Of a DNA stretch of 64,000 bases, positions 1 to 64,000 are shown piece by piece. The stretch is taken from positions 1,612,001-1,676,000 of the forward strand of contig NZ_JBAKFF010000001.1 of NCBI RefSeq assembly GCF_040838345.1, in the 5' to 3' direction. Below the pieces are notes generated by a model. That model had not been told where the DNA came from, ran no database searches, and saw only the letters and a program-made list of their open reading frames with translations. The first letter of the stretch is position 1, and each line of letters opens with the position of its first letter. The DNA is from Spiribacter sp. 1M189 (lineage in GTDB: Bacteria > Pseudomonadota > Gammaproteobacteria > Nitrococcales > Nitrococcaceae). The translations under genes were made by a program, and so were the position numbers.

Positions 1-15
1 GCGGATCGGCCGGCG

Positions 16-1041
16 CTAGTCAGCCGGCGCCGGCACCCGCAGTTCATCCATCGGCCAACGCGGCCGAATGTCCACGGGTCCGGGATCGCGCTCCCCCGCC
101 CATAACCGCCGATATCCCGCATACGCGATCATGGCGCCATTATCCGTGCAGAACGCCAGCCGGGGGCAGGCCATGACCGCCCCCTGATCCTCTGCTACCT
201 GACGGAGCCGGCCGCGCAGCGCCTGGTTGGCCCCCACGCCACCCGCCACCACCAGATGCCGCACGCCGGTCTGTTCAAGCGCCCGCCGCACCTTGATGGC
301 GAAGGTATCCACCACGGCATCCTGAAACGCGCGGGCAATCGCGGCGCGGGTTGGCGCATCCTCGTCCGCCTCACGCACCGCATTGACCACAGCGGTCTTC
401 AGGCCGCTGAAGCTGAAGTCCAGTCCGGGCCGGTCGGTCATGGGGCGCGGAAAGCGGAACGGTCCCGGCTCTCCCTCCCGGGCCAGGGCCTCCAGCTGCG
501 GCCCACCCGGATAGGGCAGCCCGAGGAGCTTGGCGGTCTTGTCAAACGCCTCGCCTGCGGCATCATCCAGCGACTCACCCAGCACCCGATAGCGGCCGAT
601 GTCGGCGACTTCCACCAGCAGCGTGTGGCCACCGGAGACCAACAGCGCCAGAAAAGGGAATGCCGGCGGGTCCGGTTCGAGCATCGGCGCCAACAGGTGG
701 GCCTCCATGTGGTGGACGCCGAGCACCGGGCAATCCAGTGCCCAGCCGAGGCCCTCCGCGACCGATGCTCCGACCAGAAGCGCCCCGGCGAGCCCCGGCC
801 CACGGGCATAGGCAATGCCGCCGATATCGCCAGCGTCGAGGCCTTCCTCGGCCAGGCAGTCCTGCGCCAGCGGCAGCACCCGACGCACATGATCGCGGGA
901 GGCCAGCTCGGGCACGACGCCCCCATAGGTGGCATGGGTCGCCACCTGGCTGTGCAGACGATGGGCAATCAGGCCGCGGTCACCCGAGTACAGGGCGATC
1001 CCCGTCTCATCACAGGAGGTCTCGATACCCAGAACGATCAT
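16..1041 (-). CDS. tsaD: tRNA N6-threonylcarbamoyladenosine transferase TsaD
   Basis: TsaD transfers the threonylcarbamoyl group from TC-AMP to A37 of ANN-decoding tRNAs, in complex with TsaB and TsaE. The 341-residue product matches the family length (about 337 in E. coli). It opens with the ASKHA-fold strand [13 protein letters not shown] and carries the metal-binding HMEAH motif (H111, H115) and the SGGHT loop (136-140). It is divergent from rpsU, the classic arrangement next to the macromolecular synthesis operon. The partner TsaC, which makes TC-AMP, lies at 53351-53923. Confidence 0.97.
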
Positions 1042-1064
1042 GGCAACGGCACTACCGGAAGCTT

Positions 1065-1093
1065 TTGCATTTAAGGGCGGGCCGGCTTAGACT
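1065..1093 (+). promoter_or_regulatory. Candidate sigma-70 promoter of rpsU operon
   Basis: A -35 box TTGCAT (1065-1070), a 17-base spacer and a -10 box TAGACT (1088-1093) lie in the tsaD/rpsU divergent gap. Transcription would start near 1100, giving a leader of about 60 bases before the rpsU ATG. The call rests on consensus match and position only. Confidence 0.5.
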
Positions 1094-1158
1094 ACCGGGC
1101 TCGATTGGTTTACGCCGATTCTACGACGTTTACAGCAACACGGTAAGGTTTGAGCTCT

Positions 1159-1374
1159 ATGCCGAGTGTCAAGGTTCGCGAAAACGAGCCCTTTGAAGTG
1201 GCCCTGCGCCGCTTCAAGCGGTCCTGCGAGAAGGCCGGCGTACTTTCCGAGGTACGTCGCCGGGAGCATTACGAAAAGCCCACCCAGGAGCGCAAGCGCA
1301 AGCAGGCCGCGGCAGTCAAGCGCCACGCCAAGCGTCTGCAGCGGGAGAATCAGCGCACCCAGCGTCTCTACTGA
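1159..1374 (+). CDS. rpsU: 30S ribosomal protein S21
   Basis: Small ribosomal subunit protein S21, needed for initiation on natural mRNAs. The 71-residue product begins [18 protein letters not shown] and ends in a basic tail ([18 protein letters not shown]), matching E. coli S21 almost throughout. The ATG at 1159 was chosen over an in-frame TTG at 1150 because it reproduces the family N-terminus. It is the first gene of rpsU-yqeY-dnaG-rpoD, coupling ribosome, replication-priming and sigma-factor synthesis. Confidence 0.98.
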
Positions 1375-1389
1375 ACCGGACGTCCGCCG

Positions 1390-1836
1390 GTGAGTGATCT
1401 CAAAACGCAAGTTACCGACGCCGTCAAGGCAGCGATGCGGGCCGGCGACAAGTCACGCCTTGCCACCTTGCGGATGGTGAGCGCCGCCATCAAGCAGAAA
1501 GAGGTGGATGAGCGCCGGACACTCACCGATGCTGACGTGCTGGCCATCCTCGACAAGATGGTCAAGCAGCGCCGGGAATCGGTGGAGCAGTACGAGACCG
1601 CAGGCCGTGAAGAACTGGCGGCGGCGGAACGCGCAGAGATCGACATCATCGGGGAATTCCTTCCCCGGGCACTCGATGAGTCGGAGATCAGCGCCATGAT
1701 CGCGGCGGCCATCGAAGAGACCGGCGCCGAGTCCATCCGCGACATGGGCAAGGTAATGGCGAAACTCAAACCCGAGGTTCAGGGCCGGGCCGACATGAGC
1801 ACCGTCAGCGCCCGGGTCAAGCAGCAGCTGAGCTGA
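1390..1836 (+). CDS. yqeY: GatB/YqeY family protein
   Basis: A 148-residue GatB/YqeY-domain protein, the usual length for the stand-alone family. It resembles the tRNA-binding tail of the GatB amidotransferase subunit, but its own role is not established. The start is GTG at 1390, 15 bases after rpsU, giving MSDLKTQVTDAVKAAMR. The segment EQYETAGREELAAAERAEI and the C-terminal GKVMAKLKPEVQGRADM stretch are typical. Its position between rpsU and dnaG is conserved in many proteobacteria. Confidence 0.93.
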   Translation: MSDLKTQVTDAVKAAMRAGDKSRLATLRMVSAAIKQKEVDERRTLTDADVLAILDKMVKQRRESVEQYETAGREELAAAERAEIDIIGEFLPRALDESEISAMIAAAIEETGAESIRDMGKVMAKLKPEVQGRADMSTVSARVKQQLS

Positions 1837-1881
1837 TCCTTCGCCTCCTCTGGCCCGGCGGTTTGCCGTAAAGTGGCGACC

Positions 1882-3624
1882 ATGGCCGGCCGAATCCCAG
1901 ATACCTTCATCGACGAACTGCTCGCCCGAGTCGATATCGCGGATATCGTGGGCGAGCGGGTGCAGCTGCGCCGTTCCGGGAGCAACCACCTCGGACTCTG
2001 TCCTTTCCATGGCGAAAAGACCCCGTCCTTTACCGTCAGCGCGGACAAGCAGTTCTACCACTGCTTCGGCTGCGGGGCGCATGGCAGCGCCATCCGCTTT
2101 CTCATGGAGTATGACCGCCTTGAATTCCGCGAGGCCGTCGCTCAGCTCGCGCAGATGGCCGGCATGGAAATGCCCGAACAAAGCCGCGGCGAGGCGTCAC
2201 AACCGAGCCAGAAACCGCTTTATGATCTCCTTGATCGGGCCAGTCGGCAGTATCAGCAGTGGCTGCGTCAGCACCCGCAGCGCCAGCGCGCCATCGATTA
2301 TCTGCGCAGCCGCGGACTGAACGGCGAGATCGCCCAGCGCTTTGGCATCGGCTTCGCGCCGCCGGGTTGGGATAACCTGCTTCGTGAGCTTGCCAACACC
2401 GATCCGCTCAAACAGGCCGGGCTGGTCGTCGAGCGGGACGGCGGCCGGGTCTACGACCGTTTTCGTGACCGCATCATGTTTCCCATCCGGGATCGCCGTG
2501 GTCGCACCATCGGGTTCGGCGGTCGGGTGCTGGATGACGGCGAACCGAAATACCTGAACTCCCCGGAAACACCGGTCTTCCACAAAGGCGAGGCGCTGTA
2601 TGGCCTCTATGAGGTGTTGCAGACCGATCGGCATCCGGGCGATATCGTCGTGGTCGAGGGCTATATGGACGTGGTCGCACTCGCCCAGCACGGCCTGCCG
2701 CGTGCCGTGGCGACGCTGGGCACGGCCACGTCAACGCGTCAGGTGGAGCGGCTGCTGAAAACAACCGGCGATGTCATCTTCTGCTTTGACGGTGACGAGG
2801 CCGGCCGCCGCGCGGCATGGCGCGCGCTCGAGAATGCCCTGCCTGCCATGCGCCAGGGCCGTCAGATCCGATTTTTGTTCCTGCCGGATGGTGAGGACCC
2901 GGACAGCCTGGTCCGGGAGAACGGTCGCGAGGCATTTGAGGCACAGCTTCAAGACGCCGCTCCCCTGTCCGACTATCTCATCGAACGACTGCAGCAACAC
3001 ACGGATATGCAGAGCATGGATGGCCGCGCCAGGTTCGTGGAAAAAGCCCGACCGCTCCTCCAGCGCCTGCCGCCGGATGTCTACCGGCACATGCTCATGG
3101 AGCGCGTGGCCGGCCTCGCCCGCCTCGATACGGATTACCTCGAGGGCGTTGTTGACGGCCGCGAGCAACTCGGGCGCGGGCAACGCGACAGCGAAGCGCG
3201 CCAGCCCGCCCCGGACGCAGGCAGTGTACGCCGGACACCAGTACGGCTTGCCGTGGCCCTGTTACTCCAGCGCCCGGCGCTGGCGCGTCAGGTCGAGGAC
3301 GTGGCCACTCTGCGCGGCCTCGATGACCTCCCGGGGCTGCCGTTACTGGTCCAACTGCTTGAATTGAGCATCAATGAACCCCAGATCACTCCGGGAGCAA
3401 TACTTGAGCGGTTCCGGGACACCGAGCACGAGAGCGCCCTCTGGAAACTCGCGACATGGGATCACCTGGTGCCGGAATCGGGACTGGAAGCCGAATTTGC
3501 GGATGCAATGAACCGGGTTCGTCGACTGTTGTCCGACCGGCGCCTGGAGCATTTGAACGACCGTCTGCAGGCCGGCGAACTCACCGCCGAGGAGTGGACC
3601 GAATGGACCCGACTCAAGAAGTAG
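1882..3624 (+). CDS. dnaG: DNA primase DnaG
   Basis: DNA primase, synthesising RNA primers at the replication fork with DnaB helicase. Starting at ATG 1882 (580 residues) gives MAGRIPDTFIDELL, as in E. coli; an upstream in-frame GTG at 1873 is less likely. The zinc-binding residues C40, H43, C61 and C64 fall exactly where the family has them. The Toprim core shows E259 in VVEGYMDVVA and the metal-binding D303/D305 in CFDGDEAGRRAAW. The C-terminal DnaB-interaction region (about 440-580) is divergent, as expected. It is third in the rpsU operon. Confidence 0.98.
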   Translation: MAGRIPDTFIDELLARVDIADIVGERVQLRRSGSNHLGLCPFHGEKTPSFTVSADKQFYHCFGCGAHGSAIRFLMEYDRLEFREAVAQLAQMAGMEMPEQSRGEASQPSQKPLYDLLDRASRQYQQWLRQHPQRQRAIDYLRSRGLNGEIAQRFGIGFAPPGWDNLLRELANTDPLKQAGLVVERDGGRVYDRFRDRIMFPIRDRRGRTIGFGGRVLDDGEPKYLNSPETPVFHKGEALYGLYEVLQTDRHPGDIVVVEGYMDVVALAQHGLPRAVATLGTATSTRQVERLLKTTGDVIFCFDGDEAGRRAAWRALENALPAMRQGRQIRFLFLPDGEDPDSLVRENGREAFEAQLQDAAPLSDYLIERLQQHTDMQSMDGRARFVEKARPLLQRLPPDVYRHMLMERVAGLARLDTDYLEGVVDGREQLGRGQRDSEARQPAPDAGSVRRTPVRLAVALLLQRPALARQVEDVATLRGLDDLPGLPLLVQLLELSINEPQITPGAILERFRDTEHESALWKLATWDHLVPESGLEAEFADAMNRVRRLLSDRRLEHLNDRLQAGELTAEEWTEWTRLKK

Positions 3625-3644
3625 AACGTTGTCGCAGCGCAGCG

Positions 3645-3672
3645 TTGTGAATTAGCCACGAAGTGCTAGTAT
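3645..3672 (+). promoter_or_regulatory. Candidate internal promoter of rpoD
   Basis: TTGTGA (3645-3650), a 16-base spacer and TAGTAT (3667-3672) lie in the 102-base dnaG/rpoD gap. Extra promoters ahead of rpoD are known in other gammaproteobacteria and would allow sigma-factor synthesis independent of rpsU-dnaG. Consensus match only. Confidence 0.45.
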
Positions 3673-3726
3673 ACGCGGTTCAGCGTAAAACGCGGCCCGC
3701 CGAAACAACCCCAGCATCGGTAGCTT

Positions 3727-5581
<1,855 letters not shown>

Positions 5582-5583
<2 letters not shown>

Positions 5584-5601
5584 TGCCCCACCCGGGGCAT
5601 C
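5582..5601 (+). other. Hairpin overlapping the rpoD stop codon
   Basis: GATGCCCC (5582-5589), loop ACCC and GGGGCATC (5594-5601) form a perfect 8-bp stem that includes the last two bases of the rpoD stop. No U-run follows, so it is not a classical intrinsic terminator. It could stabilise the 3' end or assist Rho-dependent termination. Confidence 0.4.
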
Positions 5602-5812
5602 CACTCAGATAATCGGGCGACTAGCGGCCCGCCTCACCTAATCCTACTGTTGCGGCTGCGCAACAAAATGGCCCTCTTCGGCCAACCGGAGAGGGCACCC
5701 ACCCCGATGATCGACGAGTCAGCTGGCGGGTTTTCCGACCGCCGGCCGCGGTGGGTTATACCTATATCAGGGACTTGGCATCGAAACGTCAGGTGCTTAT
5801 TGCAAAAAAAGG

Positions 5813-5842
5813 TTGCAACTTCGTGACAGGTGCGGATATTCT
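5813..5842 (+). promoter_or_regulatory. Candidate porin promoter
   Basis: TTGCAA (5813-5818), an 18-base spacer and TATTCT (5837-5842) form a sigma-70-like promoter. A second candidate just upstream is TTGGCA (5775-5780), 17 bases, TATTGC (5798-5803). Either would give the porin mRNA a leader of roughly 140-180 bases. Confidence 0.35.
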
Positions 5843-5947
5843 CTGTGTATCGGAAAAGAGACAGGTGTTGGCGTGACGCCACAGCCGCTTGATTACCGAT
5901 GATTTTCAGGGGGCTTGACGGTTGCGGTGGCAACGGGGCCTGGCTTG

Positions 5948-5961
5948 AACAACATGTTGTT
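5948..5961. promoter_or_regulatory. 14-bp perfect palindrome in porin leader
   Basis: AACAACATGTTGTT is a perfect palindrome ending 26 bases before the porin ATG. It lies downstream of the candidate promoters, so it would be in the transcribed leader. It could be an operator for a dimeric repressor or a small RNA hairpin. Confidence 0.35.
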
Positions 5962-5987
5962 TCGACTGGCTTATCAAGGAGTCAATC

Positions 5988-7031
5988 ATGAAAAAGATGA
6001 CAATTCTGACCGCGGCAACCAGTGCGCTGGCCCTGTCCGCTGGCATCGCCTCCGCCCAGGAAGAAGCGGAGTCCATGGAAGTTGGTTCCACGACCAGCAG
6101 CTTCTACGGCTTCGTGCTGGCCGGTTTCAGTGACCAGGACGTCAACCAGAGCGGGAGCACCGTCGGCTCTGACGGTGGTAACGGCCCGAGCCGCTTCGGC
6201 TTCCTCGGCGAGACCGTTCTCGCTGACGGCATGACCGGTGGTGTGCAGATTGAGTACTCCGTGGCTAACGCCTCGGCAGCCTCTGGCGGCCAGACCAGCA
6301 ACCCGGGTCTTCGTCAGGCCAACGCCTACCTCACCGGCGACTTCGGCCGAGTCGAGGTCGGCAGCCAGGACAACTCGATGTACGAGTGGACCACAGGGAC
6401 CACCGACCTCTTCCTGACGAGTGCATTCCAGCAAGCGCGCGCTACTGACGTGATTTTCCGTCAGGATGGCGCCATCTTCTACACCACTCCAGACTTCGAC
6501 GGCCTCCAGCTGCGTGCGGGCGGTACGCTTCAGCGCGGTGACAACAGCTCCGGCAACGAGAGCTCGGGCTTCGATTCATACACCGTCTCCGCTAAGTACA
6601 ACTTCGAAGATCTGTACGCCTCGGTTTCTTACCTCAGCGTTGACCAGAGCCCGGACGATGCCACCAGCTTCGGTGCTGCCGTGAGTTACGATTATGGCGC
6701 CGGCGTCATCGCGGCCTCCATGACGGACAATGACCACATGACGTCCTTCTCGGGCACCAACGTTCAGGCGAACAACTTCTACACCGATAGCGACGGCAAG
6801 CCGTACGAGATCGTTGGCACCTACACGGGTGTGCCGAACTGGACGTTCAAGGTGGCTTACGCCGACGCTGATCGTGATGGCGGTTCCTCCAGCTCGGTCG
6901 CTGCTGAGGCTCAGTACAACTTTGCCAGCAACGTCGCCGTGGCCGTTGGTGCAACCAACCCGGATAAGAACTTCGGTGGAAGCAACAACTCCGAGGATAT
7001 CCTCGCCACTGCACTGTATGTGGCCTTCTAA
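5988..7031 (+). CDS. Gram-negative general porin (outer membrane)
   Basis: A trimeric beta-barrel porin of the Gram-negative Porin_4/OmpC-like type, 347 residues, for diffusion of small solutes. The signal peptide has a basic start (MKK), a hydrophobic core, and an ASA-QE cleavage site after residue 23. The mature protein alternates amphipathic strands with Gly/Asn/Asp-rich loops. It ends in ALYVAF, with the terminal Phe that the BAM complex recognises. The chain is markedly acidic, which fits a saline habitat. RBS AAGGAG sits 6 bases before ATG 5988. It is monocistronic with a strong terminator. Substrate specificity cannot be read from the sequence. Confidence 0.9.
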   Translation: MKKMTILTAATSALALSAGIASAQEEAESMEVGSTTSSFYGFVLAGFSDQDVNQSGSTVGSDGGNGPSRFGFLGETVLADGMTGGVQIEYSVANASAASGGQTSNPGLRQANAYLTGDFGRVEVGSQDNSMYEWTTGTTDLFLTSAFQQARATDVIFRQDGAIFYTTPDFDGLQLRAGGTLQRGDNSSGNESSGFDSYTVSAKYNFEDLYASVSYLSVDQSPDDATSFGAAVSYDYGAGVIAASMTDNDHMTSFSGTNVQANNFYTDSDGKPYEIVGTYTGVPNWTFKVAYADADRDGGSSSSVAAEAQYNFASNVAVAVGATNPDKNFGGSNNSEDILATALYVAF

Positions 7032-7056
7032 ACTCTCCGCAGTTTAGTGCTTCATC

Positions 7057-7085
7057 AAAGGGCCTCTTCGGAGGCCCTTTTTTAT
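7057..7085 (+). terminator. Intrinsic terminator after porin
   Basis: A perfect 10-bp stem (7057-7066 with 7071-7080, AAAGGGCCTC paired to GAGGCCCTTT) around a TTCG tetraloop is followed by more T residues (run TTTTTT, 7078-7083). It lies 25 bases after the porin stop. Confidence 0.92.
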
Positions 7086-7146
7086 TGTCCATGGGATTCC
7101 ACCGCGGTACTGGTATCCTCCCGGTCTGGGCAGACGCTCGCATGAC

Positions 7147-7222
7147 GGGCCCATAGCTCAATGGTTAGAGCAGAGGACTCATAATCCTTTGGTTCCAGGT
7201 TCGAATCCTGGTGGGCCCACCA
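7147..7222 (+). tRNA. tRNA-Ile2 with CAU anticodon (lysidine-modified)
   Basis: A 76-base tRNA with acceptor GGGCCCA pairing to TGGGCCC, discriminator A (7219) and encoded CCA (7220-7222). The anticodon loop is CTCATAA. The anticodon CAT would read Met, but the GACTCATAATC arm matches the E. coli ileX/ileY type, in which TilS converts C34 to lysidine to read AUA. The G1-C72 pair also argues against initiator tRNA. An extended -10 element (TGGTATCCT, 7111-7119) may be its promoter. Confidence 0.88.
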
Positions 7223-7300
7223 CATTCAATGAATTCGGCACGAGCATGGGCCGCTGGCCCCGAATATGCCCGACTACTCGACGTGCGTAGGAGAAAACCA

Positions 7301-8050
7301 ATGGCCACTATTGAGCAGGTGGCAGTGGTCACCGGCGCCAGTCAAGGCATCGGCCGGGGCGTTGCCGAAGCGCTGTTGGCCGATGGTCATCGGGTGGCCC
7401 TGGTCGCCCGCCGCCGCGAGCCGCTCGAGGCAGTCGCGGCTGCCCATCCGGATCAGACGCTACCCATCGCCGCCGATGTGTCGGATCCAGAGGCGGTTGA
7501 CCGGATCTACGAGCAGGTAGCCGGTCAATGGGGGCGTGTGGACGTGCTCTTTAACAACGCCGGCGCTTTCATGGCCTCGACCGAAACCGCCGATGTCAGC
7601 TGGGAAGACTGGCGGCGGGTGCTTGGCGTCAACCTGGATGGGGCTTTCCTGATGGCGCGGGGCGCTTTTCGGATGATGCGCGAGCAGGACCCGGCCGGCG
7701 GGCGGATCATCAACAACGGCTCGATCTCTGCCCATGCCCCACGGGTCAACTCCGTTGCCTATACCACCTCGAAACACGCGATCACTGGATTGACCAAGTC
7801 CATCACCCTGGACGGCCGACCCCATGATATCGCCTGCAGCCAGATCGACATCGGCAATGCCGAAACCCCTATGACCGCGCCCATGAAGGCCGGCATTGCG
7901 CAGCCCGATGGCAGCGTGATGCGAGAACCAGTCATCGATGTCGCGCATGTGGCCAACGCGGTGCGCTACATCATCGACCTGCCGCTCGAGGCCAATGTGC
8001 AGTTCATGACGGTGATGGCGACCAAAATGCCTTATCTGGGGCGGGGCTGA
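7301..8050 (+). CDS. SDR family NAD(P)-dependent oxidoreductase
   Basis: Classical short-chain dehydrogenase/reductase, 249 residues. It shows the Rossmann cofactor loop TGASQGIG (11-18), NNAG (85-88), N111, and the catalytic S141, Y154 and K158 (YTTSK). Basic residues after the second strand (VARRRE) suggest NADP(H). ATG 7301 was chosen because it follows AGGAGAAAACCA; the frame is open further upstream, into the tRNA, but without a start signal. The substrate is unknown. It stands alone between the tRNA gene and the ars operon. Confidence 0.85.
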   Translation: MATIEQVAVVTGASQGIGRGVAEALLADGHRVALVARRREPLEAVAAAHPDQTLPIAADVSDPEAVDRIYEQVAGQWGRVDVLFNNAGAFMASTETADVSWEDWRRVLGVNLDGAFLMARGAFRMMREQDPAGGRIINNGSISAHAPRVNSVAYTTSKHAITGLTKSITLDGRPHDIACSQIDIGNAETPMTAPMKAGIAQPDGSVMREPVIDVAHVANAVRYIIDLPLEANVQFMTVMATKMPYLGRG

Positions 8051-8098
8051 AGCCGCCGGGACATCCCGAGTCCTGCATCACCTGTCATATTTCTGTAA

Positions 8099-8127
8099 TT
8101 CTTTATATCCGGATATGCGTATATAGT
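8099..8127 (+). promoter_or_regulatory. Candidate ars promoter with palindromic ArsR operator
   Basis: A perfect 12-bp palindrome ATATCCGGATAT (8105-8116) sits between a weak -35 (TTCTTT, 8099-8104) and a -10-like TATAGT (8122-8127). A second, imperfect inverted repeat (ATATGCGTATAT, 8113-8124) overlaps it. The segment is strikingly AT-rich against its surroundings. An ArsR dimer bound here would block RNA polymerase. arsR is the second gene of the operon, so regulation would be autogenous. Confidence 0.5.
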
Positions 8128-8158
8128 AATTGCTTACCCATTTGGATGAGTCTGAACC

Positions 8159-8662
8159 ATGCCGCACTACAACGTCCTTTTCCTGTGCACCGGCAACTCG
8201 GCGCGCAGCATCCTCGCGGAAGCCCTGCTCAACAGCATGGGCAAGGGCCAGTTCACCGCCTACAGCGCCGGCAGCTTCCCCGCCGGCGAGGTGAACCCGC
8301 TCGCACTGCGGACCCTGGAGCAGATGAAGCTCCCCACCGAGGGGCTGCACAGCAAGAACTGGGACGTCTTCGCCACCGACGATGCCCCGCGGATGGATTT
8401 CGTTTTCACCGTCTGCGATCGCGCCGCGGCGGAGGCCTGTCCTATCTGGCCGGGACAGCCCATGACGGCGCATTGGGGGCTGCCGGACCCCGCCGCGGTC
8501 GAGGGCAGCGAAGAGGAGCGGATGCGTCGCTTTCGGGAGACCGCCATCGCCCTTCGCAGCCGCATCGGTCTGTTCACCAACCTGCCGATCAGCTCGCTGG
8601 ATCGACTCAGGCTGCAGAAGGAGATCGATACCATCGGACGGCAGGATGATCCGGCGACATGA
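8159..8662 (+). CDS. arsC: Arsenate reductase ArsC, low-molecular-weight phosphatase type
   Basis: Reduces arsenate to arsenite in the cytoplasm. The 167-residue protein has the LMW-PTPase P-loop C10-TGNSAR-S17, with the nucleophile C10 and R16, plus C86 (VFTVCDRA) and C94 (EACPIWPG). The second and third cysteines can relay the disulfide to thioredoxin or glutaredoxin. It is not the glutaredoxin-fold ArsC of E. coli R773. It is first in arsC-arsR-acr3-arsH. Its stop overlaps the arsR start in ATGA at 8659-8662. Confidence 0.92.
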   Translation: MPHYNVLFLCTGNSARSILAEALLNSMGKGQFTAYSAGSFPAGEVNPLALRTLEQMKLPTEGLHSKNWDVFATDDAPRMDFVFTVCDRAAAEACPIWPGQPMTAHWGLPDPAAVEGSEEERMRRFRETAIALRSRIGLFTNLPISSLDRLRLQKEIDTIGRQDDPAT

Positions 8663-9042
8663 TGCAGGCCGCGACCAGCCCATCGGACACCCGGCTCGAT
8701 CCGGCCCGCTTTTTCCGCCTGCTGGGCGAGGAAACGCGCCTCCGTACGGCTGTCCTGCTGCACCGGCAGGGAGAACTCTGCGTCTGCGAACTCACCGAGG
8801 CGCTGGGCGTCAGCCAGCCGAAGATGTCCCGGCATCTGGGCCATCTGCGCGACGTAGGTCTGGTGGAGACCCGCCGCAGCGGCCAGTGGATTCACTACCG
8901 GCTGCGCAGCGATCTGCCCGCCTGGGCACATGATCTGCTCACCACGGTGGCCGGAGATCTGGCCGACGAACCGCCATTCTCCGGCGATACGGCCCGGGTA
9001 CGCCGGGCGATCGCACGTAACCGAAGCGAGTGTGAACAATGA
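8659..9042 (+). CDS. arsR: ArsR family arsenite-responsive repressor
   Basis: Winged-helix metalloregulator, 127 residues. The arsenite-binding pair C41-V-C43 (ELCVCEL) lies at the start of the DNA-contacting region, followed by the recognition helix [17 protein letters not shown]. The third cysteine of E. coli ArsR (C37) has no equivalent here. Binding of As(III) or Sb(III) should release it from the operator candidate at 8105-8116. It overlaps both neighbours by four bases, so it is translationally coupled. Confidence 0.92.
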
Positions 9043-10130
9043 GCGTGCAGTGTGAAGTGACCGGCCGGCGGGCGGCCGGTGACGTCATGGGGATCTTCGA
9101 GCGCTACCTGAGCGTCTGGGTGGCGCTGGCCATCGTCGCCGGCATTGCCCTTGGCAAGTTCTTCCCGGGCGTCTTCGAATGGTTGAGTGGTCTGGAAGTG
9201 GCGAGCGTCAACCTGGTGGTGGCGGTGCTGATCTGGGCGATGGTCTATCCCATGATGATCAACGTCGACTTCAGCTCGCTGCGCCATGCAGGCGACAAGC
9301 CGAAGGGGCTCACCATCACGCTGGTGATCAACTGGCTGATCAAGCCCTTCACCATGGCGGGGCTGGGTGTGCTTTTCTTCCAGGGTGTCTTCGCTGGCCT
9401 GGTGCCGCCGGACGACGCCAAGGCCTACATCGCCGGCATGATCCTGCTGGGCGCCGCGCCATGCACGGCCATGGTGTTCGTCTGGAGCCAGCTTACCGAC
9501 GGCGATGCCACCTACACCCTGGTTCAGGTGGCAATCAACGATCTCATCATGGTGTTCGCCTTCGCGCCGCTGGTTGCCCTTCTGCTGGGGGTGGCCGACG
9601 TGATCGTGCCCTGGCAGACGCTACTGCTCTCGGTCGGGCTGTATGTGGTCATCCCGCTGCTCGCCGGCGCACTGACGCGTCGGAGGCTGATGAGCCGCGG
9701 CGGAGAACAGGCCGTGGAGCGATTCACCGGACAGATCAAGCCGGTGACGATTATCGGTCTGGTCGTCACGGTGTTGCTGCTCTTCGCGTTCCAGGGCGAG
9801 CGCATCCTGACTCAGCCGTTGATCATCGTGCTCATCGCCATTCCGCTGATCATCCAGAGCATCGGTATCTTCGGGCTCGCCTACCTCTGGGCGAGAGGCT
9901 GGAGCGTGCCCATCGGCATCGGTGCCCCTGCCGCGCTCATCGGCACCTCCAACTTCTTCGAGCTCGCCGTGGCAGTGGCCATCAGCCTGTTCGGACTCAA
10001 CTCCGGGGCGGCACTCGCGACCGTTGTGGGCGTGCTGGTGGAAGTTCCGGTGATGCTGGCGCTGGTCAAGCTCGTCAATGGCTCGCGCGCCTGGTACGAA
10101 CGCCATATGGCCGGCGGAGCCAGTGCATGA
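9039..10130 (+). CDS. acr3: Arsenite efflux permease Acr3
   Basis: Exports arsenite across the inner membrane. The 363-residue protein has about ten hydrophobic segments and belongs to the bile acid:sodium symporter superfamily, unlike ArsB. The essential Acr3 cysteine is seen as C142 in [15 protein letters not shown]. The start at 9039 overlaps the arsR stop (ATGA). An internal ATG at 9087 (MGIFERYLS) would remove a 16-residue extension and is also possible. Database entries often call such genes arsB. Confidence 0.93.
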
Positions 10131-10843
10131 GCAACGACGATACCTTCCCGAACCTGGAGGCCTCGGCGCTTCACGCCATCGACGACGGGCGGCTACTGGC
10201 AGGGCCCGGGGAGGAGCCACCCCGCATCCTGCTGCTGTATGGCTCCCTGCGGGCACGCTCGTTCAGCCGCCTGGCAGCTGAGGAGGCCGGCCGGATCCTG
10301 CGCAGGCTGGGCGCCGAGACCCGCTTCTTCGACCCGGCGGGACTCCCGCTGCCGGATGATGCCGATGCCGACCACCCGCGGGTACAGGCGCTGCGCGAAC
10401 TGGCGAAATGGTGCGATGGCTTCGTCTGGTCCTCTCCGGAACGCCATGGATCCATGACCGGCATCATGAAGGCGCAGATCGACTGGATCCCCCTCAACCT
10501 TGGCGGGGTCCGGCCCACGCAGGGCAAGACGCTTGCGGTAATGCAGGTCTGCGGCGGCTCTCAGAGCTTTAATGCCGTCAATCAGCTCCGCCTGCTGGGC
10601 CGCTGGATGCGGCTGATCACCATCCCCAATCAGTCATCGGTCCCCAAGGCCTACCTTGAGTTCGACGATGATGATCGGATGAAACCGTCCCCCTACTACA
10701 ACCGCATCGTCGACGTGATGGAAGAGCTGGTGAAGTTCACCCGTCTGACCCGAGGCTGCCGGGACTACCTGGTGGATCGCTATTCGGAACGGGTCGAGAG
10801 CACCGAGGCACTCTCGGCCCGCGTCAACCAGCGCTCCCTATAG
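10127..10843 (+). CDS. arsH: Arsenical resistance protein ArsH (NADPH-FMN reductase family)
   Basis: ArsH is a flavodoxin-like NADPH:FMN oxidoreductase that in studied bacteria oxidises trivalent organoarsenicals. The 238-residue product has the FMN phosphate-binding loop GSLRARSFS (39-47) and the family segment [20 protein letters not shown]. The start ATG 10127 overlaps the acr3 stop. The same frame is open far upstream inside acr3, but those codons are a shadow. Its presence suggests resistance beyond inorganic arsenic. Confidence 0.92.
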
Positions 10844-10925
10844 CATCGGTAGCGGAAGGCGGCGGGTGCATGAACGCCCGGCTTCAGCCACAATCTGGTC
10901 TGGGAAACTGAGGAGGAGAAAAACC

Positions 10926-11786
10926 ATGACCCCAGCACGCCGCTTGCGCGAACTCATGCAGAACGAACCCCCCGTGGTCGCCCCCGGCGCCTTTGACGGC
11001 CTCTCGGCCCGGCTGGTGGAACAGGCCGGCTTCCCCGCGGTGTATGCCACCGGCGGCGGCATCGCCCGCAGCAACGGGATCCCTGACCTCGGCCTGATGA
11101 GCCTTGACGAGATCGTCAAGCGGCTGGAGAGCATGGTGGAGGTGGTCGACATCCCGCTGATCGGCGATGCCGATACCGGGCACGGCAATGCCCTCAATGC
11201 ACAGAAAACCGCCCGCGCCTTCGAGCGCGTCGGTGTCGCCGGCTTCCATCTTGAGGATCAGGTCTTCCCCAAGAAGTGCGGGCACTACGAGGACAAGTCC
11301 ATCGTCCCGCAGAAGGAGATGACCCAGAAGCTGCGTGCGGTGAAGGATGCCTTCCACGATCCGGACACGGTGCTGATCGCCCGCACGGACGGCCTGGCCG
11401 TGGAGGGCTACGGTCCCACCATCGAGCGGGCCCATGCCTACATGGAGGCGGGCGCGGATGCGATTTTCGTAGAGGCGCCCACCTCGGAGGAGCAGATCGA
11501 GCAGATCGCCCGCGACCTCCCGCAGCCCAAGCTCATCAACATGTTTCATGGCGGCAAGACGCCACTCATGCCGGTGGACCGCCTTGGCGAGCTCGGCTAC
11601 AGCCTTGTCATCATCCCCAGTGACACACAGCGGGCCGCCATCAAGGGGATGCAGGACACCCTCGAGGCGATCCGGCGCGATGGACACAGCGCGTCCATGC
11701 AGGAGCGGATGGTGACCTTCAAGGGTCGCGAGGAAGTGATCCGGACCGCCGATTACCTGGCGCTGGACGAGAAATACGGCGCCTGA
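10926..11786 (+). CDS. Isocitrate lyase/PEP mutase family enzyme (possible methylisocitrate lyase)
   Basis: A 286-residue TIM-barrel lyase of the ICL/PEP mutase superfamily. Metal-site residues appear in GDADTGHGN (D81, D83) and the active-site cysteine motif KKCGH at 116-120. The strand YATGGGIARSNGIPDLG resembles PrpB (SGGGVA..GLPDLG), so 2-methylisocitrate lyase is plausible; oxaloacetate decarboxylase or another carboxylate lyase are alternatives. The start follows a strong AGGAGGAGAAAAACC. prpC and prpD lie elsewhere (24880-27450) without a prpB. It is convergent with aceA, another member of the superfamily. Confidence 0.75.
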   Translation: MTPARRLRELMQNEPPVVAPGAFDGLSARLVEQAGFPAVYATGGGIARSNGIPDLGLMSLDEIVKRLESMVEVVDIPLIGDADTGHGNALNAQKTARAFERVGVAGFHLEDQVFPKKCGHYEDKSIVPQKEMTQKLRAVKDAFHDPDTVLIARTDGLAVEGYGPTIERAHAYMEAGADAIFVEAPTSEEQIEQIARDLPQPKLINMFHGGKTPLMPVDRLGELGYSLVIIPSDTQRAAIKGMQDTLEAIRRDGHSASMQERMVTFKGREEVIRTADYLALDEKYGA

Positions 11787-11797
11787 ACCGGCAGCGG

Positions 11798-11824
11798 AAA
11801 AAAAACCGGGGGCCGAGGCCCCCG
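11798..11824 (-). terminator. Intrinsic terminator of aceA
   Basis: Read on the minus strand, a CGGGGGC/GCCCCCG stem (11807-11813 with 11818-11824) with a four-base loop is followed by GG and eight T residues (complement of 11798-11805). An A-run also flanks the other side, so a plus-strand transcript lacks a good U-tract. It therefore mainly serves aceA. Confidence 0.8.
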
Positions 11825-11871
11825 TAAAAAAAGTGGGTGGCGATCACAACCCACTCAGGCAGTCGTTGAAA

Positions 11872-13161
<1,290 letters not shown>

Positions 13162-13256
13162 CACTCACGCCTCCTCTGGGCCTTGGTCGCAGACTCATCG
13201 ACGCCATCGGTGTCGATGGATCGACCATATGCGGCGTTGCACCATTGCACAAGGTA

Positions 13257-13271
13257 ATGTAAACAATACAT
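13257..13271. promoter_or_regulatory. Candidate LysR-type binding site (T-N11-A) between aceA and lysR
   Basis: ATGTA-AACAA-TACAT is a perfect 5-bp inverted repeat fitting the T-N11-A rule for LysR-type regulators (T13258, A13270). It sits in an AT-rich part of the 142-base divergent gap, 33 bases before the lysR start. A second inverted repeat, CATCGAC-N9-GTCGATG (13196-13218), lies on the aceA side. Confidence 0.45.
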
Positions 13272-13303
13272 AGCATTTAATTTACCTATACTGAGGCCGG
13301 TCG

Positions 13304-14308
13304 ATGGCAGCGTCCCTTAACAAGGCCCCGAACTACCGTCAGGACCGTCTGCGGCAGCTGCGCGCATTCTGTTTCACGGCGGAGGCGGGCAGCATCTCCC
13401 GCGCCGCGGAGCGGCTCGACGTCACCCAGCCGTCTGTCTCTCTGCAGGTCCAGGCCCTGGAGCGGGACCTGGGCATTACCCTGTTCGAGCGCCGCGGCCC
13501 CAGGATCCGGCTGACCCCGGATGGCGAAGCGCTCTACGCCGAGGCGCACAAACTGGTGGAGTCCATCGACGGACTGGCGGGACGCTTCGCGGAGGGCAAC
13601 CGGCCGCTGGATAGCGGGCGCCTCGATATCGGTGCCGGCGAATCCTCCACGCTCTATCTGCTCCCACCAACCCTTGAGCGGTTCATGGACCAGCATCCCA
13701 ACGTCCAGGTCCGCCTGCACCATCTATCGGTGGGTGAGCTGATGGACGCGCTGCGGCAGGATCAGGTGGACTTTGCCGTGGGCGCCATCCTCGATATGCC
13801 CGATGAACTCCGCTACCGGGCGATCTACTCCTACGGCCTGTCACTGATCACGCCGCCGGATCACCCGCTCGCCCGGCGTGACGTCATCACCATGCGCGAT
13901 CTCGCCGGCCAGGACTACATCATACCGCCCAAGAACATGACCACCTGGCGGCTGATCAATCTGGTCTTCCAGCAGCATGCGGTGCGCTATCGGGTCCGTC
14001 TCGAGGTAGGCAGCTGGGAGGCCGTCAAACGCTACGTGGGACTGGGGTTTGGTATCGCCATCGTCAGCAATGTCTGCCTGGCCGAGGATTATCCCGGCAT
14101 CGTCGTCCGATCACTGCCCGAGGTCTTTCCCAAGCGCACCTATGGCGCCATGTCGCGCCATGGGCGGTTCCTCTCGCCACAGGCCCGTCGGTTTCTGGAG
14201 ATGATGCGCCCGGATTTCTTCGAACCCGAGACCGACTCCGCCTCGCACCGGCGGGCTCGTGGCGAGACACCCGGCTTCATTGCCGCGGACGGCGTCGATG
14301 CCGTCTAG
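13304..14308 (+). CDS. LysR family transcriptional regulator (CysB-like)
   Basis: A 334-residue LTTR. The N-terminal winged HTH (about 15-75) contains AAERLDVTQPSVSLQVQALE, followed by a LysR substrate-binding domain (about 100-300). The effector domain shows the usual GESSTLYLLP and LGFGIAIVSN segments. It is divergent from aceA across 142 bases with a T-N11-A site, so control of isocitrate lyase is a reasonable inference; the effector is unknown. Its TAG stop overlaps the stop of the convergent kinase gene in the palindrome CTAG. Confidence 0.88.
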   Translation: MAASLNKAPNYRQDRLRQLRAFCFTAEAGSISRAAERLDVTQPSVSLQVQALERDLGITLFERRGPRIRLTPDGEALYAEAHKLVESIDGLAGRFAEGNRPLDSGRLDIGAGESSTLYLLPPTLERFMDQHPNVQVRLHHLSVGELMDALRQDQVDFAVGAILDMPDELRYRAIYSYGLSLITPPDHPLARRDVITMRDLAGQDYIIPPKNMTTWRLINLVFQQHAVRYRVRLEVGSWEAVKRYVGLGFGIAIVSNVCLAEDYPGIVVRSLPEVFPKRTYGAMSRHGRFLSPQARRFLEMMRPDFFEPETDSASHRRARGETPGFIAADGVDAV

Positions 14309-16293
14309 CCCTCGGCGGCGGGGAACCAGAGGGTAAAACAGCTGCCCCTGCCGGGCTCGCTCTCCAGCGCCACCCGGCCACCATGGACAGACATCACCTG
14401 GCTGACCAGATAGAGGCCGATCCCCATTCCCCGGGTGCTGAGATTGTTCGGCGCGCGGTAGTGCTTGTCGAAGGCCTGCGCCTGCTCCTCGGCGGACATA
14501 CCAACGCCGTGATCGCAGACGCGGATGCCCACCTCGCCCCCGCTATGCAGCACCCGGATCTCGATGGGCTCACCCTCGGCCGAGTACTTCGCCGCATTGT
14601 CCACCAGGTTATGCACGGCATTCCCCACCAGGGCCTCGTCGGCCTCGATGACGCCGGCCAGCTCGCCCATTTCCAGCGGATGCCCGGTTCGCAGATTGCC
14701 CGGGCGCAGCAGCCCCGGCAGCCACTCCGCCAGGTCCAGCCGCACCGGCTCCAGCGCCGAGTCCCCCTTGGTGAGGCGGTCGCTCTCCAGCCATTGCTCG
14801 AACAGGAGCTGCAGCCGTCCGGCCGCCTCTTCGATGGCTTCGAAGCGCTTGAGCGGATCACCCACCGCCCGGTCACGCTCCATGCGCGCGACCTGTGCCT
14901 GACCGGCGATCACCGCCAGCGGATTACGGAATTCATGTGAGATCAGGCCCGCAAACTCCACATACTGATCCAGCATCGCTCGCTCCCGAGCCAGCGCTTT
15001 TTCCAGATCGCGGGTACGCTGTTGGACCACGCCCTCCAGGCGCTGCTCCGACGCCCGCAGTCCTTCCACCAGCTGGCGTTCCGCCTGCAGGGCCTCCATC
15101 TGCGCCTTTTCACGACCGCGGCGTTCGGTCTGGATCCGGTCGGCCAGCGCGAAGGAGAGCAGCAGCATTTCCAATAGCGATCCAATCTGCAACAGATTCC
15201 CGGTGATGACCGTGGTGGGGATCAGGGCGAAATTGCGAAGCGCCTGGACGAAGACCGCGACCAGCAGAAACGCCCAGGCCAGCAACAGATATCGGGCACC
15301 GGGATGCCCGCGGCGCCAACTGCGGAAACTGATCAGCAACAGGACCGGACCAGTGAGGCTGCCGGCGACGCTGATGGCCACCGACCCGAAACGCACCGGA
15401 ACCTGGAGCACCGGCAGCAGCGCGATCACCAGGAAAACGCCGGCGAGCGCCAGCAGCAGCCCATCCAGTCGCGGCTGCTCGCTGCGGGTGGCAAGAAACT
15501 CCCGCACGAAAAGGATGCCGAAGATACCGGCCAGCGCGAACAGGCTGTTGGTACCCAGGGTGTCGGGCCAGCCCGGCCAGGCCAACAGCAGATAGGTCCG
15601 GAAACCGTTATGGACCGTCATGGCAACGCCAACGAACAGCAGGAAGGCGCAATAGAGCGCGTACTGCCGCTCGCGCAGCGAGAAGAACAGAAAGAGGTTG
15701 TAGAGCAGCAGGCCGAACAGCACGCCGAAGTAGATCATCAGCCCGGCGAACTGCAGCCGGTCCGAAATGACGAACGCATCGGACTTCCACAGCGTAAGCG
15801 GTACGGTCACCGAGCCATTGGATGATACCCGCAGGTAATAGGTCTGGTCTGTATCCGGCCGCAACGTGATCGGGAACAGGAAATGCCGGTGAGGTAAGGG
15901 ACGCTCGTCCACCGCCTCGTTATATCCGGTGCGCAGTCCGGCGCCGTCTGGCGGATAGAAGCGCACGTCCACCAGACCGAAGTAACCCACCTCGAGCAGG
16001 TATTCGCTTACCGCCGGTGCCCGCGAGTCCAGCTCGAGTCGCAGCCACCAGACGGAGTCACTGAGCCCCAGATTGAGGGCCGCCGAATCATCATGGGATC
16101 GAAAGCGCCCGGCGTAGCGCCCGCTGCGCACCGCCTCCACGGTCAGCTCGCCATTCGGGTCTTCCAGGTACTCGACATCAGGGTTCAGGTTGACGGCATC
16201 CTCGTCGGTCACCACCACTGCCTTGGCGGGCAGGCACACTGCAATGCCCAGCAGCAGCCAGATGACCAGTCGGGTACACGGATTGCGGCGCAC
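14305..16293 (-). CDS. 7TM-DISM sensor histidine kinase (orphan)
   Basis: A 662-residue hybrid-free sensor kinase. It has a signal-like segment (8-25), an extracytoplasmic 7TMR-DISMED2-like domain (about 38-170) and seven membrane segments (about 180-385). A coiled coil (388-440) leads to a HisKA domain with ISHEFRNPLAV (H453), an N-box NAVHNLVDNAAKYS, and a C-terminal ATPase with GVGMS and GMGIGLYLV. The DISMED2 fold can bind carbohydrates or related ligands in other proteins. The start is GTG at 16293. No response regulator is adjacent. It follows the MotB-like gene by 8 bases on the same strand, so co-transcription with the motor pair is likely. Confidence 0.88.
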   Translation of the reverse strand: MRRNPCTRLVIWLLLGIAVCLPAKAVVVTDEDAVNLNPDVEYLEDPNGELTVEAVRSGRYAGRFRSHDDSAALNLGLSDSVWWLRLELDSRAPAVSEYLLEVGYFGLVDVRFYPPDGAGLRTGYNEAVDERPLPHRHFLFPITLRPDTDQTYYLRVSSNGSVTVPLTLWKSDAFVISDRLQFAGLMIYFGVLFGLLLYNLFLFFSLRERQYALYCAFLLFVGVAMTVHNGFRTYLLLAWPGWPDTLGTNSLFALAGIFGILFVREFLATRSEQPRLDGLLLALAGVFLVIALLPVLQVPVRFGSVAISVAGSLTGPVLLLISFRSWRRGHPGARYLLLAWAFLLVAVFVQALRNFALIPTTVITGNLLQIGSLLEMLLLSFALADRIQTERRGREKAQMEALQAERQLVEGLRASEQRLEGVVQQRTRDLEKALARERAMLDQYVEFAGLISHEFRNPLAVIAGQAQVARMERDRAVGDPLKRFEAIEEAAGRLQLLFEQWLESDRLTKGDSALEPVRLDLAEWLPGLLRPGNLRTGHPLEMGELAGVIEADEALVGNAVHNLVDNAAKYSAEGEPIEIRVLHSGGEVGIRVCDHGVGMSAEEQAQAFDKHYRAPNNLSTRGMGIGLYLVSQVMSVHGGRVALESEPGRGSCFTLWFPAAEG

Positions 16294-16301
16294 GTCTGCG
16301 G

Positions 16302-17621
16302 CTAACGGTTGCCAAGGCGCAGCTCGATGCGCCGGTTCCGGGCCAGCGCCTCGGGACTGTCGCCTTCGGCGATGGGTTGGTATTCACCGTAGCCCACCGC
16401 CGCCAACCGCTCTGGCGGGACCCCCTTGTCGATTAGAAAGTCGAGGATGGACTGGGCGCGTGCCGTGGAAAGCTGCCAGTTGGAGGGGAATTCCGGCGTG
16501 CTGATCGGGCGCCGATCGGTATGTCCCTCCACCTGCAGTACCCAGTCGATCTCCGCTGGAATACGATCCGCCACCCGTTGGAGAATGCTGGCCACCTGCT
16601 CGAGTCGTTCTTCACCACCCGGGCCGATTTCCGCGGAGGCAGTCTCGAAGAAGAGCTCCGACTGGAAGCGGAATCGATCGCCGACGATCTCGATTTCCTC
16701 GATATCGCCGAGCACCTCGCGGAGCCGGCCGAAGAATTCAGACCGGTAGCTGGAGAGCTCCTGTACCTCCTCGGCAAGGGCCACGTTGAGCCGCTCCACC
16801 AGCGTATCGATGCGCGTGCGCTGCTCGGCAACGGTGTCCTCTTCCACCCGCAGGGCCTCGGCAAGCGCACTGATCTGATCGCGCAGGGCGCGTATCTGCC
16901 GGCGCAGGGCCTCGACGCGTGCCTCAGCATCGGCGCTCAGCTGCGCCTCCTGCTCGAGCGCTCGCTGTCGGTCCTCAATCTCCGCCACCAGATCACGGAT
17001 ACGCATCTCGCGCGCCTCGATCTCCTCCTGGGCAAGCAGCGTGCGTTCCTCGGCATCCGCGAGCGCCGCCTGCAGCTCGCGGTTGCGGTCGCGCAGCGCA
17101 CCGAGCTCCGTGCGCGTATCGGCCAGATCGGTTTCGGTCTGCTCAAGGCGGGTCACCAGCGCGCCGACCTGTGACTCCAAATCATCACGAACCGCCCGCA
17201 GTGCCGAGATCTCCTGCTGCAGCATGGCAATCTCCAGCAGGCTCGCCTCGAGATCAGACTCGCCGACCGCAATCCGCTCGCGGGCCGCGTCGAGCTCCTC
17301 ACGCGTCAGCGCAAGCGCTTCCCGAGCCTCATCGCGCTGCGAGAGCGTCGCATGCAGTTCGGCGTAGAGATCAGACACCTGCTCCTCGAGCCGGGCCCGC
17401 TGACTGCGCTCCATGGACAGCGCGTCGGCCATGTCCGAGAGTTCGGCGCGCAATGACTCCAGCGCCTGGTTGCGGTCCGAGAGTTGGGTGCTGAGATAGA
17501 GCTGCGCCACCACGAACAGGAGTAGCACGAAGACGAAGGCGAGCAGTATGGTGGCCAGGGCATCAACGAACCCCGGCCAGATATTCACCGATGATCGGTT
17601 GCGGCGACTGCTCCCGAGCAT
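16302..17621 (-). CDS. MotB-like envelope protein: one TM, long coiled coil, OmpA peptidoglycan-binding domain
   Basis: A 439-residue stator-like subunit. A single TM (about 14-42) carries an acidic residue, D20 in WPGFVDALATILLAF, placed like the proton-binding Asp of MotB and ExbD. A very long Glu/Arg/Ala-rich coiled coil (about 45-310) follows, then an OmpA/MotB domain (about 330-435) with VEGHTDRRPIS, NWQLSTARAQ and RNRRIELRL. Flagellar MotB has no such coiled coil. It lies 7 bases after the MotA-like gene and 8 before a sensor kinase. It is probably anchored to peptidoglycan and driven by ion flow; the biological task is unknown. Confidence 0.85.
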   Translation of the reverse strand: MLGSSRRNRSSVNIWPGFVDALATILLAFVFVLLLFVVAQLYLSTQLSDRNQALESLRAELSDMADALSMERSQRARLEEQVSDLYAELHATLSQRDEAREALALTREELDAARERIAVGESDLEASLLEIAMLQQEISALRAVRDDLESQVGALVTRLEQTETDLADTRTELGALRDRNRELQAALADAEERTLLAQEEIEAREMRIRDLVAEIEDRQRALEQEAQLSADAEARVEALRRQIRALRDQISALAEALRVEEDTVAEQRTRIDTLVERLNVALAEEVQELSSYRSEFFGRLREVLGDIEEIEIVGDRFRFQSELFFETASAEIGPGGEERLEQVASILQRVADRIPAEIDWVLQVEGHTDRRPISTPEFPSNWQLSTARAQSILDFLIDKGVPPERLAAVGYGEYQPIAEGDSPEALARNRRIELRLGNR

Positions 17622-17628
17622 CAGGTCG

Positions 17629-18774
17629 TCAGTCCATGCCGCCGTTGTTGAGGTGCGACACGGTGCGCGTCAGTAATCTGACTTCATCCCGCAGCTCGGT
17701 CATCAAGCGCTCGCGATCGGCCACCAGCTCCTGGCGGAGCTCTTGCAGCCCCTGAGCCATGGCCCGGAGTTGCTCGATCTGTTCCGTGTCGTGGCTACCA
17801 CGCGTCTCGCTGACATCGGCCAGCCGGCCGAGCACGCCCTGCAACTCCGACTGGGTGCGGGTAAGCCCGATCAGCCCACGCTGTTCCGTATGGGACTGCT
17901 CGGCCAGACGCGACACCTCCTCGGTCAGCTCGATGATGCGCGCATCCACACTACGGCGTTCCTCGTCGCCGCGCGCCATGATCCGCTGGAGTTTATCGAG
18001 ACTGTCGGCGGTATTCTCGAGCAGGGCTTGAATATAGGCGGGCACCGAGCCTTCGCCATCCCCCCCGAGGGCGCCACTGGACAGCCGCGTCTGACCGGAT
18101 AGCCACTCCTCCAGGTCATTATAGAAGCCGTTCTGGGCATGAGAGGCCTGCAGATCCACAAACCCGAGGACGAGGGCGCCGGCCAGCCCGAACAGCGACG
18201 AACTGAACGCGGTACCCATCCCGGTCAGCGGCGCCTGCAGACCATCCCGGAGATCGGCGAAGATCTGTCCGGCATCGGTGCCGTCAACGCTCAGATTGGC
18301 GATCACGGCACCCACCGCACGAAGCGTATCGAGCAGCCCCCAGAAGGTGCCCAGCAGACCGAGGAACACCAGCAGGCCGATGAGATAGCGCGAGATGTCC
18401 CGAGACTCATCCAGACGGGTGCGGATGCCATCCAGCACCGTGCGCATGGACATGGCCGAGAGGCTGAAGCGGTCGCCACGCCGGCCGGTGAGCATACGCG
18501 CCATGGAGCCAAGCAGGCGGGTGCCGGGAAGCGACGGGGCGTCACCCTCTTCGGCATGGCGGAACCGCTCCACCCAGTCGACTTCGGGCTTTAACACCAC
18601 GACCTGGCGACAGTTAATGACCAGGCCGATGAACAGCACGGCCAGGATCATGCCATTGAAAATTGGATTGGCGAGAAAGGCGTCACTGAGCGGCTGCAGA
18701 AGCATTCCGCCAACTGCCGCAACAGCGGCCAGGAAAACAACGATCCAGATCAGGACGCGATTGGGATTGCGCAC
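17629..18774 (-). CDS. MotA/TolQ/ExbB-like proton-channel protein
   Basis: A 381-residue inner-membrane protein with TM segments near 7-25, 38-55, 128-150 and 184-206, the MotA/ExbB layout. The third TM region (LIGLLVFLGLLGTFWGLLDT) and fourth (GMGTAFSSSLFGLAGALVLG) are the family hallmarks. A soluble C-terminal tail (about 240-375) is predicted to be coiled coil. The start is GTG at 18774 after GGGGGAAATG. With its MotB-like neighbour it should form a 5:2 ion-driven rotary unit. ZorAB of Zorya is related, but no zorC, zorD or zorE lies nearby. Confidence 0.85.
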   Translation of the reverse strand: MRNPNRVLIWIVVFLAAVAAVGGMLLQPLSDAFLANPIFNGMILAVLFIGLVINCRQVVVLKPEVDWVERFRHAEEGDAPSLPGTRLLGSMARMLTGRRGDRFSLSAMSMRTVLDGIRTRLDESRDISRYLIGLLVFLGLLGTFWGLLDTLRAVGAVIANLSVDGTDAGQIFADLRDGLQAPLTGMGTAFSSSLFGLAGALVLGFVDLQASHAQNGFYNDLEEWLSGQTRLSSGALGGDGEGSVPAYIQALLENTADSLDKLQRIMARGDEERRSVDARIIELTEEVSRLAEQSHTEQRGLIGLTRTQSELQGVLGRLADVSETRGSHDTEQIEQLRAMAQGLQELRQELVADRERLMTELRDEVRLLTRTVSHLNNGGMD

Positions 18775-18882
18775 ACCATTTCCCCCGTTGGTATTCGCGT
18801 TCTTGCCCTACCTTATCGCGAATCCCCTCAGGATGTAGCCCCCCGGCTGCGTCCGCGCCCGCGCTGGGCTATCCTCGCGAGC

Positions 18883-19932
18883 ATGAATGATGCAACGCGC
18901 ATTTACCGAACCGGCCTCGGGCTCGCGCTGCTGGTACTGGCGGGCTTCCTGATTTACTGGTTACGTCCGATCCTGACGCCTTTCCTGGCTGGTGCGCTGC
19001 TCGCCTATCTCGGTGATCCGCTCGCCCGCCGGCTGCAACGTGTGGGACTGAATCGCACGCTTGCCGTCAGCCTCGTCTTCCTTGGCCTGACAGCGGTGGC
19101 AGCCGCCGTGGTCCTGATGTTCATCCCGCTCGTCGGCCGCCAGATCAATATGCTGCAGTCGCAGCTACCGGCCATGCTCGAGTGGGCGCAGTCACAGGCA
19201 ATCCCCTGGCTGGAGCAGACACTGGGTGTCGACCCCGCCACGTTCGACCTTGCCGCCCTGCGCACCGCGGTCTCGGAGCACTGGCAGTCCACGGGCAATG
19301 TCGCGGCAGAGCTGATCCAGCGACTGACCCGCTCGGGCCTCGCCCTGGCCGGCGCCCTCGCCAGCCTTGCACTGGTGCCGGTCGTGGCTTTCTATCTCCT
19401 GCGCGACTGGGACCGGGTACTCGCCGCGGCGCTGGACACCCTGCCGCCGGCCTGGCGCAGGACCGCCGCCACTCTGGCGCGCGAGTGCGACGAGGTCGTC
19501 GGTGCCTTTCTGCGCGGCCAGCTGCTGGTGATGATCAGTCTCGGCATCTTCTACGGTCTGGGGCTCTGGCTCGTTGGCGTTCAGTTCGGTCTTCTGATCG
19601 GCCTGCTCTCCGGGCTTGCCGCGGTGGTACCCTATCTGGGGTTCATTGTGGGCATTGCCGCGGCCAGCGTCGCCGTCCTCTTCCAGTTCAATGACTGGTT
19701 GATTCCGTTGCTACTCGTCTGGGTCGTTTACGGGGGCGGACAGGTGCTGGAATCCGCCGTATTCACCCCGCTGTTCGTGGGCGACCGCATCGGCCTGCAT
19801 CCCGTGGTGGTGATCTTCGCGGTGCTCGCCGGCGGTCAGCTGTTCGGCTTTGCCGGGGTTCTGCTGGCACTGCCGGTGGCGGCAGTCATCGCGGTTCTGC
19901 TCCGACACGCCCATGCCTTCGTCACGGGATAG
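18883..19932 (+). CDS. AI-2E family transporter / PerM-like permease
   Basis: A 349-residue polytopic membrane protein of the AI-2E/PerM family (UPF0118). About eight TM segments include an N-terminal pair (LLVLAGFLIYWLRPILTPFLAG). A central soluble stretch (about 85-150) precedes a C-terminal hydrophobic block with GLAAVVPYLGFIVG and GGGQVLESAVFTPLFVGDRIGLHP. Members export autoinducer-2 in some bacteria and act in Na+/H+ antiport in halophiles, so the substrate is open. It starts the perM-to-DUF4139 operon and is divergent from the motor genes. Confidence 0.88.
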   Translation: MNDATRIYRTGLGLALLVLAGFLIYWLRPILTPFLAGALLAYLGDPLARRLQRVGLNRTLAVSLVFLGLTAVAAAVVLMFIPLVGRQINMLQSQLPAMLEWAQSQAIPWLEQTLGVDPATFDLAALRTAVSEHWQSTGNVAAELIQRLTRSGLALAGALASLALVPVVAFYLLRDWDRVLAAALDTLPPAWRRTAATLARECDEVVGAFLRGQLLVMISLGIFYGLGLWLVGVQFGLLIGLLSGLAAVVPYLGFIVGIAAASVAVLFQFNDWLIPLLLVWVVYGGGQVLESAVFTPLFVGDRIGLHPVVVIFAVLAGGQLFGFAGVLLALPVAAVIAVLLRHAHAFVTG

Positions 19933-19939
19933 CGCTGCG

Positions 19940-20152
19940 ATGCGTCGAGACAACGAATTTCCTCCGCCGCCCCGCGAGCCGGATCTTGACGAGTGCTGTG
20001 GCAATGGCTGCGATCCGTGTGTGTTCGATCTCTACGATCAGCGGCTCGAGCGCTGGCGGAGGCGCTGCGACGCCCTGCGGGCATCGGCGGGCAATCGTCA
20101 GCAGTCGCGACCGGATCAGTCCGGCACAACCTCAACGGATGAGCCGGCATGA
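19940..20152 (+). CDS. Small cysteine-rich protein, oxidoreductase-like domain
   Basis: A 70-residue protein with the proline-rich start PPPPREPDLDE and a compact Cys cluster CC-x2-C-x2-C (ECCGNGCDPCVFDLY). This matches the short oxidoreductase-like N-terminal domain family (PF09791-type). The function is unknown; a metal or redox site is plausible from the cysteines. The ATG at 19940 lies 7 bases after the permease stop. Its stop overlaps the next gene in ATGA. Confidence 0.7.
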   Translation: MRRDNEFPPPPREPDLDECCGNGCDPCVFDLYDQRLERWRRRCDALRASAGNRQQSRPDQSGTTSTDEPA

Positions 20153-20643
20153 TCCGCCTGATCAGCGCACTGCTCCTGGTGCTGTTCCTCGCCTTCATGC
20201 TCTCGTCCCGATTCCGCGGCTGGCTGAGAGCAAGGGCGCCGATGCTCATTCTCGGCTCGATCGCCGCGGTCGCCATCGCGCTCGCCGCCACCGGTCGTCT
20301 CAACTGGATCTTCGCGGCCGTCAGCGCAGCGCTACCCTTCATCTGGCGGCTGGCGTCACTGTTGCGATTCCTGCCCTGGATCGCACGGCTCACGGGACAC
20401 GGGCGTGCCGCCTCTGCGGATGACAATGGCGCCGGGGCCAACCGCCCGGCCCGATCAGACGGCCGCATGAGTCGTGAAGAAGCGGCGGAACTGCTGGGGG
20501 TTGCGCCGGATGCCGAGCGCGAAGAGATCCTGGCTGCCCATCGACGACTCATGCAACGGCTGCACCCCGATCGGGGTGGCACCGACTACCTGGCGGCAAG
20601 GCTTAACGAGGCTCGCGACCGACTGCTGGGGAAACCACAGTGA
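20149..20643 (+). CDS. Membrane-anchored J-domain protein (Tim14/Pam18-like)
   Basis: A 164-residue protein with two hydrophobic segments near the N-terminus (1-18 and about 30-65) and a C-terminal truncated J-domain (about 105-164). The J-domain has MSREEAAELLGVAPDAE, the HPD motif in LHPDRGGTDY, and no G/F or zinc region. It should recruit DnaK to the membrane. The topology, TM then J-domain at the C-terminus, matches Pam18/TIM14-like type III J-proteins. It overlaps both neighbours (ATGA upstream, GTGA downstream), so it is tightly coupled to lrgA. Confidence 0.82.
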   Translation: MIRLISALLLVLFLAFMLSSRFRGWLRARAPMLILGSIAAVAIALAATGRLNWIFAAVSAALPFIWRLASLLRFLPWIARLTGHGRAASADDNGAGANRPARSDGRMSREEAAELLGVAPDAEREEILAAHRRLMQRLHPDRGGTDYLAARLNEARDRLLGKPQ

Positions 20644-20996
20644 TCCCCGCTTTCATCGCCCTGGTCCTCCTTCTCCAGCTGGCCGGCGAAGCGCTGGTCA
20701 GGGCCCTCGGCATCCCCATCCCGGGACCCGTCATCGGCATGATCCTGCTGCTGGTGATCCTGATCTTCCAGGGCGGCCCGCCCAAACCCCTGCAGGCACT
20801 GGCGAACGGCCTGCTCAATCACCTGTCGCTGTTGTTCATACCCGCAGGCGCGGGTGTCATCAGCTATCTGGCCCTGCTCGCGGACAATTGGTTGGCCGTC
20901 CTGTTGACGATCAGCATCAGCACAATACTCGCGATCGTCGTGACGGCCTTTACCCTGAAATTCCTGCTAAGACGCATGAACCGGGAAGATTCCTGA
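20640..20996 (+). CDS. lrgA: CidA/LrgA family membrane protein
   Basis: A 118-residue protein with about four TM helices. It has the holin-like CidA/LrgA signature IPIPGPVIGMILLL and FIPAGAGVISYLALL. The family modulates murein hydrolase activity, cell lysis or pyruvate transport in other bacteria. The GTG start at 20640 overlaps the J-protein stop in GTGA. It is followed directly by its usual partner lrgB. The CidA and LrgA names cannot be told apart by sequence alone. Confidence 0.85.
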   Translation: MIPAFIALVLLLQLAGEALVRALGIPIPGPVIGMILLLVILIFQGGPPKPLQALANGLLNHLSLLFIPAGAGVISYLALLADNWLAVLLTISISTILAIVVTAFTLKFLLRRMNREDS

Positions 20997-21715
20997 TGGA
21001 CGACCTTTTCCAGATCTGGGTCTACCTTGCCGAACAACCCCTTCTCTGGCTGGCGGTCACGGTCTCGGCCTACGTGGTGGCGCAGCAGCTGTTCCAGCGC
21101 TCCGGCGGGTTCCCCCTGCTTAATCCTGTGCTGGTCGCGATCACCCTGGTCGTACTGCTGCTGCTCGCCACCGGCACCCAGTACAACACCTACTTCGAAG
21201 GTGGCCAGTACGTCCATTTCCTGCTCGGGCCCGCCACGGTACTCCTGGCCGTTCCGCTGTACGCCCAGCTTCACCGGCTGCGACGCCAGTGGCTGCCACT
21301 GAGTATCGCCCTGCTGGTGGGCTCCGTGACGGCCATCGGCAGCACGGTGGCCCTGGGCCTTGGCCTGGGTCTCGGCCCATCGACCCTGATGTCATTGATG
21401 CCGAAATCAGCGACGACGCCGATCGCCATGGGCGTCGCGGCGAACCTCGGCGGCGAGGCCGCGCTTGCCGCTGTGTTCGTGATGCTCAGCGGGATCACCG
21501 GCGCCGTGGCCGGCATTCCGCTATTGCGCCTTCTCGGCGAGCGGGACCCGGCCGTCAAGGGCTTTGCCGTGGGCGTCACCGCCCACGGGATTGCTACCGC
21601 ACGGGCCTTTCAGCACAGTAACCAGGCCGGAGCGTATGCCGGCCTGGGCATGGGCCTCAATGGCGCGCTGACGGCGCTCCTCGTGCCGCTGTTCGCCTGG
21701 TTGTTCGGCCTCTGA
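20996..21715 (+). CDS. lrgB: LrgB/CidB family protein
   Basis: A 239-residue polytopic protein of the LrgB (YohK) family. It shows NPVLVAITLVVLLLL, FLLGPATVLLAVPLY, the hallmark LMPKSATTPIAMGVA and AHGIATARAF. The ATG at 20996 shares one base with the lrgA stop (TGATG). The open frame extends far upstream into the J-protein gene, but that part is out of the family. Together with LrgA it forms a membrane module linked to autolysis control or pyruvate/glycolate movement in studied organisms. Confidence 0.9.
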   Translation: MDDLFQIWVYLAEQPLLWLAVTVSAYVVAQQLFQRSGGFPLLNPVLVAITLVVLLLLATGTQYNTYFEGGQYVHFLLGPATVLLAVPLYAQLHRLRRQWLPLSIALLVGSVTAIGSTVALGLGLGLGPSTLMSLMPKSATTPIAMGVAANLGGEAALAAVFVMLSGITGAVAGIPLLRLLGERDPAVKGFAVGVTAHGIATARAFQHSNQAGAYAGLGMGLNGALTALLVPLFAWLFGL

Positions 21716-21733
21716 GCAAAGGGAGTCAATGCC

Positions 21734-22879
21734 GTGATGATCCGCCACGCCCTCGCCGTGCTGCTGCTCGCGGTCGGTGTTCAGTCTGCCCCGGCGCAGC
21801 AGACCGCCGAACCGTCCCCCGCCATGGAGGGTGAACGAGCGCTGGAGGCCATGCCGCTGGAAGCCGGTACGGATGCCCTCACCAGCGCGACTGACGACCG
21901 TCTCAGCCTGCAGGTGCGGGTGCCTGCAGACGGCCCGTCCCTCATCGTGGAACAACGTGAAGTGGCACTGCTGGCGGGGCGCAACCGGATCCGCATCCGC
22001 GATCTGCCCCAGACCCTGCGTGATTTGAGTCTGCACTGGCAATTGGACGGGCCGTCAGAGCCGGTACGCCTCAGCCGGATCAGTCGGGATGCATCCGCCT
22101 GGGAGGCGGGCCTGTTCGTCGAGGCGGGCGGCAGCCGGCGCTTGACCCTGACTTATCTCGTCGATGGACTGAACCGGGGTGTCGACTATCGGATGGCCCT
22201 GCCGGCCCAGGACACCGAGACACCCGCACGGCTCACTGCCGCCGTCACCGTCGACAATCGGACCGGCACAGATCTCGACAACGCCCGCCTGTCCGTTGCC
22301 CTTGGCAATGGCGGCATGACCCATCTGGAGGCACAGGGGCCATGGCCGTCCAACACCCTACTGCGTATCCGGCCCAAGCCGCCGACCCGGGTTGCCGTCG
22401 AACAATCGCTGGTGACGCAGGCGCGTGGCGACTTGCCCGCCGAATCGCTCTGGCGCCCGGCCGTACAATACCTGCTCGAAATCGAGGCCCTTGAGCAGCC
22501 GCCCGCGCCAGACACCCCAGTCACCCTCGTGACAACTGACAATCCACCGCGCCCGCTGGGTGAGGGACGCTTCGCCACGACGGCCGAAGGCATGCCGGCT
22601 GTCATCGGCGGTAATAGTGACGCGGTCACGGTGCGTCGAGTCCAGGCCGCCTATCGCGACGAAGGGGAGGGCGAAATCGATATCGCCTGGCGCATCGCAC
22701 TCCATAACCGCGACAACGAAGCCCATCGCATCACCCTGGTTGAGCGAATCGATGGCGGCTGGACCATCGAGGAGGGCGAGGATGACTGGCGGCGCACGCC
22801 GATCGGCCTGAGCCGGGTGGTAGACCTCGCCGCTGGTGAGCGTCGCGAAGTCGGATATCGTATACGACTGGTGCGCTGA
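21734..22879 (+). CDS. Periplasmic DUF4139-like protein
   Basis: A 381-residue exported protein with a signal peptide (about 1-23, ending SAPAQQ). The body is beta-rich. EQREVALLAGRNRIRIRDLP, a conserved YLVDGLNRGVDYRM segment, TVDNRTGTDLDNARLS and a C-terminal GYRIRLVR resemble DUF4139-type proteins. The function is unknown. The start may be GTG 21734 or ATG 21737, behind GGGAG. It is 18 bases after lrgB and ends the operon. Its stop abuts the stop of convergent yceI (TGATCA). Confidence 0.6.
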   Translation: MMIRHALAVLLLAVGVQSAPAQQTAEPSPAMEGERALEAMPLEAGTDALTSATDDRLSLQVRVPADGPSLIVEQREVALLAGRNRIRIRDLPQTLRDLSLHWQLDGPSEPVRLSRISRDASAWEAGLFVEAGGSRRLTLTYLVDGLNRGVDYRMALPAQDTETPARLTAAVTVDNRTGTDLDNARLSVALGNGGMTHLEAQGPWPSNTLLRIRPKPPTRVAVEQSLVTQARGDLPAESLWRPAVQYLLEIEALEQPPAPDTPVTLVTTDNPPRPLGEGRFATTAEGMPAVIGGNSDAVTVRRVQAAYRDEGEGEIDIAWRIALHNRDNEAHRITLVERIDGGWTIEEGEDDWRRTPIGLSRVVDLAAGERREVGYRIRLVR

Positions 22880-23458
22880 TCAGCGCTGTAACGTCAGGTC
22901 GACGACCACCCTGACCTCATGGCCGGCCACGGACGGGTCACGCCATTCACCCTGGCCAACACCGAAACGAACCCGGTCAATGGTGACGGCGCCATCCATT
23001 TCCGCCCGCTCACCCTCGGTCCGCCAGGTGAAGGGCAGAACAACCTCGTGGGTGTTATCGCGGATCGTCAGATCACCAACCGCCTCGTAGCCATCGGCGG
23101 TGGCACGGATTTCCCGGGTGACGTAATAGGCCTCGGGGAAGGCGTCCGTGTTGAACCATGCGGTATCCGGGAGATTGGAATCACGCTGGCTACTGCCGGT
23201 CTCTACACTTCCCGTCTCAATGGTCACGTCGAACCGACTGGCGGCGAGGTCATCCGCGGAGAATCGCATGTCCGCGCTGAAATCCTCGAACCGGCCCTCG
23301 AAACGCCCGCCTTGCTGAGTGGCCTCAAAACCGAGGCGACTCTCGTCATACACGATATTCCATTCGGTCGCGGCGGACGCCACCATCGGCAGCGCCGCGG
23401 CCATGAGCCAGAGCCTGGGGAAGAATCGGCCGGCTGGACGGCTCGTCATTCGAAACAT
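22880..23458 (-). CDS. YceI family periplasmic protein
   Basis: A 192-residue lipocalin-like YceI protein. The signal peptide covers about 1-29 (ending VASAAT), then WNIVYDESRLGFEATQQGG and a C-terminal DGAVTIDRVRFGVGQGEW typical of the family. Family members bind isoprenoid or fatty-acid-like molecules; the substrate here is unknown. It lies 17 bases downstream of the cytochrome b561 gene on the same strand, a pairing seen in many gammaproteobacteria, so the two are probably one operon. Confidence 0.9.
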   Translation of the reverse strand: MFRMTSRPAGRFFPRLWLMAAALPMVASAATEWNIVYDESRLGFEATQQGGRFEGRFEDFSADMRFSADDLAASRFDVTIETGSVETGSSQRDSNLPDTAWFNTDAFPEAYYVTREIRATADGYEAVGDLTIRDNTHEVVLPFTWRTEGERAEMDGAVTIDRVRFGVGQGEWRDPSVAGHEVRVVVDLTLQR

Positions 23459-23475
23459 GGATTCACTCCCTCTAA

Positions 23476-24030
23476 TCAGCGGCGGCGGACTGGGAGCATG
23501 CGACGCAGGACGTCATCATGGAGCACGAAGTGATGCCGAAGGGCAGCGCCAATATGCGCCACGAGGACGGCGGCAAGGACCCAGAAAAAAGTGAGATGCA
23601 TGACGCCCGCCACCTCCGCCAGCGTTTCGCTTTCGGGTGTCAGATTGGGGATCTGCACCACCCCGAAAACATTGAGCGGGAAGTTTGCCGCGGAATTCAG
23701 CACATAACCTGACAGCGGCATCAGCAGCATCAGTGCATAGAGGGCCATATGCCCGGCACCAGCGAGCTGTTGCTCCCGGGGCGACAGGGTACCCGGCATG
23801 GCGGGAACCACATTAATCCAGCGCCATACGATTCGCAGCAGCACCAGCGCGAGGATCGTGATCCCCAGGCTTTTGTGTAGTGCGTAGAGCTGGAACTTAC
23901 CGGGGCTGTTGGGCAGGTTGACCATGATCCAGCCCAGCAGCATCGCGGTGGCGATGCCAGCGGCAATCAGCCAATGCAGCAGCTGCGCACCGGCGCCCCA
24001 GCCATCCCGTGTATTGCGAAATTTCATCAT
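23476..24030 (-). CDS. Cytochrome b561 (diheme, CybB type)
   Basis: A 184-residue inner-membrane b-type cytochrome with four TM helices. Candidate heme-ligand histidines lie in QLLHWLIA, YALHKSLG, AGHMALY and VMHLTFF, as in E. coli CybB. It likely passes electrons from quinol to periplasmic oxidants such as superoxide. ATG 24030 is followed by another ATG at 24027, and either could be used. It is upstream of yceI in a two-gene operon. Confidence 0.9.
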   Translation of the reverse strand: MMKFRNTRDGWGAGAQLLHWLIAAGIATAMLLGWIMVNLPNSPGKFQLYALHKSLGITILALVLLRIVWRWINVVPAMPGTLSPREQQLAGAGHMALYALMLLMPLSGYVLNSAANFPLNVFGVVQIPNLTPESETLAEVAGVMHLTFFWVLAAVLVAHIGAALRHHFVLHDDVLRRMLPVRRR

Positions 24031-24062
24031 TATCTCTGGGACCCTGAATTGAGGGGAGGGGT

Positions 24063-24863
24063 TCAGCGCATGCCGCGCGATGCCTTGATGGTGTCGTAGG
24101 CCGCCTGGATTTCCTGGGCCCGCTCCTTGGCGATGCGCATCATCTCCTCAGGCAGCCCCTTCGCCACCAGTTTGTCCGGGTGATGCTCGCTCATGAGTTT
24201 GCGCCAGGCCTTCTTGACCTCGGCATCGCTGGCGTCGGCGGAGACACCCAGCGTGTCATAAGCGGCCTCCAGCTCCGACTCGGTGCCGGTCTGATTGGCC
24301 GCCTGCCCGCCCATCATGGTCTCGAGCCGGGCGTAGTCGGCTTCAGAGAGACCCAGGCCCAGGGCGATGCGGCGCAGGACCGCCCGCTCGGCCTCATCGA
24401 ACTGTCCATCCGCCAATGCCGCCTGGATCTGGATTTCCAGGAACAGGCGTACCAGTTGCAGGTGCCCCCGGCAGTAACGCCGGAACTCCTGCAGTGTCTG
24501 CTCGAGATCGGCCTCGCCATCACGGCCGGCGCGGAAGTAGCTGATCGCCTCCTCGCGCTGTGTCGCATTGAGATCCATGCGCGCCATCACCTGTTCGGCG
24601 ACACGGATCTCTGCCTCAGTGACCCGGCCATCGGCCTTGCAGACATGACCCATGACCACGAAGGCACTGCGGAAGAAGGCGGCATGGACCATCTGCCGAT
24701 GGCCCGCGCCGCCTCGAAAGGCACCGCCCAGACCGCCCCCGCCCTTGCGGGCGAGGGCACGGTCAAAGAAGTTGCCGATGATGAGGCCGATGAGCGCACC
24801 GACCCATCCGCCGGCCATGCCGCCGAAGACTGCCCCGAGAATCTTGCCGATCCAGATATTCAT
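24063..24863 (-). CDS. djlA: Co-chaperone DjlA
   Basis: A 266-residue membrane-anchored J-protein. The glycine-rich N-terminal TM (about 5-32, GAVFGGMAGGWVGALIG) is followed by a TerB-like alpha-helical domain (about 55-170) and a C-terminal J-domain with HPD at 228-230 (HHPDKL). It stimulates DnaK at the inner membrane. The ATG at 24863 gives the family N-terminus MNIWIGKILG; the frame is open further upstream inside prpD, but without similarity. It lies 16 bases after prpD. Confidence 0.92.
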   Translation of the reverse strand: MNIWIGKILGAVFGGMAGGWVGALIGLIIGNFFDRALARKGGGGLGGAFRGGAGHRQMVHAAFFRSAFVVMGHVCKADGRVTEAEIRVAEQVMARMDLNATQREEAISYFRAGRDGEADLEQTLQEFRRYCRGHLQLVRLFLEIQIQAALADGQFDEAERAVLRRIALGLGLSEADYARLETMMGGQAANQTGTESELEAAYDTLGVSADASDAEVKKAWRKLMSEHHPDKLVAKGLPEEMMRIAKERAQEIQAAYDTIKASRGMR

Positions 24864-24879
24864 GACGGCGAGGATGCCG

Positions 24880-26328
24880 TCACTGCACCCACAGGTCCAT
24901 AAATTCGTTGACCGGCATGGACTCGAGTCGGTTCTGATCGCCACACGCGGCCTCGATATGCTGCGCCTGACGGGGCGCAAATCGCGTGGCCAGCGCCCGT
25001 TCGAACTTGCCGACCAGCTCGGGAATGCCCTCATCACGGCGCCGACGATGACCGATGGGGTAATCCACTGCGACACGCTCGGTCTGGCTGCCATCCTTGA
25101 AGAAGACCTGTACGGCATTGCCGATGGCACGCTTGTCCGGATCCAGGTACTCCTCCGAGAACACTGGATTCTCAACCACTTCCATCCGGTCGCGCAGGGC
25201 ATCGATACGTGGGTCCGCCGCCACATCATCCTCGTAATCGGCGGCGGTCAGCCGGCCAAAGATCAGCGGAACCGCGACCATGTACTGGATGCAGTGATCC
25301 CGATCGGCCGGGTTATTGAGCGCACCGGTCTTGTCGATGATGCGTACGCCGGCCTCCTGGGTCTCGATGACGATCTTCTCGATCTCGTCGATCCGCCCGG
25401 CCACCTCGGGATGCAGTGTCATCGCTGCCTCGGCGGCGGTCTGGGCATGGAACTCGGCGGGGAAGCTGATCTTGAAGAGCACATTCTCCATGACATAGCT
25501 GCCGAGCGGCTGAGCGAGATTCACTTCCTCGCCCTTGAAGAGCACATCCTGGAAGCCCCAGGTCGGTGCCGACAGCGCTGCGGGATAGCCGATCTCGCCG
25601 GTACGGGTGATCAGCGCCAGACGCAACCCGCGGGAGGAGGCGTCACCGGCCGCCCAGCTCTTTCGGGGTCCGGCCTGCGGTGCATGGCGATAGGCCCGTA
25701 GCGCACCACCATCCAGCAGCGCATGGCTGGCCACCGTCATGACATCCTCGTGACTGCCGCCCAGCAGGGCGGTGCTGACACAGGCCGATGCCAGACGGAC
25801 GAGCAGGACATGGTCCAGACCGACGCGGTTGAAGCTGTTCTCCAGCGCGATGACGCCCTGGATTTCGTGGGCACGGATCATGGCCGTGAGCACGTCACGC
25901 ATCACGGGCGGTTCACGACCCTCGGCGACCGCCTTGCGGGCCTGCCAGTCCGCGAGCGCCAGGATGGCACCGAGGTTATCCGAAGGATGGCCCCACTCGG
26001 CGGCCAGCCAGGTGTCGTTGAAGTCGAGCCAGCGCACCATGGCGCCGATGTTGAACGCCGCCTGCACGGGGTCGAGCTGAAAGGGGGTCCCCGGGACCCG
26101 GGCGCCACCCGGCATGTCGGCGCCGTCGACCACCGGGCCCAGCAGCTTGGTGCAGGCCGGATACTCAAGGGCCAGCATGCCGCAGGCCAGCGTGTCCATC
26201 AGGCAGTAACGGGCCGTGCTGTAGGCCTCATCGGAGTTGATGGTCGTGCCGGTCACATAATCCGCCAGCTCCCGCAGCAGGGCATCCGGCTCGGGCCGCT
26301 CGGCGCTTCGCACTCGCACGTCACTCAT
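24880..26328 (-). CDS. prpD: 2-methylcitrate dehydratase PrpD
   Basis: MmgE/PrpD family, 482 residues (E. coli PrpD 483). It dehydrates 2-methylcitrate to 2-methylaconitate in the methylcitrate cycle for propionyl-CoA. Supporting segments are [34 protein letters not shown] and [13 protein letters not shown]. It lies 3 bases after prpC on the same strand. No prpB, acnD or prpF adjoins the pair; a possible PrpB-like lyase is at 10926-11786. No prpR-type regulator is nearby. Confidence 0.92.
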
Positions 26329-26331
26329 GGT

Positions 26332-27450
26332 TCAACCTCTCTCCTCAATGGGCACCCAGGTCTGGAGCTCGGGGCCGGTGTAGTCGGCGCTGGGCCGGAT
26401 GATGCGATTGTTCGCGCGCTGTTCCTTGACGTGCGCGGCCCAGCCACTGAGGCGCGACATCACGAAAATCGGGGTGAACAGCGGCGTGGGAATCCCCATG
26501 AAGTGATAGGCACTGGCATGGAAGAAATCCGCATTACAGAAAAGGCCCTTCTCGCGGGCCATCACCGCCTCGACACGCTCGGAGACGGGATAGAGTCGGC
26601 TATCGCCCACCTGCTCGGCGAGCTTGCGCGACCATTCCTTGATGATGGCATTACGCGGGTCACTCTTGCGGTAGACCGCGTGACCGAAGCCCATGATCTT
26701 GTCCTTGCGCTCGAGCATGCCGAGCAACTCGCGTTCGGCCTCATCCGGCGTCTGCCAGGGCTCGATCATGGCCATCGCCGCCTCGTTGGCACCGCCGTGA
26801 AGCGGCCCGCGCAGTGTGCCGATGGCCCCCGTGATGCACGAGTGAATATCCGACAATGTCGATGCGCAGGTCCGTGCCGTGAAGGTCGAGGCGTTGAACT
26901 CATGCTCGGCATAGAGGATGAGCGAGGCATGCATGACCTGGACATGCATCGGATCGGGGCTCTCGCCATGCAGCAGGCGCAGGAAATGCCCGCCGATGCT
27001 GGCCTCGTCGCTGTCGGTGTCGATCCGCACGCCGTCGTGGCTGTAGCGGTACCAGTAGGTGATGATCGCCGGGAAGGTGGCAAGCATCCGGTCGATATGC
27101 CAGTCCTGCTCACTGAAGTCGGCTTCCGTTTCAAGATTGCCGAGCATCGAGCAGCCGGTGCGCATCACATCCATCGGATGGGCATTGGCGGGTATCTGCT
27201 CGAGCACCGCCCGAAGCGCCTCGGGCAGGGCCCGCAGCGACTGCAGTCGCTCTCGATAGGCCCGTAGCTCGCTGCTGGTGGGCAGGTGCCCATGGAGCAG
27301 CAGATGGGCGACTTCCTCGAACTCTGCGTGCTGGGCAAGATCGTGGATGTCATAACCGCGGTAGGTGAGCCCCGTGCCCGCCTGTCCGACGGTACAGAGC
27401 GCGGTTTCGCCTGCGGTAATCCCTCTGAGCCCTGCGGTGTTTTCCGCCAT
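26332..27450 (-). CDS. prpC: 2-methylcitrate synthase PrpC
   Basis: Condenses propionyl-CoA with oxaloacetate. The 372-residue chain is short, like PrpC and unlike the roughly 427-residue type II citrate synthase. Active-site segments are GTLRGPLHGGANEAAM and GFGHAVYRKSDPRN. SAYHFMGIPTPLFTPIF near the end fits methylcitrate synthases. The adjacent prpD supports this over citrate synthase, though some activity on acetyl-CoA is usual. The RBS is GGGAGGAGATC. Confidence 0.92.
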   Translation of the reverse strand: MAENTAGLRGITAGETALCTVGQAGTGLTYRGYDIHDLAQHAEFEEVAHLLLHGHLPTSSELRAYRERLQSLRALPEALRAVLEQIPANAHPMDVMRTGCSMLGNLETEADFSEQDWHIDRMLATFPAIITYWYRYSHDGVRIDTDSDEASIGGHFLRLLHGESPDPMHVQVMHASLILYAEHEFNASTFTARTCASTLSDIHSCITGAIGTLRGPLHGGANEAAMAMIEPWQTPDEAERELLGMLERKDKIMGFGHAVYRKSDPRNAIIKEWSRKLAEQVGDSRLYPVSERVEAVMAREKGLFCNADFFHASAYHFMGIPTPLFTPIFVMSRLSGWAAHVKEQRANNRIIRPSADYTGPELQTWVPIEERG

Positions 27451-27473
27451 GATCTCCTCCCTTGACCGACATG

Positions 27474-27495
27474 AAAAGGGCCACTTCCGTGGCCC
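27474..27495 (-). terminator. Intrinsic terminator of the sucAB-lpdA operon
   Basis: On the minus strand, a GGGCCAC stem, GGAA tetraloop and GTGGCCC stem (27478-27495) are followed by TTTT (complement of 27474-27477). It lies 12 bases beyond the lpdA stop and ahead of prpC, separating the two operons. Confidence 0.82.
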
Positions 27496-27507
27496 CGTCT
27501 ATCACCG

Positions 27508-28929
27508 TTAGTTGGCTTTGTGAATCGCGCGTTTCCCGACGGCGAGCGCGGCCTCATGGACCGCTTCCGACAGGGTGGGATGCGCATGGATGGTGCGCGC
27601 CAGATCCTCGGCACTGGCCTCGTACTCCATGGCCAGGGTCGCCTCGGCGATCAGCTCGCTGGTCTGCGGTCCCACCATGTGGACGCCAAGGATGCGATCC
27701 GTCTCGGCATGGGCGATGATCTTGACCATACCGTCGGCGCGGTCCATGGCGCGGGCACGGCCGGTGGCCGCAAACCCGAAGGTGCCACTGCGGTAGGGCG
27801 TTCCCGCCGCCTTGAGCTGGCTTTCGGTGCGCCCGACCCAGGCGATCTCGGGGTCGGTGTAGATGACCCACGGGATCGTCTCGTAGTTGACGTGCCCGGC
27901 ATGCCCGGCGATGCGCTCGGCCACCATGACGCCCTCTTCCGAGCCCTTGTGCGCGAGCATTGGCCCGCGGACGACATCCCCCACGGCATAGACACCCGGG
28001 ATGTTGGTCTCGCAGTCGTCGTTGACGTGCACATAGCCCCGCTCATCCGTCAGCAGGTCGGCATCCTCCGAGGACAGCCCATCGGTGTTCGGGCGCCGCC
28101 CGACCGAGACGATCAGGCGGTCCACCTGCAGGTTCTGCTTACCCTCGCCGTCCTCATAGTGGACGCTGACGGTCTTGCCTTTTCGGGTTCCGGTCACCCG
28201 GCAGCCGAGCTTGATGTCGAGGCCCTGTTTCTCGAACAGCTTGCGTGCCTCGCGGGAGACCTGCTGATCCACCGGCGAGAGGAACTCCTCCTGGGCTTCC
28301 AGCAGCACGACCTTGGATCCCAGCCGGTTCCAGACGCTGCCCATCTCGAGGCCGATCACGCCGGCGCCGATCACGCCCAGGCGCTTCGGCACCTCCTGGA
28401 ATTCCTGGGCACCCGCCGAGTCGACGATCCGGTCGCCATCCAGTGGGGCCGCGCCGATCTCAATGGGACGTGAACCGGTGGCCAGGATGACGCTATCCGC
28501 GGTCAGCGTCCTGGCCTTGCCCTTGTGGGGGGTGAACTCGACCTGCCGTTCGGCGAGCAGCTTGCCGTGACCCTGCAGCCACTCGATGCGGTTGGCCTTG
28601 AAGAGCTGCTTGATCCCCCCGGTGAGGTCGGCGACCACCTTGTCCTTTCGCTTGATCATCTGCGGGACATCAAGGCTCGTGCCTTCCACCCGGATGCCGT
28701 GCCCGGCAAGTTCCGACTGCACGCGGTGGTAATGCTCAGAGGAATCGAGCAGCGCCTTGGAGGGAATGCAGCCGACATTCAGGCATGTTCCGCCCAGTGC
28801 CGCCTCACCATCCTTGCGCCGGTACTCGTCGATGACCGCCACGCTCATGCCAAGCTGCGCACAGCGAATGGCGCCGACATAACCGGCCGGGCCGGCTCCA
28901 ATAACAATGACGTCGTAGGAATTCGCCAT
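27508..28929 (-). CDS. lpdA: Dihydrolipoyl dehydrogenase (E3) of 2-oxoglutarate dehydrogenase
   Basis: FAD-dependent E3 that reoxidises dihydrolipoyl groups, making NADH. 473 residues: FAD loop GAGPAGYVGA (11-20), redox disulfide C49/C54 in [19 protein letters not shown]-binding GAGVIGLEMG, and the C-terminal HAHPTLSEAVHEA that supplies the catalytic His/Glu. Third gene of sucA-sucB-lpdA, 23 bases after sucB, followed by a terminator. A second, lipoyl-fused E3 serves pyruvate dehydrogenase at 63368. Confidence 0.96.
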   Translation of the reverse strand: MANSYDVIVIGAGPAGYVGAIRCAQLGMSVAVIDEYRRKDGEAALGGTCLNVGCIPSKALLDSSEHYHRVQSELAGHGIRVEGTSLDVPQMIKRKDKVVADLTGGIKQLFKANRIEWLQGHGKLLAERQVEFTPHKGKARTLTADSVILATGSRPIEIGAAPLDGDRIVDSAGAQEFQEVPKRLGVIGAGVIGLEMGSVWNRLGSKVVLLEAQEEFLSPVDQQVSREARKLFEKQGLDIKLGCRVTGTRKGKTVSVHYEDGEGKQNLQVDRLIVSVGRRPNTDGLSSEDADLLTDERGYVHVNDDCETNIPGVYAVGDVVRGPMLAHKGSEEGVMVAERIAGHAGHVNYETIPWVIYTDPEIAWVGRTESQLKAAGTPYRSGTFGFAATGRARAMDRADGMVKIIAHAETDRILGVHMVGPQTSELIAEATLAMEYEASAEDLARTIHAHPTLSEAVHEAALAVGKRAIHKAN

Positions 28930-28952
28930 GATGACTCCTGAGTTCGGTTGGA

Positions 28953-30245
<1,293 letters not shown>

Positions 30246-30261
30246 CGACTCCTCGCTCTTT

Positions 30262-33099
30262 TTATCCGTGAATCTTGCCAAGCGCGTCCGCCACGAGGCG
30301 ACGCTGCTGCTCATGGTGAACCTTGGCGTAACCCACCGCGGGGGATGCCGACGGATCGCGACCGGCATAAGTGAGTTTCTGCTCGCGGGTTACACACTGC
30401 GTGAGGTGATGGTAGATCTGGTACCACGCACCCTGGTTCTTGGGTTCTTCCTGACACCAGACCACCGACTTGGCGGTCTTGTAACGGCGTTTGAGCAGCG
30501 CGGAGAGCTGCGCCTCCGGGAACGGATAGAGCTGCTCGATGCGCACGAGGGCCACATCATTCCGCTCCTGCCGGCGACGCTCCTCGAGCAGGTCGTAGTA
30601 GACCTTGCCACTGCAAAGCACGACCCGGCGGACATTGCTGGCCTTGACGCCCTCGGTATCGTCGATGACCACCTGAAAATGCCCCCCTGAGAGATCATCG
30701 AGCACCGAGGTGGAGAGCTTGTGGCGCAGCAGACTCTTGGGCGTCATGACCACCAGTGGCTTGCGCCAGCGGCGCAGCATCTGGCGACGGATCATGTGGA
30801 AGAACTGAGCCGGCGTCGACGGGATGCACACCTGGATATTCTGCTCGGCACAGAGCTGTAGGAAACGCTCGATACGCGCCGAGGAGTGCTCCGGACCCTG
30901 ACCTTCGTAGCCATGCGGCAGGTAAAGCGCAAGCCCGCAGAGCCGGCCCCATTTGGTCTCACCCGAGGCAATGAACTGATCGATCAGGACCTGCGCGCCG
31001 TTGGCGAAATCGCCGAACTGCGCCTCCCAGATCACCATGGTGCGGGGATCGGCCGTTGCATAGCCGTACTCGAACCCGAGCACCGCCTCCTCGGATAGCA
31101 GTGAATCGATGACCACGAAGTCATCCGCGCTCTCCGGAATGGTCTTCAGCGGTGTATGCGTGGAGCCATCGACGGCGTTATGGAGGACGGAGTTGCGATG
31201 GAAGAAGGTGCCTCGCCCCGAATCCTGACCGGTGAGCCTGACCGCATGATCTTCCTCGAGCAGGCTCGCGTAGGCCATGGTTTCAGCAAAGCCCCAGTCC
31301 ATTGCCAGCGCGCCGGCAGCCATCTTGCGGCGGCTTTCCATGACCGTGGCAACCCGCGGATTCAGCTCGAAGCCCTCGGGTAGCCGCTGCAGTCGCTCCT
31401 GCAGGCTGCGAATACGCTCAACCGACACTGCAGTGTCCACGGGCTCGTCCCAGGCCGCGTCAAAATAGGGCGACCAGTCGACGGTAAAGTCGTTGTCCTG
31501 CTCCTCGAGCGCACCCGGCGCGACGACCTGCTCGGCGTCCAGGGCGTCGCGGTATTCGCGCTCCATGCCCCGGGCACGATCCTTGTCGATGACCCCCTCC
31601 GACATGAGCTGGTCGGCGTAGAGCCTGCGCACCGACGGCCGTGCCTTGATTTTCCGGTACATCATCGGCTGCGTGGCCGAGGGCTCATCCGCCTCGTTGT
31701 GGCCATGCCGCCGATAGCAGATAAGGTCGATGACCACATCGGAGTGGAAGGTGCGCCGATAGTCCATGGCCAGCCGGGTCACGAACAGCACGGCCTCGGG
31801 ATCATCGCCGTTCACGTGGAATATCGGCGCCTGCACCATCTTCGCCACTTCGGTGCAGTAGAAGGTCGACCGGGTATCCAGCGGATTGGAGGTGGTGAAC
31901 CCGATCTGGTTGTTGATGACCAGGTGGACGGTGCCCCCGGTGTAAAACCCCCTCGCCTGCGAGAGCTGGAAGGTCTCCATCACGACGCCCTGACCGGCCA
32001 TGGCGGCGTCACCGTGGATGAGCACGGGAAGGACCGACTCGCCGGTCTCGTCGTCGCGGCGGCGCATCCGGGCGCGAGCCGAGCCCTCGACCACGGGATT
32101 GACGATCTCAAGGTGTGAGGGGTTGAAGGCCAATGCCAGATGCAGCGGACCGCCGGGTGTGTCGATGTCCGACGAGTAGCCCATGTGGTACTTCACGTCG
32201 CCGGCATTCGCGTGTTCGGGGGCATGCTCGCCCTCGAACTCCGCAAACAGCTCCGCGGGCGACTTGCCCATGATGTTGATGAGCACGTTGAGTCGGCCTC
32301 GATGGGCCATGCCCAGCACCAGCTCCTTGACCCCGTGAGCTCCGCCACGCTGGACGATCTCATCAAGCACCGGGATCGTCGCCTCACCACCTTCCAGCGA
32401 AAAGCGCTTCTGACCCACGTACTTGCTATTGAGATACTTCTCGATGCCCTCCGCGGCGGTGAGCCGGCCGAGCAGGGCCTGTTTCTGCTCATCATCGAGC
32501 TTCGGCTGTGCCTGGGGCTTTTCGAGGCGCTCCTGGATCCAGCGCTTCTGCGCCGTATCGGTGATATGCATGTACTCCGAGCCGATCTTGCCCGAGTACA
32601 CCCGCTGGACCTGTTCGATAATCTGCCGAAGCGTGAGACGGTCGGGAGCAAACAGCGAGCCCGTATTGAACTCCGTATCCATGTCGGCTTCGGTCAGACC
32701 GTGGAAGGCGGGGTCCAGATCGGGAACCTCCGGATACTCCCGCAGATGCAGCGGATCGGTATCGGCGTGCTGATGGCCGCGGACACGATAGGCGTTGATC
32801 AGGCGAAGCACCGCCGCCTGCTTCTGGGCCGCCACAGCATCCATGCCTTCGCCGGCGAGCACCGCACGCCCACGGGCGCTGCTGCGTCCCATCTGCTCGA
32901 AGGCTTCGCGAATCGGGCCGTGCGGCACATCACGCACCCGCGCGGGATCCATGGACTCGAGGTCGCGGAAATAATCGCGCCAGCGGGGCTCTACGGAGTG
33001 GGGATCACTCAGATACTTCTCGTAGAGGGCCTCAATGAAATTCGCATTGGTTCCGTTGAGGTAGGAATGACTGAGCGCTTGCTCAAACGCACCACTCAT
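30262..33099 (-). CDS. sucA: 2-oxoglutarate dehydrogenase E1 component SucA
   Basis: Thiamine-diphosphate-dependent decarboxylase of the TCA cycle, 945 residues (E. coli 933). It begins with the typical SucA N-terminus ([19 protein letters not shown]). It contains the [18 protein letters not shown] segment, the ThDP-site stretches [14 protein letters not shown] and [13 protein letters not shown], and the C-terminal [15 protein letters not shown]. It is first gene of sucA-sucB-lpdA, with a good promoter 53-81 bases upstream. Succinate dehydrogenase and sucCD are not adjacent. Confidence 0.97.
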
Positions 33100-33151
33100 G
33101 GCAGGTCACCTGCGTTTGCGGAGGGAGGACCTCGTTGAACGAGTTTCTGTA

Positions 33152-33180
33152 AAGATACCGTCGACCGGCTCTAAACACAA
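33152..33180 (-). promoter_or_regulatory. Candidate promoter of sucA-sucB-lpdA
   Basis: On the minus strand, TTGTGT (complement of 33175-33180), a 17-base spacer and TATCTT (complement of 33152-33157) form a good sigma-70 promoter. It lies in the 195-base gap between tatC and sucA, giving a leader of about 45 bases. The rest of the gap holds only short GC-rich inverted repeats. Confidence 0.5.
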
Positions 33181-33294
33181 CAGCGATGGGCACTTAGGGC
33201 ATTTTTCGCACACTTGTTACGGCCTCACCCACCCAGACCCCTGTTTTTTCTGACGCCCAGGTCAGCAATTACCCCCGGGTAACCCCGGAAGTGA

Positions 33295-34074
33295 TCATGA
33301 ATTATCGGAATCGGGGCCTACCTCGACAGCCGACGGAGCCTCGAACCAGCGGGAGAAGAAGATACCCAATTCGAACAGCAGCCACACCGGCACGGCCAGC
33401 AGCACCTGCGAGATGACATCGGGGGGCGTCAACAGCATGCCGACCGTAAAGGCGGCGACGATCACGTAAGGACGCTTGGCAGCCAGCGCTCGCCGGGTCG
33501 TGGCGCCACTGCGAACCAGGAGGATGGTGGCGATCGGCACCTCGAATGCGGCGCCGAAGGCGAAGAAAAGCGCCATGATGAACGACAGGTATTCACCAAT
33601 GTCGGTCATCATCGACACACCTTCCGGCGTTGCGGCCGCAAAAAACTGGAAAATCAGGGGAAAAACCGCAAAGTATGCAAACGCCATGCCAAGATAGAAC
33701 AGCAGTATACTGGAGATCAGCAAGGGCCATATGAGCCGTTTCTCATGCCGATAGAGCCCCGGCGCGACGAACGCCCAGAGCTGATAGAGCAGGAACGGGA
33801 TACTCAGGAAGAACGCGCCGACCAGCGCCACCTTGAGGGGGATCAGGAACGGCGTCGCGACCTGCGTCGCAATCATCGTGGCGCCCTCGGGCAGGACGGC
33901 CATCAGTGGGCCGGCCAGCGCCGAATAGAGGGCATCCCGGAAGGGGTAGGCAACGAGGAAGAGCAGCAGGACAACGGCTGCGGAACGAATAAGCCGCGTG
34001 CGCAACTCCAGCAGATGACTCAGGAGTGGACGATCCTCGTCCTGATAATCCGGGTCACTGGCAGGATCGGTCAC
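33295..34074 (-). CDS. tatC: Twin-arginine translocase subunit TatC
   Basis: Receptor of the Tat pathway, exporting folded proteins including molybdo-enzymes. 259 residues, six TM helices. Conserved features are HLLELRTRLIRS near the start, FSIPFLLYQLWAFVAPGLYRHEKR-type region (about 95-118), and the periplasmic FAVFPLIFQFF segment. The GTG start at 34074 overlaps the tatB stop (GTGA). It is last of tatABC, downstream of the his genes. Confidence 0.96.
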   Translation of the reverse strand: MTDPASDPDYQDEDRPLLSHLLELRTRLIRSAAVVLLLFLVAYPFRDALYSALAGPLMAVLPEGATMIATQVATPFLIPLKVALVGAFFLSIPFLLYQLWAFVAPGLYRHEKRLIWPLLISSILLFYLGMAFAYFAVFPLIFQFFAAATPEGVSMMTDIGEYLSFIMALFFAFGAAFEVPIATILLVRSGATTRRALAAKRPYVIVAAFTVGMLLTPPDVISQVLLAVPVWLLFELGIFFSRWFEAPSAVEVGPDSDNS

Positions 34075-34436
34075 CGGCCGTCTTCTCCCTCGCTTCTGTC
34101 GCTGCCAGCAGCCGGCTTGACCGGGCTCTGCTCCGGCGCACCCGCCGCCGGCCCTTCATCTGAGGGCGACGGCGTAGGACTCGCTTCGCCCTTCACGGCC
34201 TCGTCCACGTGGCGCTTGGCCTCATTGGCCTGCTGATCCACTGCACGCCGCGTCTCACGGAGCCCCTCGGCATTCACCTCGCGCTCCACCTCGTCACGAA
34301 TGGACTGGAACGAGGCCCGGGCCCGCCCGGCCCAGAGACCGATCGTGCGCATGAGCCGTGGAAGCCTCTCGGGGCCAACCACCACAAGCGCGATCGCCCC
34401 GATGATGAGCAGCTCCCAGAAACTGACATCGAGCAT
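34071..34436 (-). CDS. tatB: Sec-independent translocase subunit TatB
   Basis: A 121-residue TatB. A single N-terminal TM with MLDVSFWELLIIGAIALVV is followed by the GPERLP hinge and an amphipathic helix (LMRTIGLWAGRARASFQSI), then a charged, Pro-rich tail. With TatC it recognises twin-arginine signals. It is 19 bases after tatA and overlaps tatC. Confidence 0.95.
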   Translation of the reverse strand: MLDVSFWELLIIGAIALVVVGPERLPRLMRTIGLWAGRARASFQSIRDEVEREVNAEGLRETRRAVDQQANEAKRHVDEAVKGEASPTPSPSDEGPAAGAPEQSPVKPAAGSDRSEGEDGR

Positions 34437-34455
34437 CAGCGGCTACTCCCGACGC

Positions 34456-34722
34456 TCAGGAACCGCCGCCCGACTTTTCCTTTTCGTCCACCTGCTCCCG
34501 CTGCGCGGTCGAAGGCTGTTCCGCGTCCTCACCCTCGTCCTTCTCGAGGCTCTCCTTGCCTTCCTTGGCGGCTTTCTCACTCTCGCTCATGGCGCTCTTG
34601 AACCCCTTAAGCGCGCCACCCAGGTCGGAGCCCACGTTACGAAGCTTCTTGGTGCCGAAGAGCAACAGGACAATGACCAGGATCAGCAGCAGTGACCAGG
34701 GACTAATTCCACCAGGACCCAT
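34456..34722 (-). CDS. tatA: Sec-independent translocase subunit TatA
   Basis: An 88-residue pore-forming Tat subunit. It has a short TM (about 7-22, [17 protein letters not shown]), the FGTKKL hinge, the amphipathic helix with [15 protein letters not shown], and an acidic tail. TatA rather than TatB is indicated by [14 protein letters not shown]. It lies 22 bases after hisE. His-tat linkage is common in gamma- and betaproteobacteria. Confidence 0.95.
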
Positions 34723-34744
34723 CTTGGACTACCTCCAGCATGTG

Positions 34745-35083
34745 CTATCGGGCGCTATCGCCCTTGTTGTCCCGCGCCGCTTTCTCGGTGACCCCGGAGA
34801 GCCCGAAGCGACGCTCGAGCTCTGCGAGTACGGCCTCGGAGTCGAGCCCGCAGTGGGAAAGCATGACAAGACTATGGAACCACAAATCCGCGGTTTCATA
34901 AACGATGTCGTCGCGATTGCCATTCTTGGCCGCGATGACGGTTTCGGTACACTCCTCGCCGACCTTGCGCAGGATGCGGTCGATGCCTGCCGCGTGCAGC
35001 CCGGCGACATAGGACTGTTGCGGATCGGCCGCCCGCCGGGCCTCGAGCACCTCATCGAGGCGCCGGAGTATCTCATCGCTCAC
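34745..35083 (-). CDS. hisE: Phosphoribosyl-ATP pyrophosphatase HisE
   Basis: Second step of histidine synthesis: hydrolysis of PR-ATP to PR-AMP. 112 residues with the MazG-like metal-binding helices [14 protein letters not shown] and [14 protein letters not shown]. The likely start is GTG at 35083, since no suitable ATG exists in frame; this makes an 11-base overlap with hisI. Here hisI and hisE are separate genes, not fused as in E. coli. Confidence 0.93.
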
Positions 35084-35471
35084 TGTTGCTGCCCCCGTAC
35101 ATGGCCGCAGGATCCTTACGGACCGACTCGACAACCCGCCATTGACCGTCATCCAGCCGCCTGTAAAAGCAGCTGCGCCGCCCGGTGTGGCAGGCGACAC
35201 CGCCGACCTGCTGTACCTGCAGAAGCAGTGTATCGCCGTCACAGTCCATCGCTATGCCCCTGACACGCTGAACATTGCCCGAGGACTCGCCCTTGTGCCA
35301 GGGCCGCTGCCGTGACCGGGACCAGTAAACGGCCTCCCCGGTGGTGAGTGTCGACTCCAGCGCCTGCCGATTCATCCAGGCCATCATCAACACCCGGCCA
35401 TCATCGACATCCTGGGCAATCACGGGCACCAGGCCGTCGGCGTTCCAGGCTACCTCATCCAGCCAGCTCAT
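35073..35471 (-). CDS. hisI: Phosphoribosyl-AMP cyclohydrolase HisI
   Basis: Zinc enzyme opening the adenine ring of PR-AMP. 132 residues with [14 protein letters not shown], the [17 protein letters not shown] block, the metal-site MDCDGD and a Cys/His zinc site including [16 protein letters not shown] 35471 overlaps the hisF stop (ATGA). The longer open frame upstream lies inside hisF and is ignored. Confidence 0.95.
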
Positions 35472-36241
35472 CGGCGCACCTCGATACCCGCAGCCGCCAT
35501 GTAATCCTTCGCCTCGGCAATCGTGTACTCGCCGAAGTGGAAGATGCTCGCCGCCAGCACGGCATCGGCATGCCCGTCGATCACCCCATCGACCAGATCC
35601 TGGAGACGACCGACGCCACCCGAGGCGATCATGGGCACACCGGCGCGATCTGAAATCGCTCGATTCAGCGCGTTGTCGAAGCCGATCCGGGTGCCATCGC
35701 GATCCATGCTGGTCACCAGCAACTCGCCTGCGCCGGCCTCGGCCATCCGCTCCGCCCATTCCACGGCATCGAGTCCAGTGGGCTTGCGTCCGCCGTGGGT
35801 GAACACCTCCCAGCGGGGCTCGGCCACGGTGCCGCCATGGCGCTTGGCATCGACGGCGACGACGATGCACTGCGAGCCGAATCGCTCGGCGGCCTCGCGG
35901 ACCAGGTCGGGCTCGCGGATGGCCGCCGTGTTGATGGACACCTTGTCGGCACCGGCGTTGAGCATGCGCCGGACATCGGCCACCGAGCGGATGCCCCCGC
36001 CCACGGTCAGCGGGATGAATACCTCCGAGGCCACTGCCTCGACCATATGCACCAGCGTATCCCGTTCTTCATGACTGGCCGTGATATCGAGAAAGGTGAG
36101 CTCGTCGGCACCGGCGCGATCATAGCGACGGGCAATCTCGACCGGATCTCCCGCATCGCGGATGTCCACGAACTTCACGCCCTTGACAACCCGACCGGCG
36201 TCAATGTCCATGCAGGGAATGATCCGGCGCGCGACACCCAT
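35468..36241 (-). CDS. hisF: Imidazole glycerol phosphate synthase subunit HisF
   Basis: Cyclase subunit that uses ammonia from HisH to make IGP and AICAR. 257 residues, TIM barrel. It has [17 protein letters not shown] with the catalytic Asp, [16 protein letters not shown], and [13 protein letters not shown] with the second catalytic Asp. ATG 36241 gives the family start, 2 bases after hisA; a TTG at 36247 would add two residues and is less likely. Confidence 0.96.
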
Positions 36242-36243
36242 GT

Positions 36244-36987
36244 TCAATCGCCCTTCACAAGCTGGTCGGCCAGACCCTGGGCCTCCGCCAGATCAATGCT
36301 GCCTTCATACAGCGCCCGGCCGACAATGGCGCCGCTGATGCCGGCATCCGCCACGGCACATAGCGCGCGGACATCGTCGAGGTTGGTGACACCGCCGGAG
36401 GCAATGACGGGAATATCGATGGCCCGGGCCAGTTCAGCGGTGGCTTCGGCATTGGCGCCACGCATCATTCCGTCGCGTCCGATGTCGGTGAACACAATGG
36501 AGTCCACACCGGCATCCTCGAAACGGCGGGCAAGATCACTGGCAGCGGTCTCCGAGACGCTCGCCCAGCCATCGGTGGCGACACGACCCTCCCGGGCATC
36601 AAGACCGACGATGATATGACCGGGAAACTCCAGACAGGCGTCATCCACGAAATGCGGAGCACGCACGGCCTGGGTGCCGATGATCACATGATTGACGCCG
36701 ACATCCAGGTAGGTCTGGATCACCTCGAAGCTACGGATCCCGCCGCCGACCTGAACACCCACCGCTGGGTGAGCTTCGGCGATCCGGCCGATGATGTCCG
36801 CGTTAATCGGGAAGCCGGCCACGGCCCCGTCCAGATCGACCAGGTGCAGCCGGCGGGCGCCGGCCCTGACCCAGCGGTCGGCAACGGCGAGCGGATCCTC
36901 GGAGAATACGGTCTCGTCATCCATGCGCCCCTGGCGCAGGCGGACACATTTGCCATCCTTGAGGTCAATGGCGGGGATCAGCTGCAT
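36244..36987 (-). CDS. hisA: HisA, ProFAR isomerase
   Basis: Phosphoribosylformimino-5-aminoimidazole carboxamide ribotide isomerase, 247 residues. A TIM barrel homologous to His[21 protein letters not shown] with catalytic D8, LHLVDLDGA, and [14 protein letters not shown] with the second catalytic Asp. It overlaps the 3' end of hisH by 10 bases. It is the fourth step of the pathway. Confidence 0.96.
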
Positions 36988-37616
36988 GGCTCTCCATCCC
37001 AGGACAGGAAATTTTTCAGCAGTTGCAGCCCCGGCTGCTGACTTTTCTCGGGGTGAAACTGCGTGGCGAAGACGTTGGCCGCCCCGATGGCCGCCGCGAA
37101 CGAGGCACCATACTCGCTCCGGCCCTGAACAATGGACTCGTCATCGGGATCGACATAATAGCTATGCACGAAGTAGAACCGTGTCTCATCGGCAATGCCG
37201 GCGAAAAGCGGATGCCGGCGTACCTGACGGAGACGATTCCAGCCCATATGCGGGATCTTGAGGCGGGGGTCATCGCCGGTCAGTCGACGGAAATGGCGCA
37301 CGGTACCGGGGAAATGGCCAAGCGCCTCGACGCCCTCGTTCTCCTCGCTGCGGGTCATCAGCGCCTGCATGCCCATGCAGATACCCAGAAACGGCCGATC
37401 CCGCATCACTCGATCCAGCACATCGATGAGCTCATGGCGGTGGAGTGCACTCATGCAGTCGCGCACCGCGCCCTGGCCCGGGAACACGACCCGCTCGGCG
37501 GCATCAATCACGGCCGGGTCATCGGTCACGTGCACCTGCGGCGCCCCGACATGGACCAGCGCCCTCTCCACGGAACGCAGGTTACCCATGCCGTAGTCGA
37601 TCACCGCGATGCTCAT
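36978..37616 (-). CDS. hisH: Imidazole glycerol phosphate synthase subunit HisH
   Basis: Class I glutamine amidotransferase, 212 residues. The nucleophile C80 lies in FLGICMGMQ, the oxyanion loop in PGQGA, and the His/Glu of the triad in TQFHPEKSQ near residue 195. ATG 37616 ([13 protein letters not shown]) is the family start; upstream codons of the open frame are not. It lies 25 bases after hisB. Confidence 0.96.
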
Positions 37617-37641
37617 CGCCGAGGCCTCCCGTTCAATCCGT

Positions 37642-38235
37642 TCAGAGCGCCCCCTTGGTGGAAGGCAGTGCATCGCCCAGCCGCGGATCGGGTGAACAGG
37701 CCATTCGCAACGCCCGCCCGCCCGCCTTGAAAAGCGTCTCGGCGATGTGATGGGCATTTTCACCCTGCAGGGCATCCATGTGCAGCGTCACCGCCGCATG
37801 ACTGGCAAAGCCCTGCCAGAACTCCCTCACCAGCTGGGTATCGAACCCGCCGATACGCTCGACCGGAAAGGCGGCACGAAAGAAGAGTCCGGGGCGGCCG
37901 GAGAAGTCCACCACCACCCGCGACAGCGCTTCGTCCAGCGGGCAGAAGGCGTGGCCATAACGTGCCACGCCACGCTTGTCGCCCACTGCGGCGGCGAAGG
38001 CCTGCCCCAGCGTGATGCCGACGTCCTCGACGGTGTGATGGGCATCGATATGCAGATCGCCCTCGGCGGCGACATTCAGGTCAAAAAGACCATGCCGGGC
38101 CAGCTGATCCAGCATGTGGTCAAAGAAGCCAACACCGGTGCGGCGCTCACCATCGCCACTGCCGTCGAGGTCGAGGCTCACGCGGATCTGTGTTTCCAGC
38201 GTGTTGCGCTCAATGGTTGCCTTGCGTTCGCTCAT
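37642..38235 (-). CDS. hisB: Imidazoleglycerol-phosphate dehydratase HisB
   Basis: A 197-residue monofunctional dehydratase with no phosphatase domain, unlike the bifunctional E. coli HisB. Mn-binding histidine motifs are seen in [14 protein letters not shown] and near the end in [27 protein letters not shown] is also diagnostic. It is first of the hisBHAFIE block. hisG, hisD and hisC are not in the window. Confidence 0.96.
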
Positions 38236-38283
38236 CGGTTGGATCGCCTCTCTGCCGTCGCGGCGCAGGATAGCATGCCGCCG

Positions 38284-38739
38284 TTACGGCCGTGAGCGGG
38301 GAGGAACCGTCAGCCAGAACGTGACCGGGCCGTCATTGCAGAGGCTCACCTGCATATCGGCGCCGAAGACGCCGGCGGCCACCGGCGAATGACACTCTCG
38401 GGCGGCTGCCTCCAGATCCACGAACCGAGACTGCGCCTCGGCAGGATCAGCGCCCCCGGAAAACCCGGGCCGCGAGCCCTTGCGAGTATCCGCCACCAGC
38501 GTGAACTGGGGCACCAGCAACAGACCACCTCCGGTATCGGCGAGGCTGCGGTTCATGCGCCCCGCGTCATCAGCAAAAACCCGGTAACCGAGCAGGCGCT
38601 CCAGCAACCGCCGTCCCGTCGCGGCGTCATCTCCGGCCTCCACGCCGACGAGCACGAGCAACCCCTGCCCGATGGCAGCCACCGACTCGCCATCGATGCG
38701 CACCTCAGCATGAGTGACGCGCTGTAGCAGCCCGATCAT
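38284..38739 (-). CDS. dtd: D-aminoacyl-tRNA deacylase Dtd
   Basis: Proofreading enzyme removing D-amino acids, and glycine from tRNA-Ala. 151 residues, close to E. coli 145. It has the active-site LLLVPQFTLVADTRKGSRPGF block and the chirality-checking cross-subunit loop NDGPVTFWL, with the Gly-Pro pair. It starts in ATGA overlap with the TPR gene; hisB follows after 48 bases. Confidence 0.94.
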   Translation of the reverse strand: MIGLLQRVTHAEVRIDGESVAAIGQGLLVLVGVEAGDDAATGRRLLERLLGYRVFADDAGRMNRSLADTGGGLLLVPQFTLVADTRKGSRPGFSGGADPAEAQSRFVDLEAAARECHSPVAAGVFGADMQVSLCNDGPVTFWLTVPPRSRP

Positions 38740-39047
38740 TCGCCTTCCAGTCGCTTCAGGCGCACCTCAAGCTCGCGCACGATCTGCATGTCCCCGCGAC
38801 GACGTGCGGCCTCCAGCCCTTGGCGGAAGGTCGCTGCCGCGGCCTCGGTGTCACCGGCCTTCAGCTGCAGACGCCCAAGCGCCCGCCAGGCCGCCGAGTA
38901 GTCAGGGTCGAACTCGATGGCCTTGTGCAGGTGCCCAACGGCCTCCGCGGTATCCCCCTCCCGGGCCATGGCTTCACCCAGCGTCAGGCGGGGCATCGCC
39001 CCGTCCCGGCCACCTTCAATCATCTTCCGGAGTGCGTTGATATCCAT
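38736..39047 (-). CDS. Small TPR-repeat protein
   Basis: A 103-residue protein with about two tetratricopeptide repeats, as in HLHKAIEFDPDYSAAWRALG and LQLKAGDTEAAAATFRQGLE. The N-terminus MDINALRKMIEGGRDGAMPRL recurs in small proteins located near dtd in gammaproteobacteria. There is no signal peptide, so it is a cytosolic protein-interaction module of unknown partner. It overlaps dtd by four bases. Confidence 0.75.
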   Translation of the reverse strand: MDINALRKMIEGGRDGAMPRLTLGEAMAREGDTAEAVGHLHKAIEFDPDYSAAWRALGRLQLKAGDTEAAAATFRQGLEAARRRGDMQIVRELEVRLKRLEGE

Positions 39048-39072
39048 GACGCAGAGACTAGCAATCCCGGCG

Positions 39073-40530
39073 TCACCGCCGCCAGAAGGCCGGCGTGAAC
39101 AGCACGAGCAGCGTGAAGATCTCCAGTCGCCCCATGATCATGGCCACACACATCACCAGCTTGGGTCCGTCACCGACGCTGGCGAAATTGGCCGCCACCT
39201 CACCCAGCGCCGGACCGAGGTTGGCCAGCCCGGAGGCCACCGCCGAGAAGGCCGTTATCTGATCGAGCCCCATGGCGAGCATGATCAACATCAGCAGCAC
39301 GAAGAGCAGCACATAGGCCGCAAAAAACCCCCAGACCGCATCGATCACCCGCTCGTTCACGGGGCGGTCACCCACCTTGACCGGTATCTGCGCCTGGGGA
39401 TGGATCAGACGCAGGATCTCACGACCACCCTGGCGCCAGAGCAGAAGCACGCGGATCACTTTCAGGCCGCCCGAAGTGGAGTTGGCACAGCCGCCAACCA
39501 CCGCCACGAACAGCAGGAGCACGGGCAGAAAGGCCGGCCACACATAGTATGAGGCCGTGGTATAGCCCGTGGTGGTCGCGAACGAGACGACCTGGAAGAT
39601 GGCGTGATGCCAGGTCTCTTCCAGGGGCAGGTTGTGGGCGGCCTGATAGATCAGCAACCCGCCCAGCATGAGGAAAGTGACCACGGCAAGCACGGTCAGG
39701 AAGGTGACCAGCTCGGGGTCGGTCCGCCAGGGCTCCGTGCTCATCCGTCGCCAGGCCATGAAATGCAGCGAGTAGTTAAGCGCCGAAATGATCATGAACA
39801 CCACCGCGATCATTTCGATCAGGGCGCTGTCGTAGTACCCCATGCTCGCATCGTGCGTGGAGAAGCCACCGGTGGCGATGGTCGTGAACGAGTGACCGAT
39901 TGCATCGAACGCGGTCATGCCCGCCAGCCAGTAGGCAATGGCGCAGGCTACCGTCAGGCCCAGATAGATGTACCACAGGGCCTTGGCGGTCTCGGCGATC
40001 CTCGGCGTGAGCTTGGCATCCTTGACCGGGCCCGGAAGTTCGGCCCGATAAAGCTGCATGCCGCCAATGCCCAGCATCGGCAGGATGGCCACCGCGAGCA
40101 CAATGATGCCCATGCCGCCAAGCCACTGCAGCTGCTGGCGGTAGTACTGGATCGACAGGGGCAGATCGTCAATGCCGACAATCGTCGTCGCGCCCGTGGT
40201 CGTCAGCCCGGAGATGCTCTCGAACAGGGCGTCCACCAGGGACAGGCTCACCGCGTTCTGGAGCACCAGCGGGACGGCGCCCGCCATACCAAGGACCACC
40301 CAGAACATCGCCACAACGAAAAACCCGTCGCGGGTGCGCAGTTCACGCCGCGAGCGGCGGACCGGCAGCCAGAGCAGGGCGCCCAGGGCAAGCAGCAAGC
40401 CGAAGGTGAGGAAAAAAGCCATGGCGACGCCATCGGCCATGGCTACGCCGATCAGCCCCGGCGGCAGCATGGTGATGCTGAAGACCATCAGCAGAACACC
40501 CAGCACGCGCTGAACGGCATCGGGATGCAT
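39073..40530 (-). CDS. trkH: Trk potassium uptake system membrane protein TrkH
   Basis: The K+-translocating subunit, 485 residues (E. coli 483). Four MPM repeats carry filter-like segments such as SGLTTTGATTI, TTIATGGFSTH, VSFATTTGYTT and SGLANLGPALG. It depends on the NAD(H)/ATP-binding TrkA encoded just upstream (14-base gap). Potassium uptake is central to osmotic adaptation in a saline habitat. It sits downstream of ntrYX, a conserved order. Confidence 0.95.
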   Translation of the reverse strand: MHPDAVQRVLGVLLMVFSITMLPPGLIGVAMADGVAMAFFLTFGLLLALGALLWLPVRRSRRELRTRDGFFVVAMFWVVLGMAGAVPLVLQNAVSLSLVDALFESISGLTTTGATTIVGIDDLPLSIQYYRQQLQWLGGMGIIVLAVAILPMLGIGGMQLYRAELPGPVKDAKLTPRIAETAKALWYIYLGLTVACAIAYWLAGMTAFDAIGHSFTTIATGGFSTHDASMGYYDSALIEMIAVVFMIISALNYSLHFMAWRRMSTEPWRTDPELVTFLTVLAVVTFLMLGGLLIYQAAHNLPLEETWHHAIFQVVSFATTTGYTTASYYVWPAFLPVLLLFVAVVGGCANSTSGGLKVIRVLLLWRQGGREILRLIHPQAQIPVKVGDRPVNERVIDAVWGFFAAYVLLFVLLMLIMLAMGLDQITAFSAVASGLANLGPALGEVAANFASVGDGPKLVMCVAMIMGRLEIFTLLVLFTPAFWRR

Positions 40531-40544
40531 GGATTACGCTCCTC

Positions 40545-41921
40545 CTAGAGGAAGGTGACGCCCACCGAGAAGAGCTTTTCGACGTCGGCGAGGCGGCTCT
40601 TGTCGACCAGGAACAGGATGACGTGATCCTCGGGCTCGATGACCGTGTCATGATGCGCCATCACCACCTCGTCTCCACGGACAATGGCGCCGATGGTCGT
40701 GCCCCTTGGCAGGCGGATCTGATCAATGCGCCGGCCCACCACTTCGGAACTGCCCGCATCACCATGGGCAATGGCCTCGATGGCCTCGGCGGCACCGCGG
40801 CGCAGGCTATGCACCGTGGCGACATCGCCGCGCCGGATATGCGCCAGCAGACTGCCGATCGTGGCCTGCTGTGGCGAAATGGCCACATCGATATCGTCGC
40901 TGGACTGGATGAGATCCACATAGGCGGCCCGGTTGATCAGTGCCATGACCGTCCGCGCGCCGCGCCGCTTGGCGAGCATGGCCGAGAGGATGTTGGCCTC
41001 GTCATCATTGGTCAGCGCGCAGAATACATCGGTGTTCTCGATATTCTCCTCGAGCAGCAGATCCTCATCCGCCGCATCACCATGCAGCACGATGGTCTTC
41101 TTGAGCTCATCGGCGATCATCCGGCATTGGGCCGGGTTCTGCTCGATGATCTTGACCTGGTAGCGCGTCTCAAGGGCTTTCGCCAGTCGCGTGCCGATAT
41201 TGCCGCCACCGGCGAGCATGATGCGCTTGACCGGCTTGTCGAGCCGCCGCAGCTCGCTCATCACCGCGCGGATGTTCTTGCGGGCCGCCACGAAGAACAC
41301 CTCGTCGCCGGCCTCGATGACGGTATCCCCCTCCGGGATGATGGCGCTGCCGCGGCGGTAGATGGCGGCGACCCGGGTCTGCACGCCCGGCACATGCTCG
41401 CGTAGCGTCCGCAGCTCTTGGCCAACCAGCGGGCCGCCGTAATAGGCCCTCACCCCCACCAGGCGGACCTTGCCGTCGGCGAAGTCCATGACCTGAAGCG
41501 CCCCGGGATGCTCGATGAGACGGCGGACGTACTGCGTGACCAGCTGCTCCGGACTGATCAGCACGTCGATCGGTAGGGCATCGGGGGCAAAGATCTGCGG
41601 ATGTGACAGATACTCCACGGCCCGCACCCGGGCGATCTTGCTGGGCGTATGAAACAGGGTGGAGGCGATCTGGCAGGCCACCATGTTGGCCTCGTCCGAA
41701 TCGGTCACTGCAATGATCATGTCGGCATCATCCGCGCCCGCCCGCTCAAGCACCGCCGGATGGGTGCCGTTACCGACCACCGTGCGCAGGTCAAGCCGAT
41801 CCTGAAGCCCCTGGAGGATCTGTGCATTCCGGTCGACCACCGTAATGTCGTTGTCCTCATTGGTCAGATTGGTGGCAACCGTACCCCCGACCTGGCCCGC
41901 GCCGAGAATGATGATTTTCAT
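40545..41921 (-). CDS. trkA: Trk system potassium uptake protein TrkA
   Basis: Cytosolic gating ring subunit, 458 residues, with two tandem RCK modules. The first Rossmann loop is [13 protein letters not shown] (3-15) and the second [14 protein letters not shown] (about 234-247), each followed by a TrkA-C domain. Nucleotide binding controls TrkH opening. Its start overlaps the ntrX stop (ATGA), linking K+ uptake to the two-component pair in one transcript. Confidence 0.95.
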
Positions 41922-43300
41922 GCCCGTCCCCCACTGGTCTCGCCACCTTCACGCGGATCGATGCCCAAAGACCGGAGTTTTCGGTACAGATGAGTCCGCT
42001 CCATGCCTGCCAGCCGGGCGAGCTGCGCCACACTGCCATCGGCACGCTGCAGTTGCTTCTGCAGATAGGCCCGCTCGAAATGCTCGCGCGCCTCGCGCAG
42101 GGGCAGATCCAGAGACAGGGCCGGCGGCCAGTCGCTCTCCGCGCTGTCCGCCTGGACGACCGAAAGGGCCGATTCCACTTCGTCGACGTCGATATCGAGC
42201 CCGTCGCCGAGCACCAGCAGGCGCTGGACGAGATTGCACAGCTCGCGGACATTGCCAGGCCAGTCGTGGTTGCGCAGCCGGTTCTGCGCCGCCACGGTGA
42301 AGCGTCGGTAATCGAGCTGCTCGGCATCCACGAGGCGGTCGACATAGAACGCCACCAGTTCGGGGATATCCTCGGCATGCTCCCGCAGTGGCGGGACTGA
42401 CATCGGAATCACGCTGAGCGCATAGGCCAGATCCTGGCGGAATCGTCCGGTGACGGCCTCGGCGGCGGGATCATGGCGGGTGACCGCAATCATGCGCACG
42501 TCAAGCGGGATGCGCTGCGCCCCCCCTACACGCTGGAATGCACCGGCGTCGATCGCCGATGCCAGCCGGGTCTGCGCCTCATCGTCCAGGTCCATCGCCC
42601 CATCGAGGATCAGCGTGCCCCCGGCCGCCGACTCGAGCCGGCCGGGCGTCACCCGGCCACCCTCCTCCTGACCGAAAAGCTCCTCAGCCGCGGACTGACC
42701 GGCAATGGTGCCGGCGGCGACTTCCACCAGCGGGCCATTGCATCGAGGGCTGAGTTGGTGGATGTGGCGGGCGAGGCATTTCCGGCCGCTGCCCGGTTCC
42801 CCCGTGATGAGCACCCAGCTGTCGCTGGCCGCCACCCGTTCCGCCTGTTCGCGGAGATTGCGCATGGCCGTGCTGCGGCCGACCGGCTCAATGATCGTCG
42901 ACGACCCACCCGCCTCGGCGGTTGCGGCCATCTGCTGCTGGAGGGCCTGTCCGACCGTGGCGATCAGCTTGCCCATCGATAGTGGCTTTTCGACGAAATC
43001 CACCGCCCCCTGGCGGGTTGCCTCGACCGCCGTTTCCACGGTGCCGTGCCCCGAGATCATCACCACCGGAAAGGCCGGTGTTCCGCCACCGGCCCATTCC
43101 CTGAGCAGCGAGATACCGTCCTCACCCGGCATCCAGATATCCAGCAGAACGAGATCCGGCTGACGGGCATGCAGCAGGGCACGCGCCTCCGAACCGCTCT
43201 CGGCGGTCGCTACCTCGTAGCCCTCGTCCTCCAGGATTTCCCGGACGAGTCCACGAATATCAGGCTCGTCGTCGACGACCAGTACATAGCCCTTGCTCAT
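41918..43300 (-). CDS. ntrX: NtrX-like response regulator with degenerate sigma-54 AAA+ domain
   Basis: 460 residues: receiver domain (1-120) with phospho-acceptor D54 and K105, a sigma-54 interaction AAA+ domain (about 137-360), and a Fis-type HTH (about 405-445, [19 protein letters not shown]). The AAA+ core is altered at several sites. Walker A reads GEPGSGRK (167-174) with Arg where the Lys should be. The GAFTGA loop is absent and shortened (residues 211-223). Walker B ends LILDG (G234) with no Glu. Sensor I has R275 for Asn. The arginine finger region GRFRQDL and WPGNVREL remain. It probably binds DNA on phosphorylation without ATP-driven sigma-54 activation. It is co-transcribed with ntrY and trkA. 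Confidence 0.88.
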
Positions 43301-45474
43301 TGCTCGTTCCCTTGCCGGGCGTCACCCGGCATGACCCGGGGCAGGCGCACGGAGATCCGGGCGCCACCGTCAACGTTGCGGGCGCCTATCATGCCATTGT
43401 GCTCCTCGACAATCTTCTTGACGATGGCGAGCCCCAGCCCAGAGCCGCGCGGCTTGGTGCTGACATACGGCTCGAAGAGCTGATTGAGCATGGATTCCGC
43501 AAAACCGGGCCCGTTGTCCTGAACGTCGAGCTCGATCATGTCCGCGTAACGCCCGCTACCCTGGCGGGTCGCCACCACCACGCGGCAATGACCGGCTTCT
43601 CCGGCCTCGAGGGCATTGCGCAGCAGGTTATTGAGCAACTGCCTGAGACGCCCCGGATCCGCCTGCAGCCATGGCAGATCCTCGTCGAGGTCGAGACGGA
43701 ATGCCGGTTGCTCCGGCTCACCCTGGTAGAGTTCCACCACCTCGCGCACCAGCGCATTGAGATCCACCGCCTGCGGCCGCAGTGCCGGCGGTCTGGCATA
43801 TTCCGAAAATGCCTGGACCATCTCTTTCATGGCCTCGACCTGGTGGATGATGGTCTCAGTGGAGCGCTGCAGAAGCGCCGCCTCATCGCCCCCGAGCCGC
43901 GTACCCACCTTGTGCTGCAGGCGCTCCGCAGAGAGCTGGATGGGTGTCAGCGGGTTGCGGATTTCATGTGCCAGACGCCGGGCGACCTCACCCCAGGCGG
44001 CATCGCGCTGCGCCTGGATAAGCGTGGTCACGTCGTCAAAGACGATCACCTCGCCACCCCGTTCTCCTTCGCCCGGCAGCGTGGCACCGCTACAGATCAG
44101 CGCCCGTCGGCCCTCGCTGGTGTCAAGGCTGAGCTCGGCGCGCCATTCCGGTTCCGGCGACTGTCGATAGCCCGCGACCAGATCGACGAAGGGGCCGAAG
44201 TCGGGATAGCGGCTGACAAGGGCCGAGAGCGGACGACCGATGCCCTCGCTGAGCGGCACGGAGAGGATGGCACTGGCCGCCTGATTGTAGGTACGCAGGC
44301 TGCCGTCCGGCGCCAGGGCCAGCACCCCCGAGGACAGCCGCCCGAGTACGGTCTCCAGGTAGGCCCGCTGTGATTCCACCAGCTCCTGGCTGTGCCGGGC
44401 CGCGTCACGCACGTCCGCCACCCGCCGGCTCATGTCATTGAACGAACGCACCAGATAACCCAGTTCGTCATTGCCGCCGGGCGCCAGCTGGGTGCCATAC
44501 TCGCCCGCCGCCATGGCCCGGGTTCCCTCGGCCAGCCGGCTGACCGGCGCCACCAGACGACGGGCAAGGTAGAAGGCGGACCAGACCGCGAACAACAGCG
44601 ACAGAAGCAGCACCAGCGACAGCGTCAGGCTGAAACTGTCCTTCAACGGCCCGCGTAGATAGGCAAGCTCGCGATATTCACTGAATGCCGTCTCCACCTC
44701 TGCCGCGAGGTTGTCGATACGTGGCGAGACCTGGAAAAGCCCCTGCAATACGCGGTTACTGCCGGGCCCGCCGGGGCCGGGCGCCGGCACCAGGGCGCGG
44801 ACATGGAGGCCTGCGTTTTCGATGGGATCGAGGCCCACATAGGGGCGGCCCTGGCGCAGCTGAAGGAGGATGCTCTCCTCCGGCCGGTGCGGCAGGATAT
44901 CCGCGGTATCAACACTGCTCGCGGCGATGATGCGGCCGTTCTCGCCGAGCAGGGCCAGCTCTGAGGCACCGGTACGTGCACGCAGGTCACCCAGCGTGAT
45001 GGGCGCCATCTCCTCAGTGACATCCGCCAGATCCCTGGCGGCGTCCTGCAGCCGTTGCTGCATGTCGCGCATGCGCTGATCGAGAGAGGCCTGGGAGAGT
45101 GCCAGCGCGTCATCGAGTGCGTTCTCGACGCGCACATCGAACCAGCTGTCCACCCCGCGCTGCAGAAACTGCATGGAAAAACCGTAAACCACCAGACCGG
45201 GCACCACCGCGAGGACTACGAAAAGCGCCATCAGCCGAAGGGTCAGGCGACTGCCCGTCTCGCGTGCCCGAACCGACCTCACCAGACGCCAGAGGTTATT
45301 GACGATCAGGCCGAGCAGAGCCACCAGAACCACGCCGTTGATCAGCAGCAGCCAGAGGTAGAGGCGGCCGAAGCGCACGGAGTTCTCAGTGGCGGCACTC
45401 AGAAGATAGAGCGAGAGGATCAGCAGGACACTCAGCAGAATCCTCACGATCGCCTGGCGGGGAAGCTGCATCAT
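43297..45474 (-). CDS. ntrY: NtrY-like sensor histidine kinase
   Basis: A 725-residue membrane kinase. N-terminal TM segments lie at about 8-26, 38-60 and 80-105. A periplasmic sensor region (about 105-270) is followed by a TM at about 283-305, HAMP (about 305-360), PAS (about 375-480), HisKA with H503 in LAHEIRNPLTPIQ, and an ATPase with NLLRNALEAG and GSGLGLAIVKK. ATG 45474 overlaps the DUF4390 gene stop. It phosphorylates the adjacent NtrX. In other bacteria NtrY senses nitrogen or redox state; with trkAH downstream, an envelope or ionic signal is also conceivable. Confidence 0.92.
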   Translation of the reverse strand: MMQLPRQAIVRILLSVLLILSLYLLSAATENSVRFGRLYLWLLLINGVVLVALLGLIVNNLWRLVRSVRARETGSRLTLRLMALFVVLAVVPGLVVYGFSMQFLQRGVDSWFDVRVENALDDALALSQASLDQRMRDMQQRLQDAARDLADVTEEMAPITLGDLRARTGASELALLGENGRIIAASSVDTADILPHRPEESILLQLRQGRPYVGLDPIENAGLHVRALVPAPGPGGPGSNRVLQGLFQVSPRIDNLAAEVETAFSEYRELAYLRGPLKDSFSLTLSLVLLLSLLFAVWSAFYLARRLVAPVSRLAEGTRAMAAGEYGTQLAPGGNDELGYLVRSFNDMSRRVADVRDAARHSQELVESQRAYLETVLGRLSSGVLALAPDGSLRTYNQAASAILSVPLSEGIGRPLSALVSRYPDFGPFVDLVAGYRQSPEPEWRAELSLDTSEGRRALICSGATLPGEGERGGEVIVFDDVTTLIQAQRDAAWGEVARRLAHEIRNPLTPIQLSAERLQHKVGTRLGGDEAALLQRSTETIIHQVEAMKEMVQAFSEYARPPALRPQAVDLNALVREVVELYQGEPEQPAFRLDLDEDLPWLQADPGRLRQLLNNLLRNALEAGEAGHCRVVVATRQGSGRYADMIELDVQDNGPGFAESMLNQLFEPYVSTKPRGSGLGLAIVKKIVEEHNGMIGARNVDGGARISVRLPRVMPGDARQGNEQ

Positions 45475-46040
45475 GGCGACAACTCCCTGTATATCGGCTC
45501 GCTGCGGAGCTGCCAGTCGGGATTGATCCACGCCACCATGCGCAACAGTCGGGGGAGCTTATCCACCTCCAGGCTCGTATCCAGGCGCAGGCGGTAGTCC
45601 CCGCCCTCATCGAGGCGGTCAACACGCATCACCGGCCATGCCTGGATCCGGCCCAGGCGCAGCAGCAAGGCATCGAGGCTGCGGTAGCTCCGGGATTCAC
45701 CGCTCTCGAGCCAGGTGAGCACGTAGCGGCGACTGATGGCGTGATACTGGAGCCGGTAGCGGCGCTGCTGGCTGACGACAACGGCATCCCGCCACCACCA
45801 GCGAGCCTGCTGGAGGCGCAGCCGCTGCACGATGACCAGCGCGACCCCGTTCTCCAGCGCCTCGGTCGCCGTGCTGCTGAGCGCATAGTCGATGCGCGCG
45901 TCGGCCAGCATCAGCTGATCCTCCACGCGGATATCCAGCTCACTGACTTTGAACCCATCGGTCTGTGCGAAGACGGCCATCGCCATCAGCAGCAGAATGA
46001 ATCCGATTGCAGCGCGCTCAGCGTTTTTCGAGGCAGGCAT
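45471..46040 (-). CDS. DUF4390 domain-containing protein
   Basis: About 189 residues, with an N-terminal hydrophobic segment (about 10-27, AAIGFILLLMAMAVFA) that looks like a signal peptide or anchor. It is followed by a beta-rich DUF4390 region: VSELDIRVEDQLMLADARI, WWWRDAVVVS and YHAISRRYVLTW. The start is uncertain. ATG 46040 overlaps rsmB by 23 bases and gives MPASKN; an internal ATG further in is possible. Its place between rsmB and ntrY is conserved in gammaproteobacteria, hinting at an accessory role for the kinase, which is untested. Confidence 0.8.
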   Translation of the reverse strand: MPASKNAERAAIGFILLLMAMAVFAQTDGFKVSELDIRVEDQLMLADARIDYALSSTATEALENGVALVIVQRLRLQQARWWWRDAVVVSQQRRYRLQYHAISRRYVLTWLESGESRSYRSLDALLLRLGRIQAWPVMRVDRLDEGGDYRLRLDTSLEVDKLPRLLRMVAWINPDWQLRSEPIYRELSP

Positions 46041-47328
46041 AGTAAAAGCCATCAACACCGGCATCGCCGGTGAGAATCTGTTGACCGTACCCAACCCGCT
46101 GGCCCACGGGAAGCGCCGGATCCACCGCCTGTGCATCCGGCGCGTCCTGCATGAACGCGGCGATCACGGCTTCATTCTCCGCCGCCAGAATGGAGCAGGT
46201 GCAATAGACCAGACGCCCGCCACGGGCCAGCAACGGCCACAAGGCATCCAGCAGGCGACGCTGATTGGCCTGTAAACGAGGCGGGTCGTCGGCGCGACGT
46301 AACCATTTGATATCCGGATGCCGGCGGATGACACCGGTTCCTGAACAAGGCGCATCGAGGAGTATCCGCTCAAATGGGCGGCCATCCCACCACTCATCCG
46401 TCGCAGCCGCATCCGCGACCCGGCATTCCGCCGCCAGCCCGAGGCGCTGCAGGGTGCCCGTGACACGCTGCAGACGCGCCTCATCCACATCCAGCGCAAG
46501 GAGCGCTGCGTCGGAACGCTCAAGCGCATGCGCGGCCTTGCCGCCGGGTGCGGCGCAGGCATCCAGCACTCGATCTCCCGCCGCCGGCGACAGCAGCTCG
46601 ACGGCCAGTTGCGCGGCACCATCCTGGACCGAGCAGTCACCGTCCTCAAAGCCGGGAAGAAGGCTCACGGCAATCGGTTGCTCCAGGACCAGCGCATCGG
46701 GGAACCCGTCCAGGGTCCGCGCGGGCAGTCCCGCCTCCGCGAGTCGCTGCTGATAGCCGGCAACGGATTGACGTCGGCGATTGACCCGCAAGGTCATCGG
46801 TGCGCGGGTATTCTGGGCCTCGAGCAGTGAGTCCCAGGCGTCCGGCCAGTCATGCCTGAGCTGGGTCAACAGCCAGTCGGGTACCGAAGTCCGGACCGAC
46901 GGCGCTGCATCAACCAGGGCCAGGCAGGCATCCCGCTCGCGCTGGAAACGTCGCAGCAAGGCGTTGATGAGCCGGGCGGCCCAATGCTTGCCCCGGCCAC
47001 GGGCGACGGCGACCGTCTCCGAAACCGCGGCGTGGGCCGGAACATCCATGGCGACAAGCTGCTGCAGACCGATCTCCACCAGCAATGCCATGTCCTGGTC
47101 ACGACTGCGTAATGATTTATGCAGAAGCCGGTCGCGAATGGCTCCAAGACGCCGATGATGACGCAGGACGCCGTAGGCGATCGCCCGGCAGAATCCGGCG
47201 TCCCGACTGTCTGCATCCGCCGGCACGTACTCGGCCAGGGCGGCATCCAGCGATCGCCCGCCGACGAGAACAGCGAACAGCACATCCAGCGCGGTATCCC
47301 GCGGGTTAAAGGAGGGTTTCGCCGACAT
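46018..47328 (-). CDS. rsmB: 16S rRNA m5C967 methyltransferase RsmB
   Basis: Methylates C967 of 16S rRNA using SAM. 436 residues: an N-terminal NusB-like domain (about 1-140), a SAM site with DACAAPGGKAAHAL, and the two catalytic-Cys motifs DAPCSGTGVIRRHPD and LVYCTCSI. ATG 47328 gives MSAKPSFNPRD and overlaps the fmt end by 23 bases. It belongs to the conserved def-fmt-rsmB set. Confidence 0.95.
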   Translation of the reverse strand: MSAKPSFNPRDTALDVLFAVLVGGRSLDAALAEYVPADADSRDAGFCRAIAYGVLRHHRRLGAIRDRLLHKSLRSRDQDMALLVEIGLQQLVAMDVPAHAAVSETVAVARGRGKHWAARLINALLRRFQRERDACLALVDAAPSVRTSVPDWLLTQLRHDWPDAWDSLLEAQNTRAPMTLRVNRRRQSVAGYQQRLAEAGLPARTLDGFPDALVLEQPIAVSLLPGFEDGDCSVQDGAAQLAVELLSPAAGDRVLDACAAPGGKAAHALERSDAALLALDVDEARLQRVTGTLQRLGLAAECRVADAAATDEWWDGRPFERILLDAPCSGTGVIRRHPDIKWLRRADDPPRLQANQRRLLDALWPLLARGGRLVYCTCSILAAENEAVIAAFMQDAPDAQAVDPALPVGQRVGYGQQILTGDAGVDGFYYACLEKR

Positions 47329-48232
47329 GCACCGTATGTCCGCGCAGGAAATCGGCCACCGCCTGAGCCCGACCCCCGGACGCCTGCACCTGGAGCAGTC
47401 GAAGCACACCGTCGCCGGTCTGCACGTCGATGCCCTCCTCACTCACCGCGAGCACCTCTCCGGGGGCAGCGGTTGTGGCTGGATCAGGCATGGCCCATGC
47501 TGCCCATATCTTCAGTGGCGAATGATCGCGGTGACAACGCATCACCGGCCAGGGATTGAAGGCCCGCACCCGGCGGGCGAGTGAATCCGCGTCCATATGC
47601 CAGTCAACACGGGCTTCTTCGGTGGTGATCTTGTCGGCGTAGGTCACCCCTTCCGCCGGCTGGTCGCTGGCGCCGATCCGACCGGCCAGCCAGTCGTTCA
47701 GCGTGCTCGCAAGCAGCTCGGCGCCCATGTCGGCAAGCCGGTCATGCAGAGTTGAGGCCGTTTCCTCCGTGCCAATGGATGTGGAGCGACAGGCCACCAC
47801 CGGCCCGGTATCCAGGCCGGCGGCCATTTCCATCAGGCAGACGCCACTCTCCTCGTCGCCCGCCTCGATGGCGCGCTGGATAGGCGCCGCCCCCCGCCAG
47901 CGCGGGAGTAGCGAGGCGTGGATATTGAGGCAACCCTGCGTGGGTATGGCCAACACCGCGGGCGGGAGAATGAGACCGTAGGCGGCGACCACCATGGCAT
48001 CCGGCGCATGGCCGGCCAGGCGGGCCTGAGCCGCGGGATCACGGAGGCTTTCGGGCTGCTCCACCACGAGCCCGTGCTCAAGGGCAAGGGTCTTGACGGG
48101 AGACGCCCGCAGCCGCCGTCCCCGGCCTGCCGGCCGATCGGGCTGCGTATACACAGCGGCCACCCGATAGCCGGAGTCGATCAATGCCTCGAGCGCCGGT
48201 ACGGCGAATGCCGGCGTCCCGGCATAGACCAC
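47306..48232 (-). CDS. fmt: Methionyl-tRNA formyltransferase Fmt
   Basis: Formylates initiator Met-tRNA. 308 residues: YTQPDRPAGRGRRL folate/tRNA loop, NIHASLLPRWRGAAPIQRAI with the catalytic Asn/His, and a C-terminal OB-fold domain. The only usable start is GTG 48232, giving MVYAGTPAFAVP, a few residues shorter than typical N-termini (which have a short stretch before the first strand). No clear Shine-Dalgarno precedes it; it lies 29 bases after def and may rely on coupling. Confidence 0.93.
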   Translation of the reverse strand: MVYAGTPAFAVPALEALIDSGYRVAAVYTQPDRPAGRGRRLRASPVKTLALEHGLVVEQPESLRDPAAQARLAGHAPDAMVVAAYGLILPPAVLAIPTQGCLNIHASLLPRWRGAAPIQRAIEAGDEESGVCLMEMAAGLDTGPVVACRSTSIGTEETASTLHDRLADMGAELLASTLNDWLAGRIGASDQPAEGVTYADKITTEEARVDWHMDADSLARRVRAFNPWPVMRCHRDHSPLKIWAAWAMPDPATTAAPGEVLAVSEEGIDVQTGDGVLRLLQVQASGGRAQAVADFLRGHTVHVGETLL

Positions 48233-48261
48233 CCGTGGCGCGTCGTGCGTGGCCGCGCCGG

Positions 48262-48795
48262 TCAGACCGAACCCGTCTTGAGCGTCTGCTCGGAGCGCTG
48301 GCGCGCCGCTTTCTCGTAGCGCCGCCGGAGTCGTTTGCGCTTGAGCTCGGAGAGATAGTCGATGAACAGTCGGCCGTCGAGATGGTCGAGTTCATGCTGG
48401 ATGCAGCGCGCCATCAGACCCTCGGCCTCAATCTCGAAGGCTTCGCCCTCGAGGTCCTGAGCGCGCAGGGTAACGGCATCAACACGCTCGACGTTGTCCG
48501 CATAGCCGGGGATCGACAGGCAGCCTTCCTCGGCGATCTCCCGGGCGTCCGCGCGATGGACGATCTCGGGGTTGATCAGAACCATCGGTTCGCTGCCGTC
48601 TTCACTGACATCCATCACGACAATGCGCTCGTGCACATCGATCTGCGTCGCGGCAAGCCCGATGCCGGGCGCGTCGTACATGGTCTCGAACATGTCACTG
48701 ACCAGATCCCGGATCCGATCGTTGATGGTTTCCACCGGCCGGGCCCTGGTTCGAAGCCGTTCGTCGGGGTACTGAAGAATTTCGCGTTTGGCCAT
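48262..48795 (-). CDS. def: Peptide deformylase Def
   Basis: Fe/Zn hydrolase removing the N-formyl group from nascent proteins. 177 residues with all three family motifs: [17 protein letters not shown] with the metal-binding Cys, and QHELDHLDG with the two His ligands and the catalytic Glu. ATG 48795 gives [14 protein letters not shown]. It is divergent from the dprA cluster by 120 bases, the standard gammaproteobacterial layout, and is the first gene of a 19-gene minus-strand run. Confidence 0.96.
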
Positions 48796-48915
48796 GGGAG
48801 TGTCCGTTGAGGGCCGCAGCGCGTCGCTGCCAGCCTCGGTCTGCCGATTTGTCGACAGTATACCGAACCGCCGCGGCCCGGGACCAGCAAATGCCTGAAA
48901 GAACAAGGGTGTGTC

Positions 48916-49317
48916 ATGCTCTGTACGAAAGCTGCGCTGCGACTCGGTGGGATGCTTGCCTGTCTCGTCTGTCTGCCGCTGGCAGCAGAGCCGCCGGCGA
49001 TCTTCCCGTCCGAAACGGATCTACCGCGGGTGATCCTTGGCGAGGAGGGCCGACGCCTGAGTGCCGCGGGAGACGCGATTTATGTGGCCGGACTCGGCGG
49101 CCGAAGTGCCAGTCGCTATTATCTGATCCGCCCCGGACCGGCACTGGCGCATGAAAGAAATCGACGGACCGGCCGCAGCAGCATCTACCTCGGGCAGGCG
49201 CGGGTGGCGAGTGGCGGCGACCCGGCCGTGCTGACGATCGAAACGTCGCGCCGGGAAATCCGGCCCGGCGATTACCTGCTCGCCATTGAGGAGGGCGCGC
49301 GGCAGCGCCATGAATGA
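48916..49317 (+). CDS. Exported hypothetical protein in the LysM-protein position next to dprA
   Basis: A 133-residue protein with a signal-like N-terminus (about 1-24, [12 protein letters not shown]). The body contains [22 protein letters not shown]-like and [10 protein letters not shown] segments, resembling the C-terminal part of the LysM proteins normally encoded between def and dprA. No LysM repeat is visible, and the protein is much shorter than the roughly 340 residues expected. It may be a reduced but intact version. It overlaps dprA by 8 bases. Confidence 0.6.
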
Positions 49318-50467
49318 GGATACACTCGAAGCCTGGCTGACATTACTCCATCTGGACGGCATCGGCCCCCGAATGACCGCGGAGATCATCGACGCCTACG
49401 GCGAGCCGGCGACCTACCTGGCGGCCAGCGAGGCTGACCGGGCGTCGCATGGGCTGCCGGCACAGGTCATTACCGCCCCTCGCGGGCTGGCTTCGGCAAG
49501 GGAGGGTGTCGCGGCGGACCGCCGCTGGGCCGAGCAAAGGGAATGCCATATCATTACGCGAGCCGATCCTCGCTATCCGGCGCGGCTCGCGGAGATTCCC
49601 GACCCGCCGCCGGTGCTGTTCGTGCGCGGTGACCCGGCGGTTCTGGAAAACCCTCAGATCGCTGTGGTGGGGACGCGAAACCCTACACCGGGTGGCATTG
49701 AGGCGGCCGAGGATTTCGCCGGCCGCCTGGCAGCCAGCGGGCTGACGGTAACAAGCGGGCTGGCGCTGGGCATCGACACCGCCGCCCACGAGGGGGCCCT
49801 GGTCGCCGAGGGCGGCATCTCCATCGCCGTCATGGCCACCGGCCCGGACCGCCTCTACCCGCGCGAAAACCAGGCGCTGGCCCGTTCGTTGGTCACACGC
49901 GGGGCGATCGTGACGGAGATGCCCGTGGGCACACCCGTCAATCGAGGGCTTTTCCCGCGCCGCAACCGCCTCATCAGCGGCCTCGCACTGGGCGTTCTCG
50001 TGGTGGAAGCCGGCCGTCGGAGCGGTGCGCTCGGCACCGCCCACCAGGCAGTGGAGCAGGGACGTGAGGTCATGGCTATCCCCGGATCGATTCACAACCC
50101 CGTGGCCAAGGGCTGCCATCAGCTGATCCGCGAGGGCGCACGCCTGGTGGAAAAAGCCGATGACGTCATCGACGAAATACGCAAGCTGCCGGACGGATGG
50201 ATGATGACGACCCCGGACGGACCAGCGGCCGGGACGGGCGAAGAAAACACGGCAGACACCCCCGCAGACAGCGCGCTCGATGCCGACTACAGGGCCCTGC
50301 TTGATGCCATGGGACACGACCCGATCGGCTTCGAAACGCTTGCTGAGCGCACTTCATTGACGCCCGATATCCTTTCCTCCATGCTCCTGAGCCTGGAACT
50401 TATGGGCCATGTTGCGCCCTGCAACGGTGGTCATTACATGCGAATCAGCAATCGGGCAGGCGGATGA
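49310..50467 (+). CDS. dprA: DNA-processing protein DprA
   Basis: Loads RecA on incoming single-stranded DNA in natural transformation. 385 residues: an N-terminal SAM-like helical part (about 1-75), the Rossmann DprA core with VVGTRNPTPGG, TVTSGLALGIDTAAHEGAL, GPDRLYPREN and FPRRNRLISGLA, and a C-terminal winged-helix domain (about 320-380) ending YMRISNRAGG. ATG 49310 gives [10 protein letters not shown]. It overlaps smg in ATGA. Confidence 0.94.
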   Translation: MNEDTLEAWLTLLHLDGIGPRMTAEIIDAYGEPATYLAASEADRASHGLPAQVITAPRGLASAREGVAADRRWAEQRECHIITRADPRYPARLAEIPDPPPVLFVRGDPAVLENPQIAVVGTRNPTPGGIEAAEDFAGRLAASGLTVTSGLALGIDTAAHEGALVAEGGISIAVMATGPDRLYPRENQALARSLVTRGAIVTEMPVGTPVNRGLFPRRNRLISGLALGVLVVEAGRRSGALGTAHQAVEQGREVMAIPGSIHNPVAKGCHQLIREGARLVEKADDVIDEIRKLPDGWMMTTPDGPAAGTGEENTADTPADSALDADYRALLDAMGHDPIGFETLAERTSLTPDILSSMLLSLELMGHVAPCNGGHYMRISNRAGG

Positions 50468-50937
50468 AAGAGAACGTCTTCGATATCCTGATGTACCTGT
50501 TCGAGCACTATTTTCACGACGCCGTCGATGTCGATCCGAACCGCGTAGAAATCGAGTCGGAACTGCGCGGCGCCGGATTTGCGGAACCCCAGATCCACAA
50601 GGCACTCAACTGGATCGATGCCCTGGCCGACAGCCGGGACCTGCCGGTCGCCACCGACAGTCATGGCGCGCTGCGCGTCTACACCGAAGCGGAGATGGCG
50701 AGGCTCGATGTGGAATGCCGTGGTTTCCTGATGTTCCTTGAACAGACCGGGATTCTCACGGCCAGTAACCGCGAACTCGTCATCGAGCAGCTCATGGCAT
50801 TGGACGACGGAGCGATCGAACTCGATCAGCTCAAGTGGATCGTGCTCATGGTGCTCTTCAGCCGGCCGGGTCAGGAAGAAGCCTGCGCCTGGATGGAAAA
50901 CCTTCTCTTTGAACATCCGAATCCCACTGCACACTAA
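50464..50937 (+). CDS. smg: Smg family protein (DUF494)
   Basis: A 157-residue acidic protein, E. coli Smg length. It has MKENVFDILMYLFEHYF at the start and GFLMFLEQTGIL and LDQLKWIVLMVLFSRPG later, all family hallmarks. The function is unknown. The dprA-smg-topA order is conserved in gammaproteobacteria. It starts in overlap with dprA; topA follows 6 bases later. Confidence 0.92.
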   Translation: MKENVFDILMYLFEHYFHDAVDVDPNRVEIESELRGAGFAEPQIHKALNWIDALADSRDLPVATDSHGALRVYTEAEMARLDVECRGFLMFLEQTGILTASNRELVIEQLMALDDGAIELDQLKWIVLMVLFSRPGQEEACAWMENLLFEHPNPTAH

Positions 50938-50943
50938 CCCTAC

Positions 50944-53349
50944 ATGGCCCATCACCTCGTTATCGTCGAATCGCCCGCGAAGGCGCGCACAATCAACAAA
51001 TACCTCGGCAATGACTTCGAGGTCATGGCCTCCTATGGCCATGTGCGCGACCTGATCGCGAAGGAAGGGGCGGTCGATCCGTCTCACGACTTCGCAATGC
51101 ACTACAGCCTGGTGGAGCGCAACGCCAAACAGGTGGACGCCATCGCCAAGGCCACCCGCAAAGCGGACTCGGTCTACCTCGCCACTGACCCGGATCGGGA
51201 GGGCGAGGCCATCTCCTGGCATCTGCTGGAGCTGCTGCGTGAGCGCGGCGTACTCAGTGACAAGCCAGTGCACCGGGTGGTCTTCTACGAGATCACCCGC
51301 GATGCCATCCGTGATGCCATCGAGCACCCGCGCGGCCTGTCGGGCGACCTGGTCGATGCCCAACAGGCGCGGCGGGCGCTGGATTACCTGGTGGGCTTCA
51401 ACCTCTCGCCCTTGCTCTGGCGCAAGATCACCAGCGGGCTTTCCGCCGGGCGCGTCCAGTCGCCGGCGCTGCGCATGATAGTCGAGCGCGAGAAAGAGAT
51501 CGAGGCCTTCGTTCCGCGGGAGTACTGGAGCATTGAGGCCGATCTGAATCGGGCCGGCACGGATTTCACCGGACGGCTCCATCAGCTGGACGGCGATAAA
51601 GTCGAGCAGTTCACGATCAACAACAGCGAAACGGCCGAGTCTGCCTCACGGCGGATTCTCGAGGCCGCGGGCGCCGACGCCTCGGCAGCACCGGGCGAGG
51701 CTCTGGGCGAGGGCGCCCGGGGCGAACTGCGCGTCACCCGGGTCGAGAAAAAGCAGCGGCGGCGCAACCCGGCGGCGCCCTTCATCACCTCGACACTGCA
51801 GCAGGAAGCCTCCCGAAAGCTGCGCTTCTCCGCCCAGCAGACCATGCGGATTGCCCAGCAGCTCTATGAAGGGGTGGACACCGGCAATGGCACGGTCGGC
51901 CTGATCACCTACATGCGAACCGACTCGGTGAATCTCTCCCAGGAGGCCATCCAGGGCCTGCGCAGCCTGATCGAGGCCCGCTTCGGCAAGGACAAGCTAC
52001 CAGCCACACCCAATCAGTACCGGACCCGCGCGAAGAACGCCCAGGAGGCGCATGAGGGCATCCGGCCCACCGATCCCGAGCGCCAGCCGGAGGCACTCAA
52101 GGGCCACCTGAGCGATGATCAGTACCGCCTCTATGACCTGATCTGGAAGCGCACCGTGGCGTGCCAGATGATTCATGCCACCATCGACACCGTCTCGGTG
52201 GACCTGGCGGCCGGCAGCACGGCGAGCTTCCGAGCCACCGGCTCGACCATCCGGGATCCGGGCTTCATGGCCGTTTACAAGGAAGACGGCGATGACCGGG
52301 CGGCCGACGCCAGCGAGCGGATTCTCCCGCCGCTGGAGGAGGGGGATGAGATCCCACTGCTGGCGTTGCGACCGGAACAGCACTTCACCGAGCCTCCGCC
52401 AAGATACTCCGAAGCCAGCCTCGTGCGGGCACTGGAGGAGTACGGCATCGGCCGGCCATCCACCTATGCCTCGATCATCTCCACGCTGCAGGCGCGCAAT
52501 TACGTCACGCTGGAGAACCGGCGGTTCAGGCCGACGGATACCGGCCGGGTGGTCACCAAGTTCCTCACCGAGCATTTCGACCGGTACGTCGACTACGAAT
52601 TCACCGCCCGGCTGGAAGACCGGCTCGACGCGATCTCACGCGGCGAGAGCGAATGGGTGCCGGTGCTGCGGGAGTTCTGGGATCCGTTCCACGAGCGGGT
52701 CGAGGAAAAGCAGCAGGTATCGCGCGGCGAGGTCATGAAGGCCCGTGAGCTCGGTACCGACCCGAAGAGTGGCCGGCCGGTGACAGCAAGGCTCGGCCGC
52801 TATGGGCCATTCGTGCAGATCGGCACACGCGAAGACGAGGAAAAACCCCGTTTCGCCAGCCTCCGGCCTGGACAGAGCATCGATACCATTGCGCTCGACG
52901 AAGCCCTGGCATTGTTCACGCTGCCACGTGATCTGGGAACCACGCCGGATGGTCTTCCGCTGAGCGTGAACATCGGCCGCTTCGGCCCCTACGTCCGCTT
53001 CGGTGATCAGTTCGCTTCGCTGAAGAAAGACGACGATCCCTACACGATCGAGCGCGATCGCGCCCTCGAACTGGTCGAGGAGAAAAAGGAGAACATCGCC
53101 AGACGCACCATCCAAAGCTTTGATGACGGTGCGCTCACGGTGATGAAGGGTCGTTTCGGCCCCTACGTGACCGACGGTCGCAAACGGGCGAAGGTGCCGA
53201 AGGATCGCGAGGCCGAGAGCCTGACTCGCGACGAGTGCCAGGCACTGGTCGACGAAGCGCCTGAGCCGAAGGGCCGCGGTGGCAAGCGCAAGACCGCGAC
53301 CAAGCGCAAGGGTGGTTCCAGCAGTCGGCGTCAGTCCGCGGGCAGCTGA
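50944..53349 (+). CDS. topA: DNA topoisomerase I TopA
   Basis: Relaxes negative supercoils (type IA). 801 residues: Toprim domain (about 1-150) with VESPAKARTINKYLG and ATDPDREGEAISWHL, and the active-site Y323 in ITYMRTDSVNLS. The C-terminus (about 590-775) has repeated Topo C-terminal units (RLGRYGPFVQIG, NIGRFGPYVRFG, MKGRFGPYVTDG) and a Lys/Arg/Ser tail. The tetracysteine zinc fingers of E. coli TopA are absent; several other bacterial lineages share this form. Confidence 0.95.
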   Translation: MAHHLVIVESPAKARTINKYLGNDFEVMASYGHVRDLIAKEGAVDPSHDFAMHYSLVERNAKQVDAIAKATRKADSVYLATDPDREGEAISWHLLELLRERGVLSDKPVHRVVFYEITRDAIRDAIEHPRGLSGDLVDAQQARRALDYLVGFNLSPLLWRKITSGLSAGRVQSPALRMIVEREKEIEAFVPREYWSIEADLNRAGTDFTGRLHQLDGDKVEQFTINNSETAESASRRILEAAGADASAAPGEALGEGARGELRVTRVEKKQRRRNPAAPFITSTLQQEASRKLRFSAQQTMRIAQQLYEGVDTGNGTVGLITYMRTDSVNLSQEAIQGLRSLIEARFGKDKLPATPNQYRTRAKNAQEAHEGIRPTDPERQPEALKGHLSDDQYRLYDLIWKRTVACQMIHATIDTVSVDLAAGSTASFRATGSTIRDPGFMAVYKEDGDDRAADASERILPPLEEGDEIPLLALRPEQHFTEPPPRYSEASLVRALEEYGIGRPSTYASIISTLQARNYVTLENRRFRPTDTGRVVTKFLTEHFDRYVDYEFTARLEDRLDAISRGESEWVPVLREFWDPFHERVEEKQQVSRGEVMKARELGTDPKSGRPVTARLGRYGPFVQIGTREDEEKPRFASLRPGQSIDTIALDEALALFTLPRDLGTTPDGLPLSVNIGRFGPYVRFGDQFASLKKDDDPYTIERDRALELVEEKKENIARRTIQSFDDGALTVMKGRFGPYVTDGRKRAKVPKDREAESLTRDECQALVDEAPEPKGRGGKRKTATKRKGGSSSRRQSAGS

Positions 53350-53350
53350 C

Positions 53351-53923
53351 ATGACCTGCCCAACGCCTCGCCTGCGCCACATCCACGATGTCGTGCTGGC
53401 CGGCGGCGTGGGCGCCTATCCCACCGAGGGCGTCTGGGGGCTCGGTTGCGACCCGCTGAATACGGAGGCCCTGGCGCGCCTGATACGGCTTAAGGGCCGC
53501 GGCAGCGAAAAGGGCCTGATCGTGATCGCAGCGGACCTGGATCAGCTTGAAGATCTCGTGCAGTGGCCCGAGCGGGATGCAGTGCGCAATGCCATGCTGA
53601 GATCCTGGCCCGGGCCGGTGACCTGGGTCATGCAGGCCGCCCCCGAATTGCCGGCACTACTCACCGGCGGGCGAGCCACCATTGCCGTGCGTGTAAGCGC
53701 CCATCGTCCGGTCATCGAACTGTGCCGCGCCGTGGGCATGGCGCTTGTCTCCACCAGCGCCAACCGCAGCGGTCATCCCGCCTGTCGGCGCGGCTGGCGC
53801 GTTCGCCGGGTGTTCGGCAACAATCTCGACTGGTTTCTACCCGGACCACTGGGCGGACAGCGCGGCCCCTCGGAGATCCGCGAGGCTGGTACCGGGCGGA
53901 TACTGCGTGCGGCAGCCGGCTAG
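53351..53923 (+). CDS. tsaC: Threonylcarbamoyl-AMP synthase TsaC
   Basis: YrdC-type enzyme making TC-AMP from threonine, bicarbonate and ATP for t6A37. 190 residues with AYPTEGVWGLGCDP, RLKGRGSEKGLIVIAADL with the KxR-type nucleotide site, GPVTWVMQA and STSANRSGHPACR. ATG 53351 lies one base after the topA stop. It supplies TsaD (16-1041) at the other end of the window. Confidence 0.94.
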   Translation: MTCPTPRLRHIHDVVLAGGVGAYPTEGVWGLGCDPLNTEALARLIRLKGRGSEKGLIVIAADLDQLEDLVQWPERDAVRNAMLRSWPGPVTWVMQAAPELPALLTGGRATIAVRVSAHRPVIELCRAVGMALVSTSANRSGHPACRRGWRVRRVFGNNLDWFLPGPLGGQRGPSEIREAGTGRILRAAAG

Positions 53924-53934
53924 CCGCGCTATCG

Positions 53935-54714
53935 ATGCCAGGCTCACTGATCGACGCACTCGGCGCCCGCAGCGGGATCGTCTGCGCCGTCGGGGCAGGC
54001 GGCAAGAAAACCATCCTGCATCGCATCCTTGCCGACCACCCCGGTCGCGTCGGCCTCACGGCCACCGTGATGTCGACGTTTCCAGACCGTGGCATCGTGG
54101 ACGCGCGACTGATCACAGAGCCATCCGAACTCCGGCAGCGTGTGCCGGGGTCCGCCAGGCATCACCGACGAGTGGCCTTCGCCCGCCCTGGGCATAAACC
54201 GGGCCGGGTTGCCGGCCTCGATCCCGATCTGGTCGCTGAACTGCATGCCCGAAGTCATTTTGATGTCAGCCTGGTCAAATCCGACGGTGCACGGATGCGG
54301 GGCATCAAAGCGCCTCGTGCCGATGAGCCCGTGGTGGTGCGGGGCTGCACGACACTGATCAGCGTGGTGTCCGCGGCGGTGATTGGCCAGGCGCTGGACG
54401 AGCGGATCGCCCACCGGGTCGAACGGCTCGGCGAGCTGCTCGGTACACCAACCGGCACCCTGATCACCGCAGTCCATATTGGAGGCCTCATCAGCGATGA
54501 GCATGGCGGCCGACAACGACTCGGCACCGCCCGCCATATCGCGGTAATCACTCACGTGGACGATGGCGGGCGCCTGGTGGAGGCCCGCCGCGCCGCCCGA
54601 ATCGCGCTGGACTCGGCGACGCCGCCGGAGCGCGTCATACTGGCATCAATGACCGCCGCTGACCCGATCGCCGAGGTTATCGAGCCACCGCCCGCCGGGG
54701 AGACCGCATCCTGA
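53935..54714 (+). CDS. yqeC: YqeC-like putative selenium/Mo-hydroxylase accessory protein
   Basis: A 259-residue protein with a P-loop-like CAVGAGGKKTILHRIL (16-31), LTATVMSTFP, SLVKSDGARMRGIKAP and SAAVIGQALDE segments. These resemble the YqeC family, linked elsewhere to selenium-dependent molybdenum hydroxylases. It is 11 bases after tsaC, and its stop overlaps mobA, placing it at the head of a molybdenum-cofactor block. Whether selenium is involved here cannot be told from the window. Confidence 0.7.
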   Translation: MPGSLIDALGARSGIVCAVGAGGKKTILHRILADHPGRVGLTATVMSTFPDRGIVDARLITEPSELRQRVPGSARHHRRVAFARPGHKPGRVAGLDPDLVAELHARSHFDVSLVKSDGARMRGIKAPRADEPVVVRGCTTLISVVSAAVIGQALDERIAHRVERLGELLGTPTGTLITAVHIGGLISDEHGGRQRLGTARHIAVITHVDDGGRLVEARRAARIALDSATPPERVILASMTAADPIAEVIEPPPAGETAS

Positions 54715-55280
54715 TGGCTGAACCCACAGTCAGTGCGGTGATACTCGCCGGGGGACGCGGGCGCCGCATGGGATACCAGGACAAAGGGCTGGTGGAATGC
54801 AATGGCCAACCGCTGGTGGCTCATGTGATGGCCGCCATCGCACCCTGCGTGGGCGACATCGCGATCAATGCCAACCGCAATCTCGACGAGTACGGCCGAC
54901 TGAGCCGCCCGGTGATCAAGGATCGGCACCCCGACTATCCGGGGCCCCTCGCCGGAATCGCGGCCGGCCTTGACTGGTGCCCCACAGAGGCGTTGTTCGT
55001 CGTCCCCTGCGACACGCCGGGCATTCACGGCTGCTGCGTCGAGCGCCTCCGCGCGGCGCTGGACGGGGCGGAAATCGCCGTTGCCCACGATGGCCACCGG
55101 TTGCAGCCCCTTCATGCCCTGGTTCGGCGGCGCTGCCGCGACAGCCTGACCCGTTTCCTCGCGGCGGGCGGCCGACGGGTCGATCAGTGGATCGAGACAC
55201 TGGACTGGCGGCAGGCGGATTGCTCCGACCGCCCCGAAATGTTTTTCAACATCAACTCGCCGGAAGCGCTCCATGACTGA
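54714..55280 (+). CDS. mobA: Molybdenum cofactor guanylyltransferase MobA
   Basis: Attaches GMP to Mo-molybdopterin to form MGD. 188 residues: nucleotidyltransferase loop LAGGRGRRMGYQDKGL (10-25), PGPLAGIAAGL, and VPCDTPGI with the metal-binding Asp. ATG 54714 shares a base with the yqeC stop, and its 3' end overlaps moeA by 8 bases. MGD enzymes are often Tat substrates; tatABC is at 33295-34722. Confidence 0.92.
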   Translation: MAEPTVSAVILAGGRGRRMGYQDKGLVECNGQPLVAHVMAAIAPCVGDIAINANRNLDEYGRLSRPVIKDRHPDYPGPLAGIAAGLDWCPTEALFVVPCDTPGIHGCCVERLRAALDGAEIAVAHDGHRLQPLHALVRRRCRDSLTRFLAAGGRRVDQWIETLDWRQADCSDRPEMFFNINSPEALHD

Positions 55281-56502
55281 CCCTTGTGCAACCACTCCGC
55301 TCACCGTCGCTGAGGCGCTGGAACATCTGCGTACAGCACTCACGCCAATCACTGGCCATCGCCGTGTCGCCATCCGGGAGTCTCTGGGGCAGGTGCTGGC
55401 CGGGGAAATCATGGCCGACACGCCGGTTCCCGCGCATGACAACTCAGCCATGGACGGTTATGCGGTCCGCAATGACGACGCCGGCACTGACAGCCTGCGC
55501 TGCGTCGGTACGGCCTTTGCCGGCCAGCCTTTTACCGGTGGGGTCGCCCCCGGCGAATGCGTCCGCATCATGACCGGGGGTGTTATCCCGGCCGGTGCGA
55601 CGGCGGTCGTCATGCAGGAGCGGACCGAGGCCCGGAGCGACAACATCACCCTACGGCAATGGCCCGAAGCGGGCGAGAACATCCGACGCGCCGGCGACGA
55701 TCTGCAGGCCGGCGATATCATCCTGCCCACCGGTCGCCGGATCACACCGGCGGACCTCGGCGTGATGGCCTCCCTCGGTCGAGCGGAAGTCGATGTCATC
55801 CGGCCGTTACGCGTGGCTTTCTTCTCCACCGGTGACGAGCTTCGAGGGGTCGGCGAGGCGCTCGGGGCGGGCGATATCTACGACAGCAACCGCTACAGCC
55901 TCTATGGCATGCTCACGCGGCTGCAGGTCGAGCTGCTCGACCTGGGCGTCGTCCCCGACGACCGGATGGCCGTGCGCGACGCCCTGGCACACGCCGCCGC
56001 CCAGGCGGACGTGGTGGTCACCTCCGGCGGTGTCTCCGTGGGCGAAGCGGATTACGTGGGCCAGATCCTGCGGGAACAGGGCGAGGCGCATTTCTGGAGC
56101 CTTGCCATGAAACCCGGGCGCCCCCTCACTTTCGGTCGTTATGCCGGTGCCTGGTTCTTCGGCCTGCCCGGCAATCCGGTCTCGGTAATGGCGACGTTCA
56201 CGCAGGTGGTCGCCCCGGCACTGCGTCAGCTCGCCGGCGAGACAGCGCGACCGCGGCCGCGTTTCCGGCTCCCCTGCCGTAGCAACCTGAGCAAGAAACC
56301 CGGACGGCAGGACTTCCAGCGGGGAAGACTGGTGGTTGGGGAAGACGGCTCACTGGAGGTGGAGAGCGTGGGCCGACAGGGATCCGGCATGCTGCGGTCG
56401 ATGAGCATGGCGGACTGCTTCATCGTGCTACCGGCAGACAGCGGAGACGTAACCGCCGGCGAATGGGTCACCGTCGAGCCATTCGCCGGCCCACTGATCT
56501 GA
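55273..56502 (+). CDS. moeA: Molybdopterin molybdotransferase MoeA
   Basis: Inserts molybdate into adenylated molybdopterin. 409 residues (E. coli 411): DTPVPAHDNSAMDGYAVR, RIMTGGVIPAGATAVVMQE, FFSTGDELRG, DSNRYSLYGML, TSGGVSVGEADYV, MKPGRPLTFG and GLPGNPVSVMATF follow in the expected order. Its start overlaps mobA. It is convergent with moaA, with 21 bases between the stops. Confidence 0.95.
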   Translation: MTDPCATTPLTVAEALEHLRTALTPITGHRRVAIRESLGQVLAGEIMADTPVPAHDNSAMDGYAVRNDDAGTDSLRCVGTAFAGQPFTGGVAPGECVRIMTGGVIPAGATAVVMQERTEARSDNITLRQWPEAGENIRRAGDDLQAGDIILPTGRRITPADLGVMASLGRAEVDVIRPLRVAFFSTGDELRGVGEALGAGDIYDSNRYSLYGMLTRLQVELLDLGVVPDDRMAVRDALAHAAAQADVVVTSGGVSVGEADYVGQILREQGEAHFWSLAMKPGRPLTFGRYAGAWFFGLPGNPVSVMATFTQVVAPALRQLAGETARPRPRFRLPCRSNLSKKPGRQDFQRGRLVVGEDGSLEVESVGRQGSGMLRSMSMADCFIVLPADSGDVTAGEWVTVEPFAGPLI

Positions 56503-56523
56503 GCCCGATGGGCCTGGAGTGGC

Positions 56524-57555
56524 TCAGCCCCCGATGTAGGACATCTCGATCCGGCGGGTATCCACGGGTCGCGTCTCGTGGGTCCGCAGCTCGGAGTAGC
56601 GGTCGCCGCGCCGCGACCAGATATTGATCAGTGCCTCGCGAATGGCCTCGTCGCTCTCACCGGCCCGCAGACGGTCGCGAAGGTCATGGCCCGCTCCGGC
56701 AAAGAGACAGGTGAAGAGCTTGCCCTCGGCGGACAGTCTGGCCCGGCTGCAGGTGCCACAGAAGGGCTGACTCACAGAGCTGATCAGGCCCACCTCACCG
56801 GCGCCATCGCGGTAGCGGTAACGGGCCACGACCTCACCGCGGTAATTCGGCGAGACCGGCTCGAGAGGCCAGTGGGCGTCGATACGCGCCATCACCTCCC
56901 GCGAAGGCAGCACCTGATCCAGTTGCCAGCCATTGCTGTTGCCCACATCCATGAACTCGATGAACCGCACGATATGCGGGGTGCCGCGAAAGTGTGCGGC
57001 CATGGGGACGATGTCGTGATCATTGACCCCCCGCTGCACCACCATATTGACCTTGATGGGTGACAGCCCGGCACGCTCGGCGTTCTCGATACCTTCGAGC
57101 ACACGGGCCACCGGAAAGCCGACATCATTCATGGCGCGGAAGGTGGCGTCGTCTATGCCGTCCAGGCTGATCGTCACCCGCTTCAACCCCGCCGCCCTGA
57201 GCGCCCTCGCCTTATCGATCGTCAGCAGTGAGGCGTTGGTGGTGAGGCTGATGTCCTCAATCCCCTCCACTTCAGCCAGCATGCCGATCAGCCTGTCGAG
57301 ATCGCGTCGGATCAGCGGTTCGCCCCCGGTCAGCCGGAGTTTGCGAACCCCCAGGGGGGTAAAGAGTCGGGCCAGCCGCTGGATTTCCTCGAAGGTCAGC
57401 AATTCGCGACGTGGCATAAACGCATGATTGGCGCCGAACAACGCCTTGGGCATGCAGTAGCCACAGCGGAAATTACAGCGATCGGTCAGCGAGACACGCA
57501 GATCGCGCAACGGCCGCTGAAGCTGGTCCGTCACCGTCGCGTCCGTCGTGGTCAT
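56524..57555 (-). CDS. moaA: GTP 3',8-cyclase MoaA
   Basis: Radical-SAM enzyme starting molybdopterin synthesis from GTP. 343 residues: the SAM cluster cysteines are C27, C31 and C34 (CNFRCGYC), the second cluster lies in [18 protein letters not shown], and the chain ends in the essential Gly-Gly (MSYIGG). ATG 57555 overlaps the moaE stop. moaC and moaD are not in the window. Confidence 0.95.
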
Positions 57556-57992
57556 TCCCCGGCTCCGGGCAGCGTCTCGCCCTGCAGGTACACCTCCGTG
57601 CCATCGGCATAGGCCTCCCGCTTCCAGACCGGGGCGGTTTTTTTCAGGGTGTCGATAGCGAAGCGACCGGCCTCAAAGGCTTCGGCACGATGCGCTGCGC
57701 GGACCACCACCACCACACTCAGATCACCCACCTCGAGCTTGCCGGTACGATGCCGAATCGCGCAGGAGAGAATGTCGAAACGCGCCATGGCCTGCGCTTC
57801 GACCTCGGCCAGCGAGCGCTCCGCGAGCGGTTCGTAGGCCGAATAATCGATGGCCGTGACCGCCTTGCCATCATGGTGACGCCGAACCGTACCACCGAAG
57901 ACCACCAGTGCGCCGGCGTCCGGTGAGTCGCTTTGGGCAAGCAGCTCATCCAGATCGATCGCGGCACTGTCCACACGCTCGGTCATCGCCAT
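57552..57992 (-). CDS. moaE: Molybdopterin synthase catalytic subunit MoaE
   Basis: Transfers sulfur from MoaD thiocarboxylate to precursor Z. 146 residues: [47 protein letters not shown] and [12 protein letters not shown] with the catalytic Lys. It overlaps moaA by four bases and is first in the moaE-moaA pair. It is divergent from hemF across 156 bases. Confidence 0.94.
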
Positions 57993-58007
57993 TCATCTCC
58001 GGGGTAG

Positions 58008-59054
<1,047 letters not shown>

Positions 59055-59283
59055 TCCCGCTCCCGGCCCGACATCCCGCCATCGCCGAACCCAAAGCGGT
59101 CATATCGCTGTGACTGAGATTCTTAAATCATGGGGCGACATCGCCGCCGGGGTCGGGTAGCGTGGCGGACCGCAATGGAAAGGATTTTCCGCAGCGCAAC
59201 AATAACCTACGCTGCACCAGGGTCTGGTCACGGAGGAATCTCCCCGCTAGGCTGACGGACAGCGATGAATGGAGAGGTGAGCG

Positions 59284-61965
59284 ATGGCAGCAAGAATGAA
59301 GCCCATGCCGAGCCCCGGCGACCCGGATCCGCAGGAGACCCAGGAATGGCTTGAGGCCATCGAATCGGTCCTCGAATACGAGGGGCCGGAACGCGCACAG
59401 TTCCTGCTGGAACGCCTGGTGGACGCGACCCGCCGCAGCGGCGGCCAGCTCCCCTTCAAGGCCACGACGGCCTACCAGAATACGATCCCGGCGCATCATG
59501 AGCAGCCCTTCCCGGGCGACCGCGCCCTGGAGTCTCGGATCCGATCGATCATCCGCTGGAATGCCATGGCCATGGTGGTTCAGGCCAATCGGGACCGGGA
59601 CGGCATCGGCGGTCACATCGCCTCGTTCGCCTCATCAGCGACGCTCTATGAGGTCGGCTTCAACCACTTCTGGCGGGCGCCCGGCGAGGATCACGGCGGC
59701 GACCTGGTCTTCATGCAGGGGCACTCGGCACCCGGCATTTACGCACGCGCCTTCCTCGAGGGCCGTCTCAATGAGCAGGACCTGAACAATTTCCGCGCGG
59801 ATCTCGCCAAGGAGGGCAAGCCGCTCTCCTCCTATCCGCATCCCTGGCTGATGCCGGATTTCTGGCAACTGCCCACGGTCTCCATGGGGCTTGGCCCGAT
59901 CATGGGCGTCTATCAGGCGCGATTCCTCAAGTACCTGCATAACCGCGGCATCGCCGATACCTCCAACCGCAAGGTGTGGGTGTTCTGCGGCGACGGCGAA
60001 ATGGACGAGCCGGAGAGCCTGGGTGCCATCGGTGTGGCGGCCCGGGAAGGGCTCGACAACCTCATCTTTGTCGTCAATTGCAACCTGCAGCGCCTCGATG
60101 GGCCGGTGCGCGGCAACGGCAAGATCATCCAGGAGCTGGAGGGCGAATTCCGTGGCGCCGGCTGGAACGTCCTCAAGGTGATCTGGGGCGCCGCCTGGGA
60201 CAATCTGCTCGCCAAGGACCACCATGGCCTGCTCCGGCAGCGGATGGAAGAGGCCGTCGACGGCGAATATCAGAATTTCAAGGCCAAGGGCGGTGCATAC
60301 ACCCGGGAGCATTTCTTCGGCAAATACCCGGAGCTCAAGGCGATGGTCGCGAACATGTCCGACGAGGACATCTGGGGCCTCAAGCGGGGCGGGCATGACG
60401 CCGCCAAGGTATTCAACGCCTATCGCGCTGCCACCGAGCACGAAGGCCAGCCCACCGTCATCCTTGCCAAGACGGTCAAGGGCTATGGCATGGGCGAGGC
60501 CGGCGAGGGCCAGAACATCACCCATCAGCAGAAGAAGATGGCGGAGAACGCCCTCAAGGACTTCCGCGACCGCTTCCATATCCCCGTACCGGACGAGCAG
60601 GTGGCGGATGCGCCGTTCTACAAGCCGGCCGATGACTCGCCGGAGATCAAATACCTGCGCGAGCGCCGCGAGGCGCTCGGCGGCTATCTACCCGAGCGCA
60701 GGATTACCGCCGAGCCGCTGAAAATTCCGGCGCTCTCGGCCTTCGATGTCCTGCTCAAGGACAGCGGCGATCGCGAAATGTCCACCACGATGGCCTTTGT
60801 CCGGGCGCTGTCCATCATTGCCCGCGACAAGGGGCTGGCATCCCGCCTTGTGCCCATCGTCCCCGACGAGGCCCGGACCTTTGGCATGGAGGGGCTGTTC
60901 CGCCAGGTGGGGATCTACTCCCCGAAGGGTCAGCTCTATGAGCCGCAGGACGCCGATCAGCTGATGTACTACCGGGAGGACAAGAAAGGCCAGATCCTCC
61001 AGGAGGGCATCAACGAGGCCGGCGCGATGTCGAGCTGGATCGCCGCCGCCACGGCCTATGCCAATCACGGCGTCGAGATGATCCCGTTCTATGCCTACTA
61101 CTCGATGTTCGGCTATCAGCGCGTCGGCGATCTGTGGTGGGCCGCCGGCGACATGCAGGCCAAGGGCTTTCTGATGGGCGGCACCGCCGGGCGGACCACG
61201 CTGAACGGCGAAGGCCTTCAGCACGAGGATGGCCATAGCCATCTGATGACGGCCGCCGTGCCCAATTGCCGGTCCTACGACCCGACTTTCGCCTACGAAA
61301 TGGCGGTGATCATCCAGGACGGCATGAAGCGGATGTACGAAGACCAGGAATCGGTCTTCTATTACATCACCATGATGAACGAGAATTACCATCAGCCCGC
61401 CATGCCGGAGGGCGCCGAGGAAGGCATCCGCCGGGGCATGTACCTGTTCCGCAAGGGTGGCCGCGGCAAGAAGCGCGTCCAGCTCATGGGCTCGGGCACC
61501 ATCCTCATGGAGGTCATTGCCGCCGCCGATCTGCTCAAGGAAGACTGGGGGATCGACAGCGACATCTGGAGTTGCCCGTCATTCACCGAGTTGCGCCGTG
61601 ACGGTATCGACTGCGAGCGATGGAATCTCCTGCACCCCGAGCAAGAACCGCGGGCACCGTATGTCCGGCAATGCCTTGCCGACTATCAAGGACCGGCCAT
61701 TGCCTCGACGGACTACATGCGCTCCTACGCCGACCAGATCCGTCCCTACCTCGACCGGGACTATGTGGTGCTCGGTACTGATGGCTACGGCCGCTCCGAC
61801 ACCCGAGAGAACCTGCGTCGCTTCTTCGAGGTGGATCGCTACTACGTGACCGTGGCAGCGCTGAAGGCGCTGGCCGACGAAGGCACGATCAAGCCCGAGC
61901 AGGTGGGCAAGGCGATCGCCAAGTACAACATCGACACGGAAGCCCCTAACCCGACCACGGTTTAG
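59284..61965 (+). CDS. aceE: Pyruvate dehydrogenase E1 component AceE (homodimeric)
   Basis: ThDP-dependent decarboxylation of pyruvate to feed the lipoyl E2. 893 residues (E. coli 887): [15 protein letters not shown] at the start, [20 protein letters not shown], the ThDP motif [15 protein letters not shown], and [28 protein letters not shown]. The 229-base gap upstream contains short inverted repeats but no PdhR-like box I can identify. It is first of aceE-aceF-lpd. Confidence 0.97.
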
Positions 61966-61994
61966 GGACCGCTCAGGGCGCAGGAGGAAATTGC

Positions 61995-64000
<2,006 letters not shown>

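Follow-up and report, generated by a model that had tools for sequence, protein, structure and literature searches.

Three minus-strand open reading frames lying one after another at 14305-18774 of the window (the whole 64,000-nucleotide stretch of Spiribacter sp. 1M189 DNA that was analyzed) raise the question of what the first two, which look like the subunits of an ion-driven motor, are for, and whether the third belongs with them. The A gene (17629-18774, minus strand, GTG start) encodes a 381-residue MotA/ExbB/ZorA-like channel subunit, the B gene (16302-17621, minus strand, ATG start) a 439-residue MotB-like subunit, and the neighboring HK gene (14305-16293, minus strand, GTG start) a 662-residue 7TMR-DISM histidine kinase. 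Gaps of 7 bases (17622-17628) and 8 bases (16294-16301) separate A from B and B from HK, a layout on which the ORF coordinates agree with an earlier note on this DNA. An AI-2E family transporter gene (18883-19932, plus strand) is divergent from A/B; it is a neighbor in 20 of the 37 loci of the window's order (window included) that have at least 1.5 kb of upstream sequence, and in none of 66 such loci outside the order. The answer developed here is that A and B are probably an uncharacterized, ion-driven, wall-anchored membrane motor that is widespread in Alphaproteobacteria.

Protein A scores 18.6 bits against Pfam MotA_ExbB by hmmscan, below the cut-off of 22.9, and 24.8, barely above it, in a six-frame search with neighboring stretches added; its top PADLOC match is ZorA (49.3 bits, E 6.8e-14). 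The eight matches of the A1 profile to PDB sequences are weak (E 0.05-0.5) and none is a named stator, so that solved stators are not reached by sequence alone. The predicted fold (a single-chain model of moderate confidence, pLDDT 70.7) is nearest to TolQ, ExbB, ZorA and MotA chains, at moderate scores. (What this means operationally is that all 50 rows shown by Foldseek belong to the MotA/ExbB/TolQ superfamily, with a best E of 4.4e-3 and none below 0.001, and that the first 27 VIA rows are all TolQ, ExbB, ZorA, MotA or PomA with Z from 11.6 to 9.6, less than the 13 advised for helical bundles; the absence of GldL from the VIA-align rows carries no meaning.) Helices are predicted at residues 4-24, 26-33, 37-73, 89-97, 107-159 and 168-230, followed by a tail at 246-324 and 330-376. 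The two long helices (residues 107-230; 18085-18456, minus strand) bear conserved Thr and Ser: T143, S191 and S193 in all 55 aligned rows and T188 in 52 of them. Residues 246-376 (17647-18039, minus strand) constitute the predicted cytoplasmic helical tail, and the MotA_ExbB and ZorA matches together with the predicted fold bear out the earlier description of A as a MotA/ExbB-like protein with such an extension. Near its end, at residues 362-371 (17662-17691, minus strand), stands a conserved tip motif, R-D-E-V-R-L-L-T-R-T. A looser pattern recovers it in 103 of 118 members. Of the 15 others, about 8 are near variants by eye and the rest are without the motif, which is clearly absent from about 7 of the 118. 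The total length of A is nearly constant, clustering near 380 residues, with exceptions such as the A proteins of loci L203-L205 (243-267 residues).

Protein B passes the cut-off of the NCBIfam family NF006543 (PRK09039.1-2, "peptidoglycan -binding protein") with 394.4 bits against 305, and its best PADLOC match is ZorB (83 bits). Asp20 (codon at 17562-17564, minus strand), the predicted ion-carrying acid, lies within the N-terminal transmembrane helix, and every one of the 44 aligned members has it. Residues 324-430 (16332-16652, minus strand) are a predicted OmpA-type peptidoglycan-binding domain (Pfam OmpA, 1.1e-17) in which D369 and R388 are likewise invariant in all 44 rows, and the C-terminus has matches to MotS, MotB and PomB domains among others; the B model, also a single-chain prediction, is of moderate confidence (pLDDT 75.1). 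With the heptad periodicity described below, these features confirm what had been read from the window: a membrane Asp, a very long coiled coil and an OmpA domain. The membrane acid of B, the conserved Thr and Ser of A and the A-subunit fold seen with Foldseek and VIA are the traits of the 5:2 motor superfamily. That the system is undescribed, as also suggested, holds in part, in the sense that no function of B or of its family is described in the literature searched (which most subscription papers lie outside), while B already has its NCBIfam name. PRK09039 occurs in that literature as a table entry with an unrelated predicted function, and a Sinorhizobium meliloti record names the pair 'MotA/TolQ/ExbB proton channel family protein' and 'peptidoglycan -binding protein'.

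A and B travel as a pair. B comes after A in 120 of 121 loci (a count with some redundancy, in that L080 repeats the stretch of L074 and a single contig carries both L145 and L147), and the two genes are on the same strand in all 113 loci in which both starts could be placed, with a median gap of 9 bases and a largest gap of 166. A search of genome contigs yielded 588 stretches and 581 relatives, of which the best 80 were used as loci. A is present in 43 of 54 genomes of the window's order and in 163 of 241 Alphaproteobacteria drawn evenly, some with genomes of 0.7-1.0 Mb (the A-negative genomes of this survey are itemized in part). There is a single A match in 159 of the 163 positive genomes. 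Among 72,556 plasmid records there are just 5 matches, each on a replicon of 3.5-4.6 Mb, and a plasmid-borne system was dismissed on that count. The A/B family looks vertically inherited, and this, with its mostly single-copy occurrence, makes it probably a housekeeping system. A motor pair whose A subunit occurs in about two thirds of the sampled Alphaproteobacteria has no described function in the literature searched.

The segment of B connecting membrane and wall domains obeys a rule that we believe to be new. Residues 36-277 (16791-17516, minus strand) form a proline-free stalk in a single heptad phase, weakest at 96-137. Stalks in the family range from 151 to 622 residues, about fourfold, and whole B proteins from about 315 to 787, and 106 of 120 stalks (all distinct in sequence; 125 of 126 B proteins are distinct and 6 are without the C-side anchor) share one length modulo 7, namely 4, while 12 of the 14 outside this class fit coiled-coil stutters or stammers. 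A second anchor places 104 of 124 stalks in one modulo-7 class, and the first, stricter one 90 of 100. Counted by distinct lengths, 31 of 42 are in the class (p 5e-18), and of non-overlapping near pairs 46 of 60 differ by whole heptads (p 3e-27), both p-values taking lengths and pairs as independent; 12 of the 14 other near pairs differ by 3 or 4 mod 7. The rule was noticed, then tested, on the same proteins, and the A tail is a weak control for it because its length hardly varies.

Odd multiples of the heptad are no rarer than even ones (28 versus 18), and single indels of 14 and 7 residues at window B positions 98 and 108 are unmatched, which fits a parallel coil. An antiparallel hairpin was prompted by AF2, in whose model the helix is broken, at low confidence, at 167-172, where many indels also sit; it is disfavored, since the heptad phase crosses the break and the indels at 98 and 108 have no counterpart. 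The modulo-7 rule and the one heptad phase over 36-277 therefore indicate, at the level of sequence, a phase-locked, parallel coiled-coil shaft, about 36 nm long if straight. The distance from inner membrane to wall in E. coli is about 20 nm by subtraction from PMC8824477, so that in an E. coli-like envelope a straight shaft cannot stand upright between them and must tilt, bend or reach elsewhere. The rule also leads to a mechanical hypothesis: torque or register would be carried by the coiled coil, and phase would matter where length does not.

On balance we lean toward reading A/B as an ion-driven motor of the 5:2 class that is anchored to peptidoglycan and is probably an A5B2 assembly, with cytoplasmic output through the A rod and a phase-locked B shaft; stoichiometry, ion flow, rotation and output through the rod are what we infer. 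The OmpA domains of a B dimer would fasten it to the wall via the long parallel coiled coil, and ions moving between B's Asp20 and the ring of Thr and Ser in A would turn the A pentamer, which, with its cytoplasmic rod, would rotate around B, as has been proposed for ZorAB. With stalk length free and heptad phase fixed, the shaft would be torsionally locked, and the fixed phase would hold the pair of ion sites in angular register with the wall anchors. Force or motion would most likely be delivered to the cytoplasm by the constant-length rod of A and its conserved tip. A wider picture is offered tentatively: an ancient housekeeping wall-anchored rotary motor near the stock that gave rise to the ZorAB defense motor and the SiiAB adhesin motor, whose fixed-length cytoplasmic rod might turn round a phase-locked shaft that changes only by whole heptads (or stutters and stammers), so keeping one angular register of two ion sites and two wall anchors, and which in a few Spiribacter-like genomes has come to lie next to a 7TM kinase and may be coupled to it.

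The site of output is what separates this motor from its best surviving alternative, a Tol/Ton-like envelope energizer that acts on a periplasmic or outer-membrane partner, the cytoplasmic rod being merely structural. In Alphaproteobacteria that partner would be an exported Pro/Ala-rich OmpA-module protein encoded just upstream. Such a third gene occurs in 40 of the best 80 of the 581 relatives (38 Alphaproteobacteria and 2 Gammaproteobacteria); 66 of those loci have at least 1.5 kb upstream, and 33 of these include it. Its product is above the Pfam OmpA cut-off in 7 of 7 proteins scanned, six of which belong to the 40, and has a hydrophobic stretch near the start in 29 of the 40 and a strict LSLSRALAVR-type motif in 24, some of the 40 being cut by a contig end. 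The third gene is, however, found in 0 of 14 genomes of the window's genus, its profile gives matches in 7 of 54 genomes of the order that are weak and mostly confined to the OmpA end, and B already has a wall anchor of its own. We regard this explanation as rather unlikely. (Membership of A/B in the Tol or Ton systems proper is a separate matter and was dismissed: the genome's own tolQRAB-pal and ExbB/TonB loci, named by ORF reading, are elsewhere.)

A second alternative does away with steady rotation and makes A/B a tether, passive or gated, that also senses length and whose slack stalk would open the channel only when membrane and wall part, as in plasmolysis, lysis or phage entry. That the stalk exceeds the E. 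coli distance from inner membrane to wall is in its favor, and the authors of the ZorAB study suggest that phage-induced wall binding opens the channel of that system (PMC11890865). Against it, stalks vary about fourfold in length while keeping their phase, which suggests that no particular length is fixed. The tether is improbable.

The third gene of the window is a 7TM-DISM sensor kinase, as proposed: 7TMR-DISM_7TM, DISMED2, HisKA and HATPase_c are all four above their Pfam cut-offs. No response regulator is near it, the closest of 10 Response_reg matches in the genome being about 26.7 kb away. The 8-base gap to B, and the same A-B-HK order in genomes G048, G046 and G040, would suit a single signaling unit in which HK reports the state of the motor, and the earlier note had tied the device to the kinase. 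The linkage is missing in relatives, however. HK adjoins A/B in 4 of 121 loci, all of one genus; a kinase homologue is present in 11 of the 14 genomes of the genus, but in 7 of these it lies apart from A/B (these seven, at 41-56% identity, may represent different paralogues); and HK diverges faster than its neighbors, being 88% identical between G000 and G048 where A and B are 98% and 96% identical. The trio is not conserved as a unit and was dismissed as one; by the standard that the earlier note set for itself, a kinase-coupled device does not hold up as a system of general occurrence, and joint signaling is very improbable; HK is a local addition, outside the conserved system.

Also very improbable is that A/B serves a type I secreted adhesin in the manner of SiiAB, as an accessory. 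Near kin of A/B at L198, L200 and L202 do lie beside HlyD genes (with RTX-repeat genes at L198 and L200, and an ABC exporter at L198) and group with the core family against TolQ/ExbB, and in 11 of the best 80 of the 581 relatives the gene immediately following B is a convergent one for an ABC exporter. That gene, however, is on the other strand; four scanned ABC relatives best match the MsbA-related TIGR02204 (three above cut-off) and not a type I secretion ATPase; and no HlyD, RTX or ABC gene is present among the ten window neighbors scanned. A flagellar stator or Zorya remnant, suggested by superfamily membership and the top PADLOC matches (ZorA, 49 bits; ZorB, 83 bits), can be set aside: all 14 genomes of the genus have A and none has FlhA, whereas in a different genus FlhA is present in 7 of 9 genomes and A in 0 of 9; the control proteins score far higher (1113 bits for ZorA, 376 and 392 for two ZorB) than A (at most 49.3) and B (at most 83); and none of the 10 neighboring genes scanned in the window has a PADLOC match at E 0.001. 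A stator and Zorya itself were both dismissed on the same figures. The lack of FlhA in the genus, the lack of Zorya partners among the ten neighbors and the location of the Tol and Ton loci elsewhere leave standing the initial view that A/B is akin to stators, ExbBD and ZorAB but has no partner genes of theirs beside it.

Within the superfamily, a tree places the core family, SiiB-like proteins and ZorA on one side and TolQ/ExbB on the other (support 99/99). It is built on 67 rows and 124 columns; its inner branches are very long and its bootstrap is unsettled. The MotA rows do not make up one side, two changes are needed for the core, and the order among the core, SiiB-like and ZorA rows is not settled. 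Six of nine ZorA-like regions entered it, because the ORF caller gave no A in some loci (L191, L193, L196, L215, L218, L219, L223, L224, L226 and L228); PADLOC confirmed two of them as Zorya (L192 and L195). At L192 the gene before ZorA has no PADLOC match. Judged by these sequences, ZorA and SiiB-like proteins are the nearest kin of A, and A/B offers a non-defense relative for asking how Zorya arose.

Comparison with known systems brings out what is particular to A/B. It shares with ZorAB, whose ZorB binds the wall and whose cytoplasmic ZorA rod is required for function (PMC11890865), an A subunit with a predicted cytoplasmic rod and a B subunit with a membrane Asp and an OmpA-type wall-binding domain. 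The control ZorA (722 residues) and ZorB (214-215 residues) imply a longer rod and a short stalk, and Zorya acts with partner genes, whereas A/B has none among ten neighbors, is mostly single-copy and is nearly absent from plasmids. Salmonella SPI-4 SiiAB is also a proton-channel pair, with wall-binding SiiA (PMC12607715); it is SiiB-like relatives from other genomes, and not Salmonella SiiAB itself, that lie near the core family, and B has a long coiled coil and a clear OmpA domain in place of a disordered linker. MotAB and PomAB have the Asp in the B membrane helix, the OmpA-type domain and the A-type fold in common with A/B, but A here has a helical cytoplasmic tail after its last membrane helix and the genus is without FlhA. 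With TolQR and ExbBD the A-type fold and the conserved Thr of the long A helices are shared; the B subunit differs in carrying an OmpA domain, and the genome has separate Tol and Exb/Ton loci. The 'generic ion transporter' B subunits are described in a recent survey (PMC12505986) as having no discernible OmpA homology, and the pair, non-flagellar yet with an OmpA domain in B, seems to stand outside the flagellar/generic two-class scheme as set out there. NF006543, finally, gives B a family name, to which the literature searched attaches neither a function nor a partner rule or stalk rule.

It is the A/B gene pair that is conserved, and not the trio that adds the kinase. A, the MotA/ExbB/ZorA-like channel subunit (17629-18774, minus strand; 381 aa ORF), B, the MotB-like subunit (16302-17621, minus strand; 439 aa ORF), and the histidine kinase HK (14305-16293, minus strand; 662 aa ORF) were described in an earlier note as minus-strand genes separated by 7 and 8 bases, and ORF reading agrees. 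Among 121 loci (the window, 40 loci of its order and 80 genome_contigs loci, the best 80 of 581 relatives) 120 have a B match directly after A, and the remaining one, L076, stops 258 bases past A. Both genes lie on one strand in all 113 loci with placeable starts (median gap, 9 bases). HK directly adjoins the pair in only four of the 121 (the window; L035, L040 and L042 in genomes G048, G046 and G040), all of the window's genus, and the note's idea of a device tied to a signalling kinase fails as a general system on this count. HK homologues occur in 11/14 genus genomes; those in seven of the 11 lie apart from the pair, are 41-56% identical and may be paralogues. The protein itself carries DISMED2, 7TMR-DISM_7TM, HisKA and HATPase_c domains, all above Pfam cut-offs. 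Ten response-regulator matches were found in the 1.95 Mb genome that carries the window (at C1:1612001-1676000), the closest ~26.7 kb from HK, in keeping with the note's description of a kinase that has no adjacent response regulator. The rare adjacency, the homologues elsewhere and this distance make HK an orphan and a local neighbour.

HK is convergent with a LysR-family gene (13304-14308), the two gene ends overlapping by 4 bases, and an AI-2E family transporter gene starts divergently upstream of A at 18883. The window also holds an isocitrate lyase gene convergent with a PEP mutase/isocitrate lyase-family gene (10866-13164), and a close run (20149-21715) of a small protein that matches DnaJ below threshold, LrgA and an LrgB-like ORF. 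A row of ArsR-like regulator, SBF/ACR3-like transporter and ArsH-like ORF at 8659-10843 (named by ORF reading; SBF by Pfam) is probably an arsenic resistance operon.

A scores 18.6 bits against Pfam MotA_ExbB, below the cut-off of 22.9, and 24.8, just above it, in a six-frame search that included neighbouring stretches. B has a Pfam OmpA domain (1.1e-17) and belongs to NCBIfam NF006543 (PRK09039.1-2, 'peptidoglycan -binding protein'; 394.4 bits, cut-off 305), a cut-off reached by none of 14 control genomes. The AlphaFold2 model of A (mean pLDDT 70.7) has helices at 4-24, 26-33, 37-73, 89-97, 107-159, 168-230, 246-324 and 330-376; that of B (pLDDT 75.1) has helices at 15-166 and 173-304 and an OmpA fold whose best structural matches include the periplasmic domains of MotS, MotB and PomB. 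Foldseek with A gives ExbB and TolQ as top rows, and ZorA and MotA within the first 50, with no E-value below 0.001. In VIA-align the first 27 rows are all of one superfamily (TolQ/ExbB/ZorA/MotA type), led by TolQ (Z 11.6, rmsd 4.1, 192 aligned) and with ZorA at Z 11.2 (rmsd 3.7, 194 aligned), values to be read against the Z of ~13 to which arrangement alone can take helical bundles. A tree of 124 channel-region columns places the core (the family of A homologues proper), SiiB-like proteins, ZorA and two long MotA-like proteins on a branch (99/99) apart from TolQ, ExbB and MotA, and leaves the mutual order of core, SiiB-like and ZorA rows unseparated; because its branches are long, its columns few and its bootstrap unsettled, it is a lead on origin and not proof. 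The kinship with stators, ExbBD and ZorAB suggested in the note is supported. MotA-like ORFs of ~600 aa with a GTFVG motif in two genomes of the order (L255 in G033, L259 in G009) lie on long branches on the core/SiiB/ZorA side and may represent a further uncharacterised channel type.

The stalk of B obeys a heptad rule. Two sequence anchors define its length, one of WPGFVD type at the TM helix and one of Y-x-x-[ED]-F type ahead of the OmpA domain. Both are present in 120 of 126 B proteins; these 120, which are all distinct in sequence, have stalks of 151 to 622 residues, yet the length equals 4 modulo 7 in 106/120. (An alternative C-side anchor places 104/124 in one modulo-7 class.) The class takes in 31 of the 42 different lengths, where 6 would be expected (p 5e-18). 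Stalks of unequal length were also compared in 60 near pairs that do not overlap, and the difference is a whole number of heptads in 46 of them (p 3e-27); rule and test share one data set, and the p-values take lengths and pairs as independent, which is only roughly true. Offsets of 3 or 4 residues (modulo 7), such as coiled-coil stutters and stammers produce, are seen in 9 of 11 off-class lengths and in 12 of the other 14 near pairs. In window B, hydrophobic heptad phase is near constant (24-49 degrees) through residues 36-277, across the predicted break, with amplitude lowest around 96-137; this stretch is free of proline, as are 116/120 stalks. Unmatched indels of 14 residues at position 98 (L007) and 7 residues at 108 (L017), and odd heptad multiples no rarer than even ones (28 vs 18), speak for a parallel coiled coil, as judged from sequence.

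The A tail follows no modulo-7 rule (largest class 25/64), a weak control since its length is nearly invariant. A clusters near 380 residues and B spans about 315 to 787. Under a loose pattern, 103 of 118 members carry a conserved motif at the tip of the tail; the 15 others divide into ~8 with near variants and ~7 without it. Three core A proteins are tail-shortened (L203 in G234, 258 aa; L204 in G123, 267 aa; L205 in G186, 243 aa), each next to a B of ~355 aa, and offer natural variants for probing the role of the rod. Any mechanism must account for two features: in the cytoplasm a rod that is mostly fixed, and in the periplasm a shaft whose length is free but whose phase is locked.

By analogy with MotAB and with ZorAB, as described in PMC11890865, the B OmpA dimer would bind the wall, ions would pass at Asp20 of B, and A would rotate together with its rod. 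PMC9389320 estimates that an anchoring coiled coil would uncoil at a torque near the maximum of such motors, which may help to explain the conservation of phase and continuity despite the drift in length. Output via the A rod tip is the preferred guess. Its main rival is a Tol-like output via a third protein. Of the 80 genome_contigs loci (best 80 of 581 relatives), 40 have such a third gene immediately ahead of A in the same orientation (38 Alphaproteobacteria, 2 Gammaproteobacteria). Those of its products that were read look exported and combine a Pro/Ala-rich linker with a terminal OmpA-type module (Pfam OmpA in 7/7 scanned); the gene occurs in 0/14 genomes of the window's genus. The same best 80 loci include an inositol-monophosphatase-family gene (28) and an EF-P gene (24), one of each Pfam-confirmed. 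Directly downstream of B, 11 of them have a convergent ABC exporter gene (as in L106, L108, L113, L118 and L142; also L220, L221, L158 and a Sinorhizobium meliloti record), which, being encoded on the opposite strand, is probably not part of the A/B unit; the best match of four relatives scanned is MsbA-related TIGR02204, three exceeding its cut-off.

Membership of Zorya is rejected: the top PADLOC matches of A (ZorA, 49.3 bits) and B (ZorB, 82.6 bits) are far below those of control Zorya loci in other genomes (ZorA 1113; ZorB 376 and 392; one locus also with ZorG, 302), and ten neighbouring window genes gave no PADLOC match at E 0.001. Tol or Ton membership is rejected likewise, the genome's three further MotA_ExbB matches reading as TolQ within tolQRAB-pal, ExbB adjoining a TonB-like gene, and ExbB adjoining comEC and an msbA-type exporter, all at separate loci. 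(A 278-aa rhodopsin-like ORF lies beside the ExbB/TonB-like genes; L157, C1:673001-689000.) A flagellar stator is ruled out by A in 14/14 and FlhA in 0/14 genus genomes, against A in 0/9 and FlhA in 7/9 genomes of another genus of the order. The note's view of the pair as separate from flagellar, Tol/TonB and Zorya systems is supported.

A is present in 43/54 genomes of the order (E 1e-10) and in 163/241 of an evenly drawn alphaproteobacterial sample (1e-20), with two matches in four of the 163 and one in all others. Its retention in seven alphaproteobacterial genomes of just 0.7-1.0 Mb (G522, G544, G619, G654, G234, G581, G600) argues for a core role, small genomes without A being listed in part. 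A 20-row profile matched 129 of 397 phylum genomes at 1e-8, and a manual count gives 110 strong matches (E < 1e-80), 6 of intermediate strength and 13 that are weak and have long ORFs, two of these 13 being Zorya by PADLOC. Five intermediate loci are taken as SiiB-like (L198-L202; L199 and L201 by ORF reading) and the sixth, L203, groups with the core. HlyD genes are present at L198, L200 and L202, RTX-repeat genes at L198 and L200, and an ABC-exporter gene at L198. Next after A, L201 has a 122-aa ORF and then an EF-P-like gene, an arrangement that recalls alphaproteobacterial core loci. Plasmid records gave 5 matches in 72,556, all replicons of 3.5-4.6 Mb. This pattern suggests vertical inheritance of a gene pair that is mostly single-copy, and not a defence island.

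PMC12505986 sorts A/B homologues into two kinds of ion transporter, flagellar and generic; it could discern no OmpA homology in the B subunits of the generic kind, and its trees do not include ZorAB. The pair was not seen among the known motors and new transducers in the accessible part of PMC12204202, and a search mostly outside subscription literature found no functional study of it. The superfamily and a named, uncharacterised B family are known; the testable structural rule of the stalk is new. Coiled coils rise ~0.149 nm per residue, which makes the 242-residue window stalk 36 nm long. In E. coli the intermembrane distance is 30-32 nm (in hyperosmotic medium, per the legend) and the outer membrane lies ~10 nm from the wall centre, according to PMC8824477, leaving ~20 nm from wall to inner membrane. 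Taken as a straight coil, and with the E. coli envelope as yardstick, the window stalk is considerably longer than that span.
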